A stretch of DNA of 44,195 bases from Promethearchaeota archaeon (GTDB lineage: Archaea; Asgardarchaeota; Lokiarchaeia; Sigyniarchaeales; SOKP01). Every line of letters starts with the position of its first letter. Positions within the stretch are counted from its first letter, which is position 1. The notes under the pieces are model-generated. The model saw only the letters and a list, made by a program, of their open reading frames with translations, was not told where the DNA came from and ran no database searches. Of the stretch, positions 1-44,195 are shown piece after piece. The stretch covers positions 693,188-737,382 of the forward strand of contig CP070805.1 of assembly GCA_020343655.1 (NCBI GenBank), read 5' to 3'. The translations under genes and the position numbers were made by a program.

Positions 1-261
1 ATTTTTTCTTTTTTTTTGCCAATTATTTAATTTTTGATTCAGTCCATTCGATAGTCTAAGATGTTGATTATCGTCTTTCACCAAATAACTATTATCAATA
101 CAGTCATTAATAAAATCTGTAGCTTTTTCAGGAGAAAAGAGGAAAAATTCAAATGAAATTTTATATAATAAATCATCTAACGATATGGAAGGAAGATCAA
201 GTATTTTCCAAATATATAATAACATTTCTGAACTTTCTTTACGGGGAATTGTGAAATTCAT
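1..261 (-). CDS. DUF2240-like archaeal protein, N-terminal part (cut by window edge)
   Basis: An open frame of 87 codons starts at the ATG complementary to 259-261 and runs off the left edge without a stop. It reads as a small helical protein beginning MNFTIPRKESSEMLLYIWK. The order of features (N-terminal helix, LSLDDLLYKISFEFFLFSPEKA, then a short helix) resembles the archaeal DUF2240 family as I remember it. It lies 26 bp downstream of the DNA polymerase D small subunit gene on the same strand, so the two are probably co-transcribed. The function is unknown; the neighbour suggests a link to replication or repair, which is inference. The family call is from memory and moderate, and the C terminus cannot be seen. 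Confidence 0.55.
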   Translation of the reverse strand, partial: MNFTIPRKESSEMLLYIWKILDLPSISLDDLLYKISFEFFLFSPEKATDFINDCIDNSYLVKDDNQHLRLSNGLNQKLNNWQKKRKN

Positions 262-287
262 GTTAGCTAATTAAGTTTTTTACTAAT

Positions 288-2075
288 TTAAGAAGAATAA
301 TCACTACTTTTTAAATCTAGTTGTGTACCATGCAGAGTATCTAAATCAACAATGGAAAGAATCCCAGGAGTAGGGTGTATACCTAAAGAATTCATAAACT
401 CTGTTTGGCTTTGAAAGCATCCTGAATTAGTTAATAAAATATTATTATATGCTCCCATTTCATTAATATGAATATGTCCCGTGTGAAAAATGTCAGGGAT
501 TTTATCGATTACAAGCCAGTCTTTGCTTGTAGGTGCTATTTGTGTTTTTTTTCCATAAATAGGGGCTAAATGTCTACATCTTAATAACTCTTTCATCGTT
601 TCTACTGGTTTATTGTTTTCAAAGCCAGGTATCAACATATTCAAATCTAGAAGACTATCGCCATGAAAAACTAATGTATTGACATTATGTGTTTGAACAA
701 TAGATGGATTTCCTATACATATTACACCGCTATTAATAAGTTCTTCTGAATACTTCTTTGGAACTGCAGGTCGAGGTATCGCATTTCGTACAGGTTCGTG
801 ATTACCAGAACTATAGAAAATTTTAATATAATCAGGGATTCCTGAAAGTATTTCATTTGCTTTTTTAAATTGTGCAAAAATATCAGAAATAATAAGATCG
901 CTTTTTTGTTGAGGATAAACTCCAATTCCATCGATTAAATCTCCATTAATTATGATATATTTGATTCTTCCAGCTCTTTCTTTTTGGCTTTTATTTCCAA
1001 TTTTTCCATTTAAGAAATTGATAAATCTATTCCATAACTTTTCTTCGAATTCTTTACTACCAATGTGAGTATCAGAGATTAAAACAATAGATAATGGATC
1101 CAATGATTTATTTGGTTCATAATCTCTTGGAATATCTATTTTTGTTATATAATTGCCATATATAATTCCACTTTTTCCTCTCTCTCCTGGATTATATGTC
1201 CCTTCTATATAAACCATTTGATCATTAAGAGTTCTTTCTGCTACTTTCACATTTTCTTGGTTCTCTGAATCTTTTCTGATTATTACATTTATAATACTTG
1301 TCAGATCTTCTAATGTTAGAAAAAAATTACCATTTTTAGTTTTACGGATCTCATTTACCATACCAAGGGCAGCGACTTCCACTTTATTAGTTAATCTTAA
1401 AATATTTTTAATATTATTAGCAGAAAGAACTTCTGGCCTCTTCCTCATTAAATTTCGAAGTTTATTGAACTTATCTAACGTTAAATTGTAAAAATCTTCA
1501 TATTCACCATTTGTGTGAATTTTTCCAGTCGGATCCTTTAAAATATCATAATTAAATTCATAATCTTTGGCGATAGGTCTAAATACTAAATTTGATCTTG
1601 AACCTTCGAAAAGGCTTCTTTTTATTTTGTTCTTCACATGTTTTTGCTGCGATACTGTCTCAATTTCATTTATTTTTAATGGAATCTCTTCTATTTCGCT
1701 CTTCATTTGTATTGTATTTTCAGAAACCTCAAAATCTTTTATTTGTGCTTCTTCACTCCCAGATGCATCTAGGGGACTCGAGAAATCTTTCTCTTGAAAT
1801 GATTTTGTTTGTATTTCTTTAAATAACACTTTTTTTAATGCTTCATGGATTTCCACGTTTGAGATTTTCTGCAAAATTTCTTTAGTTAAATGACTATCGA
1901 AATTAGGGAGAAAGCTGACATTCCTAATAATTAATTTAACTTTTTTCAAGGGGTCTTCTAATTTTAAAAGAAATTCTAAAATTGAAGGTGTTACGTTTAT
2001 GCCTGAATTAACTAATTCCCTAATTATAATTTCTTTTTCATTTAAATTATCGGCTTTCAATATGTTACTATCCAA
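288..2075 (-). CDS. polB: DNA polymerase D small subunit DP1
   Basis: This is the exonuclease (proofreading) subunit of the archaeal two-subunit replicative polymerase PolD; it partners with DP2, encoded divergently next door. The N-terminal ~165 residues are helical then acidic and linker-like. An OB-fold follows at about 235-325 (KNGNFFLTLEDLTSIINVI and IEGTYNPGERGKSGIIYG). The calcineurin-like phosphoesterase domain carries the expected metal ligands: D335 and H337 in SDTHIG, D379 in GDLIDG, H426 in GNHEP, and H534/H536 in GHIH. All nuclease motifs are intact, unlike the inactivated eukaryotic B-subunit homologues. At 595 residues it has normal family length. The start is the first ATG of the open frame, and about 225 bp separate it from DP2, enough for back-to-back promoters. 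Confidence 0.96.
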   Translation of the reverse strand: MDSNILKADNLNEKEIIIRELVNSGINVTPSILEFLLKLEDPLKKVKLIIRNVSFLPNFDSHLTKEILQKISNVEIHEALKKVLFKEIQTKSFQEKDFSSPLDASGSEEAQIKDFEVSENTIQMKSEIEEIPLKINEIETVSQQKHVKNKIKRSLFEGSRSNLVFRPIAKDYEFNYDILKDPTGKIHTNGEYEDFYNLTLDKFNKLRNLMRKRPEVLSANNIKNILRLTNKVEVAALGMVNEIRKTKNGNFFLTLEDLTSIINVIIRKDSENQENVKVAERTLNDQMVYIEGTYNPGERGKSGIIYGNYITKIDIPRDYEPNKSLDPLSIVLISDTHIGSKEFEEKLWNRFINFLNGKIGNKSQKERAGRIKYIIINGDLIDGIGVYPQQKSDLIISDIFAQFKKANEILSGIPDYIKIFYSSGNHEPVRNAIPRPAVPKKYSEELINSGVICIGNPSIVQTHNVNTLVFHGDSLLDLNMLIPGFENNKPVETMKELLRCRHLAPIYGKKTQIAPTSKDWLVIDKIPDIFHTGHIHINEMGAYNNILLTNSGCFQSQTEFMNSLGIHPTPGILSIVDLDTLHGTQLDLKSSDYSS

Positions 2076-2300
2076 AATAGAATTACTATAATTATTGAAG
2101 TCTAAAATAAAATTATTTATTATTAAAGGAAAAACATATTTTCTTTTATAAATAGAGGGTGTAGAAAATTAGCATTCTCTCTAAATTTATAAATGAAATA
2201 GCTGATTAATAAATGAATTTAATATCATTCGGAAAATAAGTATAATAACCCTAAGTTTCGCTTATTCAATTTTTCTCTATTTTAAAAGAAGGATCTTAAT

Positions 2301-5300
2301 ATGCCAGATATTAGTAAAGCGATGGAGATATACTTTAACCAAATTCAAAAACAAGTCGATCAATGTTATTCAATTGCGGAGCAAGCACGCCAAAAAGGGC
2401 TTGACCCTGAATTAGATGTAGAATCTCCTCAAGCGAAAGATTTAGCCGGAAGAGTTGAAAAACTTGTAGGACCTCAAGGTGTTGCTGATGTAATAAGAGA
2501 ATTAAAAATGGAAGGATTAACTGAGAATGAACTTGTTTTTAAAGTAGTTTCCGATATTTTAGATAAAAAGATCGGAAATATTGAATCATTAGAGGATCGA
2601 GTTGACAGAGCAATAAGAGTAGGATTAGCAATAAAGACTATGGGTGTTGTAAGTGCACCACTTGAAGGAATATCGAAAATCCTTATCCGAAAAGATACTT
2701 TTGGTAGAAGTTATTTATCTCTATATTTTGCAGGGCCAATTCGTGCTGCTGGGGGTACAACTGCGGCTCTATGTGTTTTGATTGCTGATTATGTTAGAAG
2801 AAAATCAAATATTCCTAAATATGAAGCAACTGAAGCTGAAATTGGTAGATATGTTGAGGAGATTAAATTATATGATAGATTAGTTCATTTACAATATCCT
2901 TCATCTAACCCAGAAATAAGATTTGCTGTGAGCCGATTACCAGTTGAAATAAATGGTGATTCGACAGAAGATGAAGAAGTTTCAGCGTTTAGAGATTTAC
3001 CTCGTATCGGAACAAATAATATAAGAGGAGGGGCTTGTCTTGTTTTAAATGATGGGATTTTACTTAAGGCTCCTAAATTACTTAATATTGCTAACGCTAT
3101 GAATTTAGAAGGGTGGGATTGGCTTGCTGAATTAAAAAAGGTTGCTCAAAAACAAGAAAAAAAGAAGGATATAGAGAATAAGGAAGCAAAAAAAGAAATT
3201 AAAATCCCACCAAATTCTAAATATGTTGCGGATATAATTGCTGGGAGGCCTGTTTTCAGCCATCCTTCAAAAATTGGAGGTCATAGAATAAGATATGGGC
3301 GATCTAGAAACACTGGTTTAGCTGCGGGAGGTATTCATCCAGCTACAATGGTAATTTTAGATGAATTTATTGCAATTGGGACTCAATTAAGAATTGAACG
3401 TCCAGGAAAGAGTACTAGTGTATGCCCAGTGAATAGTATTGAACCTCCAATTGTAAAGCTGAAGAATGGTAATGTTATAAAAGTTTCAGATATAAAAAAG
3501 GCGAAAAAAATATTTCCTGAAATTAAAAAAATTCTATTTTTAGGAGATTTACTCTTTGGTTTTGGTGAATTCACAGAAAATAACCATAAATTAGTGCCCT
3601 CTGGATATGTAGAAGAATGGTGGGCATTAGAATTAGAGAATTCTATTAGAGAACAAGACAAAATTGATGAGAAGATCAAGGATTTTATTAACAATCCTTT
3701 TAAAAATATTCCTACAGCAGAAGAGGCTATTAAAATTTCAAAAAAATTCAGCATACCTTTACATCCTCGATATTTAGATTTCTGGGGTAATCTTTCTATT
3801 GAAGAATTGGATTTATTAAGGAATGCGTTTATTAAGAATTTTTCTGAATCTGAACAGAATATTAAATTAACTTATGAGAAACCAATTAAGAAAATTTTGG
3901 AAAACGCATTTGTACTTCATAAATTAAAGGATAATAAAATCTTATTTAGTAAAGAAATGAGTCTTATATATAAATCGATTTTTAACCTGAAAGACAAAAA
4001 ATCAATTAAAATTGAACAAGATGATAATGTATTTACATATTTCAATAAGATTTCTTCACTCCAAATAAAAAATAAAGCACCTTATTTTATGGGCTCGCGT
4101 ATGGGGCGCCCAGAGAAATCAGAAAGAAAAAGTATGAAAGGAATCCATACACTTTTTCCTTTAAGTGATGTAGTGGGAAGTTCAAGACTAATAGAAAAAG
4201 CTATGGGATATCTTAAAAGAAAAAACAATGGAAGTGAATTTGTACAAAAAAATAGAAAATCAGTAGATTTTAGTAGTAAAAATAATATTGTAGAAGCAGG
4301 TAGGATTAATATTGACGTATGTAGAAAAAAATGCCCAAAATGTGGGAAAGCAACCATTTTTAATTTATGTCCTGATTGTGGGGCTCATACAGAAGTGCAA
4401 AAAATATGTCAACGATGTAAATTGCTTTATCCTACCTTTAAGGAAATATGTTCTAAATGCCATGAACCTCTGAAGACTACTCATGAAGCTAAATTTAATA
4501 TAAGGCAACACGTAAAATCTGTTTTAAGATCACTGAATATTCAATTACCTAAAAATTTTAAAGGAATTATCGGTCTCACAAATGAATATAAAGTTCCTGA
4601 GCCAATTGAAAAAGGTATTTTAAGAGCTAAAAATAATGTCTTAGTATATAAAACTGCTGAAATTAGATATGATGCTACTGATATTCCTTTAACTCATTTT
4701 AAGCCAAAAGAAATTGAAACACCCATAGAAATTTTAAAAGAATTGGGATATATTGAGGATATAAATGGAATTCCTCTTAAAGAAGATGATCAGATTTTAG
4801 AACTTAAAGTTCAGGATGTCATACTTTCCAAAGATTGCGGGAAATACTTTACTAAAGTTGCAAATTTCTTAGATGATGAATTGGAGTTATTTTATGAAAT
4901 GACGCGATTTTATAATGTATCAGTTCGAGAAGATTTAATAGGGCATTTAATAGTGGGTTTAGCTCCTCATACTAGCGCCGGGATTATAGGTAGAATAATT
5001 GGATTCACACCTGCTCGAGCAATTTATGCTCATCCTTTCTGGCATGCATCGAAGAGAAGAAATTGTGACGGAGATGAGGATGGTGTTATGCTCCTTTTAG
5101 ATCCTTTATTAAATTTTTCCAGACATTATTTGCCTAGTAAAATTGGGGGGAGAATGGACGCCACCTTAGTAATTGGTACAAAAATTGACCCTAATGAAAT
5201 TGATGTCGAAGCTCATAATATCGACACATTATATAAATATCCATTAGAGTTTTATGAAGTAACTAAACAATATACTGTGCCTTCTAAAATAGAAGCGATA

Positions 5301-5822
5301 ATGAACCTAGTAAAAAGTCGATTAGGAACATCTAAACAATATGAACAAATTGGGTATAATATTCCGACAGATAATATTAATGAGGGGCCGACAGTTACTG
5401 CTTACAAATTATATGAAAGTATGGATGATAAAATTGAGGCTCAATTAAACCTCGCAAAACTTATTAAATCTGTTAAGGCAAAAAAAGTAGCTGAAAAAGT
5501 TTTAACGACGCATTTCAATCCCGATATACTTGGAAATTTGAGAAAGTTTGCAGTTCAAGGCTTTCGCTGTGTTAAATGTAATGAAAAATTCAGACGACCG
5601 CCTCTAACAAACAGTGGGAAATGCCCTAAATGCGGGAATAGAGTTATTTTAACGGTAAATCGTGGCGGAATTGAAAAATATATACCACGTGCTTTAAAAT
5701 TATGTAATGATTTTAATTTAGATAAATATACAAAACAAAGAATGGAATTAATAGAGGAATATGTAGAAAGCCTAACTGATAATCCAAAAATCAAACAACA
5801 TAAATTATCCGATTTTTTTTAA
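2301..5822 (+). CDS. polC: DNA polymerase D large subunit DP2
   Basis: This is the catalytic subunit of archaeal PolD, which has a double-psi beta-barrel core related to RNA polymerase rather than a classical palm. Its 1173 residues are full length with no intein. The catalytic loop NCDGDEDGV is at about 921-929, with aspartates 923, 925 and 927. A zinc-binding block with several CxxC pairs runs from about C674 to C713, and a C-terminal zinc ribbon has CVKC near 1090-1093 and CPKC near 1107. The last eight residues, QHKLSDFF (1166-1173), are a perfect PCNA-interacting (PIP) box ending at the final residue. The stop overlaps the stop of the convergent M28 peptidase gene by 4 bp. The start is the ATG after an AT-rich leader. 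Confidence 0.97.
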   Translation: MPDISKAMEIYFNQIQKQVDQCYSIAEQARQKGLDPELDVESPQAKDLAGRVEKLVGPQGVADVIRELKMEGLTENELVFKVVSDILDKKIGNIESLEDRVDRAIRVGLAIKTMGVVSAPLEGISKILIRKDTFGRSYLSLYFAGPIRAAGGTTAALCVLIADYVRRKSNIPKYEATEAEIGRYVEEIKLYDRLVHLQYPSSNPEIRFAVSRLPVEINGDSTEDEEVSAFRDLPRIGTNNIRGGACLVLNDGILLKAPKLLNIANAMNLEGWDWLAELKKVAQKQEKKKDIENKEAKKEIKIPPNSKYVADIIAGRPVFSHPSKIGGHRIRYGRSRNTGLAAGGIHPATMVILDEFIAIGTQLRIERPGKSTSVCPVNSIEPPIVKLKNGNVIKVSDIKKAKKIFPEIKKILFLGDLLFGFGEFTENNHKLVPSGYVEEWWALELENSIREQDKIDEKIKDFINNPFKNIPTAEEAIKISKKFSIPLHPRYLDFWGNLSIEELDLLRNAFIKNFSESEQNIKLTYEKPIKKILENAFVLHKLKDNKILFSKEMSLIYKSIFNLKDKKSIKIEQDDNVFTYFNKISSLQIKNKAPYFMGSRMGRPEKSERKSMKGIHTLFPLSDVVGSSRLIEKAMGYLKRKNNGSEFVQKNRKSVDFSSKNNIVEAGRINIDVCRKKCPKCGKATIFNLCPDCGAHTEVQKICQRCKLLYPTFKEICSKCHEPLKTTHEAKFNIRQHVKSVLRSLNIQLPKNFKGIIGLTNEYKVPEPIEKGILRAKNNVLVYKTAEIRYDATDIPLTHFKPKEIETPIEILKELGYIEDINGIPLKEDDQILELKVQDVILSKDCGKYFTKVANFLDDELELFYEMTRFYNVSVREDLIGHLIVGLAPHTSAGIIGRIIGFTPARAIYAHPFWHASKRRNCDGDEDGVMLLLDPLLNFSRHYLPSKIGGRMDATLVIGTKIDPNEIDVEAHNIDTLYKYPLEFYEVTKQYTVPSKIEAIMNLVKSRLGTSKQYEQIGYNIPTDNINEGPTVTAYKLYESMDDKIEAQLNLAKLIKSVKAKKVAEKVLTTHFNPDILGNLRKFAVQGFRCVKCNEKFRRPPLTNSGKCPKCGNRVILTVNRGGIEKYIPRALKLCNDFNLDKYTKQRMELIEEYVESLTDNPKIKQHKLSDFF

Positions 5823-7024
5823 TTACTTGTTATTCTTAAATCAATACTCCTTAAAGCTTGGTGGCAAATATTTAAACACCCATTTAGATTATCTACAGAA
5901 CACTTGTCGGGGGAGTCTCTTACAGAATGGATATATTTTGAATCCTTACTTGAATGAAAACAGCTTACTTGAAATTTGGTACCAAGTTTTCTGGCATATT
6001 TTCTAAAGACTTTATAATCACTTTGAGGTTTAATAGTTTTGTTATATTTTACAATAGAGATATTTAGATGTTTTGCTGTTGCTTCAAGAACATCATTAAG
6101 ATTTTTATTTAGTTTTCTTTTTAATATAAAGCCTGATTTATTTAGAAGACCGATATAAGTACCTATCATATCAATATTAATATTAAAAGATCTATCAAAG
6201 TCATATTTTTGTTTTAACATTTTAAAATGTTGACGACAGAATTTTTTTGAACCCTTTAAACCCCATTCTTCAGCTCCAGTCCATAAAAAAAGAAGATCCA
6301 TCTTTTCAAGGGGATCTTTTTTGATCAGTCTTGCTAATTCTAATGAAATAGCAACTCCACTTGCATTATCTATTGAACCCGAAGAAGGTCGCTCAACAAA
6401 TACTAAATACACTATAGGAATTGAAACGAATACTCCACCAATTGATGTAGTAGTTATTAAAATTACAGAGAAAGTAGTAAAGGGGATGATCGAGAAATAA
6501 TCGAGAAAAAATACTACTGTAAACAATAATATAATTACTGCATAGAATATTACTATTATTCTATAAAGAAAAAATACAAGAACTTGCAGTTTATAAGGTA
6601 AATTAGCAGAAACGGAATCATAGTGAGCAGAAATTATAACTAAAGGTTTATTTGGTATATTCTCTTTACCGGGTATAAGTGCATAGAGATTTTTGGATTC
6701 TTCTTTTTGTACAAATGAAATTTTACGAGTTCTTTCAAACATATTTTTTAAAATAAAGTAGACTATAATGATTAAAAAAGCTCGAAAAAGGAATAAATAA
6801 ATTAATAAGAGGATATAAATCATCCTCATTAAAATCTTCATTGGTCCATTCCATTCAAAATGTTCAACCTTAGAATCAATATCACTTTCTTTTAATTCTT
6901 TTTCCATATAATTTACTGCTTCTGTTTCTCCTGTAGATGAAGCAGTTCGATTAAAAGCTAATGATTTTACATGTTCAATGGTAGTCTCTTCATCATATAA
7001 TTGCAAGGTCGAAATAAGAATCAC
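5819..7024 (-). CDS. M28-family metallopeptidase with membrane segments
   Basis: This 401-residue protein is a zinc aminopeptidase-type enzyme. The di-zinc ligands of family M28 are visible: H134 and D136 in AHYDS, D219 in SIDNASG, E252/E253 in GAEEWG, D285 in IDMIG, and H366 in YIHSVRD. It is unusual in topology. One hydrophobic block lies at about 66-93, before the catalytic part. Two more (about 147-175 and 180-210) sit between the first histidine-aspartate pair and the bridging aspartate, where soluble relatives have a soluble loop. It is probably an integral membrane peptidase, but which side of the membrane the active site faces cannot be told. It converges on DP2 with a 4-bp overlap of the stops. 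Substrate unknown. Confidence 0.85.
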   Translation of the reverse strand: MILISTLQLYDEETTIEHVKSLAFNRTASSTGETEAVNYMEKELKESDIDSKVEHFEWNGPMKILMRMIYILLLIYLFLFRAFLIIIVYFILKNMFERTRKISFVQKEESKNLYALIPGKENIPNKPLVIISAHYDSVSANLPYKLQVLVFFLYRIIVIFYAVIILLFTVVFFLDYFSIIPFTTFSVILITTTSIGGVFVSIPIVYLVFVERPSSGSIDNASGVAISLELARLIKKDPLEKMDLLFLWTGAEEWGLKGSKKFCRQHFKMLKQKYDFDRSFNINIDMIGTYIGLLNKSGFILKRKLNKNLNDVLEATAKHLNISIVKYNKTIKPQSDYKVFRKYARKLGTKFQVSCFHSSKDSKYIHSVRDSPDKCSVDNLNGCLNICHQALRSIDLRITSN

Positions 7025-7298
7025 AAGTAAAAATTGTTATTAAAAATTAAAAATTAATTACTTAAGTTATTTCTTATTAATTTAAATTCTCTTTTTACAA
7101 AAATGAATGTAATCATAATATTAGGATCTCTCAATAAAATTTACAAGGATTACGTCATATATAGGTCTATCTATGGTTAATTATATTTTTAGTTTATTTT
7201 TATAATAATTAATATCCCCAATCATAACAGCCTCTTAGAATTTCTCACAATTGGTGAGGGACCTAAAAAATATAAAATTATATAGAACAAAATTAATG

Positions 7299-7500
7299 TG
7301 CAGGAGGTGGGATTCGAACCCACGAATTTAGGCCGATGAGAAGTTTCAATCGAAGACCTATGTCACTAGAGCCTCAGTAACGCCATAAACTCATAATAGA
7401 GCACTATTCTAGCGCCGTAGACCTAATTTCCATTCCAGTCTAATAGTTGTAATTTATTAGAATTCTAGAAGATTCATTCTAGAATCTTGGCTACCCCTGC
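7299..7500 (-). tRNA. tRNA-Leu (anticodon GAG) with two, possibly three, introns
   Basis: Read on the minus strand, the 5' acceptor GCAGGGG (7500-7494) pairs with CTCCTGC (7306-7300), and the T-arm GTGGG-TTCGAAT-CCCAC is perfect. The D-stem GCC...GGC is split: after GCCAAG about 60 nt (roughly 7485-7424, containing two hairpins) intervene before GGTCTACGGC. The anticodon stem CTAGA/TCTAG is split by about 30 nt (7407-7378), followed by the 7-nt loop CTGAGGC, which gives anticodon GAG. The variable arm pairs TAGGTC with GGCCTA around a 20-nt loop; removing 16 nt (7350-7335) would leave a UUCG tetraloop, so a third intron is possible. The long variable arm fits tRNA-Leu. CCA is not encoded. Exact splice points need bulge-helix-bulge modelling. 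Discriminator A. Confidence 0.85.
7371..7423. repeat. 53-bp direct repeat, copy within tRNA-Leu(GAG)
   Basis: This segment of the tRNA-Leu gene covers the 3' part of the D-arm, the 5' anticodon stem, the intron and the anticodon loop. It recurs at 7902-7954 with 50 of 53 positions identical, counted by eye. The two copies are 531 bp apart start to start and in direct orientation. Confidence 0.9.
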
Positions 7501-7680
7501 TTTTTTTTTATTATTACTCTCTTTTAATGATTCCTCTTGAACGACTAATTGATAAATAGAAATCTTTAAGATTTTAATATTTTACTATCATTTAAATCCT
7601 TTTCTCTTCAAATTTTATCAGTTTAAATATATAATTATAGAATGTCACGTAAGCTTATTAAGAAATGAGAATGCTTCTAA

Positions 7681-7911
7681 ATGTCAGAAGAGAAAGAATT
7701 CTTTTATAGATATCTAGATAAATTATTTAGAAATTATCCAAATATAGACCATATTAGATCTTTCCTTTATGATCCATTTGGAGATTATCCTCCATCTACT
7801 TATGGTCTTGAATTGATGGCAAATCGTAATATTGATATTAATTTTTTTACTAAAGTACAATCAAAATCGGATGGTATTAAATTTGGCAATGCTTGGCTTT
7901 GGCCTCAGTAA
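7681..7911 (+). CDS. Short orphan ORF ending inside a tRNA-Leu fragment
   Basis: The 76-codon ORF begins with ATG about 40 bp after a TATA-like stretch (7622-7634). I do not recognise the protein. It looks like the N-terminal part of a soluble globular protein rich in aromatic residues (EFFYRYLDKLF, FLYDPFGDYPPSTYGLELM). Its last codons and TAA stop lie in the tRNA-Leu-like fragment that starts at 7902, so the present C terminus (WPQ) is most likely a product of recombination, not of selection. It is either a truncated gene or a chance ORF left in the space between the two tRNA-Leu copies. Not assigned. Confidence 0.4.
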   Translation: MSEEKEFFYRYLDKLFRNYPNIDHIRSFLYDPFGDYPPSTYGLELMANRNIDINFFTKVQSKSDGIKFGNAWLWPQ

Positions 7912-7966
7912 CGCCATTAACTCACAATAGAGCAGTATTCTAGCGCCGTAGACCAGGCTTGGCAAC
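7902..7966 (-). pseudogene. Partial tRNA-Leu copy (D-arm, 5' anticodon stem, intron, anticodon loop)
   Basis: Positions 7902-7954 repeat 7371-7423 of the tRNA-Leu(GAG) gene in the same orientation with three differences in 53 bp, at the places matching 7387, 7394 and 7404. All three fall in the anticodon-loop intron, while the exon bases are identical. Beyond 7954 this copy has an uninterrupted leucine D-arm (TTGCCAAGCCTGGTCTACGGC on the minus strand), without the D-loop insertion of the complete gene. There is no matching 3' anticodon stem, variable arm, T-arm or acceptor, so it cannot be a working tRNA by itself. It looks like an attachment-site relic or a broken duplicate. Confidence 0.7.
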
Positions 7967-8271
7967 TTTGTTTAGCTATACTCTCTTGATGTATTGATTT
8001 AAGATAATGTATTTAATTTTTAATATTTTATTCCTGTACTAACTTTAATTATTAAATTAATATAATTAATATATCGAAAAGAGAAAACTAGATTTCTAAG
8101 TAACATCAATCAATGAAGGTTATCTTTTGTTTTTATAGATCAAACTTTATTTCTAATTTTTTTGAAGATTATCGTTTTCTATAAATTTTTATAACAAAGG
8201 TATTATATTAAATATTATATTTTAGATATTTTATAATGCATTTGGAAACAAGCTAAATAATTTTCAAATTC
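7967..8271. other. AT-rich intergenic leader before the Roadblock-GTPase gene
   Basis: About 305 bp lie between the tRNA-Leu fragment and the GTPase start. The stretch is strongly AT-rich with several TATA-like runs near 8200-8235, a fitting distance for a promoter of the downstream gene. I find no credible ORF, tRNA or strong hairpin here. Confidence 0.5.
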
Positions 8272-9285
8272 ATGTCAGTCGATCGAAAAAAATTGGAAGC
8301 ATTGTTAGATTGGTATAAGCAAGAAATTGGAGAAAATTTAATCGCTGCCCTTATTGTAAATAGAGAAGGTCTAGTAATGACTGCCTTAAAAGGAATTTCA
8401 GAATCCAATGTAGAAGAAGATGTAATTGGAGGAGTGAGTGCATTAGTAGAGCCCGTTTTAACTAGGATCACAAAAGAATTTAGTTCTGGCTCTTTTGGGA
8501 CAGGGACTTTCGATACAGAAGATCAAAGATTCATTTTCTGTGAAGCTGGCCCTGAAGCGATTTTTGTGACAGTACTGAATTCGATTGCAATGGTGGATCC
8601 TGTTTTTCCATATGCTTACTTAGCTGCTGAGAAAATTGCCAGAATATTTGATGGACGAACAGTAAGTCCTGTAATTCCAAAATTATTTACTGATAATAAA
8701 ACTCAATATATTGAAAGGAAAGTAGAAAAACTGCAGAAAATTAAAATACAATCAAGAGAATATGCTTTCAAACTAATCCTCGGTGGCGAAGGTGGAGTAG
8801 GAAAAACAAGTATGGTACATCGATTTGTTGAGGACTCATTTCTAACTGATTATAAATCTACTATTGGAACGTCCATAATGAAAAAGGAGTGTGAATTTCA
8901 AGGATTAGAATCAAAGGTACGCTTTGTTATCTGGGATTTAGCAGGACAAGCCCAATTTAAGCGTGTAAGGCAAACTTACCTGGCAAATGCTGAAGCGGGT
9001 ATTTTAGTTTATGATGTCACACGCGAAGAAACTTTTGATAGTTTAGAAAATTGGTTTAAAGAAATTAAGAGTGTTTCACCAGCAATCTCACTAATTCTTG
9101 TTGGAAATAAAATAGATCTAAAAGAAGATCGTGTTGTATCGACTGAACAAGGAGAAGAACTCGCACAAAAATTAAATCTTTCATATATTGAAACATCTGC
9201 CAAGACAGGAGAAAATATAAATGATGCCTTTAAAATGCTCGCTTTACAAATAATCAAACGTTTTGTTTTTACAGAAGAAGTATAA
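8272..9285 (+). CDS. Roadblock/LC7 domain fused to a Ras-like small GTPase
   Basis: The 337-residue protein has two parts. Residues 1 to about 135 look like a Roadblock/LC7 (longin-related) domain, a fold that acts as a dimerisation and GTPase-regulating platform (ALIVNREGLVMTALKG, then a central helix and strands). After a charged helical linker (145-162) comes a Ras-superfamily GTPase domain with all G motifs: P-loop GGEGGVGKTS at 171-180, the switch I threonine in STIGT near 197, WDLAGQAQF at 221-229, NKID at 279-282 and TSAK at 308-311. The switch II glutamine is present, so GTP hydrolysis should be possible. There is no C-terminal cysteine for prenylation. Asgard genomes are rich in Roadblock proteins and small GTPases; the fusion puts both in one chain. 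The stop is 4 bp from the convergent tRNA-Thr. Confidence 0.92.
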   Translation: MSVDRKKLEALLDWYKQEIGENLIAALIVNREGLVMTALKGISESNVEEDVIGGVSALVEPVLTRITKEFSSGSFGTGTFDTEDQRFIFCEAGPEAIFVTVLNSIAMVDPVFPYAYLAAEKIARIFDGRTVSPVIPKLFTDNKTQYIERKVEKLQKIKIQSREYAFKLILGGEGGVGKTSMVHRFVEDSFLTDYKSTIGTSIMKKECEFQGLESKVRFVIWDLAGQAQFKRVRQTYLANAEAGILVYDVTREETFDSLENWFKEIKSVSPAISLILVGNKIDLKEDRVVSTEQGEELAQKLNLSYIETSAKTGENINDAFKMLALQIIKRFVFTEEV

Positions 9286-9289
9286 TTTG

Positions 9290-9390
9290 AGCCTCTGGGG
9301 GGAATTGAACCCCCGATCTACAGATTACGAATCTTTAGCATCTCCTTCAAAATGATTTTAAATGTTGCTATACCACTAAGCCACAGAGGC
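9290..9390 (-). tRNA. tRNA-Thr (anticodon CGT) with an intron in the anticodon stem
   Basis: On the minus strand the acceptor GCCTCTG (9390-9384) pairs perfectly with CAGAGGC (9297-9291), with discriminator T at 9290. The D-arm is GCT-TAGTGGTAT-AGC, the T-arm GGGGG-TTCAATT-CCCCC, and the variable loop AGATC. The anticodon stem reads ACA [29-nt insert, 9362-9334] GA, then the loop TTCGTAA, then TC TGT. Removing the insert restores a 5-bp stem and a canonical loop with CGT (9329-9327). The intron therefore sits between positions 29 and 30, not at the usual 37/38. No CCA is encoded. The gene is convergent with the Roadblock-GTPase gene. Confidence 0.92.
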
Positions 9391-9457
9391 ACAGAAATTT
9401 TAAAAATGCGAGTTTATTCAAAATTTATAATCGTTAAAAAATTATAAATTTTATCTG

Positions 9458-10483
9458 ATGAAGAATAATCCTCAGATAGGAAATCTTGGTGAAACTAAGT
9501 TAATAAAACTTATAGAAGAATTAGTTTCAAGAAAAACTGGAAAGGAGCTGTTGAGCGATGATTCTTTTTTCTATGAATTTAAAGAAAAAGATTCAGATAA
9601 CACCATTGTTTTAAATTCTGATATGTTGGTATCTACAACCGATGTAACTCCTTTAATGAATCCTTATCAAATTGGTAGGAAATCCGTTATAATGAATTTA
9701 AGTGATTTACTAGTTAAAGGTGTTAAGCCAAGAGGCTTAATTATTTCTTTTGGTTTACCAAAGGAATTTAAAAAGCGTCAATTTGTTGAATTAGTAAATG
9801 GGATCATCGATTGTAGTGAGAAATTTGAACTGGATTATATTGGGGGAGATATTAATGAAACAAAAGAACTAATTATAAATCCAACAGTATTCGGCTTTAA
9901 AAATCCGTCAGCTTTAATTTATAGAAAAGGAATAAAAATAGGTGATATTTTAATAGTTAATAATAAATTTGGCTTGACAGGAGTAGGTTTCGACATTCTT
10001 TTAAACAGAAAGGGCGATCTTAAAGGATTTCCAAATTATAAAAGATCTATTATGAGTATTTTAGAGCCAAAGATCTCTGGAAATGAAGCATTTATTTTAT
10101 CAGATAGAAATTTAGCGACCGCAAGTATAGATTCCTCGGATGGATTATCTAAATCTTTACAAGATTTAATGATTTCAAACCCAAATTTAGGATTTGAAAT
10201 CACTTTTAATGAAGATTTAATTGATAAAGAAGCAATTAAATACTCTACTGAATTTGATGTTTCCTTAGAAAAATTAGTTTTTAATTCTGGAGAAGAATTT
10301 ATACATATATTTACTATAGATCCAAAAGTTTTTGATACTGCACAAAGAGTAATTCAATCTAAAGGTGGACAAATTTTTAAAATCGGAAAGGTGATATCGG
10401 AGGAAAGTGTATATATTCTCAAAGAGAGAGAAAAAAAAAAGTTAAAAAGTTATGGATTTGAACATTTCATAGAAAAAGCTTAA
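9458..10483 (+). CDS. thiL: Thiamine-monophosphate kinase-like protein (AIR synthase/ThiL superfamily)
   Basis: The 341-residue protein has the two-domain PurM/ThiL architecture. Visible signatures are SDDSF near the N terminus (the place of the GDDAA motif), STTDVTPLMNPYQIGRKSVIMNLSD (here split by description) with the following GVKPRGLI strand around 65-105, GGDINE near 130 (usually GGDTN), and SIDSSDGLSKSLQDL near 224. ThiL phosphorylates thiamine phosphate to thiamine diphosphate with ATP. Related enzymes (HypE, PurM, SelD) share the fold, but the length and motif order fit ThiL best. The changes from GDDAA and GGDTN leave some doubt about the exact substrate. It stands alone between two tRNA genes, with no thiamine genes nearby. 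Confidence 0.75.
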   Translation: MKNNPQIGNLGETKLIKLIEELVSRKTGKELLSDDSFFYEFKEKDSDNTIVLNSDMLVSTTDVTPLMNPYQIGRKSVIMNLSDLLVKGVKPRGLIISFGLPKEFKKRQFVELVNGIIDCSEKFELDYIGGDINETKELIINPTVFGFKNPSALIYRKGIKIGDILIVNNKFGLTGVGFDILLNRKGDLKGFPNYKRSIMSILEPKISGNEAFILSDRNLATASIDSSDGLSKSLQDLMISNPNLGFEITFNEDLIDKEAIKYSTEFDVSLEKLVFNSGEEFIHIFTIDPKVFDTAQRVIQSKGGQIFKIGKVISEESVYILKEREKKKLKSYGFEHFIEKA

Positions 10484-10608
10484 TGGTTAATAGTTTTTAA
10501 TGAATTATTTAAAAAATGAAGGAAAGAAACTCATTTGAATAAAATTTTTATATTATAAAGGATTTATTGTTATACAATTCGCACTTATTGATTAAAAAAA
10601 TTCTTTAA

Positions 10609-10712
10609 GGGCTATTGGCGCAGGCAGGTAGCGCAGCAGGCTTTTAACCTGACATTTAAGGGAAGATCTCCCTTAAAAAGAAAGGTCAGGGGTTCAATTC
10701 CCCTATAGCCCG
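10609..10712 (+). tRNA. tRNA-Lys (anticodon TTT) with an intron after the anticodon stem
   Basis: The acceptor GGGCTAT (10609-10615) pairs with ATAGCCC (10705-10711), discriminator G. The D-arm is GCGC...GCGC (618-621/631-634 of the 10 kb block), the anticodon loop CTTTTAA is at 10641-10647 with TTT at 10643-10645, and the T-arm AGGGG-TTCAATT-CCCCT is at 10688-10704. Between the 3' anticodon stem (CCTG, ending 10651) and the variable loop AGGTC (10683-10687) lie about 31 extra bases holding a 9-bp hairpin (10655-10663 with 10669-10677). This is an intron near position 43/44, again non-canonical. The outermost anticodon-stem pair would be G-A in my trimming, so the exact ends are uncertain. 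A T-run follows at 10714 and may end transcription. Confidence 0.9.
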
Positions 10713-10830
10713 CTTTTTTTCACCAATATGCTAATAAAAATACTTACTTATTTTTGGACTCTCTATTAAGAAAAATTTATGTGATCTTGAACTTTATAAT
10801 AACTTAAAAGTTCCTTCACAATCATTTAGT

Positions 10831-11835
10831 ATGCAAAATTTAGAATTTAAATTACCCTCTGATGAATCTGAGCAATTACTAGTGAAATCTCAAGATAACT
10901 CTGATCCAAACTATGGATGTGAACCTGAAAAAAGAGATATTGAATCTCTTCTACGATATGGAGTAATAAATCTTGATAAACCAAGTGGTCCAACAAGTCA
11001 TGAAGTAGTTTCATGGGTTCGTAAGATTTTGGGAATCTCAAATGCAGGACATGGTGGGACTCTCGATCCAAAAGTTACAGGGGTGTTACCGTGTGCTTTG
11101 GGAAAAGCCACACGCGTTTTATCAGCACTATTAAGCGCTGGTAAAGAATATGTTGGAGTAATGTATTTACACACTCGAGAAAAACGGAAAAGAATAGAAA
11201 AAATATTTAAATTGTTTACAGGAAAGATTTATCAAAGACCTCCATTAAAATCGTCAGTTGTAAGAAAACTAAGAGTAAGAGAAATTTATTATAGTGAAGT
11301 CATTGAAGTTGTTGATAATCATGTGCTATTTCGAATTGGATGTGAAGCGGGAACTTATGTTAGAAAATTTTGTTTTGATATAGGTGAAGCTCTCTGTTCT
11401 GGTGCCCATATGCTTGAACTTAGAAGAACAAAAGTGGGGAATTTTAAAGAAAGTGATAATTTAATATCACTTCAAGATTTGAAAGATGCCTTTACACTAT
11501 ATCAGATTGAGGGAAATGACTATTATTTAAAGAAATTAATATTCCCAATGGAAAAAATGGTATCACATTTGCCAAAAATTTTTGTTAGAGATACAGCGGT
11601 TGATGCACTATGCCATGGTGCAGATTTAGCTTCTGCTGGTGTTTGTTATGTTGATGCGAGGATCAAATCGAATACACTTGTTGCGTTGATGACATTAAAA
11701 AAAGAGTTGATTGGATTTGGTATAGCGATTAAGGATGCATTTCAAATTTATAAAGCCAAATCGGGAATTCTTGTAAAATCTAATAAGATTTTTATGGAGA
11801 GAGGCACCTATCCCCGTTGGGATGAGAAGAAATAA
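10831..11835 (+). CDS. cbf5: tRNA/rRNA pseudouridine synthase Cbf5 (TruB family, archaeal dyskerin)
   Basis: This is the catalytic subunit of archaeal H/ACA ribonucleoprotein, which turns uridine into pseudouridine in rRNA and tRNA; it can also make Psi55 in tRNA without a guide. The 334-residue sequence has the family start GVINLDKPSGPTSHEVV (44-60), the catalytic aspartate D79 in GHGGTLDPKVTGVLP, the motif YQRPPLKSSVVRKLRVREIY near 134-153, and GCEAGTYVRKFCFDIGEAL near 180. A PUA domain fills about 250-330 and ends with ERGTYPRWD. Length is normal. It sits between tRNA-Lys and a methyltransferase, in a run leading to rpoH and rpoB. Confidence 0.95.
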   Translation: MQNLEFKLPSDESEQLLVKSQDNSDPNYGCEPEKRDIESLLRYGVINLDKPSGPTSHEVVSWVRKILGISNAGHGGTLDPKVTGVLPCALGKATRVLSALLSAGKEYVGVMYLHTREKRKRIEKIFKLFTGKIYQRPPLKSSVVRKLRVREIYYSEVIEVVDNHVLFRIGCEAGTYVRKFCFDIGEALCSGAHMLELRRTKVGNFKESDNLISLQDLKDAFTLYQIEGNDYYLKKLIFPMEKMVSHLPKIFVRDTAVDALCHGADLASAGVCYVDARIKSNTLVALMTLKKELIGFGIAIKDAFQIYKAKSGILVKSNKIFMERGTYPRWDEKK

Positions 11836-11861
11836 CAATTTTAATTATTGTAATATAAACT

Positions 11862-12497
11862 ATGAAAAATAATAGTAATCATTATTATAGCAAATTTCCT
11901 GAAGTTAATGTAAAAATTCATACTATCTCAGAAAGTCTAAGAAGACATCTTTACATTTTTAAAACCATTACAGGAGTGTTTTCTTATAACAAGATAGATT
12001 TAGGCACTAAAGTTTTTATTGAGCATATGTATATTCCGAAACAACCTAGTGTTTTACTTGATTTAGGATGTGGATATGGCGTAATAGGAATTGTTTTAGG
12101 TTATGAATCACCACAAAGTTCTGTTTTTCTAATAGATATTAATAAACGAGCGATTTGGTGTGCCAAGGAAAATATTAAAATAAATCTTCAAGATAAAAAA
12201 AAAAATGTTATTGCTTTATCTGGTAATTACTTTGAGCCAATTGAACGCAAAAATTTGAAATTTGATGGAATTTATATGAATCCACCTTTACGTCAGGGAA
12301 GAAAAGACTTCCTAAAGCTACTATCTGAGATCCCCGTGCATTTAAAACAAAATGGTTCATTTCAATTCGTAATAAAGAAAAAAATGGGGGCTTCTTACAT
12401 TTTCAGTTTTTTTAGGGATACTTTTCCAGATGAAAAAATTGAGATCTTATGCAAAAGAAGTGGATATTGGGTATTTAGATGTTTTCATAAAAAATAA
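11862..12497 (+). CDS. Class I SAM-dependent methyltransferase, RsmC-like small domain
   Basis: The 211-residue protein has a Rossmann-type methyltransferase core: motif I LDLGCGYGVIGIVLG near 66-80, the acidic end of strand 2 at FLIDINKRAI (D96 region), and motif IV MNPPLRQG near 139. An NPP(Y/F/L) motif means the target is probably an exocyclic or ring nitrogen of a base, as in RsmC/RlmG-type rRNA guanine N2-methyltransferases. Size and layout fit the single-domain archaeal group (COG2813-like). It starts 26 bp after cbf5 on the same strand, consistent with an RNA-modification operon. The exact RNA target cannot be read from the sequence. Confidence 0.8.
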   Translation: MKNNSNHYYSKFPEVNVKIHTISESLRRHLYIFKTITGVFSYNKIDLGTKVFIEHMYIPKQPSVLLDLGCGYGVIGIVLGYESPQSSVFLIDINKRAIWCAKENIKINLQDKKKNVIALSGNYFEPIERKNLKFDGIYMNPPLRQGRKDFLKLLSEIPVHLKQNGSFQFVIKKKMGASYIFSFFRDTFPDEKIEILCKRSGYWVFRCFHKK

Positions 12498-12605
12498 ATC
12501 AATAAAATACCAGTTTATTATAAGAAAAATGAGGGAAAAATGAAAAAATTTTTTAGAACCGTATCATTTTAGTATTTATATTTCGTAAAAAGAGAAGATT
12601 TTTCC

Positions 12606-12863
12606 TTGACTAAAAAGAAACGAATAGATGTTCTACTCCATAAATTTGTCCCTCAACATGTTCTTTTAACTAAAGAAGAATCGCAAATTCTTCTAGAAAA
12701 ATATCAGATTGATGTAAATGATTTACCCCAAATGTTCGAAAAAGATCCTGTTGCGATTGCGATTGGGGCAAAAGAGGGAGATATTATCAAAATAGTTCGA
12801 AATTCCAGTACAACTGTTAAATCTGTAGATTATTATCGTTATATAAAAAAAGAAAAAGTTTAA
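12606..12863 (+). CDS. rpoH: DNA-directed RNA polymerase subunit H (RPB5 C-terminal domain homologue)
   Basis: This small subunit of archaeal RNA polymerase matches only the C-terminal domain of eukaryotic RPB5. The 85-residue sequence shows the family pattern LVPQHVLL-type (FVPQHVLLTKEE), LPQMFEKDPVAIAIGAKEGDIIKI and the closing SVDYYRYI. The start is TTG at 12606: there is no in-frame ATG before the conserved part, and the next methionine is inside the domain. It precedes rpoB by 45 bp, the normal archaeal order. Confidence 0.95.
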   Translation: MTKKKRIDVLLHKFVPQHVLLTKEESQILLEKYQIDVNDLPQMFEKDPVAIAIGAKEGDIIKIVRNSSTTVKSVDYYRYIKKEKV

Positions 12864-12908
12864 TAGTACATTTTAATGAAAAGAAAATTAAATATGGTTT
12901 AATGAATT

Positions 12909-15900
12909 TTGAGTTCTGAAAAATTATCAAATACAGATAAGTGGGTTATTTTAAAAAGCCTATTTGATGAGAAAGGTCTCGTTCGGCAACATTTAGACTC
13001 GTATAATAACTTTATTGAATACGAGATGCAAACTATTGTTGATGAATCCGGAGAAGTTATTCCTGATATCCCGGGATTTAAAATTAAATTTGGAAAAATT
13101 AAAGTTGGAGTGCCTAAGGTAAGAGAAGCGGACGGTGCTACTATGGAAATAACTCCAATAGAGGCGAGGATAAGAGAATTAAGTTATGCTGCTGATATTA
13201 CTTTAGAAATGACTCCAATTACCATAGATGAGCGAACACAGAGAGAAGAAGCCGAAGAAACTCTTGATATATATATTGGAAAAATACCTATAATGCTTAA
13301 AAGTTGCCGGTGTCCTTTAGAAAGCCTCTCAGAGCAAGAACTAATAAATCGGGGAGAGGATCCACTTGATCCAGGAGGTTATTTCATTATAAATGGAACA
13401 GAGCGTGTTCTTGTAACCCAAGAAGACTTAGCTCCTAATAGGATCTTAGCAGAAGAAGCTAGTAGAAGTTCCAGTGCCACTCATCAAGCAAAAGTTTTTT
13501 CAACAAGGAGTGGCTTTCGAGCTCCAGTAACTATCGAGAGAAAAAAAGATGGAAACCTAAGGGTATCATTTCCTTCAGTTCCAGGAAAAGTACCTTTAGC
13601 AATATTAATGCGTGCTTTAGGGTTGCATTCAGACAGAGAGATCTTTGAAGCAATATCAGAAAATGATGAAATACAAAAAGAATTAATCCCAGTTGTAGAT
13701 GTTGCGTCAGAAATTCAAGTATTAAAAGATCCTGAGAAATCTCAGCAAAATGCGCTTGATTATATAGGAAAAAGAGTAGCGATAGGACAGACAAAAGATT
13801 ATCGTATAAGGAGAGCCCTTCAAGTTTTAGATAGGTACCTTTTGCCTCATATAGGGAATGATGAAGAAGATCGAATCAAAAAAGCTTATTATTTAGGCCA
13901 AATGGCACAAAAAGTAATGGAACTTGCCTTAGGATTAAGAGAGCCTGATGATAAGGATCATTATGCTAACAAAAGGTTAAAATTAGCTGGTGAATTATTC
14001 ACTTCCTTATTTAGAGTAGCGTTTTTAAATCTCGTCAAGGATATTAAATATCAATTGGAAAGGACTGCTGTTCGAGGAAGGGCACCAAATATAAAAACTG
14101 CCGTACGAGCAGATGTAATTACAGAGAGAATTAGGCACGCATTAGCTACAGGTAATTGGGTTGGGGGCAAAGCAGGGGTAAGCCAGCTATTAAATAGAAC
14201 TAATCATGTGGGCACTTTAAGCCATTTGAGAAGAGTCATATCCCCACTAAGCCGTAGTCAACCACATTTTGAAGCTAGAGATTTACATCCTACTCAATGG
14301 GGAAAAATTTGTCCTGCTGAAACTCCTGAAGGGCCAAATTGTGGTTTAGTTAAAAACCTTGGATTAGCATCAATAATTTCTGTAGGAGCAGATGAAAGAA
14401 TCATTGAAAATATTTTAATCGATTTAGGAGTAATTCCTATCAATGAAGTTAAAAATGTAAGAGGAGACAAGGTTAAAGTCTTCTTAAACGGGAAGTTAGT
14501 TGGAATTCATCAGCAATATAATCCATTTATACGCCAATTAAGAGAAAAACGAAGGAAAGGAGAGATTGGGCAACATGTAAATATTGGATATTATCATGAC
14601 TCTAAAGAAATTCAAATAAATTGTGATGCTGGGAGGGCAACTAGACCTTTATTTGTTTTGAGGAATAAGAATTTACTTGTTTCAAAAGAAGATATTGAAA
14701 AACTCAACCAAAAGAAATTTATTTGGTCGGATTTAGTCCAAAAAGGTGTTATTGAATATTTAGATGCTGAAGAAGAAGAAAACGCTTATATTGCGATGTT
14801 TGAAGAGGACATTACACCAGAACATACTCATTTAGAAATATCTCCAGCAGCAATTCTAGGGATTTGCGCTTCTATAATCCCTTTTCCAGAACATAACCAA
14901 TCTCCTAGAAATACATATGAAGCGGGAATGGTAAAACAAGCGTTAGGTTTATTTGCAGCAAATATGCACTTGAGGTTGGACACTAGAGGCCATACTTTAC
15001 ATTATCCTCAACAACCACTAGTAAAAACTAGTCCAATGGAGATTATAGGGATAAATAAAAGACCGGCAGGTCAAAATTTTATAATTGCAATGATGAGTTT
15101 TGAAGGATTCAATATAGAAGATGCTATAATCATCAATAAAGCATCAATTGAGAGGGGGCTTGCACGGAGTCATTTTTTCAGGACATATGATGCAGAAGAA
15201 AGAAAATATCCTGGTGGAGAGGTGGATAAATTTGAGATCCCAGAAAGAGGAGTAAGAGGATTTAAATCTGCTGAATCTTATAGATTATTATCTGAAGTAG
15301 ATGGCATTATAGAACCAGAAACACAAGTTAATGGAGGAGATGTACTTATAGGAAGAACTTCTCCCCCCAGATTTATAAAATCTTATGAAGAATTTGAACT
15401 TATGCAACCAAACAGGCGTGAAACATCAAAAAATATGCGTCATAATGAACAAGGAATAGTTGATACGGTAATTATTTCAGAAACAGTAGATGGAAATAAG
15501 CTAGTTAAAATAAAGGTGAGAGATTTAAGGATTCCAGAACTAGGAGATAAATTCTCTTCTCGACACGGTCAAAAAGGAGTATTAGGACTAGTTGTAGATC
15601 AAGCAGACATGCCATATACTGCTTCTGGAGTAATTCCAGATATCATCGTAAATCCTCATGCAATGCCCTCAAGAATGACTTTAGGACAACTTTTTGAGGG
15701 TATTAGTGGAAAAATTTCGTGTACAACTGGTAAACTAGGAGATGCAACCGCTTTTGAGTGGATAGATATTACAAAGCTTCAAGAGCAACTAGTAGATGCG
15801 GGATTTGAATTTAATGGAAGAGAAGTAATGTATAATGGAATTACTGGTGAGAAATATGAGGCAGGAATATACTGCGCTCCAATTTATTACCAAAAATTAT

Positions 15901-16280
15901 ATCACTTAGTAGCAGATAAACTTCATGCAAGAGCAAGAGGTCCTGTTCAAATTTTAACTAGACAACCCACAGAAGGTCGTGCTCGTGAAGGAGGATTACG
16001 ATTCGGAGAAATGGAGAGGGATTGTTTAGTTGGGCACGGTTCTGCATTATTATTAAAAGAACGGCTTTTAGATGAATCTGATAGAACAGTAATACTAGTT
16101 TGTGAAAAATGTGGGCTTTTAGCTGTATATGACCGGAACAGAGATAAACGTTATTGCCCTGTATGTGGAGAAGGAACTATAATTTCAAAAGTTGTTTGTT
16201 CTTACGCGTTTAAATTGCTTTTACAAGAAATGATGTCCCTTGGTCTCGCACCTCGACTTAAGTTAAAAGAGAAGATTTAA
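12909..16280 (+). CDS. rpoB: DNA-directed RNA polymerase subunit B (unsplit)
   Basis: This is the second-largest RNA polymerase subunit in one piece of 1123 residues, not split into B' and B''. Landmark blocks in order: the lobe and protrusion region, DLHPTQWGKICPAETPEGPNCGL, GFNIEDAIIINKAS, GDKFSSRHGQKGVLG, PSRMTLGQLFEGISGK, and the C-terminal clamp with zinc ligands CEKCG...CPVCG near 1070-1090. The start is TTG at 12909; the ATG at 12902 is out of frame. Most archaea follow rpoB with rpoA1 and rpoA2, but here the next gene is a membrane protein on the other strand, so the large-subunit genes lie elsewhere. Confidence 0.97.
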   Translation: MSSEKLSNTDKWVILKSLFDEKGLVRQHLDSYNNFIEYEMQTIVDESGEVIPDIPGFKIKFGKIKVGVPKVREADGATMEITPIEARIRELSYAADITLEMTPITIDERTQREEAEETLDIYIGKIPIMLKSCRCPLESLSEQELINRGEDPLDPGGYFIINGTERVLVTQEDLAPNRILAEEASRSSSATHQAKVFSTRSGFRAPVTIERKKDGNLRVSFPSVPGKVPLAILMRALGLHSDREIFEAISENDEIQKELIPVVDVASEIQVLKDPEKSQQNALDYIGKRVAIGQTKDYRIRRALQVLDRYLLPHIGNDEEDRIKKAYYLGQMAQKVMELALGLREPDDKDHYANKRLKLAGELFTSLFRVAFLNLVKDIKYQLERTAVRGRAPNIKTAVRADVITERIRHALATGNWVGGKAGVSQLLNRTNHVGTLSHLRRVISPLSRSQPHFEARDLHPTQWGKICPAETPEGPNCGLVKNLGLASIISVGADERIIENILIDLGVIPINEVKNVRGDKVKVFLNGKLVGIHQQYNPFIRQLREKRRKGEIGQHVNIGYYHDSKEIQINCDAGRATRPLFVLRNKNLLVSKEDIEKLNQKKFIWSDLVQKGVIEYLDAEEEENAYIAMFEEDITPEHTHLEISPAAILGICASIIPFPEHNQSPRNTYEAGMVKQALGLFAANMHLRLDTRGHTLHYPQQPLVKTSPMEIIGINKRPAGQNFIIAMMSFEGFNIEDAIIINKASIERGLARSHFFRTYDAEERKYPGGEVDKFEIPERGVRGFKSAESYRLLSEVDGIIEPETQVNGGDVLIGRTSPPRFIKSYEEFELMQPNRRETSKNMRHNEQGIVDTVIISETVDGNKLVKIKVRDLRIPELGDKFSSRHGQKGVLGLVVDQADMPYTASGVIPDIIVNPHAMPSRMTLGQLFEGISGKISCTTGKLGDATAFEWIDITKLQEQLVDAGFEFNGREVMYNGITGEKYEAGIYCAPIYYQKLYHLVADKLHARARGPVQILTRQPTEGRAREGGLRFGEMERDCLVGHGSALLLKERLLDESDRTVILVCEKCGLLAVYDRNRDKRYCPVCGEGTIISKVVCSYAFKLLLQEMMSLGLAPRLKLKEKI

Positions 16281-16373
16281 TTTTTTTTATTTTTAAAATA
16301 TAATTTGCACATTTATTCTAATCGTTTTTAAAATAAAAAGAAAAAATAAGATTTTAATTATTGAAATGGATTA

Positions 16374-16793
16374 TTACAATCCAAAGCGAAGAAAATCATA
16401 GAGTCCTGGTATTAAAGTGTACAAGAGAAACAGGAAAAACAATGTTAACAATGACACCCACACGGAATGATCCCAAGCTATATCTAACAAGTACTTGGTT
16501 AGAATAAAAATTATGAGAAATCCGATAATGGGGGTTAGTCGAGGTAAGTGATTTGTTCCACTAAAAGCTATAACATCTCCAACGGTTCCTAATACTTGGT
16601 CTATTGCTGCTAGAACGATTGGTATAATCAAAACACAAATCAAAGCGAGAAGGAGAATCAAAAACTTTTTGTCTGAGGCTTTAGTTTTTGATACAATAAG
16701 CAAAACAGCAATGTAGATAATCAATGTTACGATTATCGTTGCTAAGATGAGCCATAATACAAAGAGTAGAGGTTCTGGTATTTGAAATAACAT
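16374..16793 (-). CDS. Hypothetical membrane protein, about four transmembrane helices
   Basis: The 139-residue protein is almost wholly hydrophobic, with probable membrane segments near 8-35, 43-65, 85-108 and 115-135. No catalytic or binding motif is visible, and I do not recognise the family. It converges on rpoB with a gap of about 93 bp. A second small membrane protein follows upstream on the same strand (16976-17176), and the pair may be related in function. Codon use looks like that of its neighbours. Real gene likely, function unknown. Confidence 0.7.
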   Translation of the reverse strand: MLFQIPEPLLFVLWLILATIIVTLIIYIAVLLIVSKTKASDKKFLILLLALICVLIIPIVLAAIDQVLGTVGDVIAFSGTNHLPRLTPIIGFLIIFILTKYLLDIAWDHSVWVSLLTLFFLFLLYTLIPGLYDFLRFGL

Positions 16794-16975
16794 TTTATAC
16801 TCCTAATTTTGTATCTAAATAGATTGAAGAAATTTTGATTATTAGATGAAAACTTTTCTTCTTTTTTAAATATTGACAAAACAAATTATCGACTGGAAGA
16901 ATTTAGAATTGAATAAGAAAATGCGTTAATTTATGGAAAAATTAATCTTATAAATATATACATTTAGTTTTTGGA

Positions 16976-17176
16976 TTAAATTCCCCATGTTAATAGGAAA
17001 AAATGTATAGCAAATCCTAAAAATATTGATGCAATTACAATACTGATTATTGAGAGTCGAACTGACACCTCTCTTCCGTATTTAGTATATATAATTAAAA
17101 TAGTTAATGAGGTTAATCCTATTATAAGAAAAATCCATGCAAAAACCCATAAAGATAATGAAGGAATACCTGCCAT
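16976..17176 (-). CDS. Small hypothetical membrane protein, two transmembrane helices
   Basis: The 66-residue protein has two clear hydrophobic helices (about 8-31 and 41-63) separated by a short basic loop with YTKYGREVSVR. The basic loop probably faces the cytoplasm. It has no recognisable domain. It is followed by a 182-bp gap and then another small membrane gene on the same strand. Small two-helix membrane proteins are common in Asgard genomes; I cannot give a function. Confidence 0.6.
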   Translation of the reverse strand: MAGIPSLSLWVFAWIFLIIGLTSLTILIIYTKYGREVSVRLSIISIVIASIFLGFAIHFFLLTWGI

Positions 17177-17330
17177 ATGAAATAACTGTAATTGTTTTAT
17201 AATCTGTATTTGTAGATATGTTTTATTTTTTTTTAATTTTATTAATGAATAAAATTTATAATTATAATCTTTTGATATTTAATAAACAAAATTTATATTA
17301 TATTCAAAGAAAACAAAATCGATAAAAAAG

Positions 17331-18113
17331 ATGCATTTTCTCAAAAAAATTGTTGAATCACCGATTTTGGATGATCCAGCAAAAAATCATAAGAATGTCC
17401 ATCGACATTTCTATAGATATTCTAAAGGTGATTTTATAGGGCCCGCAATGAGAATTTCTCAAACAAAGGCGAAACTTACACTTAAAGGTAGTCATGAATA
17501 TGAAGATTTGATTCTTGAAATTGTTACAAGTGGGATTTCGGATCCAGAAGAGTATTTTGAAATTAAAGGGAGATTAATTACAGGAATAGACGTAAGCGAG
17601 GATCTAAATAAATTTGGACTTAATTGGAATCTTAAGCAATCAACGGGCCAAACAAAAAATTACATTGCGGAGATTGTTGATAATATAAAGAAAGAAACCT
17701 TATTAAAGAGTATTCAAAAGTTTCGTGAAAATAGTTATTTATTATTATCATATACCATAAATCCGACATGTAAAATAAAAACTAAGAAAAATATTCCTCA
17801 ACCTTCAAAGAAACAGGTTGAGGAAGATGATGTAAGTAAGAGGATTCAATTTTGTACTGGTTATATTAGTAATAGAGAAAAAAATCTTAAACTTACTTTA
17901 GAAGCATCATTATCTGATTTTAAATCAGAACTTCCTAAAAACTGGAAAGCGATTACGATTTTTAACAATTATAAAATAACTGACATCGAAATTCCAAAGA
18001 ACATCAAAAATTCAAGATTATTAAGAATAATGGCGACAAGAAAAGGTAAGTTAGTTCGAACTGTTGATATAGATGGCGAAATTATTGAAAAACAATATAC
18101 AATTGTCGTGTAA
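17331..18113 (+). CDS. Conserved hypothetical protein, beta-rich, unknown function
   Basis: The 260-residue soluble protein has no signal peptide, membrane segment or cysteine motif. The first ~135 residues alternate predicted strands (SKGDFIGPAMRISQTKAKLTLKG, EEYFEIKGRLITGIDVSED), and after a lysine-rich linker (about 145-165) a second strand-rich part begins and ends in IDGEIIEKQYTIVV. The two halves may be related beta domains, but I cannot show a repeat. It lies about 90 bp upstream of TFE on the same strand, which hints at joint transcription. No function assigned. Confidence 0.7.
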   Translation: MHFLKKIVESPILDDPAKNHKNVHRHFYRYSKGDFIGPAMRISQTKAKLTLKGSHEYEDLILEIVTSGISDPEEYFEIKGRLITGIDVSEDLNKFGLNWNLKQSTGQTKNYIAEIVDNIKKETLLKSIQKFRENSYLLLSYTINPTCKIKTKKNIPQPSKKQVEEDDVSKRIQFCTGYISNREKNLKLTLEASLSDFKSELPKNWKAITIFNNYKITDIEIPKNIKNSRLLRIMATRKGKLVRTVDIDGEIIEKQYTIVV

Positions 18114-18203
18114 AGAATAGAGTTAAATTTTTTTTAATTATAATTTCAAAAAAATTTAATTTTATAAAAGATAATAATTTATCAAGTTAAAATCAAATAG
18201 TAA

Positions 18204-18794
18204 ATGAGGCAAAATCATATTAAAGAATTAGATCCTTTCTTAAGATCTTTATTATATATTATTGGCGGTGAAATCGCTATTTATGTTGGAAGGGAACTAT
18301 TAAATTCTGAATCTGAAGATATTACTGATGAAGATATAACAGAAAATATAAAGGGAAAAATTGAGGGTAAAGATATAGATTTCGAACCAGATGACCTTGA
18401 AACCTTAAAACTAAATACTGTTCGAAAAACGCTCTATAAACTTTATTCTGAGAAGTTAGCTCAATTTAGGCGTATAAGAGATAAATCGACTGGATGGTTT
18501 ATCTATTATTGGTGGCATGAATTTGACTTACTCGAAGAAATATTACTTGAAAAAAAGAAGTTGATTGAAAGTAAGCTGAGGGATAGATTACAATTTGAAG
18601 AAAGTAATTATTTCTTTATATGTAAAAATTGTCAAGATTCAAACATTAAATATAATTTTGATGAAGCTTTTGAGCTTAATTTTAGATGTTCTGATTGTGG
18701 AAGTCCCCTTGAAGCCCAGGAGAATAAACCAATAATAGAGTTTTTAAAGAACAAGATTGTGTTAATTCAAAAAACAAAAATTACACTTAATTAA
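18204..18794 (+). CDS. tfe: Transcription initiation factor TFE (TFIIE-alpha homologue)
   Basis: TFE helps open the promoter and stabilises the RNA polymerase-TBP-TFB complex. The 196-residue sequence has the extended winged-helix domain at about 5-125, with the family signature NTVRKTLYKLYSEKLAQFRRIRDKSTGWFIYYWW (given here as its parts, near 72-110), a linking helix of acidic and basic residues (about 110-130), and a C-terminal zinc ribbon with CKNC near 139-142 and CSDCG near 161-165. Length agrees with archaeal TFE-alpha. An acidic insertion (SESEDITDEDITENIKGK) interrupts the early winged helix and is longer than in many euryarchaeal forms. Confidence 0.9.
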   Translation: MRQNHIKELDPFLRSLLYIIGGEIAIYVGRELLNSESEDITDEDITENIKGKIEGKDIDFEPDDLETLKLNTVRKTLYKLYSEKLAQFRRIRDKSTGWFIYYWWHEFDLLEEILLEKKKLIESKLRDRLQFEESNYFFICKNCQDSNIKYNFDEAFELNFRCSDCGSPLEAQENKPIIEFLKNKIVLIQKTKITLN

Positions 18795-18886
18795 GAAAAG
18801 AAATTGACATTGACAAATTTTACAATTAAATTTCAACCTTATTAATTGAAATTCAAGACTATTTTAACACATAACTTAAACTTTCT

Positions 18887-20926
18887 ATGATAGAAAAGGG
18901 TAATCATACAATAGTAAGATATGGTACGTGTACAAAAGATTGTTATGGTTCATGTGTATTTAAGGGGATCTGGAATGACAAAGCTCGAGAATATAAATTT
19001 TTATCAGCTTATCCATTGAAAGATCATCCATTTACTAATGGTTTTTTCTGTCAGAAATTTAATCGAAGACAGGAATTAATTTATCACAGTGATCGATTGA
19101 AAAATCCATTAATTCGGACAGGATCTAAACATATAAATTCATTTAAACCAATTAACTTGAAAAAAGCTATCGATATAATTAGCAAAAAACTAATAGAAAT
19201 CAAAGAAAGGAGAGATCCAACTTCTATTTTAGGTGCTTTTTATTCTGGTAACTCTGGTTTGATATCGATGTATGCTCCATTAAGATTTTTTGGCAAATTG
19301 GGTGCCACAGTCACTAGTGGTGGGATCTGTAACGAAGGAGGTTGCGCAGGACTTAAAAAACTATTTGGGACATATTCTACCACAAATCCTTTTCAGCTAA
19401 ATAACCCTTCCACGCAACTCATTGTGATTTGGGGATCGAATCTTTCAGAGAATAATATTCATGCTTATTTTTTGGTAAAAAAAACTGTAAAGTCTGGAAC
19501 AAAACTTATAGTAGTGGATTCGCGACGCACGTTAATAGCTGAAAAAGCTCATACTTTTCTACATATCTTCCCTGGGACTGAATATTTATTAGCTAAAATG
19601 ATAATCAATGAGTTAATTGTTAGAAAAGAATATGATGAAAATTTTTTACACAAACATGTTGATTCTTTCTCATCAATTTTCCTAGAAGTAGCCAAAATCG
19701 ACAAAAAGAAGCTTTTATCTCAAATTGGAATTAACTATCAAACATTTCAAGATTTTATTGAATTATTAATACAATTCAAACACCATACTTTATTTAATAT
19801 TGGTTATGGCGTTCAGAAAGATTTCTATGGTGGTAGAATAATAATAACTATTGCTCTAATACAGATTTTACTTGGAAATATTGGAAAACCGGGTACGGGT
19901 TTGATTTATTCTCAGAGTGATTTTTTAAAACCACTTATTAGCCCTCTTCAAAATTACATTGCTCAAGGTGAATCTGAATTTAAAATAAAAGAAATTCCTA
20001 TAATAAAACTTGGTTCTTCTTTATCGTCTGGGAATTATGAGATGCTATTTATTTATAATTTCAATCCTGCTAGTTCACTACCTAACCAAAATTTATTAAG
20101 AAGAGCATTATCAGATAAAAATCTATTTACAGTGGTTATTGATTTGTTCTTAAATGAAACAACCAAGTATGCTGATATTGTTATCCCTGCAAAATTTGAT
20201 TTAGAAACAGATGATTTTATATCAGGTTATTATATTCCGAGTTTATCAGTTAATATTGGTGGTCCTTGTCCATATAAAGATTGTATGTCTAACTATGAGT
20301 TTTTCCAGCGATTAGCTTGGAAGATTGGATATGAAAATCTTGGAATATTTCAAGAATCAGAGAAAGAAATTTTCAATAATTGTTTAAATATGTTACCATC
20401 AAATGTTCAAGAAGACATAAATTTGCGGGGCTACTACTTATTATTTGATAATAATTCTGTTCCATTTAATAATTTAGAATTTCCTACTCCAAATAATCAG
20501 ATTCAAGCCACTGGTCCACATTTTGAATTTGGAAAAAAGGAATTGAATCGCAAGTTAACAAGGAAAAAAAATGAATTTTTACTTATTTCACCTTCTCATT
20601 CTCATTTTTTACATTCTCAACTAGGACAATTAAATACCAAATTTATTGATGAATTTAATAAAGTATTTTTGGCATCAGAAGATATTAAAACTTTAGATTT
20701 AGAAATAGGAGATAAAGTACATGTTTCTAATGAATATGGTGCTAAAATGTACACTTTAGAAGAATCTCCTATTTTAAAACCCGGAACAGCCCTAATATAT
20801 TCCGGTATATCTTCAACTTCAGAGGGATTTCCAAATGTGAATTATTTTATCCCTGATGAACCAGAAGAAATGGGATTTTCTGGTGCATATAATTCTGCTA
20901 TAGTTGAAATTAATAAAATGCACTAA
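18887..20926 (+). CDS. Molybdopterin-dependent oxidoreductase, single catalytic subunit
   Basis: The 679-residue protein belongs to the Mo/W-bis-PGD (DMSO reductase) superfamily. An N-terminal 4Fe-4S site is formed by C15, C19, C23 and C55 (CX3CX3CX31C). Cofactor-binding stretches follow: GAFYSGNSG, SGGICNEGGCAGLKKLFG near 145-165, and IWGSNLSENN near 184. The C-terminal domain (about 560-679) is the molybdopterin-binding beta-barrel, with DKVHVSNEYGAKMY. A cysteine in ICNEGG lies where the metal ligand is expected. There is no Tat signal, no iron-sulfur or membrane partner gene next door, and no ferredoxin, so it is probably cytoplasmic and electron partner and substrate are unknown. It sits alone after TFE. 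Confidence 0.85.
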   Translation: MIEKGNHTIVRYGTCTKDCYGSCVFKGIWNDKAREYKFLSAYPLKDHPFTNGFFCQKFNRRQELIYHSDRLKNPLIRTGSKHINSFKPINLKKAIDIISKKLIEIKERRDPTSILGAFYSGNSGLISMYAPLRFFGKLGATVTSGGICNEGGCAGLKKLFGTYSTTNPFQLNNPSTQLIVIWGSNLSENNIHAYFLVKKTVKSGTKLIVVDSRRTLIAEKAHTFLHIFPGTEYLLAKMIINELIVRKEYDENFLHKHVDSFSSIFLEVAKIDKKKLLSQIGINYQTFQDFIELLIQFKHHTLFNIGYGVQKDFYGGRIIITIALIQILLGNIGKPGTGLIYSQSDFLKPLISPLQNYIAQGESEFKIKEIPIIKLGSSLSSGNYEMLFIYNFNPASSLPNQNLLRRALSDKNLFTVVIDLFLNETTKYADIVIPAKFDLETDDFISGYYIPSLSVNIGGPCPYKDCMSNYEFFQRLAWKIGYENLGIFQESEKEIFNNCLNMLPSNVQEDINLRGYYLLFDNNSVPFNNLEFPTPNNQIQATGPHFEFGKKELNRKLTRKKNEFLLISPSHSHFLHSQLGQLNTKFIDEFNKVFLASEDIKTLDLEIGDKVHVSNEYGAKMYTLEESPILKPGTALIYSGISSTSEGFPNVNYFIPDEPEEMGFSGAYNSAIVEINKMH

Positions 20927-20941
20927 ATATAAGGTATATTT

Positions 20942-21475
20942 CTATTTCTTCTTTTTAATAAACGCAATATCACCAAGAGATGTCCCGGATGATCTTTTCA
21001 TAAATTTGCTGTCTTGAACATTCGCTTCAATTTCATCTACTTTTTTTAATATTTCTATTTTGTATACATCTTCAATTTTTTTAGCCAATTTAATTGTAGG
21101 CTCTACTTTCCCAGCTTCAATTCTTCTAATTAATGAAGGTTTTTCATTCAACTTCTGAGCAAATTGATCTTGATTGAGTCCAAGTGAATTTCTCACATTT
21201 CTTATTTTTTTAGCATAATCAGGACTTATTTCTAATTCATTAATTATCTCCTTTTTAGATATTTGTTTTTTTGTAAGGCTTTCTCTGTTTCGAGATGGTG
21301 GCTTTTTAAAATGTGTACTCACGGCTGGCTTTTGAATTTTTATACCGTGTTGAGCACAATTAAGACATACCGTTATCTTGGCTCCTTCTAATATAACTCT
21401 TTGCCCCCTACCCCAAATAATACTACCACATATGGGGCATTCCTTATCAATCTCATTATATTGTGGTTTTGGCAT
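20942..21475 (-). CDS. mbf1: Multiprotein bridging factor 1 (MBF1), zinc ribbon plus helix-turn-helix
   Basis: The 177-residue protein has the archaeal MBF1 layout: an N-terminal zinc ribbon (C13, C16, C37, C40), a basic linker (about 55-75), and a Cro/C1-type HTH near 85-145 (IRNVRNSLGLNQDQFAQKL, LIRRIEAGKVEPT). In eukaryotes MBF1 is a transcriptional coactivator and ribosome-collision factor; the archaeal protein is known to bind the ribosome. It diverges from PAN with a 244-bp space; MBF1 and PAN also lie near each other in other archaea as I recall. Confidence 0.93.
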   Translation of the reverse strand: MPKPQYNEIDKECPICGSIIWGRGQRVILEGAKITVCLNCAQHGIKIQKPAVSTHFKKPPSRNRESLTKKQISKKEIINELEISPDYAKKIRNVRNSLGLNQDQFAQKLNEKPSLIRRIEAGKVEPTIKLAKKIEDVYKIEILKKVDEIEANVQDSKFMKRSSGTSLGDIAFIKKKK

Positions 21476-21719
21476 AAAAATTTCTGAAAAATGAATAATT
21501 GAAAGACTTGTTTTATATTTATAGAATCTGATGAAAAACTCTTATAATTTATGGTTTATTATTGTTATATTTTATAATCTATAAATTTTTTAAAATTCAA
21601 CATTTTTAGGTTTTAATACAGAAGTAACCTTAAATTTAAATGATTAGAAGTTTATTATTAAATTAAGTTATTTTCTTAAAAATATAATACAAAGTAAGAA
21701 AAGAAGGGGTATACTTTTT

Positions 21720-22928
<1,209 letters not shown>

Positions 22929-22990
22929 CATTTAATAAGTTTAATTGCTTATATTCCAATAGATTTTTTAATTAAATAACACATACATTT

Positions 22991-23482
22991 ATGGAAATTG
23001 CATTTTTACTAGGCTTAAGACAAATTAAAGCCGTTTCAGATTATCAATTTGGGAAAGGCATTACTGATATACTTTTTGAAGACATTGAACATATCCATTT
23101 TGAAAGATCATTAAATACAAACAAAATTAGATATATATATTATAAAAATAACTTATTACTCACTTTAAGACCTACTAATGGATTTTTTACTCTTACTCTC
23201 TATTCAGCAAAAAAAATAATTGAAAAAATAAGCCCGCCAAAATTAAGAGTTATTGTATTAAATGATATCTCTGAATATATCAAAAAGGGAAGGAATGTTT
23301 TTTGTAAACATGTTATTGAAATTGATAAAGATTTAAGACCTTTAGATGAAGTAATTGTAGTAAATCAAGATGATGAATTGTTGGGTATTGGTAAATTAAA
23401 AATTCCTGTTTCTTATGTAAAATCCTTCTCTCATGGTGTGGCAGTCAACATCAGAAAAGGAATTAATAAATCAAAAATTTAA
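22991..23482 (+). CDS. PUA-domain RNA-binding protein (COG2016-like)
   Basis: The 163-residue protein matches the archaeal PUA-domain family related to MCT-1/Tma20-type proteins: an N-terminal ribosome- or RNA-binding part (LGLRQIKAVSDYQFGKGITDILF, here in two parts) followed by a PUA domain at about 80-155 (LRVIVLNDISEYIKKGRNVFCKHV, LRPLDEVIVVNQDDELLGIGK). The pattern NVFxKHV...LRPxDEVxVVNxxDELLxxG is characteristic. It follows PAN by 62 bp and precedes NAC by 54 bp, and pairing with NAC is a conserved archaeal arrangement. It probably acts at the ribosome or on tRNA, but the exact role is not shown here. Confidence 0.85.
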   Translation: MEIAFLLGLRQIKAVSDYQFGKGITDILFEDIEHIHFERSLNTNKIRYIYYKNNLLLTLRPTNGFFTLTLYSAKKIIEKISPPKLRVIVLNDISEYIKKGRNVFCKHVIEIDKDLRPLDEVIVVNQDDELLGIGKLKIPVSYVKSFSHGVAVNIRKGINKSKI

Positions 23483-23536
23483 ATCTCGAAATATTAATTA
23501 TTTTAAGATACTAAACAGTTATAAATGTGAAAAAAA

Positions 23537-24016
23537 TTGGTTAAATTACCAAAAGAAATGCAGAATAAAGCAAAAAGCAAACCGAAACGTCCACAACCGG
23601 TCAAAATGCGAGAAGGACAACAATTTGGGTCCCGACAGATGCGGAGAAGAATGTCACAACAAGGTATTGATATGGAACAAATAGATGCGACGAGAGTAAT
23701 AATAGAAGGATCGGACAAAACTTTACTCATCGAACAACCCGAAGTTATTCTAATGAAACAAGCAGGGCAAGAGATTTATCAGGTAGTAGGGCAAGCAGAA
23801 GAAGTTTCCCCAGATATTGTTTCAAAAGAAAGTGATGAAATGATTGAAAAGCTTGTACCAATTGAAGAATCTGAAGTAAAACCAACAATAACAGAAAATG
23901 ATATTATGTTAGTTGCTTCACAAGCAAATGTAGATATTAAAGAAGCCGAATCCGTATTAAAAGAATGTAATGGAGATATTGCTAAAGCAATTTTGCTTTT
24001 AAAGAATAGAACTTAA
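23537..24016 (+). CDS. nac: Nascent polypeptide-associated complex protein (archaeal NAC)
   Basis: Archaeal NAC is a homodimer that binds nascent chains at the ribosome exit. The 159-residue protein has a basic N terminus (KSKPKRPQP, likely ribosome contact), the NAC barrel near 45-85 (DATRVIIEGSDKTLLIEQPEV and IYQVVGQAEE), an acidic linker, and a C-terminal UBA domain at about 118-157 (DIMLVASQANVDIKEAESVL). The start is TTG at 23537; the ATG at 23525 runs straight into a TGA. It is longer than many archaeal NACs because of the linker. Confidence 0.94.
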   Translation: MVKLPKEMQNKAKSKPKRPQPVKMREGQQFGSRQMRRRMSQQGIDMEQIDATRVIIEGSDKTLLIEQPEVILMKQAGQEIYQVVGQAEEVSPDIVSKESDEMIEKLVPIEESEVKPTITENDIMLVASQANVDIKEAESVLKECNGDIAKAILLLKNRT

Positions 24017-24094
24017 GATAAAAGCATTTCTTAAATAATAAAGATTAAGAATTATAAAATTTTATTATTCAAAAAGTATACAATTTGGTTTTTT

Positions 24095-24448
24095 ATGTCA
24101 AAAATTGAGAAAAAACGAATTGGACGCCCGTCAACTATTTCAGAATTAGATGTAAAATTTGAAAAAATCATTCAGTTCTCAGGTTGGATATTTTTATTAG
24201 CTCTTGTGGGATTTATGGGTGCTTGGATACTTTTTGATTTCATTTTAGAAATTATAGATTTAGAATTATCAGCCATGACATTTACTTTTATTGTTTTTAC
24301 TGGTACTAACTCAGCAATTAGTTTCGCTTTAGCTACAAAAATTAAAAACAATAGAGATAAGAAAAAACAATTTTTTCAAGATTGGCTATTAGGGGAATTT
24401 TTATTTTGTATGCTAGCAATTTTTGCAGTGGCAGTATATCAGTGGTAA
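24095..24448 (+). CDS. Small hypothetical membrane protein, three transmembrane helices
   Basis: The 117-residue protein has a basic N-terminal tail (EKKRIGRPSTISELD), then hydrophobic helices at about 28-52, 60-82 and 95-116. No known motif is visible. It follows NAC by 78 bp on the same strand and converges on the cupin gene with an 10-bp gap. It could be part of the NAC transcript, but nothing in the sequence ties it to protein folding. Confidence 0.65.
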   Translation: MSKIEKKRIGRPSTISELDVKFEKIIQFSGWIFLLALVGFMGAWILFDFILEIIDLELSAMTFTFIVFTGTNSAISFALATKIKNNRDKKKQFFQDWLLGEFLFCMLAIFAVAVYQW

Positions 24449-24458
24449 AATATTCTCT

Positions 24459-24788
24459 TTATTTATAATCTTCCCTAGAAGGATTAAATACATCAATAAT
24501 TTCTGTGTGTTCTAAGATTAACGCTCCATGTTTTTCATTGGAATCAAAAACATAACTATCTCCTTCTTTAGCAATAAATTCACCATTTTCTGTTATAAAT
24601 TTAAGTTTTCCTTTAATTACATAGCCAATCTGGTGTTCTTTATGCTGATGTACTGGTACTTCAGCATTTTTTTTAAGTATAAAATGGCATAGCATCAATG
24701 AATCATTATATACTAAAGTTCTTCGAAGAATTCCTTGTAAACCTTCTATAGGTTGTACATTTTCTTTATTTATAATATTTTTTGTCAT
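24459..24788 (-). CDS. Small cupin-domain protein
   Basis: The 109-residue protein is a single double-stranded beta-helix. Metal-ligand motif 1 is VPVHQHKEHQIGYVIKG (two histidines, then E or Q in the usual place) and motif 2 is FDSNEKHGALIL. The charged metal site appears mostly intact. Cupins of this size serve as sugar isomerases, dioxygenases or sensors, and sequence alone does not tell which. It is on the opposite strand to its neighbours. Confidence 0.85.
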   Translation of the reverse strand: MTKNIINKENVQPIEGLQGILRRTLVYNDSLMLCHFILKKNAEVPVHQHKEHQIGYVIKGKLKFITENGEFIAKEGDSYVFDSNEKHGALILEHTEIIDVFNPSREDYK

Positions 24789-25213
24789 GGTAGATGTTGA
24801 TTTGAATTATTCTAATAAAAATTTTTTATTTAAATATACTTATTATTATTTCTTATAAAGTTTTTATAACAAAATCTCAGAAGAAGTTAGCATTTCTTCG
24901 ACATAAATTAACAATAATTCTAATTATACAATTAATAAATTAGAAATTGAAAAGACTCCAAATAATTAAGAATTTTTTCGTAGTTTTAATACACAGCTTT
25001 TAAACAATCAAATAAAGAGTTAATAAATTAAGTTTATATTGGAAAAATAAATAAATTTTTATATCAAAAGAGTTAAAATATTAACTATAATAAATAGTTA
25101 ATAATTCTCTTAAATCAGTTCATATTACCGACAAAATAACCTAATTAAAATTAGTATATTATTTCGCTATTTATAAAATAAAATATAAAACTTGAAAAAG
25201 GGGAAGTTTTACA
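24789..25213. other. 425-bp AT-rich region upstream of nrdD
   Basis: No ORF of any credible length is found on either strand. The region holds the divergent leaders of the cupin gene and nrdD. The only ordered structure I see is the inverted repeat at 25079-25103. The long leader is unusual in a window where most gaps are under 200 bp and fits a regulated promoter for nrdD. Confidence 0.6.
25079..25103. promoter_or_regulatory. Inverted repeat upstream of nrdD, possible operator
   Basis: Arms TATTAACTAT (25079-25088) and ATAGTTAATA (25094-25103) are perfect inverted repeats with a 5-bp spacer. The site is about 110 bp before the nrdD ATG. It may be a dimeric regulator's binding site; in such AT-rich sequence chance cannot be excluded. 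No match to a known operator is claimed. Confidence 0.4.
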
Positions 25214-27349
25214 ATGGTATTGGTATCAGATTCAAAATCCTTAAAAGAAAAAGAGATTGAAAAAGTAAGACGTAAATATTTGACAAAATTATTACCACGA
25301 GTTTTTAGAACTGAAGGTGATGTAGCACCATTCGATCCTTTAAAAATTGAACAAAGTCTTATAAAAGAGACAGAATTGGACCAAAAATCAGCTGATAAGA
25401 TTACTGAATTAGTAGTTAGGAGAATAATATCTTCTGGGATTAGGTTTTTATCAGGTCCTCACATTAGAGAAATTGTTTGTTCAATATTATCAGAACAGCA
25501 TTTCGAAGACGAACGTAAAATATATACAAGAATAGGAATGCCATTAATGGATTATGAAGCTATTTTAGAATATGGCGTAGATGAAAATGCAAATCAAGAT
25601 ATGAATCCTGAAAGTATCCATCATTGGGCTGCGAATAGAATATCGGATGAATATGCTCTATTAAGAATTTTAGATTCTGAAGAAGCTCATGCACATTTAT
25701 ATGGCGATATTCATGTCCATATGCTAAGATACTTTGATTTGCGTCCATTTTGCCAACAATGGGACCCTCGAATGATTCTTGAACATGGGCTACCTCCGGT
25801 TGAGAGTTGGGTACATTGTAGCAAATCAGGACAGGCAGGAAGCTTACGTGTAGCTGTAACTCACCTAGCAAAGTGGCTTGGAATTATTCAGGGAGAATTT
25901 TCAGGGGGTCAGGGTTACGATTATATAACTACATTTTTAGGTCCGTACGCTCGAGGTATTCCTACTAAAGAACTAGAACAATCGATGCAGTGTCTAATTT
26001 TTGAAACTAATCAAATATTTGCAGCAAGAGGAGGACAAGTACCATTTACTTCAATATCATGTACTCCAACTGTGCCGGATGGTTTATTAAATATTCCTGC
26101 TGTTGGGCCTCACGGAAAAATAGTAGGGGTATATGGTGATTATAAAGAAGAATGTTTAAAACTCTTTGATGCTTTAACTGATGTTTATATTCAAGGGGAT
26201 CATAATGGGAAACTTTTTGCTTTTCCAAAACATGAAATAAAAATTAAAAAAGATTGGTTGAGAGAATTCGAGCCATCTTACTTAAAAATCATGGAAGAAG
26301 TAGCAACAATGGGAACTCCTTATTTCCTTAATATGTGTCCAGATTGGATGCCAGATGAAATTCACAGTCAATGTTGTAGAAAGTTTTTGAGTGGAAATCA
26401 GATTATTGAGCAATGTATTATTGATCCTGAAAAGAGGAAAATAGCAAATGTATGGGAAAAATATGTTACCATTGGTTCACTTCAAAGCGTTAGTTTAAAT
26501 CTTCCACGGTATGCTTATTTATCCGATGATGAGGATGATTATTTTACAATATTGGATGATAAAATGGAGCTGTCGGGAAGAATTTTACGCAAAAAATGGA
26601 ATTTGATGGAAAAAAGATTGAAGACTGGACATCTCCCTTTATGTAGCGGTAAAATTAATGGTGAACCCATTTTTAATATTAAAGATCAAAATCTCTCTAT
26701 AGGATTTACTGGATTAAATGAAGCTGTGAAAAGTTTAACTGGCTATGAATTACATGAAGATGACACAGCTTATAAGTTGGGCAAGAAGATATTAAACTAT
26801 ATGGTTGCAAAATGCAATACAATGACAGAAAGAGACAAAAAATATTACTCTTTATGGGAACAGCCTTCCGAATCGACATCTAACAGATTAGCACGACTGG
26901 ATCTCAAGCATTTTCCAAAAAAAGCGATAGTACAATCAAGCGGTAAATCAGCTTATTATACTAATTCTGATCACTTTAGGTATGATGCTGAGATCCCGTT
27001 ATCCGTACGAATTAGGAAACAAGGCGATCTACATCCTATAGTTAACGGTGGTGTTATTACTCATATTTGGTTAGGGGAACAAAACCCAGATATCAATGGT
27101 TTATGGGAACTCACAAAAAATATATGTCTTAATACAAACACAGCTTATTTTGCTTATACTATAGATTTTATTTATTGTCCGTCATGTCGGAGAATGTTTA
27201 GAGGTACTCAATTTAGTTGTCCACGATGTCAATCTGGAGATGTTAAATTATACTCAAGAGTTACAGGATATTATAGTGAAGTAAATAGATATAATCCTGG
27301 AAAAAAAGCTGAATGGGAGGCTCGTAGGCGAGAAAACCTTTTTTATTAA
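25214..27349 (+). CDS. nrdD: Anaerobic (class III) ribonucleoside-triphosphate reductase
   Basis: This glycyl radical enzyme makes deoxyribonucleotides from NTPs without oxygen. The 711-residue protein starts with an ATP-cone allosteric domain (about 30-120: FRTEGDVAPFDPLKI, SGPHIREIV). The reductase barrel follows, with FSGGQGYDYITTFLGPYARG-type motifs near 235-255 and CTPTVPDGL near 286. A zinc site near the C terminus has CPSCRRMF and CPRC, and the glycyl-radical motif is RVTGYY with G685. The activase NrdG is not adjacent. The following MazG-like gene fits nucleotide metabolism. It implies an anaerobic or microaerobic life style. Confidence 0.94.
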   Translation: MVLVSDSKSLKEKEIEKVRRKYLTKLLPRVFRTEGDVAPFDPLKIEQSLIKETELDQKSADKITELVVRRIISSGIRFLSGPHIREIVCSILSEQHFEDERKIYTRIGMPLMDYEAILEYGVDENANQDMNPESIHHWAANRISDEYALLRILDSEEAHAHLYGDIHVHMLRYFDLRPFCQQWDPRMILEHGLPPVESWVHCSKSGQAGSLRVAVTHLAKWLGIIQGEFSGGQGYDYITTFLGPYARGIPTKELEQSMQCLIFETNQIFAARGGQVPFTSISCTPTVPDGLLNIPAVGPHGKIVGVYGDYKEECLKLFDALTDVYIQGDHNGKLFAFPKHEIKIKKDWLREFEPSYLKIMEEVATMGTPYFLNMCPDWMPDEIHSQCCRKFLSGNQIIEQCIIDPEKRKIANVWEKYVTIGSLQSVSLNLPRYAYLSDDEDDYFTILDDKMELSGRILRKKWNLMEKRLKTGHLPLCSGKINGEPIFNIKDQNLSIGFTGLNEAVKSLTGYELHEDDTAYKLGKKILNYMVAKCNTMTERDKKYYSLWEQPSESTSNRLARLDLKHFPKKAIVQSSGKSAYYTNSDHFRYDAEIPLSVRIRKQGDLHPIVNGGVITHIWLGEQNPDINGLWELTKNICLNTNTAYFAYTIDFIYCPSCRRMFRGTQFSCPRCQSGDVKLYSRVTGYYSEVNRYNPGKKAEWEARRRENLFY

Positions 27350-27395
27350 CCAATATTTTTCTATTTTTTAAATAGCACCACGTTATATTATATAT

Positions 27396-27713
27396 ATGGA
27401 AATAAATGATTCATTTAGAAAAGTTCAAAAGACAGTTGATAATTGGATCTGTGAACATGGTGGGTATTGGCCACCCTTATCAATGATATGCGCTATTATG
27501 GAAGAATTAGGAGAAGTTGCGAGAGAGGTAAATTCTCTTGAAGGATATAAACCTAAAAAATCTAAAATTACAGATTCTAATTTAGGTGAAGAATTAGCTG
27601 ACCTTCTTTTTTCTATAATATGCATCGCAAATCATTATAATATTGATTTAGGAAAAGAATTTAATAATATAATTGTCAAATATTCTAAAAGAGATTCAAG
27701 CAGGTTTTCTTGA
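27396..27713 (+). CDS. MazG-like NTP pyrophosphohydrolase
   Basis: The 105-residue protein is a four-helix MazG/dUTPase-type enzyme with the metal-binding pattern EELGEVARE (about 35-43) and EELADLLFSI (about 68-77), the paired EExxE and ExxD motifs. Such enzymes hydrolyse NTPs or dNTPs to monophosphates and clean the nucleotide pool. It follows nrdD by 46 bp on the same strand. Single-domain short length is normal for the archaeal group. Confidence 0.85.
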   Translation: MEINDSFRKVQKTVDNWICEHGGYWPPLSMICAIMEELGEVAREVNSLEGYKPKKSKITDSNLGEELADLLFSIICIANHYNIDLGKEFNNIIVKYSKRDSSRFS

Positions 27714-27910
27714 TTCGAACAATATCTATTTTGACTAATTTAAGATCCTATTATTTTACTTTTGACAGATACGATTTTGATAAAAGAAGTTCCGTAAAAA
27801 TTACCGTTTTAAATATTGTACCTAGAAAAAAATTATATTTAGGACTAATTATTATTTAATTAATAGTAAGTTTTTTCGTAATTTAATTTCAAAAACTTGG
27901 AATTAATGAT

Positions 27911-28684
27911 ATGGGCAAAGAAAAAAAAGCACTAGGAATAAAAACTACAAGGTATTTTACCAAAAATTGTACTAAGTGTGATTTCGAATATCCTAATTGG
28001 TTTACTAATTGTCCTAAATGTGGAGCTGCTTGGGATGATACAGAAGTAATCTCCACACTCAAAGAAGCCCATAAAAAAACAATAAAAATTGTAGTAAAAA
28101 TCACTGAAGAAAATTTTAATAAAAATATTATTAATGTAAATTTAATTTTTAGTGCTGATCAAGGAAAATCATGGTATCAAATGAATATGGATGCTAAGAC
28201 GGATTATTATATAGCAGAAATAGCTGAAGTACCAGTTGGTTCAGTTATTATTTACTATATTGAAGTTTGTTTAGAAAACGGAGAGAGAATCATAGAAAAT
28301 AATGATGAAAAATATTTCTTTTATAAAGTAGGAGTACCAATTGGAGAATCCGAAAAAGAACCACCAAAAAAAGAAAGTAAAGTCATTAGAGAAAGTATTA
28401 AAGAAGCACCTATCAGACCCAAAACGTATTACAAAACTCCAATGGAAACACTAAAACAAAAAATGGATATAACTCGAGAAATGGTTGAACAATCCACTTT
28501 CATCCCTCTTGGGCAAAGTAAACCTCTGGAAAAAAAGAGTTCTCAAGAATATTTTTCAAATAATTCAACTCTATTTGGTAAACCCCAGACAAAAATAGAT
28601 CCAGAGTTAAAAGTGTGTATTCATTGTAATTCTAAGATTAAAAAAATGTGGAGCACGTGCCCAATATGTGGTAAAAATCTCTGA
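27911..28684 (+). CDS. Unknown protein with a zinc ribbon at each end and a central beta domain
   Basis: The 257-residue protein opens with a zinc ribbon (CTKC near 18-21, CPKCG near 32-36) and closes with another (CIHC and CPICG in the last 25 residues). Between them lies a beta-sandwich-like domain (about 57-140: IKIVVKITEENF, VNLIFSADQGKSWYQM, VGSVIIYYIEVCLENGE) that resembles carbohydrate-binding or Ig-like modules, then a charged linker (145-235) with many lysines and glutamates. No catalytic residues are visible. It is convergent with the long-tailed Rab-like GTPase, whose C terminus also ends in a zinc ribbon of the same kind. Probably a scaffold or adaptor; that is inference. Confidence 0.7.
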   Translation: MGKEKKALGIKTTRYFTKNCTKCDFEYPNWFTNCPKCGAAWDDTEVISTLKEAHKKTIKIVVKITEENFNKNIINVNLIFSADQGKSWYQMNMDAKTDYYIAEIAEVPVGSVIIYYIEVCLENGERIIENNDEKYFFYKVGVPIGESEKEPPKKESKVIRESIKEAPIRPKTYYKTPMETLKQKMDITREMVEQSTFIPLGQSKPLEKKSSQEYFSNNSTLFGKPQTKIDPELKVCIHCNSKIKKMWSTCPICGKNL

Positions 28685-28787
28685 ATTAAGTTTTTTAATT
28701 CTCTTTGTATTAAATTTTCAGATAATTGAAATTTATTTCTAAAATAAGTAAATTTAAGATTAAATTGTGTCATTTTTGAAGAATAAT

Positions 28788-30407
28788 TTATAATTTAGTG
28801 CCACATTTATTACAAAATGCGTAATCAGATGATAAAATCGCACCACATAGTTTGCAAATTACAATTTCTTTTCCAGAAGGCTTTATTACTTTTGGTTGAG
28901 TTGATGGTGGTGATTGCTCTTGTGTAAATGTAATTGGTTTACTTTCAATGTCTGATACATTTGGGATAATCCTCAGCTTACTCTGTTCTTCAATTTCAGA
29001 CTTTGGTTTTGCGGCAAATGGGATAAACGCATCAGATGAAATTTTTTCAGTTTCATATGTTTTTTTAGTTAAAGCTTGAAACAGGGATGGTGGTGGTGTT
29101 GCTTCTGTTGTTGGTGAAGTTGGGATTGAAACAACTGGTTTAGTTTCTATTTTTTCAACTTTTTCCTTCTTTTCTTTTTTAGGTTTTTCTTTCTTTTCTT
29201 TTTTAACCCTTTTCATTTCTTCTAATAATTTTTCTTGCTTTTCTTTTTCTTCTTGAAGTTTTTTCTCTTTTTCTTCTTTCTTTTTCTGTTTTTCAAGTTT
29301 TTTCTTATCCTTCTTAGAATAAAGTGGTTCAGGTAAGTAATCCATTAAAGAATCTGACTTAGTCTCAGGTGCATCTTTAGGTATTTGAAACTGAGCAACA
29401 CTTGAAGGAATAGTATCTACGGAAGACGTATCTTGAGGAGATTGAAAACCTTTTGGTGCAGGGGCGGGAATGGGAACATTATTAGTAAAGGGGATTGATT
29501 TTGGTTTATATGTATCATCTCTAGCTAAAAATTGCATGGGTTGCGTAGGAACATTATCAAGCAAAATTTCTTCTGGTTTTTTAAATGTTAATTCTACTTG
29601 TTTTTCTGATGGTTCAGGTAGAGGTATTTCTGGCTCAAACTCCGGTTCTATTACTGGTTCTGGGATTGGTGGCGCCTCAAACTCAAATTCGGGTTCTGTT
29701 TCAAGTGCTGAGCTTGGTTGATAGGTTTGAAAAGTGGCAGGCTCGGGAACAGGAGGAGCAGCATAATCAAATTCAGGTTCAGGTTGTTGAATAGGAGTTG
29801 GATATGCTCCTGGAGCGGTGATTGGAACATTGCCAGGACTAAACACAATTCCCTTTGATATCAGCTGATCGGGTACTCCTGAGCCAATCATCAAACATGC
29901 TAATATATAAAAACAATCACCAACACCATCACCTGTTTTTGCAGAAGTCTCCATATAATATAAATTAAAATTATCGGTAAAATTATTAACTTCTTCTAAA
30001 GAAACGACTCTCTGATCAATTAAATCACTTTTATTGCCCACTAGAAGCAGTGGAATTTCTGATTTCACATTTGCTCTTACTTCTTCAATCCATTGGGGTA
30101 AATGCTCAAAACTCGCAGAATTTGTAAGGTCAAAGATTAATAAAGCTCCTAATGATCCTCTATAATACATTGGTCGTATTGAGCTAAACCGTTCCTGCCC
30201 TCCAGTATCCCAAATTTGAAGTTTTGATCGTATAGGCCCTTCTAAAGTATCAATAGTAATTGTCTTTACGTGAAAATCTACTCCAATTGTCATTTTGTAA
30301 TCTTCTGTGAAAAAGCCTTTACTGAATCTGAGAGTTAATGCTGTTTTTCCGACCCCTCCATCTCCTACAACAATCGATTTAAAGAGATAATCATATTCTT
30401 CAGCCAT
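28788..30407 (-). CDS. Rab-like small GTPase with a ~350-residue tail and C-terminal zinc ribbon
   Basis: Residues 1-175 form a Rab/Ras-like GTPase: P-loop GDGGVGKT (15-22), switch I T40 in MTIGVDFH, WDTGGQERF (66-74), NKSD (125-128), TSAK (154-157). Switch II has DTGGQ in place of the common DTAGQ (Ras A59 position is glycine), but the catalytic glutamine is kept. The tail is proline- and glutamate-rich (about 200-345), then a highly charged lysine/glutamate helix likely to be a coiled coil (about 355-425), then a low-complexity linker, and finally a zinc ribbon CKLCG...CNKCG in the last 25 residues. Typical Rabs are ~200 residues and end in prenylated cysteines; here a zinc ribbon takes their place. 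No stop or frameshift interrupts it. Confidence 0.93.
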   Translation of the reverse strand: MAEEYDYLFKSIVVGDGGVGKTALTLRFSKGFFTEDYKMTIGVDFHVKTITIDTLEGPIRSKLQIWDTGGQERFSSIRPMYYRGSLGALLIFDLTNSASFEHLPQWIEEVRANVKSEIPLLLVGNKSDLIDQRVVSLEEVNNFTDNFNLYYMETSAKTGDGVGDCFYILACLMIGSGVPDQLISKGIVFSPGNVPITAPGAYPTPIQQPEPEFDYAAPPVPEPATFQTYQPSSALETEPEFEFEAPPIPEPVIEPEFEPEIPLPEPSEKQVELTFKKPEEILLDNVPTQPMQFLARDDTYKPKSIPFTNNVPIPAPAPKGFQSPQDTSSVDTIPSSVAQFQIPKDAPETKSDSLMDYLPEPLYSKKDKKKLEKQKKKEEKEKKLQEEKEKQEKLLEEMKRVKKEKKEKPKKEKKEKVEKIETKPVVSIPTSPTTEATPPPSLFQALTKKTYETEKISSDAFIPFAAKPKSEIEEQSKLRIIPNVSDIESKPITFTQEQSPPSTQPKVIKPSGKEIVICKLCGAILSSDYAFCNKCGTKL

Positions 30408-30693
30408 TACATGTCCCTATTTTACATTTCAAATTATTTTATATCGATAAAATTTACAAAATCTTGAACCTATTATATATATTATTACTATAAATACAAA
30501 TTTATAATTTTATTTATAAAATCGATATTCCGTTATTTTACTTATAACGAAGTAAGATATCATTATAATAGTTTCTTTTAAATTCATGAAGATATTTATT
30601 GTCCTACAAATCAAAAAAAAATAACAAAATTATCGTGATTAGAAGGAGATCATTCAATATTAATAAAGAGTTTTTTATGAGAACTTTATATTC

Positions 30694-31578
30694 CTAAAGT
30701 ATTTTGTGAGCTTCTTCACAAATATCGATTTTTTCGATCCATTGGCTAATTTTATTTAAATCCTGTTGTGGAAATTCATATGAGTGTTCTCGATCCGGGT
30801 AAATCCCATTTAGAACTTCATCCCTATAATCATCCAAGGCACGTCGAATAGATTTTCCAATATTACCAAAATATTTAACAAATTTTGGTTTAAACTCAGT
30901 AAATATGCCTAACATATCATGAATAACTAATATTTGTCCATCACAATAAGATCCAGCTCCAATACCGATAGTGGGAATGTCTATACTACTTGTAATTAAT
31001 TTAGCTATTTGCCAGGGAATACTTTCTAAGACAATCGAAAAAACACCTGCTTCTTCTAAATTTTTTGCATCTAATATTAATTTTTTTGCAGCTTCAATTG
31101 TCTTCCCTTGAACTAAAAAGCCCCCGAATTCATAAATAGCTTGTGGAGTGAGGCCAATATGGCCCATAACTTGTATATCTGCTTTGATCATTGCTTTAAT
31201 TGTAGAACATATTTCTGTTCCACCTTCAACTTTAACAGCTTCAGCTCCTCCTTCTTGGATAAACCGTCCCGCATTTTTAACTGCTTCATTTGAATCTATT
31301 TTATATGATAGAAAAGGCATATCCCCTACAAGTAAGGCATTTGATACTCCTCTGCTAACTGCTTTGGTATGGTGTATCATCTCATCCATAGTTACTGATA
31401 GAGTATTTTTATAACCAAGCATTACCATTGAAAGTGAATCTCCTACAAGAATTAAATCAATACCACTCTCATCAACAATTTTTGCCATTGAGTAGTCATA
31501 GGATGTTATTGTAACTATTTTTTCGCCTTTTTTCTTCTTCTCTATTATATCTTTTACAGTTACTTTTTGTAAAGACAT
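30694..31578 (-). CDS. panB: 3-methyl-2-oxobutanoate hydroxymethyltransferase (ketopantoate synthesis)
   Basis: PanB adds a hydroxymethyl group from a methylene-pterin to 2-oxoisovalerate, the first committed step to pantothenate and coenzyme A. The 294-residue sequence carries the family landmarks: [73 protein letters not shown] and [21 protein letters not shown] (given as separate blocks). The metal-binding aspartates lie in VGDS and VGDMPF, and the catalytic glutamate in VLESIP. Length is normal. It is divergent from the branched-chain aminotransferase, which acts on the same 2-oxoacid, so the two share a metabolic node. Confidence 0.96.
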
Positions 31579-31806
31579 AGGTTCAAATAACTAATTAGTT
31601 TTGATAAGTTTTATGAATTTTTTATTTTTTTTTTTAAATCCAATCATCTCTTCCTTATAATTATTAATTTTTCGAGCAAAGCCAAATTAGAATTCTCAAG
31701 AATGGAGAAAGTAAGGTATTTGGAATATTTATTTGATATTGATAAGACTTTTTAAAAAAAGCTTCATATTATAACCCTACTAATTTAATAAAAGAAATTG
31801 AGACTT

Positions 31807-32835
31807 ATGGTAGATCCAAAAAGTATTGATTTTTATTCATTAGGGTTCAATTTTATTGAAACAAATACAATGTTTGTTGCTAATCATAAAAATGGTAAAT
31901 GGGACGAAGGGGAATTGGTACCGTTTGGGAAATTTGAAATCTCGCCAGCTTCATGTGTTTTAAATTATGGTCAAGGTATTTTCGAGGGAATGAAAGCCCT
32001 AAGAGGCAAAAATGGAGAGATCACATTATTTAGACCTGAAGAAAATGGAAAGAGATTCAATTTTAGTGCGAGGAGGATGTTGATGCCTGAATATAACTCA
32101 GAAAAATTTATTGATGCTGTGAAGAAAGTTATAAAAGCAAATGAGGAATTTATTCCACCATATGATAGTGGAGGTGCTTTGTATATTCGACCAATTTTAT
32201 TTGGATATGGTCCAATTCTAGGAGTACATTCAGCAGAAGAGTTTAAATTGATCATTTTTACAGTTCCCGTTGGACCTTACTTTCCAGAAGGATTTAAAGG
32301 AATAGATTTAGAAATATCAAAATTATATACAAGAGCAGCTCCAGGAGGAACTGGCTCAGCAAAAACAATATGTAATTATGCAGGGACAATGTTACCGGCA
32401 AAAGAAGCTAAAACCAGAGGTTTTGCCCAAATTATATATTTAGATGCAGTTCATATGGAATATATCGAAGAAGTAGGTGCAGCAAATTTTTTCGCAATGA
32501 TTAATGATAAATTAGTAACTCCAAGGAAAACAGGTACAATTTTAGAAGGAATTACGCGAGAGTCAATTTTAGAACTTGCTTCCAAAAAGTTAGGGTTAGA
32601 GGTTGAAGAAAGAGATATTTCTTATAAAGAATTATATGATGAATCATGCACTGAAGCATTCTGTTCTGGAACTGCTGCTGTTATAACACCAATTGCATCT
32701 GTTGCTTTAAACGGTCAAGTACGGATACTTAACAATCGAGAACCAGGGGAAATAACAATTAAATTATATGAATTATTAACGGGGATTCAGAGAGTAGAAA
32801 TTGAAGACGAGTTTGGATGGATCATTAAAGTATAA
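31807..32835 (+). CDS. ilvE: Branched-chain amino acid aminotransferase
   Basis: This class IV PLP enzyme interconverts valine, leucine and isoleucine with their 2-oxoacids. The landmarks are GQGIFEGMKALRG near 55-67 (counted from the ATG), YIRPILFGYGPILGV, the PLP-lysine in GTGSAKTICNYAGT near 181-193, EEVGAANFF, and SGTAAVITPI near the C terminus. It is of the bacterial/eukaryotic BCAT type (about 342 residues). I chose the ATG at 31807; an in-frame TTG at 31798 would add three residues and cannot be excluded. Valine transamination yields 2-oxoisovalerate, the substrate of the divergent PanB. Confidence 0.94.
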   Translation: MVDPKSIDFYSLGFNFIETNTMFVANHKNGKWDEGELVPFGKFEISPASCVLNYGQGIFEGMKALRGKNGEITLFRPEENGKRFNFSARRMLMPEYNSEKFIDAVKKVIKANEEFIPPYDSGGALYIRPILFGYGPILGVHSAEEFKLIIFTVPVGPYFPEGFKGIDLEISKLYTRAAPGGTGSAKTICNYAGTMLPAKEAKTRGFAQIIYLDAVHMEYIEEVGAANFFAMINDKLVTPRKTGTILEGITRESILELASKKLGLEVEERDISYKELYDESCTEAFCSGTAAVITPIASVALNGQVRILNNREPGEITIKLYELLTGIQRVEIEDEFGWIIKV

Positions 32836-32854
32836 TTTTATTTTTTTAAATTTA

Positions 32855-33364
32855 TTAATTTGAAATTCTTATTAATAGAGAATTAAAGGCTTTTTCAACA
32901 TTTTATCCTGCTTTTGAAGAGATTTTTAAATACCCTACGATATTATCATATTTACTCACTATTTCTGAAATTTAATCATCAAGAACTTTATAATCATTAA
33001 GATCAATTATATCTCATTTTGTACCTAATATAAAGGCAGAAGTATTTCCATATTTATTTAATTTTTTTATCCATTCCTCTACACCTTCAAGAGTATTAAA
33101 TCGAGATTAGTCAAACAAAATAAAAGCAGCAAATGATCCATCAACAAAATTGGTCAATAGCTCTTTGAAATGGGTCTGACCTGCAAAATCCCACATTACT
33201 AAGTTGTATTCATGTCCGTTTATTTTGAGAATTTTGGAAAAAAAGTTAACTCCTTTAGTTAATTTACTATTATTATCGAAATTAATATGTATTAACCGGT
33301 TGAGAAATGAAGTTTTCCCAACTCCTCCATCTCCGGAAACTATGATTTTTACTGTTTTTTTCAT
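32855..33364 (-). pseudogene. Ras-like small GTPase pseudogene with four internal in-frame stops
   Basis: The reading frame from ATG (33364-33362) encodes a Ras-family GTPase: P-loop GDGGVGKTS, WDFAGQTHF and ILFD. A TAA at 33109-33107 ends the open part after 85 residues. The same frame continues with no shift to a natural end at 32857-32855, 169 codons in all, the size of a normal small GTPase. The downstream part keeps EGVEEWIKKL, FILGTK[stop]D (the NKxD motif place), and KISSKAG[stop]NVEKAF (the SAK motif). Internal stops are TAA 33109-33107, TGA 33016-33014, TAA 32974-32972 and TAA 32905-32903. Each stop replaces a codon one substitution away, often GAA (glutamate). No indel is visible, so the loss looks recent. 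Original partners unknown. Confidence 0.85.
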
Positions 33365-33543
33365 ATCAATATTTCCTATTTTGTTTTAAATTTAAAAAAG
33401 TACGATAAAATATGATTTCCGTAACAATATAACATAATAAAAATTAGTTATTAACTCAGTTTTTTATTTATTTAAATGTAAAATAGAAAAAAGGATAAAA
33501 ATCAGAGAAAAAAAGTAAAAAATTTTAGTGGAGTTTAAATAAT

Positions 33544-33936
33544 TCATTCTATTTTGAGGAGTTGGGAACTCCCTGTACAGATTAGTTCTCCATTTTCATG
33601 CCATACTTTTCCCTTGCAAAAAAATATGTTTTTACCACTTTTAATACATTTTGCCCTTGCCCTTAAGCGTCCACTAGAAACAGGTTTTAAAAATTCAATT
33701 TGTAAATCTATGGTGGTAATATATCCATGAGGAAGGATCAGAGAAAAGGCCGCACACGCACAAGTTGAATCGACAAGAGAGGCCAAAACGCCGCCATGTA
33801 TCATTCCATTCTGTGTCAATTCTTTTCTTATTTCGATTTCAAAAATAGCTATTCCATTTGCAATTTCTTGAATTTCAAAACCTAAATGTGAATAGAAAGG
33901 TATCCTTTTATATAGGAGATTTATTATATCACTCAT
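33544..33936 (-). CDS. PaaI-type hot-dog thioesterase
   Basis: The 130-residue protein is a hot-dog fold enzyme, with the signature NGMIHGGVLASLVDSTCACAAF near 42-63 (HGG motif plus helix) and a TIDLQIEFLKPVSSG strand-turn after it. Such enzymes hydrolyse acyl- or aryl-CoA thioesters; the exact substrate cannot be read. It stands alone on its strand between the GTPase pseudogene and a conserved unknown. Confidence 0.88.
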   Translation of the reverse strand: MSDIINLLYKRIPFYSHLGFEIQEIANGIAIFEIEIRKELTQNGMIHGGVLASLVDSTCACAAFSLILPHGYITTIDLQIEFLKPVSSGRLRARAKCIKSGKNIFFCKGKVWHENGELICTGSSQLLKIE

Positions 33937-34039
33937 AATTTTTATCTTTCCATCTTAAACTTTAATTTTTATTAATTTATGGGGTATAATATATTTTGCT
34001 AAAGGCAAAGAAATAAAATATATGAAATCCCATTAATTA

Positions 34040-34936
34040 TTGATGCTAAAATTTACGATAAATGAGTTTCTCGACCTTAGATTAGAAGATGGAAAAACAA
34101 ATATATATGTTAACAATGAATTATTTATGCATTGTAAACATATTTTATTGACTGTTCCTCTTGATGAGATCGATGATTTCAATTCAGTTGATGAATTTAT
34201 AGAAAGATCAGATAAACATTATGAATTTTCGATAGATTATACTATTGAGATTTCACCAGAAACACGATTTTGGGTTCATTGTTCGAATATTCAAGCATGG
34301 TATGAAAATAATTATAATACATGTTTAATCCATAGTAATTTGGCATTTCCTTTACTTAATAAATTAAAAAAGGCAGGAGATTTTCTTGCAGGAAAGGTGT
34401 TCAAAGAAGAAGTAGCAAAAAGATTTGAAAATGGTAATTTAAACGTAATACAATTCTTTTTGTATAATCACTATTTAGATTGTTTAAATAAGGAAGAATT
34501 AGAACTTTTATTAGAACAAGCAAGTTCTAATTTAACTATAAATATAGTAAATCAACTTAATGAATTGTTGAGTTCAACACTTTCTAATTTCAGGAAGATT
34601 AAAGAATTAATAGAATTAGTACTCTTCCTTGATTTAAAATATAATCAAAATTTGATTTTTCGTGTTTTTAATGAATTAAATGAGAATTTGAAAAATCGCT
34701 TTGCACGTTTGCTAATACTGCATCTAAATTATAAAGAATTTATTAATTATAAAATCCCTTATGGGAAATTTTTTACTTATTTTGAAGAAATTCTAAACTT
34801 TTTATATGAAAAATATCCAGAAATCAATGATTTGCTAAAAATTATCGACTCAGGTTTTATAAGTGGTGCAGTTTCTTTAGATGAGAAGTTTTCATATGGT
34901 GCTGTATCATATCATAGAATAATTCAAGGATATTAA
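34040..34936 (+). CDS. Asgard-type conserved protein of unknown function
   Basis: The 298-residue protein begins with a strand-rich section (FTINEFLDLRLEDGKTNIYVNNELFMHCKHIL, given as a block at 5-36) and has a strongly patterned stretch near 75-110 (ISPETRFWVHCSNIQAWYENNYNT, then a hydrophobic turn and LLNKLKKAGD). The remainder is helical with leucine-rich amphipathic helices (about 130-270). I recall very similar FWVHCSNLQAW-type proteins as a multi-copy family in Lokiarchaeal genomes, with no known function. No catalytic site is obvious. It converges on the GNAT gene with a 12-bp gap. The closing region (SGAVSLDEKFSYGAVSYHRI) is less usual. Confidence 0.75.
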   Translation: MMLKFTINEFLDLRLEDGKTNIYVNNELFMHCKHILLTVPLDEIDDFNSVDEFIERSDKHYEFSIDYTIEISPETRFWVHCSNIQAWYENNYNTCLIHSNLAFPLLNKLKKAGDFLAGKVFKEEVAKRFENGNLNVIQFFLYNHYLDCLNKEELELLLEQASSNLTINIVNQLNELLSSTLSNFRKIKELIELVLFLDLKYNQNLIFRVFNELNENLKNRFARLLILHLNYKEFINYKIPYGKFFTYFEEILNFLYEKYPEINDLLKIIDSGFISGAVSLDEKFSYGAVSYHRIIQGY

Positions 34937-34948
34937 ACGGATTCTAGT

Positions 34949-35734
34949 CTATATTTCAGTCTTTTTTTCTAGATAATAGTAACTATAAGCTTTTACGAGT
35001 CCAAGTTTTGTGTATAAATTCATAGCCTCCTTATTTTCACTTTCAACTTGTAACCAAATCGTTTTAGCACCATTTGGAATACCCCAATCTTTAATCATTT
35101 TAAATAACATAGAAGTGCTAACATTTTGCCTTCTAAAATCTGGATCTACCAACACATCAGCAATATATAAAAATCCATGTAAATCTAAAATACCCATAAG
35201 AGTTCCTACAACTTTATTATTAAATATGGCGGTAATAAAGCGTTTTTGTGGGATAACTATTCTACTACTTAATGCATCTAATACCTTCTGAGCTTCTTGA
35301 TCCCTCTTGGAATAATTTGCCAAAAAATCTGAAAATTCTTTTAGTCTTTCGGAATAGTAAAAGTAGGTAAAATCTTCATTAATAGTTTCATTTCTTAAGT
35401 CTTGAACAGAGGTTATCATAGTATGTGTAATACAGCCTAATTGTTTATATCCATACTCTAATAATTTAGTATCTAAATAGTTAGGCTCAAAAAATTCTGG
35501 CATTGTAAAGATTGCAGGTAATTTGTAAGCCTGATACGCTCTTTCAACATAATTTATATCTTTATCGATAGTATTTAAACTCCCTGTATAATTTAAAGGG
35601 AAAACCGAATTTGCACGAGAGGTCACCCCCTCCATAAAGCGTAATATCCAACCATTTAAAAAGTAGTAGTGGTCTGCTGGCCAAGAATTCATTAAAATCT
35701 CCTGTAAGCGTTTGATTTCTTCTTTTTCAAACAT
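34949..35734 (-). CDS. GNAT-family N-acetyltransferase
   Basis: The 261-residue protein has a C-terminal GNAT domain (about 125-255): strand FITAIFNNKVVGTLMG, strand FLYIADVLVDPDFRRQNVS (motif A, acetyl-CoA pyrophosphate loop as RRQNVS in place of RRxGxG), and IWLQVESENKEAMNLYTKLGL (motif B). The N-terminal ~120 residues resemble a degenerate second GNAT-like half (WILRFMEGVTSRANSVFP), as in two-domain acetyltransferases of this size. The acetyl acceptor cannot be inferred. A zinc-ribbon ORF starts upstream on the same strand 15 bp before it. Confidence 0.82.
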   Translation of the reverse strand: MFEKEEIKRLQEILMNSWPADHYYFLNGWILRFMEGVTSRANSVFPLNYTGSLNTIDKDINYVERAYQAYKLPAIFTMPEFFEPNYLDTKLLEYGYKQLGCITHTMITSVQDLRNETINEDFTYFYYSERLKEFSDFLANYSKRDQEAQKVLDALSSRIVIPQKRFITAIFNNKVVGTLMGILDLHGFLYIADVLVDPDFRRQNVSTSMLFKMIKDWGIPNGAKTIWLQVESENKEAMNLYTKLGLVKAYSYYYLEKKTEI

Positions 35735-35749
35735 ATGTATGTAACTCTT

Positions 35750-35918
35750 TTATTCTTTAGTTCTATAGTTGTTCTTCTTTTTTCTTTTAGTTTTCAATTT
35801 AGATTGGACTAATTTAGTACCACAATATTTACATTTAGTATCATATACTTCTAATTCCTTTCCACACTCAGGACAATATTTTGGTCCTGATAGGCAATTA
35901 TCGCTAATTTTTTTTCAC
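35750..35918 (-). pseudogene. Short zinc-ribbon ORF, off frame by one base in an A8 run
   Basis: On the minus strand the frame ending at 35750-35752 encodes a compact zinc ribbon: KYCPECGKELEVYDTKCKYCG followed by a lysine-rich tail (the first motif shown in two parts, CPEC and CKYC). No ATG, GTG or TTG precedes it in frame: the last upstream codon is a TGA followed by AAA AAA ATT. A GTG at 35918-35916 is followed by eight A residues and lands one base off frame; with seven As it would read straight into the zinc ribbon. So it is a +1 frameshift, a sequencing error, transcriptional slippage, or use of an odd start codon. Placed 15 bp upstream of the GNAT gene, it may share its transcript. Confidence 0.55.
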
Positions 35919-36049
35919 TTTTTTGTTATTATATAAATTAATTTATCGCGTTTATTATATTTTCAAGTGGGAATTGTACGAAAAAAACTTATTTATTGTA
36001 CCCTATTTTGTATTTTAATTTATTCTATTAATCTAATAAATTCATAATT

Positions 36050-36655
36050 ATGATAAAAAACATAATTTTTGATTTAGGTAATGTTCTATTAGATTTTAAA
36101 CCTGAAAAATTCTTGCTTAAATATAGTAAAGATGAAAATTATATTGGAGATTTCATTTTTAAGGTCATTAAGAGCAAAATATGGTTAAATTTAGATCGTG
36201 GGATTATCTCGCTTGAAAGGGCTAAAGATAAGTTTATACAGAAATTTCCAGAGGAACGTGATTTTTTGGTAACATTCTTCGAACATTGGATGGAAATGCT
36301 TACGCCGATAGAAGAAAATGTAAAAATTTTATATGATTTAAAATCCAATGGTTATAGTATTTATATTTTATCTAATTTCATTGAAGAAGCCTTCCATTTT
36401 GTAAAAAACCAATATAAGTTTCTCTCACTTTTTGATGGAAAAATCATTTCCGGTAAAGTAAGGGTTATCAAACCTGAAATTAATATTTATCAAAGATTAA
36501 TCGATAAATATAATTTATTACCCGATGAGTGTGTTTTTATTGATGATATTCAATCATTCTTGACTCCTGCGAAAAAATTAAATATGAAAACTATATTATT
36601 TTTGCCAAATACAGACCTAAGATCAGAATTGCGTGATTTTGGTGTCAATATTTAA
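36050..36655 (+). CDS. HAD-superfamily hydrolase, YihX-like phosphatase
   Basis: The 201-residue protein begins with HAD motif I as FDLGNVLLDF, where the second aspartate of DxD is replaced by glycine (DLG) exactly as in the YihX-type sugar phosphatases. Motif II is in IYILSNF (the S and N), motif III the K of RVIKPEINIYQ, and motif IV VFIDDIQ. A helical cap occupies about 15-85. Likely an alpha-sugar phosphate or nucleotide phosphatase; substrate not determined. It stands at the start of a short same-strand run. Confidence 0.85.
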   Translation: MIKNIIFDLGNVLLDFKPEKFLLKYSKDENYIGDFIFKVIKSKIWLNLDRGIISLERAKDKFIQKFPEERDFLVTFFEHWMEMLTPIEENVKILYDLKSNGYSIYILSNFIEEAFHFVKNQYKFLSLFDGKIISGKVRVIKPEINIYQRLIDKYNLLPDECVFIDDIQSFLTPAKKLNMKTILFLPNTDLRSELRDFGVNI

Positions 36656-36756
36656 GGCAATCATTGCGTTTTAATAAATCAAAATCTAAGTTTTCGACAA
36701 AAATACTAAATCTATACTCTGTTTTTCTTTAAAAAGATACAACAATTGATAGATAT

Positions 36757-37473
36757 ATGGTTGATAATCATAGTTACAGTTTTTTTGGTCAGAAAGTAGG
36801 CTTGATTATCCAAAGTTCTTCTAAAAATGAGCCTTTTATCTTCTTTAGACTGATTAAGAGTAAAAATGACGGTTCTTGGGAGAAACCAAGCAGCGGAGAA
36901 GGGAAAGTAATTAAATTCTCATTAGAAGAAATTGTCTGGATTATTCGTGTGTTAGAAAAAGAAGTAAATTCATGGTCAAGTTATCATACATTTAAAGACA
37001 AAAATACTCAGATTTCTTTTAAGTGGGAGAATGGAGATAATAAGAAATTGTGGATTCATATTGGAAAATATTCAAAAGTACTAGAGTATGCTCAATTTAA
37101 GATATTAGAAATGCTATTAAAACATATTTTAAAAGAAAAAATAGAATTTGCAACTACTCCCAATGTTTCTAAAAAGAGTGATTCTGGATTATTCAGCAAC
37201 ACCTTCGTCAAAGAAGAAGTAATCACAAATTTAGAACACATAAATAAAATTGAGAATTATCAAAGCAATAATGAAAATCCCAGTAAAATAAAAAAAGTTA
37301 ATGGTTCCATTAAGGGCGAAACTGATAAAGCCTTACTTATCCAATTTGATAATGGGAGTGAAGTATGGATACCTAAGTCTACAATTCATTCTGGTTTTGA
37401 TAATACAATGAATGCAATTCAAAGTTTCACAATTGATAGCTGGATTTTAAAAAAAAATAAAGTCTTGTCTTAA
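36757..37473 (+). CDS. Asgard-type conserved protein with a possible nucleic-acid-binding domain
   Basis: The 238-residue protein has two parts. The first (about 5-130) is a beta-sheet followed by helices, with ExxGSWEKPSSGEGKVIKFSLEEIVWIIRVLEKE as a recognisable block and SYHTFKDKNTQISFKWEN; I recall similar proteins in Asgard genomes, and the pattern of strands then one long helix is reminiscent of PC4-like single-strand DNA-binding folds, but this is a guess. After a polar linker (140-185), a C-terminal module (about 188-238: VNGSIKGETDKALLIQFDNGSEVWIPKSTI, then SWILKKNKVL) looks like a small barrel seen in mobile-element and DNA-linked proteins. No catalytic motif. A 50-codon ORF follows 12 bp later. 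Confidence 0.6.
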   Translation: MVDNHSYSFFGQKVGLIIQSSSKNEPFIFFRLIKSKNDGSWEKPSSGEGKVIKFSLEEIVWIIRVLEKEVNSWSSYHTFKDKNTQISFKWENGDNKKLWIHIGKYSKVLEYAQFKILEMLLKHILKEKIEFATTPNVSKKSDSGLFSNTFVKEEVITNLEHINKIENYQSNNENPSKIKKVNGSIKGETDKALLIQFDNGSEVWIPKSTIHSGFDNTMNAIQSFTIDSWILKKNKVLS

Positions 37474-37485
37474 ATTTTGTAAAAG

Positions 37486-37638
37486 ATGCCCGAATCTGAA
37501 CAACTAAATAGAGACAAGTATAGATTTATAATTTATCATGGTCATATACACATATTATCCATAAATGAAGATCCTGAAGATAATGACAATCCTAGTGAAT
37601 TACAAAATCGGGAATTTAACCACCTTTTATCAAAATAA
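37486..37638 (+). CDS. Possible small protein of 50 residues
   Basis: ATG at 37486 opens a 50-codon frame ending TAA at 37636-37638, starting 12 bp after the stop of the preceding gene on the same strand. The sequence is hydrophilic with YHGHIHILSINEDPEDNDNP and gives no family match that I recognise. The tight spacing favours a real co-transcribed gene; short length and lack of a known domain weigh against. It ends 27 bp before the stop of the convergent oxidoreductase. Confidence 0.4.
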   Translation: MPESEQLNRDKYRFIIYHGHIHILSINEDPEDNDNPSELQNREFNHLLSK

Positions 37639-37665
37639 GAAAAAGAAATTATAAAAATATTAATT

Positions 37666-39696
37666 TTATTTATCAAGCTCATAAGCAGTTATAAATCCTT
37701 CATGAATAGCTTCCATCATAGTTCGAGGTTCCTTACAATCTCCTATTTTATAAATATTATATGAAGGATTAGATGCATCAATTTTATCGTATAAATCTGT
37801 GTTAGGTTTTACTCCTGTAGCTAAAATAAATGTATCAATGTTTTCTAATGATTTTGTTTCGCCTTCATGCTGAAATTCTACTGTATCTTTCTCGAATTTC
37901 GTTATATTAGCATTAGTAATTGTATTTATACCTAATTTCATCATATGGCCAATCATAAAACCGCGAGTAGTTCTCCCAAAATTGAGTCCCAATTTAGGAA
38001 GTTTTTCTATTATTGTCACCTTTCTATTTCCCTTGAGCCACTTCGCAAAAATTTCATCCTTTGGCATTAAATTATAAAAACTGATAAAACGCGCGACTTC
38101 TGAGTCCAAGGTTCCTAATTCAGCAGCCCAGATTGCTGTTTCCATACCTGTTGCTGACCCACCTACCACAACTACATTTTTTCCAACATGATAATCTCCC
38201 GCAAGTACATCATCAGCAAAATAAATGGTGCTTCCTAGAGTACCATCGATTCCTGGAATTTCTGGGATATCATATTTAACACCAGTTGCAAAAATGGCAG
38301 CATCTGGTTCATATTCATTTATTATCTCTTGAGTTGCTTCTACTCCAAGCTGTAAATCAATATTAAGATGCTCAATTTGAGCTTTGTAGTAATCAATTAT
38401 ATCATTAATATCTCTTCGTCCAGGGGGAATAAATGATACATTGATTTGCCCACCTATCTCATCTTTTTTCTCTAAAATTGTTACATTATGACCCAATATT
38501 CTCGCTACTCGAGCAGCCTCTAATCCCGCAGGACCACTTCCAATAATTAGTACTTTCATTGGTTTCTCTGTTTTTTTATTAAGGTTTATTTCGCTTTCTC
38601 GAGAGGCTTCATAGTTTCGCATGCATTCAACTGATCTCCCAGTAAAAATATGGTCAAAACAACCTTGATTACATCCTACACATTTCCTAATATCCCAAAG
38701 CTGATTCTCTTTTGTTTTGATAGGTAAATAAGGATCAGCTATGAGTGCACGTCCCATACAAATTGCATCTGCCAGTTCGTTCCTTAATAGTTCCTCAGCT
38801 ACTATTGGATTGGTAATTCGATTGCTAACAAAAACAGGGATAGAAACATTATTTCTAATATTTTCAGCTAAGTAAGCATATGCTCCTTGGGGAACCATCA
38901 TTAGAAGTTGTGGAATTCTAGTCTCATGCCACCCTCCAGTTACATTTATAAAATCTATTCCCGCCTCATCATAATATTTTGCAATCACCGCAATTTCTTT
39001 ATAAGTATTAGAACCAGGCACAAAATCGTCTCCTGTCATCCGCATTCCCACTAAAATTTCCTTCCCAACCCTTTCTTTAACTAATTTTATTAATTCAAGC
39101 GGATATCGAAGTCTATTTTCTAATGAACCACCATATTCATCATCACGTTTGTTGGTAAGCGGACTAAGAAATTGATTGATTAAATATCCTGCAGATCCGG
39201 ATAATTCTACACCATTAAATCCTGCTTTTTTTAGACGTTCTGCCGCTCTCGCGTGATTCTCTTGAACAACTTTGATTTCATCAATTGTTAACTCCTTAGG
39301 TACCATTTTTGTCAAATTAGATTGTATTGCAGAAGAGGATACTGCTTTAGAAGATAAAGAATAAGCACCAGCATGATATAATTGAGCAATAACTTTTGCA
39401 CCATGGTCATGCATTATCTCTGAGAAAGTAGTTAATCCTGGAATAAATTTATCGTCATCAACTGAGAGAAAACCTCGTCCTCCACCACCTCTTTTTTCAA
39501 CCTGAGCTCCTCCTATGATAATTAAACCAACTCCTCCCTTAGCTCTTTCAAGGTAGAAATTAGTAAATTGTTCACTTATATAACCATCAGGAGTGTAATT
39601 TAAAGCCATGGCGGGTAAAACAATTCGATTCCGAATTTCAATATTTCGAATTTTTAATGGTTCAAATAACTTTACAAATTTCATGATATTATTCAT
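37666..39696 (-). CDS. Old yellow enzyme-type FMN/iron-sulfur/FAD oxidoreductase (2,4-dienoyl-CoA reductase family)
   Basis: The 676-residue protein has an OYE TIM-barrel that binds FMN (residues ~5-335; LFEPLKIRNIEIRNRIVLPAM, SGSAGYLINQFLSP), a four-cysteine cluster (CVGCNQGCFDHIF...C, about 340-362) for 4Fe-4S, and a pyridine-nucleotide disulfide oxidoreductase half with GSGPAGLEAARVA near 388 and GGSATGMETAIWA near 510. It is the architecture of FadH-type dienoyl-CoA reductase and of trimethylamine or NADH:flavin oxidoreductases. The substrate is undecided; unsaturated acyl-CoA or other enone compounds are the likely class. No other fatty-acid gene is adjacent. Confidence 0.88.
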   Translation of the reverse strand: MNNIMKFVKLFEPLKIRNIEIRNRIVLPAMALNYTPDGYISEQFTNFYLERAKGGVGLIIIGGAQVEKRGGGGRGFLSVDDDKFIPGLTTFSEIMHDHGAKVIAQLYHAGAYSLSSKAVSSSAIQSNLTKMVPKELTIDEIKVVQENHARAAERLKKAGFNGVELSGSAGYLINQFLSPLTNKRDDEYGGSLENRLRYPLELIKLVKERVGKEILVGMRMTGDDFVPGSNTYKEIAVIAKYYDEAGIDFINVTGGWHETRIPQLLMMVPQGAYAYLAENIRNNVSIPVFVSNRITNPIVAEELLRNELADAICMGRALIADPYLPIKTKENQLWDIRKCVGCNQGCFDHIFTGRSVECMRNYEASRESEINLNKKTEKPMKVLIIGSGPAGLEAARVARILGHNVTILEKKDEIGGQINVSFIPPGRRDINDIIDYYKAQIEHLNIDLQLGVEATQEIINEYEPDAAIFATGVKYDIPEIPGIDGTLGSTIYFADDVLAGDYHVGKNVVVVGGSATGMETAIWAAELGTLDSEVARFISFYNLMPKDEIFAKWLKGNRKVTIIEKLPKLGLNFGRTTRGFMIGHMMKLGINTITNANITKFEKDTVEFQHEGETKSLENIDTFILATGVKPNTDLYDKIDASNPSYNIYKIGDCKEPRTMMEAIHEGFITAYELDK

Positions 39697-39736
39697 AATT
39701 ATTATTTGAATTTTAAAATTTCATTTTAAATGAAAT

Positions 39737-40405
39737 TCATTCTCTTATAACTGAAATGCCATGTTTCTCCAATTTATTCATAATAAAAGGGTATTTTATC
39801 AAGGGTTCATATTCTAAGTGAGGAATTCCTAAACTTCTTATCTGTTCTTTTGTGAAAATGTTAAATAGAATCGCAGCACCATGTTGAATATTATATTTTT
39901 TCAATAGTTCTAATGCTCTTAACTGGAAATGAAAAAATTTTCCATCTGCTCCTGTTATTTGCTCGAAAGTCTTTTCATCAACCCCTTTCAAAGAGACCCT
40001 TGCATATAAATTCTTGAAATCATTTAATTCCTTAATATAATCTTCGTCTAACAGTATTCCATTAGTTTCAAGGATGAATAACACATTTTCAGGGATATAG
40101 CTCAACAATTTTAGTAAATGAGCTTTTCCTATAGTTGGTTCTCCACCGCTTATCCTTATTAATGATAGGTTCATTTTGAGAAGTTTTTCGCTTACGCTTT
40201 TTGGAGTAAAAAATTTACCAAATTTGTTGGGTTGCCATACTTTTTTCTGGGCCCAGCAATAGACACATCTTAAATTACAACCTAAACAGTCAGCGGTAGC
40301 ACACCCACCATAGAAGTGAGTTTTACGAAATCTATAATACTTTTTTAAATCGTTTTTACATACTTGACTTTCAATAGAATGTGCTAATTTAACTGGATCA
40401 ACCAT
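39737..40405 (-). CDS. Radical SAM protein, archaeal ATADCxGCNLxCxxC family
   Basis: The 222-residue protein has the radical SAM cluster motif CNLRCVYC with C43, C47 and C50, preceded by YGGCATADCLG. A GGEP motif (SAM binding) is in ISGGEPTIG near 100-108, and ILETNG and SLKG follow. It lacks extra C-terminal cysteines, so there is probably no second auxiliary cluster. It is not an NrdG by motif context. Similar archaeal proteins exist but I cannot name their reaction. It stands 41 bp upstream of the oxidoreductase gene on the same strand. Confidence 0.82.
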   Translation of the reverse strand: MVDPVKLAHSIESQVCKNDLKKYYRFRKTHFYGGCATADCLGCNLRCVYCWAQKKVWQPNKFGKFFTPKSVSEKLLKMNLSLIRISGGEPTIGKAHLLKLLSYIPENVLFILETNGILLDEDYIKELNDFKNLYARVSLKGVDEKTFEQITGADGKFFHFQLRALELLKKYNIQHGAAILFNIFTKEQIRSLGIPHLEYEPLIKYPFIMNKLEKHGISVIRE

Positions 40406-40476
40406 GTTCTAATTCAATATTACTGAATATTAGCCAATACAAATAATTAACTGATCAACTTCATTGAATGGTATTA

Positions 40477-40683
40477 TTACACAAACTTATTGAAACAATA
40501 TTTCTGATGATTATTTATACAATAATTACAAAAAGTTTCTGCACATAAACCACAGACGATCTCTTCATCATAGCATATATTTAAGTGTTTCTTACAACGG
40601 TTACAATGTTGATATCTCTTCGCAAACAAATCTTTAGCCCTTTGGAATTTTCGCTTTTTTAATTTATATAGTAACTCTAACAT
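40477..40683 (-). CDS. Small cysteine-rich zinc-binding protein
   Basis: The 68-residue protein has a basic helical N terminus (LYKLKKRKFQRAKDLF) and eight or so metal ligands in pairs: CNRC near 27-30, C37, CGLC near 44-47, C52, CINNH and C63. The spacing suggests a two-zinc RING-, B-box- or AN1-like treble-clef arrangement, but I cannot match a family. It is on the same strand as the radical SAM gene. Confidence 0.6.
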   Translation of the reverse strand: MLELLYKLKKRKFQRAKDLFAKRYQHCNRCKKHLNICYDEEIVCGLCAETFCNYCINNHQKYCFNKFV

Positions 40684-40794
40684 AATTATTGTATTTTAAA
40701 AAAGGCATTTATAAACTTAGAAAAAAATTTTAAAAATACATTTATGAGAATTAATGGACTTGAATTATATCCCAATTGAATTAAAATTTTTACT

Positions 40795-41088
40795 TCATTT
40801 TAAATCTTCAACTAATTCAAGAAATCCTGCATATGGAATGGCAGTCCAACTTTCTGCAAATGTAGCACCTGCAGAACGAGAAAGCAACGAGACTTTTGCT
40901 GCTTCTTGTTCATTTTTCACTTCGAAAATATCAATAAAATCATAGCGACCTAGTATGGCATAATGCGCGATCCACTTAATATCCGGAACCTTTTCTCTAA
41001 CTAAGTTCAACCATTTTTCTCCCTGTTCTTTCCGTTTTTCCACTAAATCAGGATTTTGAAGTTTAGTTGCAAGTATATATATTGGCAT
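40795..41088 (-). CDS. GYD-domain protein
   Basis: The 97-residue protein is a ferredoxin-like alpha/beta dimer fold of the GYD type, with the signature ILGRYDFIDIFEVKNEQEAAKVSLLSRS (shown in its two halves around residues 45-72). Family members have unknown function. A gap of 32 bp separates it from the creatininase-like gene on the same strand. Confidence 0.8.
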   Translation of the reverse strand: MPIYILATKLQNPDLVEKRKEQGEKWLNLVREKVPDIKWIAHYAILGRYDFIDIFEVKNEQEAAKVSLLSRSAGATFAESWTAIPYAGFLELVEDLK

Positions 41089-41120
41089 AAAGAAAAGTAT
41101 AATTATTGAAAATATATATT

Positions 41121-41903
41121 TTATTCTAGCAATAATTCTTTAATATCTTCAACGAGAGAATCTATTAGCTTTTCTAGATAAATTCTACCTCTTTTAATAT
41201 TAGCATGAGTTGGATCCCCTATTACCCCAATTTCAGATAAAGCAGAAATTCCCTTTTCAAAAACTATTTTACTTGTGTCTTCCCCTAAAGGTCCAACGTA
41301 TCCAGACTTAAACCTTTCTTTTCTCACCTGATTTTTTGCTATAGCTAAAATTTGGGAAGTCTCCACCTCTCCTGCATGGGCGCCTGCATCCTCGTTATTT
41401 ATACCAAATTCTGTAGCGATCTGCCATTCAATCCTTACAAACTCCCACGCATCCGTATATCCAATTATTTTAAGTTCTGGATACTTTGATTGCGATTCTT
41501 CTATAGCCTCTTCTGTTGGCTTAAAATTTCCACCATGAGTAGGTATAAAGATAATTGTTTTGAAACTGTGTTTAGAAAGACTTCTAACATAATCATAAAT
41601 TATTGCTTTTAGCGTCTCGTTCTTCAAAGAAATTGTACCTGGAAACGATAAATGATGATCAGAACATCCGATTCTAATTGTTTGAGCTTGTAAAGCATTT
41701 CCTAACTTAAGTGCTATTCTATTTGCTAGAAAATCAGCAATTATGGTGTCAGTGTGGGTCGGTAGATGTGGGCCATGTTGTTCTGTAGACCCTATTCCAA
41801 TAACAACTGTTGTAAATCCCTTCTGGACTGCTTCCCCTATATCCAGCCAATTCATTTCTTCCATTCGGATATTTTTCAAGAGTATTTCACCTAACAATTC
41901 CAT
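41121..41903 (-). CDS. Creatininase-family amidohydrolase
   Basis: The 260-residue protein shows the family's metal motif STEQHGPHLPTHTDTIIAD (about 40-58), with the glutamate, histidines and aspartate that bind the metals, plus GCSDHHLSFPGTISL, PTHGGNFKP and NNEDAGAHAGEVETS near 165-180. Relatives include creatininase, the FAPy deformylase ArfB of archaeal flavin and F420 synthesis, and mycofactocin MftE. The ArfB-like role is the likely archaeal candidate but not shown. It is expressed with or just before the GYD gene. Confidence 0.85.
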   Translation of the reverse strand: MELLGEILLKNIRMEEMNWLDIGEAVQKGFTTVVIGIGSTEQHGPHLPTHTDTIIADFLANRIALKLGNALQAQTIRIGCSDHHLSFPGTISLKNETLKAIIYDYVRSLSKHSFKTIIFIPTHGGNFKPTEEAIEESQSKYPELKIIGYTDAWEFVRIEWQIATEFGINNEDAGAHAGEVETSQILAIAKNQVRKERFKSGYVGPLGEDTSKIVFEKGISALSEIGVIGDPTHANIKRGRIYLEKLIDSLVEDIKELLLE

Positions 41904-42215
41904 TTTAATATTGTTATATTCAAATTAAATTGAATTCTTAAATATTAATATCTTCATTAATTTTATTTAAGGATTTAGTCTTTCAACACCAAAAAATCGA
42001 GATATTAAGGGTAGAAGGCTAAATAACTCGGTACAAATTCAAGTAAATATAATTGCATTTCTTCCACAAAGATCCTCATAGTATCCACAAACTACACTAA
42101 CTATCCATTACAAGAAAATATCTGTTAAGCTGGATTAGTCTAGCTTATTCAAGTTATTAAAAAAAAGAAAAACTAAATAAAGTTACATTTATAAAAACAA
42201 TCCTTTTAACCTGTC
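41904..42215. other. 312-bp intergenic region with one hairpin
   Basis: No credible ORF is found in this stretch between the creatininase-like and ACT-domain genes (both minus strand). It would contain the 3' end of the ACT transcript and the promoter for the creatininase-GYD pair. The only structure seen is the stem-loop at 42126-42147. Confidence 0.6.
42126..42147 (-). terminator. Stem-loop downstream of the ACT-domain gene, possible terminator or processing site
   Basis: The arms TAAGCTGGA (42126-42134) and TCTAGCTTA (42139-42147) pair over 9 bp with one G-U pair and a TTAG loop. It lies about 69 bp after the ACT stop in the direction of transcription. A T-run on the minus strand comes before, not after, the stem, so it is not a classical terminator. 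Confidence 0.3.
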
Positions 42216-42599
42216 TCATTCTCCCGCCAAAGCGGTACGAGCCTTATCTAAATTATCAACTCCGAGAACTACTCTGTTATTCTCGGCAAAATAAATTAAA
42301 TCTATATTGACTCCGGCATTACCTATTTTCCGAGCCAACTGCCCACCTGTGCCGGGTTTTCCTACTTTTGGACCTATATCCACAACGAGTACTTCACGTA
42401 TTGCACGTACTTCAAAACCAGCATCTTCGAGTGCCCAACGGGTCGTTTCTTCATCTTCAACCAAAATATGAATGATGCCTTCACCTTTTAGAGGAAATCC
42501 ACATATCCCTTCTATATTAATGCCCATTTTGCCTAAGGTTTCTCCCATATCGGCTAATGTGCCCGGTTTGTTTTTCAAAATAACAGTTAAATCTCTCAA
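42216..42599 (-). CDS. Tandem ACT-domain protein
   Basis: The 127-residue protein consists of two ACT-like ligand-binding modules: residues 1-65 (MRDLTVILKNKPGTLADMGETLGKMGINIEG, here given as a block) and 68-127 (VLVVDIGPKVGKPGTGGQLARKIGNAGVNI). ACT domains sense amino acids or similar small molecules. There is no attached enzyme domain, so it is a stand-alone regulator or binding protein. Its codon use seems a little richer in G and C than its neighbours by eye (ACCGGC-type codons), which could mean high expression or transfer. Confidence 0.82.
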   Translation of the reverse strand: MRDLTVILKNKPGTLADMGETLGKMGINIEGICGFPLKGEGIIHILVEDEETTRWALEDAGFEVRAIREVLVVDIGPKVGKPGTGGQLARKIGNAGVNIDLIYFAENNRVVLGVDNLDKARTALAGE

Positions 42600-42800
42600 T
42601 ATTTTATTCCTCCTTTTAGTGTTAATGGTATCTAATTAATTAAATCTTTTCTCATGATTACGATATTTTTTTCAATGATTAATTATGTCTTTTCCCTTTT
42701 TAAGTTTTATTTTAACAATCGAGAATGTTGAGTGATGAAGAAATGAATAAATCGAAGAAAATCTTTAAAAATATATGTACTTTCTTGTAGAATCTATTAG

Positions 42801-44033
42801 TTAGAATTCTTCTATTGTGATGAATTTCCTGGATCTCGGGACTAAGAATCGACAGCCATCTTTTGTTACAACGATATTTTCTTCTAATGAAACCATTCCA
42901 TAGTTTTTAGTCTTAAGGTATAATTCAAGAGTAAAGATATTGCCTTCTTCCACGATTCCCTTAGTGATTTCACCATAACGTTCCCAAAGCGGACCAAGCA
43001 ATACACCACCATCATGAGCATTAGTACCTATTTGATGTCCTAATGCATGAGCATATTCTTCATAACCTTGAGATTTCACATAATCACGAGCTATTTTATC
43101 TACGGAAAATCCTGTTACACCTGGTTTGATGTATTCTGCAGCTTTTGTAATTGCATTATAGACTGTTTCAAAAGCATGTTTGAGTTCTTTGGGAATTTCA
43201 TCTTCAGAACCGAAAAACCACATTCTTTGCAGGTCTGAACAATATCCATTGATTTTTACTCCAAAATCGTTGTGTAAAGTATGCCCCTTCTTTGTTTTGA
43301 GATTAGGAAGCGGATTAACATGACCAAATTCTTTATCTGGGCCAACATCTACTGCGGGACAAGAAATACGCTGCCAAGCTTCTTTTACACCATATTTATC
43401 CATCTCTTTATGGAACATTTTTTGGATTTCTATCTCACTCATTCCTATTTTTATTAACTTAGTCATTTTTCGATTGATCTCTTCTGTAATCTCACAGGCT
43501 TTTGTAACTAGCTCGATTTCTTTTTTTGTTTTTCGTCCTCGAAGTGCTTGAATTATTGGATAAGCACTTACAAAAAGATCCTTTTTATCAGATAAAATTG
43601 ACGTTAATTTCAGATACATTCCATGAGAAAGCCCATCTGAAACTACACTATCCTCTGAATAATTTAGTGCAATCTTAGAGGGATTTATTTCCCGGAAAAG
43701 TTCCTTCAATGGAATGCTAATTCCTTCTTTATATGGAATGACAGTATCCCAGATACCTTTACTTTCTTCAGCGAGAGCATCAAAATCGCCTACAATCGCC
43801 GTTTTGGTAAATTTATCTCCATCAAATGCAAAGATAAAAGCAGACTGCCAAACAATATCGCCACCAATTATTTGATTCATAATAGGATCAGGATTGACGG
43901 AAGTTTCACGTACAAATATTAACCAACAGTCAATTCCTTTTTCTTTCATAATTGTTGGGAGCTGTTTATGTTTTTCTTTAATAATTTTTATTAAAATATC
44001 ATAGGGGGTGTTTGCTTGAATCATTAGCTTCAC
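42801..44033 (-). CDS. M24-family metallopeptidase (Xaa-Pro aminopeptidase-like)
   Basis: The 410-residue protein has an N-terminal creatinase/prolidase domain (about 15-170) and a C-terminal pita-bread catalytic domain. Metal ligands are present: D in HNDFG and D in YCSDLQRM (about 250-270), H in HALGHQIG (about 330), E in FTLELYL and E in SLEENI near the C terminus. So it should be an active metallopeptidase on dipeptides or Xaa-Pro peptides. Normal length for the family, with no sign of a signal peptide. Confidence 0.9.
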   Translation of the reverse strand: MKLMIQANTPYDILIKIIKEKHKQLPTIMKEKGIDCWLIFVRETSVNPDPIMNQIIGGDIVWQSAFIFAFDGDKFTKTAIVGDFDALAEESKGIWDTVIPYKEGISIPLKELFREINPSKIALNYSEDSVVSDGLSHGMYLKLTSILSDKKDLFVSAYPIIQALRGRKTKKEIELVTKACEITEEINRKMTKLIKIGMSEIEIQKMFHKEMDKYGVKEAWQRISCPAVDVGPDKEFGHVNPLPNLKTKKGHTLHNDFGVKINGYCSDLQRMWFFGSEDEIPKELKHAFETVYNAITKAAEYIKPGVTGFSVDKIARDYVKSQGYEEYAHALGHQIGTNAHDGGVLLGPLWERYGEITKGIVEEGNIFTLELYLKTKNYGMVSLEENIVVTKDGCRFLVPRSRKFITIEEF

Positions 44034-44195
44034 TTCAATAATTATATCATTAATTTTAAAGGTGCAATTTATTTCTTAATTTAATCGAAACAATTTAAGA
44101 TTTCTGAAATTTCGTTTAACTTTTTAATAAATGCAAAATCCTTGCTCATGAATATACTCTATCCAGCCCTTCTCATCTCAAACCATCCAACCCTT
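44034..44195. other. Window-end region, no supported gene
   Basis: About 160 bp remain after the M24 gene start. On the minus strand short open pieces exist (for example a 22-codon frame beginning MSKDFAFIKKL) but each is broken by stops within the region. I do not call a gene. Confidence 0.5.

What the first reader, a model, noticed from the sequence alone, without database searches (positions are those of the whole stretch)
7299..7500. tRNA-Leu(GAG) broken by a D-loop intron, an anticodon-region intron and perhaps a variable-arm intron
Acceptor, D, anticodon and T stems can all be closed only if about 60 nt in the D-loop and 30 nt beside the anticodon loop are removed. A further 16 nt in the variable arm, if removed, would leave a C(UUCG)G tetraloop. 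Two introns are well supported and the third is a guess. Multiple non-canonical introns are known mainly from Thermoproteales; a D-loop intron with two internal hairpins in an Asgard tRNA would be notable. My trimmed length (~97 nt) is still long, so the variable-arm model may need adjusting.
Basis: partly seen in the sequence, partly recalled or inferred. Interest (0 to 1): 0.72.

Follow-up and report, generated by a model that had tools for sequence, protein, structure and literature searches.

The report
Three-intron tRNA, one intron imported
A leucine tRNA gene in a Lokiarchaeon is interrupted by three introns that must be cut out to make a working tRNA, and one of them seems to have arrived inside foreign DNA that inserted into the gene and left a dead piece of the old gene 0.4 kb away, which bears directly on how tRNA introns are gained.

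Summary
Confirmed with corrections. Window 7500→7299 (minus strand) is tRNA-Leu(GAG) of a Lokiarchaeon. The 202-nt gene carries three non-canonical introns: 59 nt at 15/16 (D-loop), 30 nt at 30/31, and 28 nt (not 16) at about 47/48. The mature tRNA is 85 nt, not ~97. Orthologues in related genomes lack one or another intron and give the same exon sequence. The 30/31 intron has a strict, covarying bulge-helix-bulge (BHB). The genome encodes both EndA subunit types.

The insert is flanked by a 53-bp repeat (50/53 identical). It supplies a new 5' part of the tRNA with the D-loop intron, plus a broken HerA-like ATPase gene. The old 5' part, without the D-loop intron but beside its own upstream region, survives as a relic at 7902-7966. 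Syntenic loci in six same-genus relatives lack the insert. The same insert occurs in two other, non-sister lineages and is more alike between two of them (92%) than neighbouring genes (76-84%). This closely repeats the tRNA-Thr case behind the Sugahara et al. 2012 model of intron gain by element integration. No integrase remains, and splicing is unproven without RNA data.

The parts
7299..7500 (-). tRNA-Leu(GAG) gene, 202 nt with three introns; exons 7500-7486, 7426-7409, 7378-7353, 7324-7299 (85 nt mature)
   Evidence: orthologues in same-genus genomes
7427..7485 (-). D-loop intron (15/16), 59 nt: GCCAAG^A...UGGAAA^UUAGGUC; closing helix UUCUAG/CUGGAA, central helix CCA/UGG, 5' bulge AG^A
   Evidence: same site in G013, G011, G059 and, with another body, G029; L063 has the uninterrupted D-arm GCAGGGGTAGCCAAGTTAGGCCTACGGC
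7379..7408 (-). anticodon-arm intron (30/31), 30 nt: CUAG^A...UU^ACUGAGG; strict hBHBh' (CGG/CUG - CGCU/GGCG - bulges AGA and UUA)
   Evidence: 13 sequences: 96% of cells paired, 5 pairs changed on both sides, 0/500 shuffles; absent in G005, G016, G025 and others
7325..7352 (-). variable-arm/T-stem intron (~47/48, cut ambiguous by a few nt), 28 nt: GUCUU^CGAUUG...AAAUU^CGUGGG; relaxed BHB (UAGGUC/GGCCUA, bulge UUC)
   Evidence: 8 sequences, 100% of cells paired, one pair with two-sided changes; absent in G006, G016, G012, G005 and others
7371..7423 (.). left copy of 53-bp direct repeat (inside the functional tRNA; tRNA nt ~38 back to the D-loop, with the 30/31 intron)
   Evidence: 50/53 identical to 7902-7954; BLAST E 4e-17
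7424..7901 (.). 478-bp insertion: new 5' part of the tRNA with the D-loop intron (7424-7500), new upstream region, broken gene
   Evidence: absent from the syntenic locus of G015 and five other genomes; present in part in G013 and G011
7681..7911 (+). 76-aa ORF, N-terminal fragment of a ~650-aa HerA/DUF87-like ATPase, truncated at the right repeat
   Evidence: 55-62% identity to 650-690 aa ORFs over residues 17-73; PF01935 3.9e-8 for a full-length homologue
7902..7966 (-). relic of the old tRNA-Leu: repeat copy (7902-7954) plus D-arm AGGCTTGGCAAC; has the 30/31 intron, lacks the D-loop intron, the acceptor 5' strand and everything after nt 38
7967..8271 (-). upstream region of the old tRNA-Leu, homologous to that of intact relatives (about 23 bp next to the tRNA deleted)
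   Evidence: alignment to L056
2301..5822 (+). DNA polymerase D large subunit, syntenic neighbour used for the locus tree
8272..9285 (+). small-GTPase-domain gene, syntenic neighbour on the other side

Best explanation
A functional tRNA-Leu(GAG) gene whose transcript loses three introns by the archaeal EndA/BHB pathway. The 30/31 and ~47/48 introns are shared with many relatives. The D-loop intron was imported: a foreign circular DNA integrated into the tRNA gene by recombination inside it, left the host's 3' part in place, and replaced the 5' part with its own intron-bearing copy and new upstream DNA. It displaced the old 5' part and its upstream region to the far side. The element then decayed to 478 bp. 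Shown from sequence: the exons, intron ends (the last within a few nt), BHB of the 30/31 intron, insertion, repeat, relic, empty sites, non-sister distribution. Inferred: splicing itself, a circular element, and the recombinase.
For: Only the fully spliced 85-mer and a close variant are called tRNA-Leu(gag) by ARAGORN. Orthologues form an intron presence/absence series with the same exons. The predicted spliced D-arm matches, but for one base, the natural uninterrupted D-arm of L063. The 30/31 BHB covaries. EndA: one subunit with the conserved Tyr/His/Lys pattern (198 aa) and one lacking the His (209 aa). Insert: joining the flanks across the insertion (7299-7370 + 7902-8271) aligns with intact loci better than the uncut window in all six relatives tested (scores 254-395 vs 167-281). 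D-loop intron carriers G000, G013 and G011 are not sisters in the PolD tree. The non-tRNA insert is 92.3% identical to G013 over 248 bp, against 80.0% (PolD), 84.0% (GTPase), 76.5% (M28); Fisher 2.6e-7, 5e-4, 2e-9. The insert carries a broken HerA-like gene of patchy distribution.
Against: No integrase or recombinase gene remains in the insert. No source element was found in IMG/VR (the hits are chance). The right edge of the repeat may be a deletion end rather than an att-core boundary. The insert in G011 is not significantly more alike than its GTPase gene (86% vs 84%). The D-loop BHB has only three good central pairs, and its closing helix shows no double compensation. The relaxed 47/48 BHB lacks an outer helix. 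No RNA data exist here. All genomes are metagenome-derived.
Confidence: 0.74

Rival explanations
1. The three introns are real and spliced, but the insert and relic arose by ordinary tandem duplication of the tRNA gene in this lineage followed by decay of one copy, without a mobile element.
For: Tandem tRNA-Leu copies with duplicated spacers do occur in the family (tRNA-Leu(UAG) x3 in G077). The two repeat copies are closer to each other (50/53) than to any other genome (38-46 matches of 42-53 aligned bases).
Against: The insert contains foreign DNA (broken HerA-like gene, new upstream region) absent from intact loci. The new 5' part differs from the old one in the D-loop intron and in GGGGTAGCC vs GGAGTTGCC. 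The same insert is in G013 at 92% identity while neighbouring genes are at 76-84%.
Confidence: 0.1
2. Homologous recombination with incoming chromosomal DNA of another Lokiarchaeon carrying the D-loop-intron allele, not integration of a circular element.
For: The three carriers share the allele with upstream DNA. tRNA exons offer homology. No integrase remains.
Against: Allelic replacement would remove the old 5' part; here both remain, flanking an insert, as expected of single-crossover integration of a circle.
Confidence: 0.13
3. The insert was gained once in the common ancestor of the ten-genome clade and precisely lost in the other lineages.
For: Site-specific excision could restore the old gene exactly.
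Against: Needs several independent precise losses on the PolD tree, and the G000-G013 insert identity is too high for vertical descent.
Confidence: 0.12
4. The gene at 7299-7500 is itself a pseudogene that is not spliced.
For: It is missed by ARAGORN and Rfam, and a broken copy lies nearby.
Against: All exon stems are intact. It is the only tRNA-Leu(GAG) match in the genome besides the relic. Introns covary to keep splice motifs. Both EndA subunit types are present.
Confidence: 0.04

Closest known systems
Caldiarchaeum subterraneum tRNA-Thr(GGU) locus, types A/B/C (Sugahara et al. 2012, PMC3293823)
   Same: A tRNA gene with an extra intron in its 5' part, a 5' fragment of the older tRNA form upstream, an insertion between them absent from another allele, and an unchanged 3' part and flank.
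   Different: There: 1.87-kb insert with a predicted recombinase, strain-level alleles in one population, intron at 24/25. Here: 478-bp decayed insert without recombinase, intron at 15/16, 53-bp repeat, and the same insert in non-sister species of an Asgard genus.
Multi-intron tRNA genes of Asgard Atabeyarchaeia and Freyarchaeia (PMC11291895)
   Same: Asgard; non-canonical positions; several introns per tRNA gene.
   Different: Other Asgard classes; no mobile-element link in the passages read.
Non-canonical tRNA introns of Thermoproteales (cited in PMC11291895 and PMC3293823; otherwise own knowledge)
   Same: D-, anticodon-, variable- and T-arm introns, removed by an EndA that tolerates relaxed BHB motifs.
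   Different: Thermophilic Thermoproteota; proposed intron movement there is between tRNA genes (own knowledge, not checked here), not with an inserted element.
tRNA-targeted integrative elements of archaea (review PMC8371274)
   Same: Integration inside a tRNA gene with a repeated core and replacement of one tRNA part by the element's copy; intron-containing tRNAs are also used.
   Different: No integrase left, and here the 5' part is replaced with the intron-bearing copy.

Membership tests
Archaeal BHB (EndA-spliced) tRNA introns | Removal leaves a canonical cloverleaf tRNA | tested here: met
   85 nt, tRNA-Leu(gag) by ARAGORN
Archaeal BHB (EndA-spliced) tRNA introns | Bulge-helix-bulge at the exon junctions: 30/31 intron | tested here: met
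   3-nt bulges, 4-bp central helix, covariation
Archaeal BHB (EndA-spliced) tRNA introns | Bulge-helix-bulge at the exon junctions: 15/16 and 47/48 introns | tested here: inconclusive
   Relaxed motifs: 47/48 conserved with little variation; 15/16 has a 3-bp central helix, four near-identical sequences
Archaeal BHB (EndA-spliced) tRNA introns | Splicing endonuclease encoded in the genome | tested here: met
   Two EndA genes, 198 and 209 aa
Archaeal BHB (EndA-spliced) tRNA introns | Spliced RNA and circular introns observed | not testable with these tools
   No RNA data
Element-mediated tRNA intron acquisition (Sugahara model) | Fragment of the old tRNA with its own upstream region | tested here: met
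   7902-7966 plus homologous upstream DNA
Element-mediated tRNA intron acquisition (Sugahara model) | Uninterrupted allele at the same locus elsewhere | tested here: met
   Six intact loci
Element-mediated tRNA intron acquisition (Sugahara model) | Recombinase or other mobile genes in the insert | tested here: not met
   Only a broken HerA-like gene; no recombinase
Tyrosine-integrase element in a tRNA gene | Direct repeats of tRNA sequence at both ends | tested here: met
   53-bp repeat, 50/53
Tyrosine-integrase element in a tRNA gene | Integrase gene | tested here: not met
   None in 7424-7901; not filed as a member for this reason
Split (trans-spliced) tRNA | 5' half gene with intact acceptor strand and a leader that pairs with a 3' half | tested here: not met
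   The relic lacks nt 1-7, and the 3' half is already in the functional gene

The most novel reading that the evidence does not exclude
One family of integrative elements has repeatedly delivered the same intron-bearing 5' part of tRNA-Leu(GAG) to at least three separate Lokiarchaeal lineages, so that tRNA introns in Asgard archaea spread horizontally as cargo of tRNA-targeting elements.
Probability: 0.42. Interest if true: 0.8.

Novelty: new member of a known kind. Interest (0 to 1): 0.6.

Why it matters
How archaeal tRNA genes gain introns is an old open question. The model that mobile elements carry them in their attachment sites rested, as far as found here, on one tRNA-Thr locus in one Caldiarchaeum population. 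This would be a second, independent case, in Asgard archaea, with intact alleles in relatives and signs that the same intron-bearing half moved between lineages. It also shows that standard tRNA finders miss such genes, so tRNA sets of Asgard genomes look falsely incomplete.

Tried and rejected
Split-tRNA 5' half: rejected (no acceptor strand). Triple repeat in G077 as an intact element: rejected, ordinary tandem tRNA-Leu(UAG) copies. G029 as a second insert with relic: no relic near its tRNA. Viral contigs carrying the tRNA half: only chance hits. HerA-like gene as clear proof of a conjugative element: not supported; homologues lie near GIY-YIG-like, methyltransferase-like and other accessory genes (judged from sequence, not scanned) and match HerA models of defence systems.

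Full report
Observation. The finding lies on the minus strand: 7500 (5' end, GCAGGGG) to 7299 (CTCCTGCA), 202 nt. ARAGORN sees no tRNA in the window, and Rfam's tRNA model finds two other tRNAs in it but not this one, even with permissive settings on 401 bases.

Organism. The PolD large subunit 1.5 kb away matches Lokiarchaeota records at about 70-82% identity. The genome (G000) is one 2.27-Mb contig.

Orthologues. A nucleotide search of 58 related genomes and extraction of the genes give a natural series. G006 lacks the D-loop and variable-arm introns. G005 and G025 lack all three but have a T-loop intron. G016 lacks the anticodon-arm intron. The exons agree throughout. Subtracting the inserts gives 85 nt = 202 - 59 - 30 - 28, which ARAGORN calls tRNA-Leu(gag). 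The third intron is 28 nt, because relatives read GTCTTCGTGGG where the window reads GTCTTCGATTG...AAATTCGTGGG. The TTCG repeat leaves the cut ambiguous by a few bases. Within the genus this one tRNA gene has introns at about six positions (D-loop x3, 30/31, ~47/48, T-loop).

Splice motifs. The 30/31 intron forms outer CGG/CUG, central CGCU/GGCG, 3-nt bulges AG^A and UU^A and an inner helix. Over 13 sequences 96% of cells pair, 5 pairs change on both sides, and no shuffle reaches the observed covariation. Sliding the partners destroys it. The 47/48 intron forms UAGGUC/GGCCUA with bulge UUC and an inner helix, 100% paired in 8 sequences but with little variation. The D-loop intron ends GCCAAG^A...UGGAAA^U, with central CCA/UGG and closing helix UUCUAG/CU(A,G)GAA. 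G029, in another genus, has an unrelated intron body with the same ends. Locus L063 has the uninterrupted D-arm GCAGGGGTAGCCAAGTTAGGCCTACGGC, one base away from the predicted spliced form. The minimum-energy fold of the precursor is stable (z -3.6) and does show two hairpins in the D-loop insert. The genome has two EndA genes: a subunit with the conserved Tyr, His and Lys, and one lacking the His. This suits the heterotetrameric type that tolerates relaxed motifs (the type assignment is my inference).

A second partial copy. BLAST of the gene against its own genome returned a 53-bp match (94%) at window 7902-7954. It is the D-loop-to-anticodon part of a tRNA-Leu with the 30/31 intron but without the D-loop intron. 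It continues into a D-arm (GTTGCCAAGCCTGG) and then into DNA homologous to the region upstream of tRNA-Leu in relatives. Thus the old 5' part and its upstream region are still there, broken, and the functional gene has a new 5' part. Joining the flanks across 7371-7901 restores the order seen in six intact loci. The insert, 7424-7901, holds the new 5' part with the D-loop intron, new upstream DNA and a 76-aa ORF. That ORF is a fragment of a ~650-aa HerA/DUF87-like ATPase, a gene of patchy occurrence (16 of 65 family genomes) that matches HerA models of defence systems.

History. In a PolD tree the D-loop-intron carriers are not sisters: G000 groups with G002/G004/G018 (95/95), G011 with Hel13 and G012 (100/99), and G013 branches outside the other nine rows of their clade. 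The non-tRNA insert is 92.3% identical between G000 and G013 over 248 bp, although their PolD, GTPase and M28 genes are 80.0, 84.0 and 76.5% identical. The simplest account is transfer between lineages. For G011 the excess is not significant against the GTPase gene. G059 (another genus in the family, short contig) has the same intron with different upstream DNA.

Mechanism. A circular element holding an intron-bearing tRNA-Leu 5' part recombines with the host gene. The host keeps its 3' part and gains the element's 5' part, and the displaced 5' part decays. The shared core may be longer than 53 bp, because the HerA fragment ends abruptly at the right repeat, which points to a later deletion. 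Shown: insertion, repeat, relic, intact alleles, distribution. Inferred: circular element and recombinase. Missing: an integrase and the source element.

Known precedents. Sugahara et al. 2012 (PMC3293823) found in Caldiarchaeum a tRNA-Thr with an extra intron and, 1.8 kb upstream, a 5' fragment of the simpler tRNA form, and proposed intron gain through element integration. A review cites an intron-bearing attP as intron vector (PMC8371274). Asgard genomes with introns in 92-95% of tRNA genes are published (PMC11291895). The present case is therefore a new member of a known kind, valuable as an independent second example.

Verdict.

Noticed in passing
window 10609-10712 (+): tRNA-Lys(UUU) with an intron of about 30 nt in the variable loop rather than the anticodon loop.
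   Followed up: no
window 9290-9390 (-): A second tRNA with an intron in the anticodon arm.
   Followed up: no
G000 whole genome; L001-L021, L120: Only 21 tRNAs pass the Rfam cut-off in a 2.27-Mb single-contig genome and none is a tRNA-Leu; tRNA-Asp(GUC) in L120 appears to have a D-loop intron. The tRNA set looks incomplete because of introns.
   Followed up: partly
L026, L031, L034, L035, L037, L040, L042, L047: T-loop introns in tRNA-Leu(GAG), splitting the TTC-RA motif from the T-stem, in eight related genomes.
   Followed up: no
L217:5361-10235: Three tandem tRNA-Leu(UAG) genes with duplicated spacer ORFs of 222-227 aa in G077.
   Followed up: partly
L075:4353-5765: About 1.4-kb insertion in the PolD large-subunit gene of G013 between RRNC and CDGDEDG, intein-like.
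   Followed up: no
L224, L228, L229: The HerA-like ATPase gene sits next to a 600-700 aa gene that looks like a GIY-YIG protein (YGYIYR...YIG), conserved in three genomes of three different genera beside a chaperonin gene.
   Followed up: no
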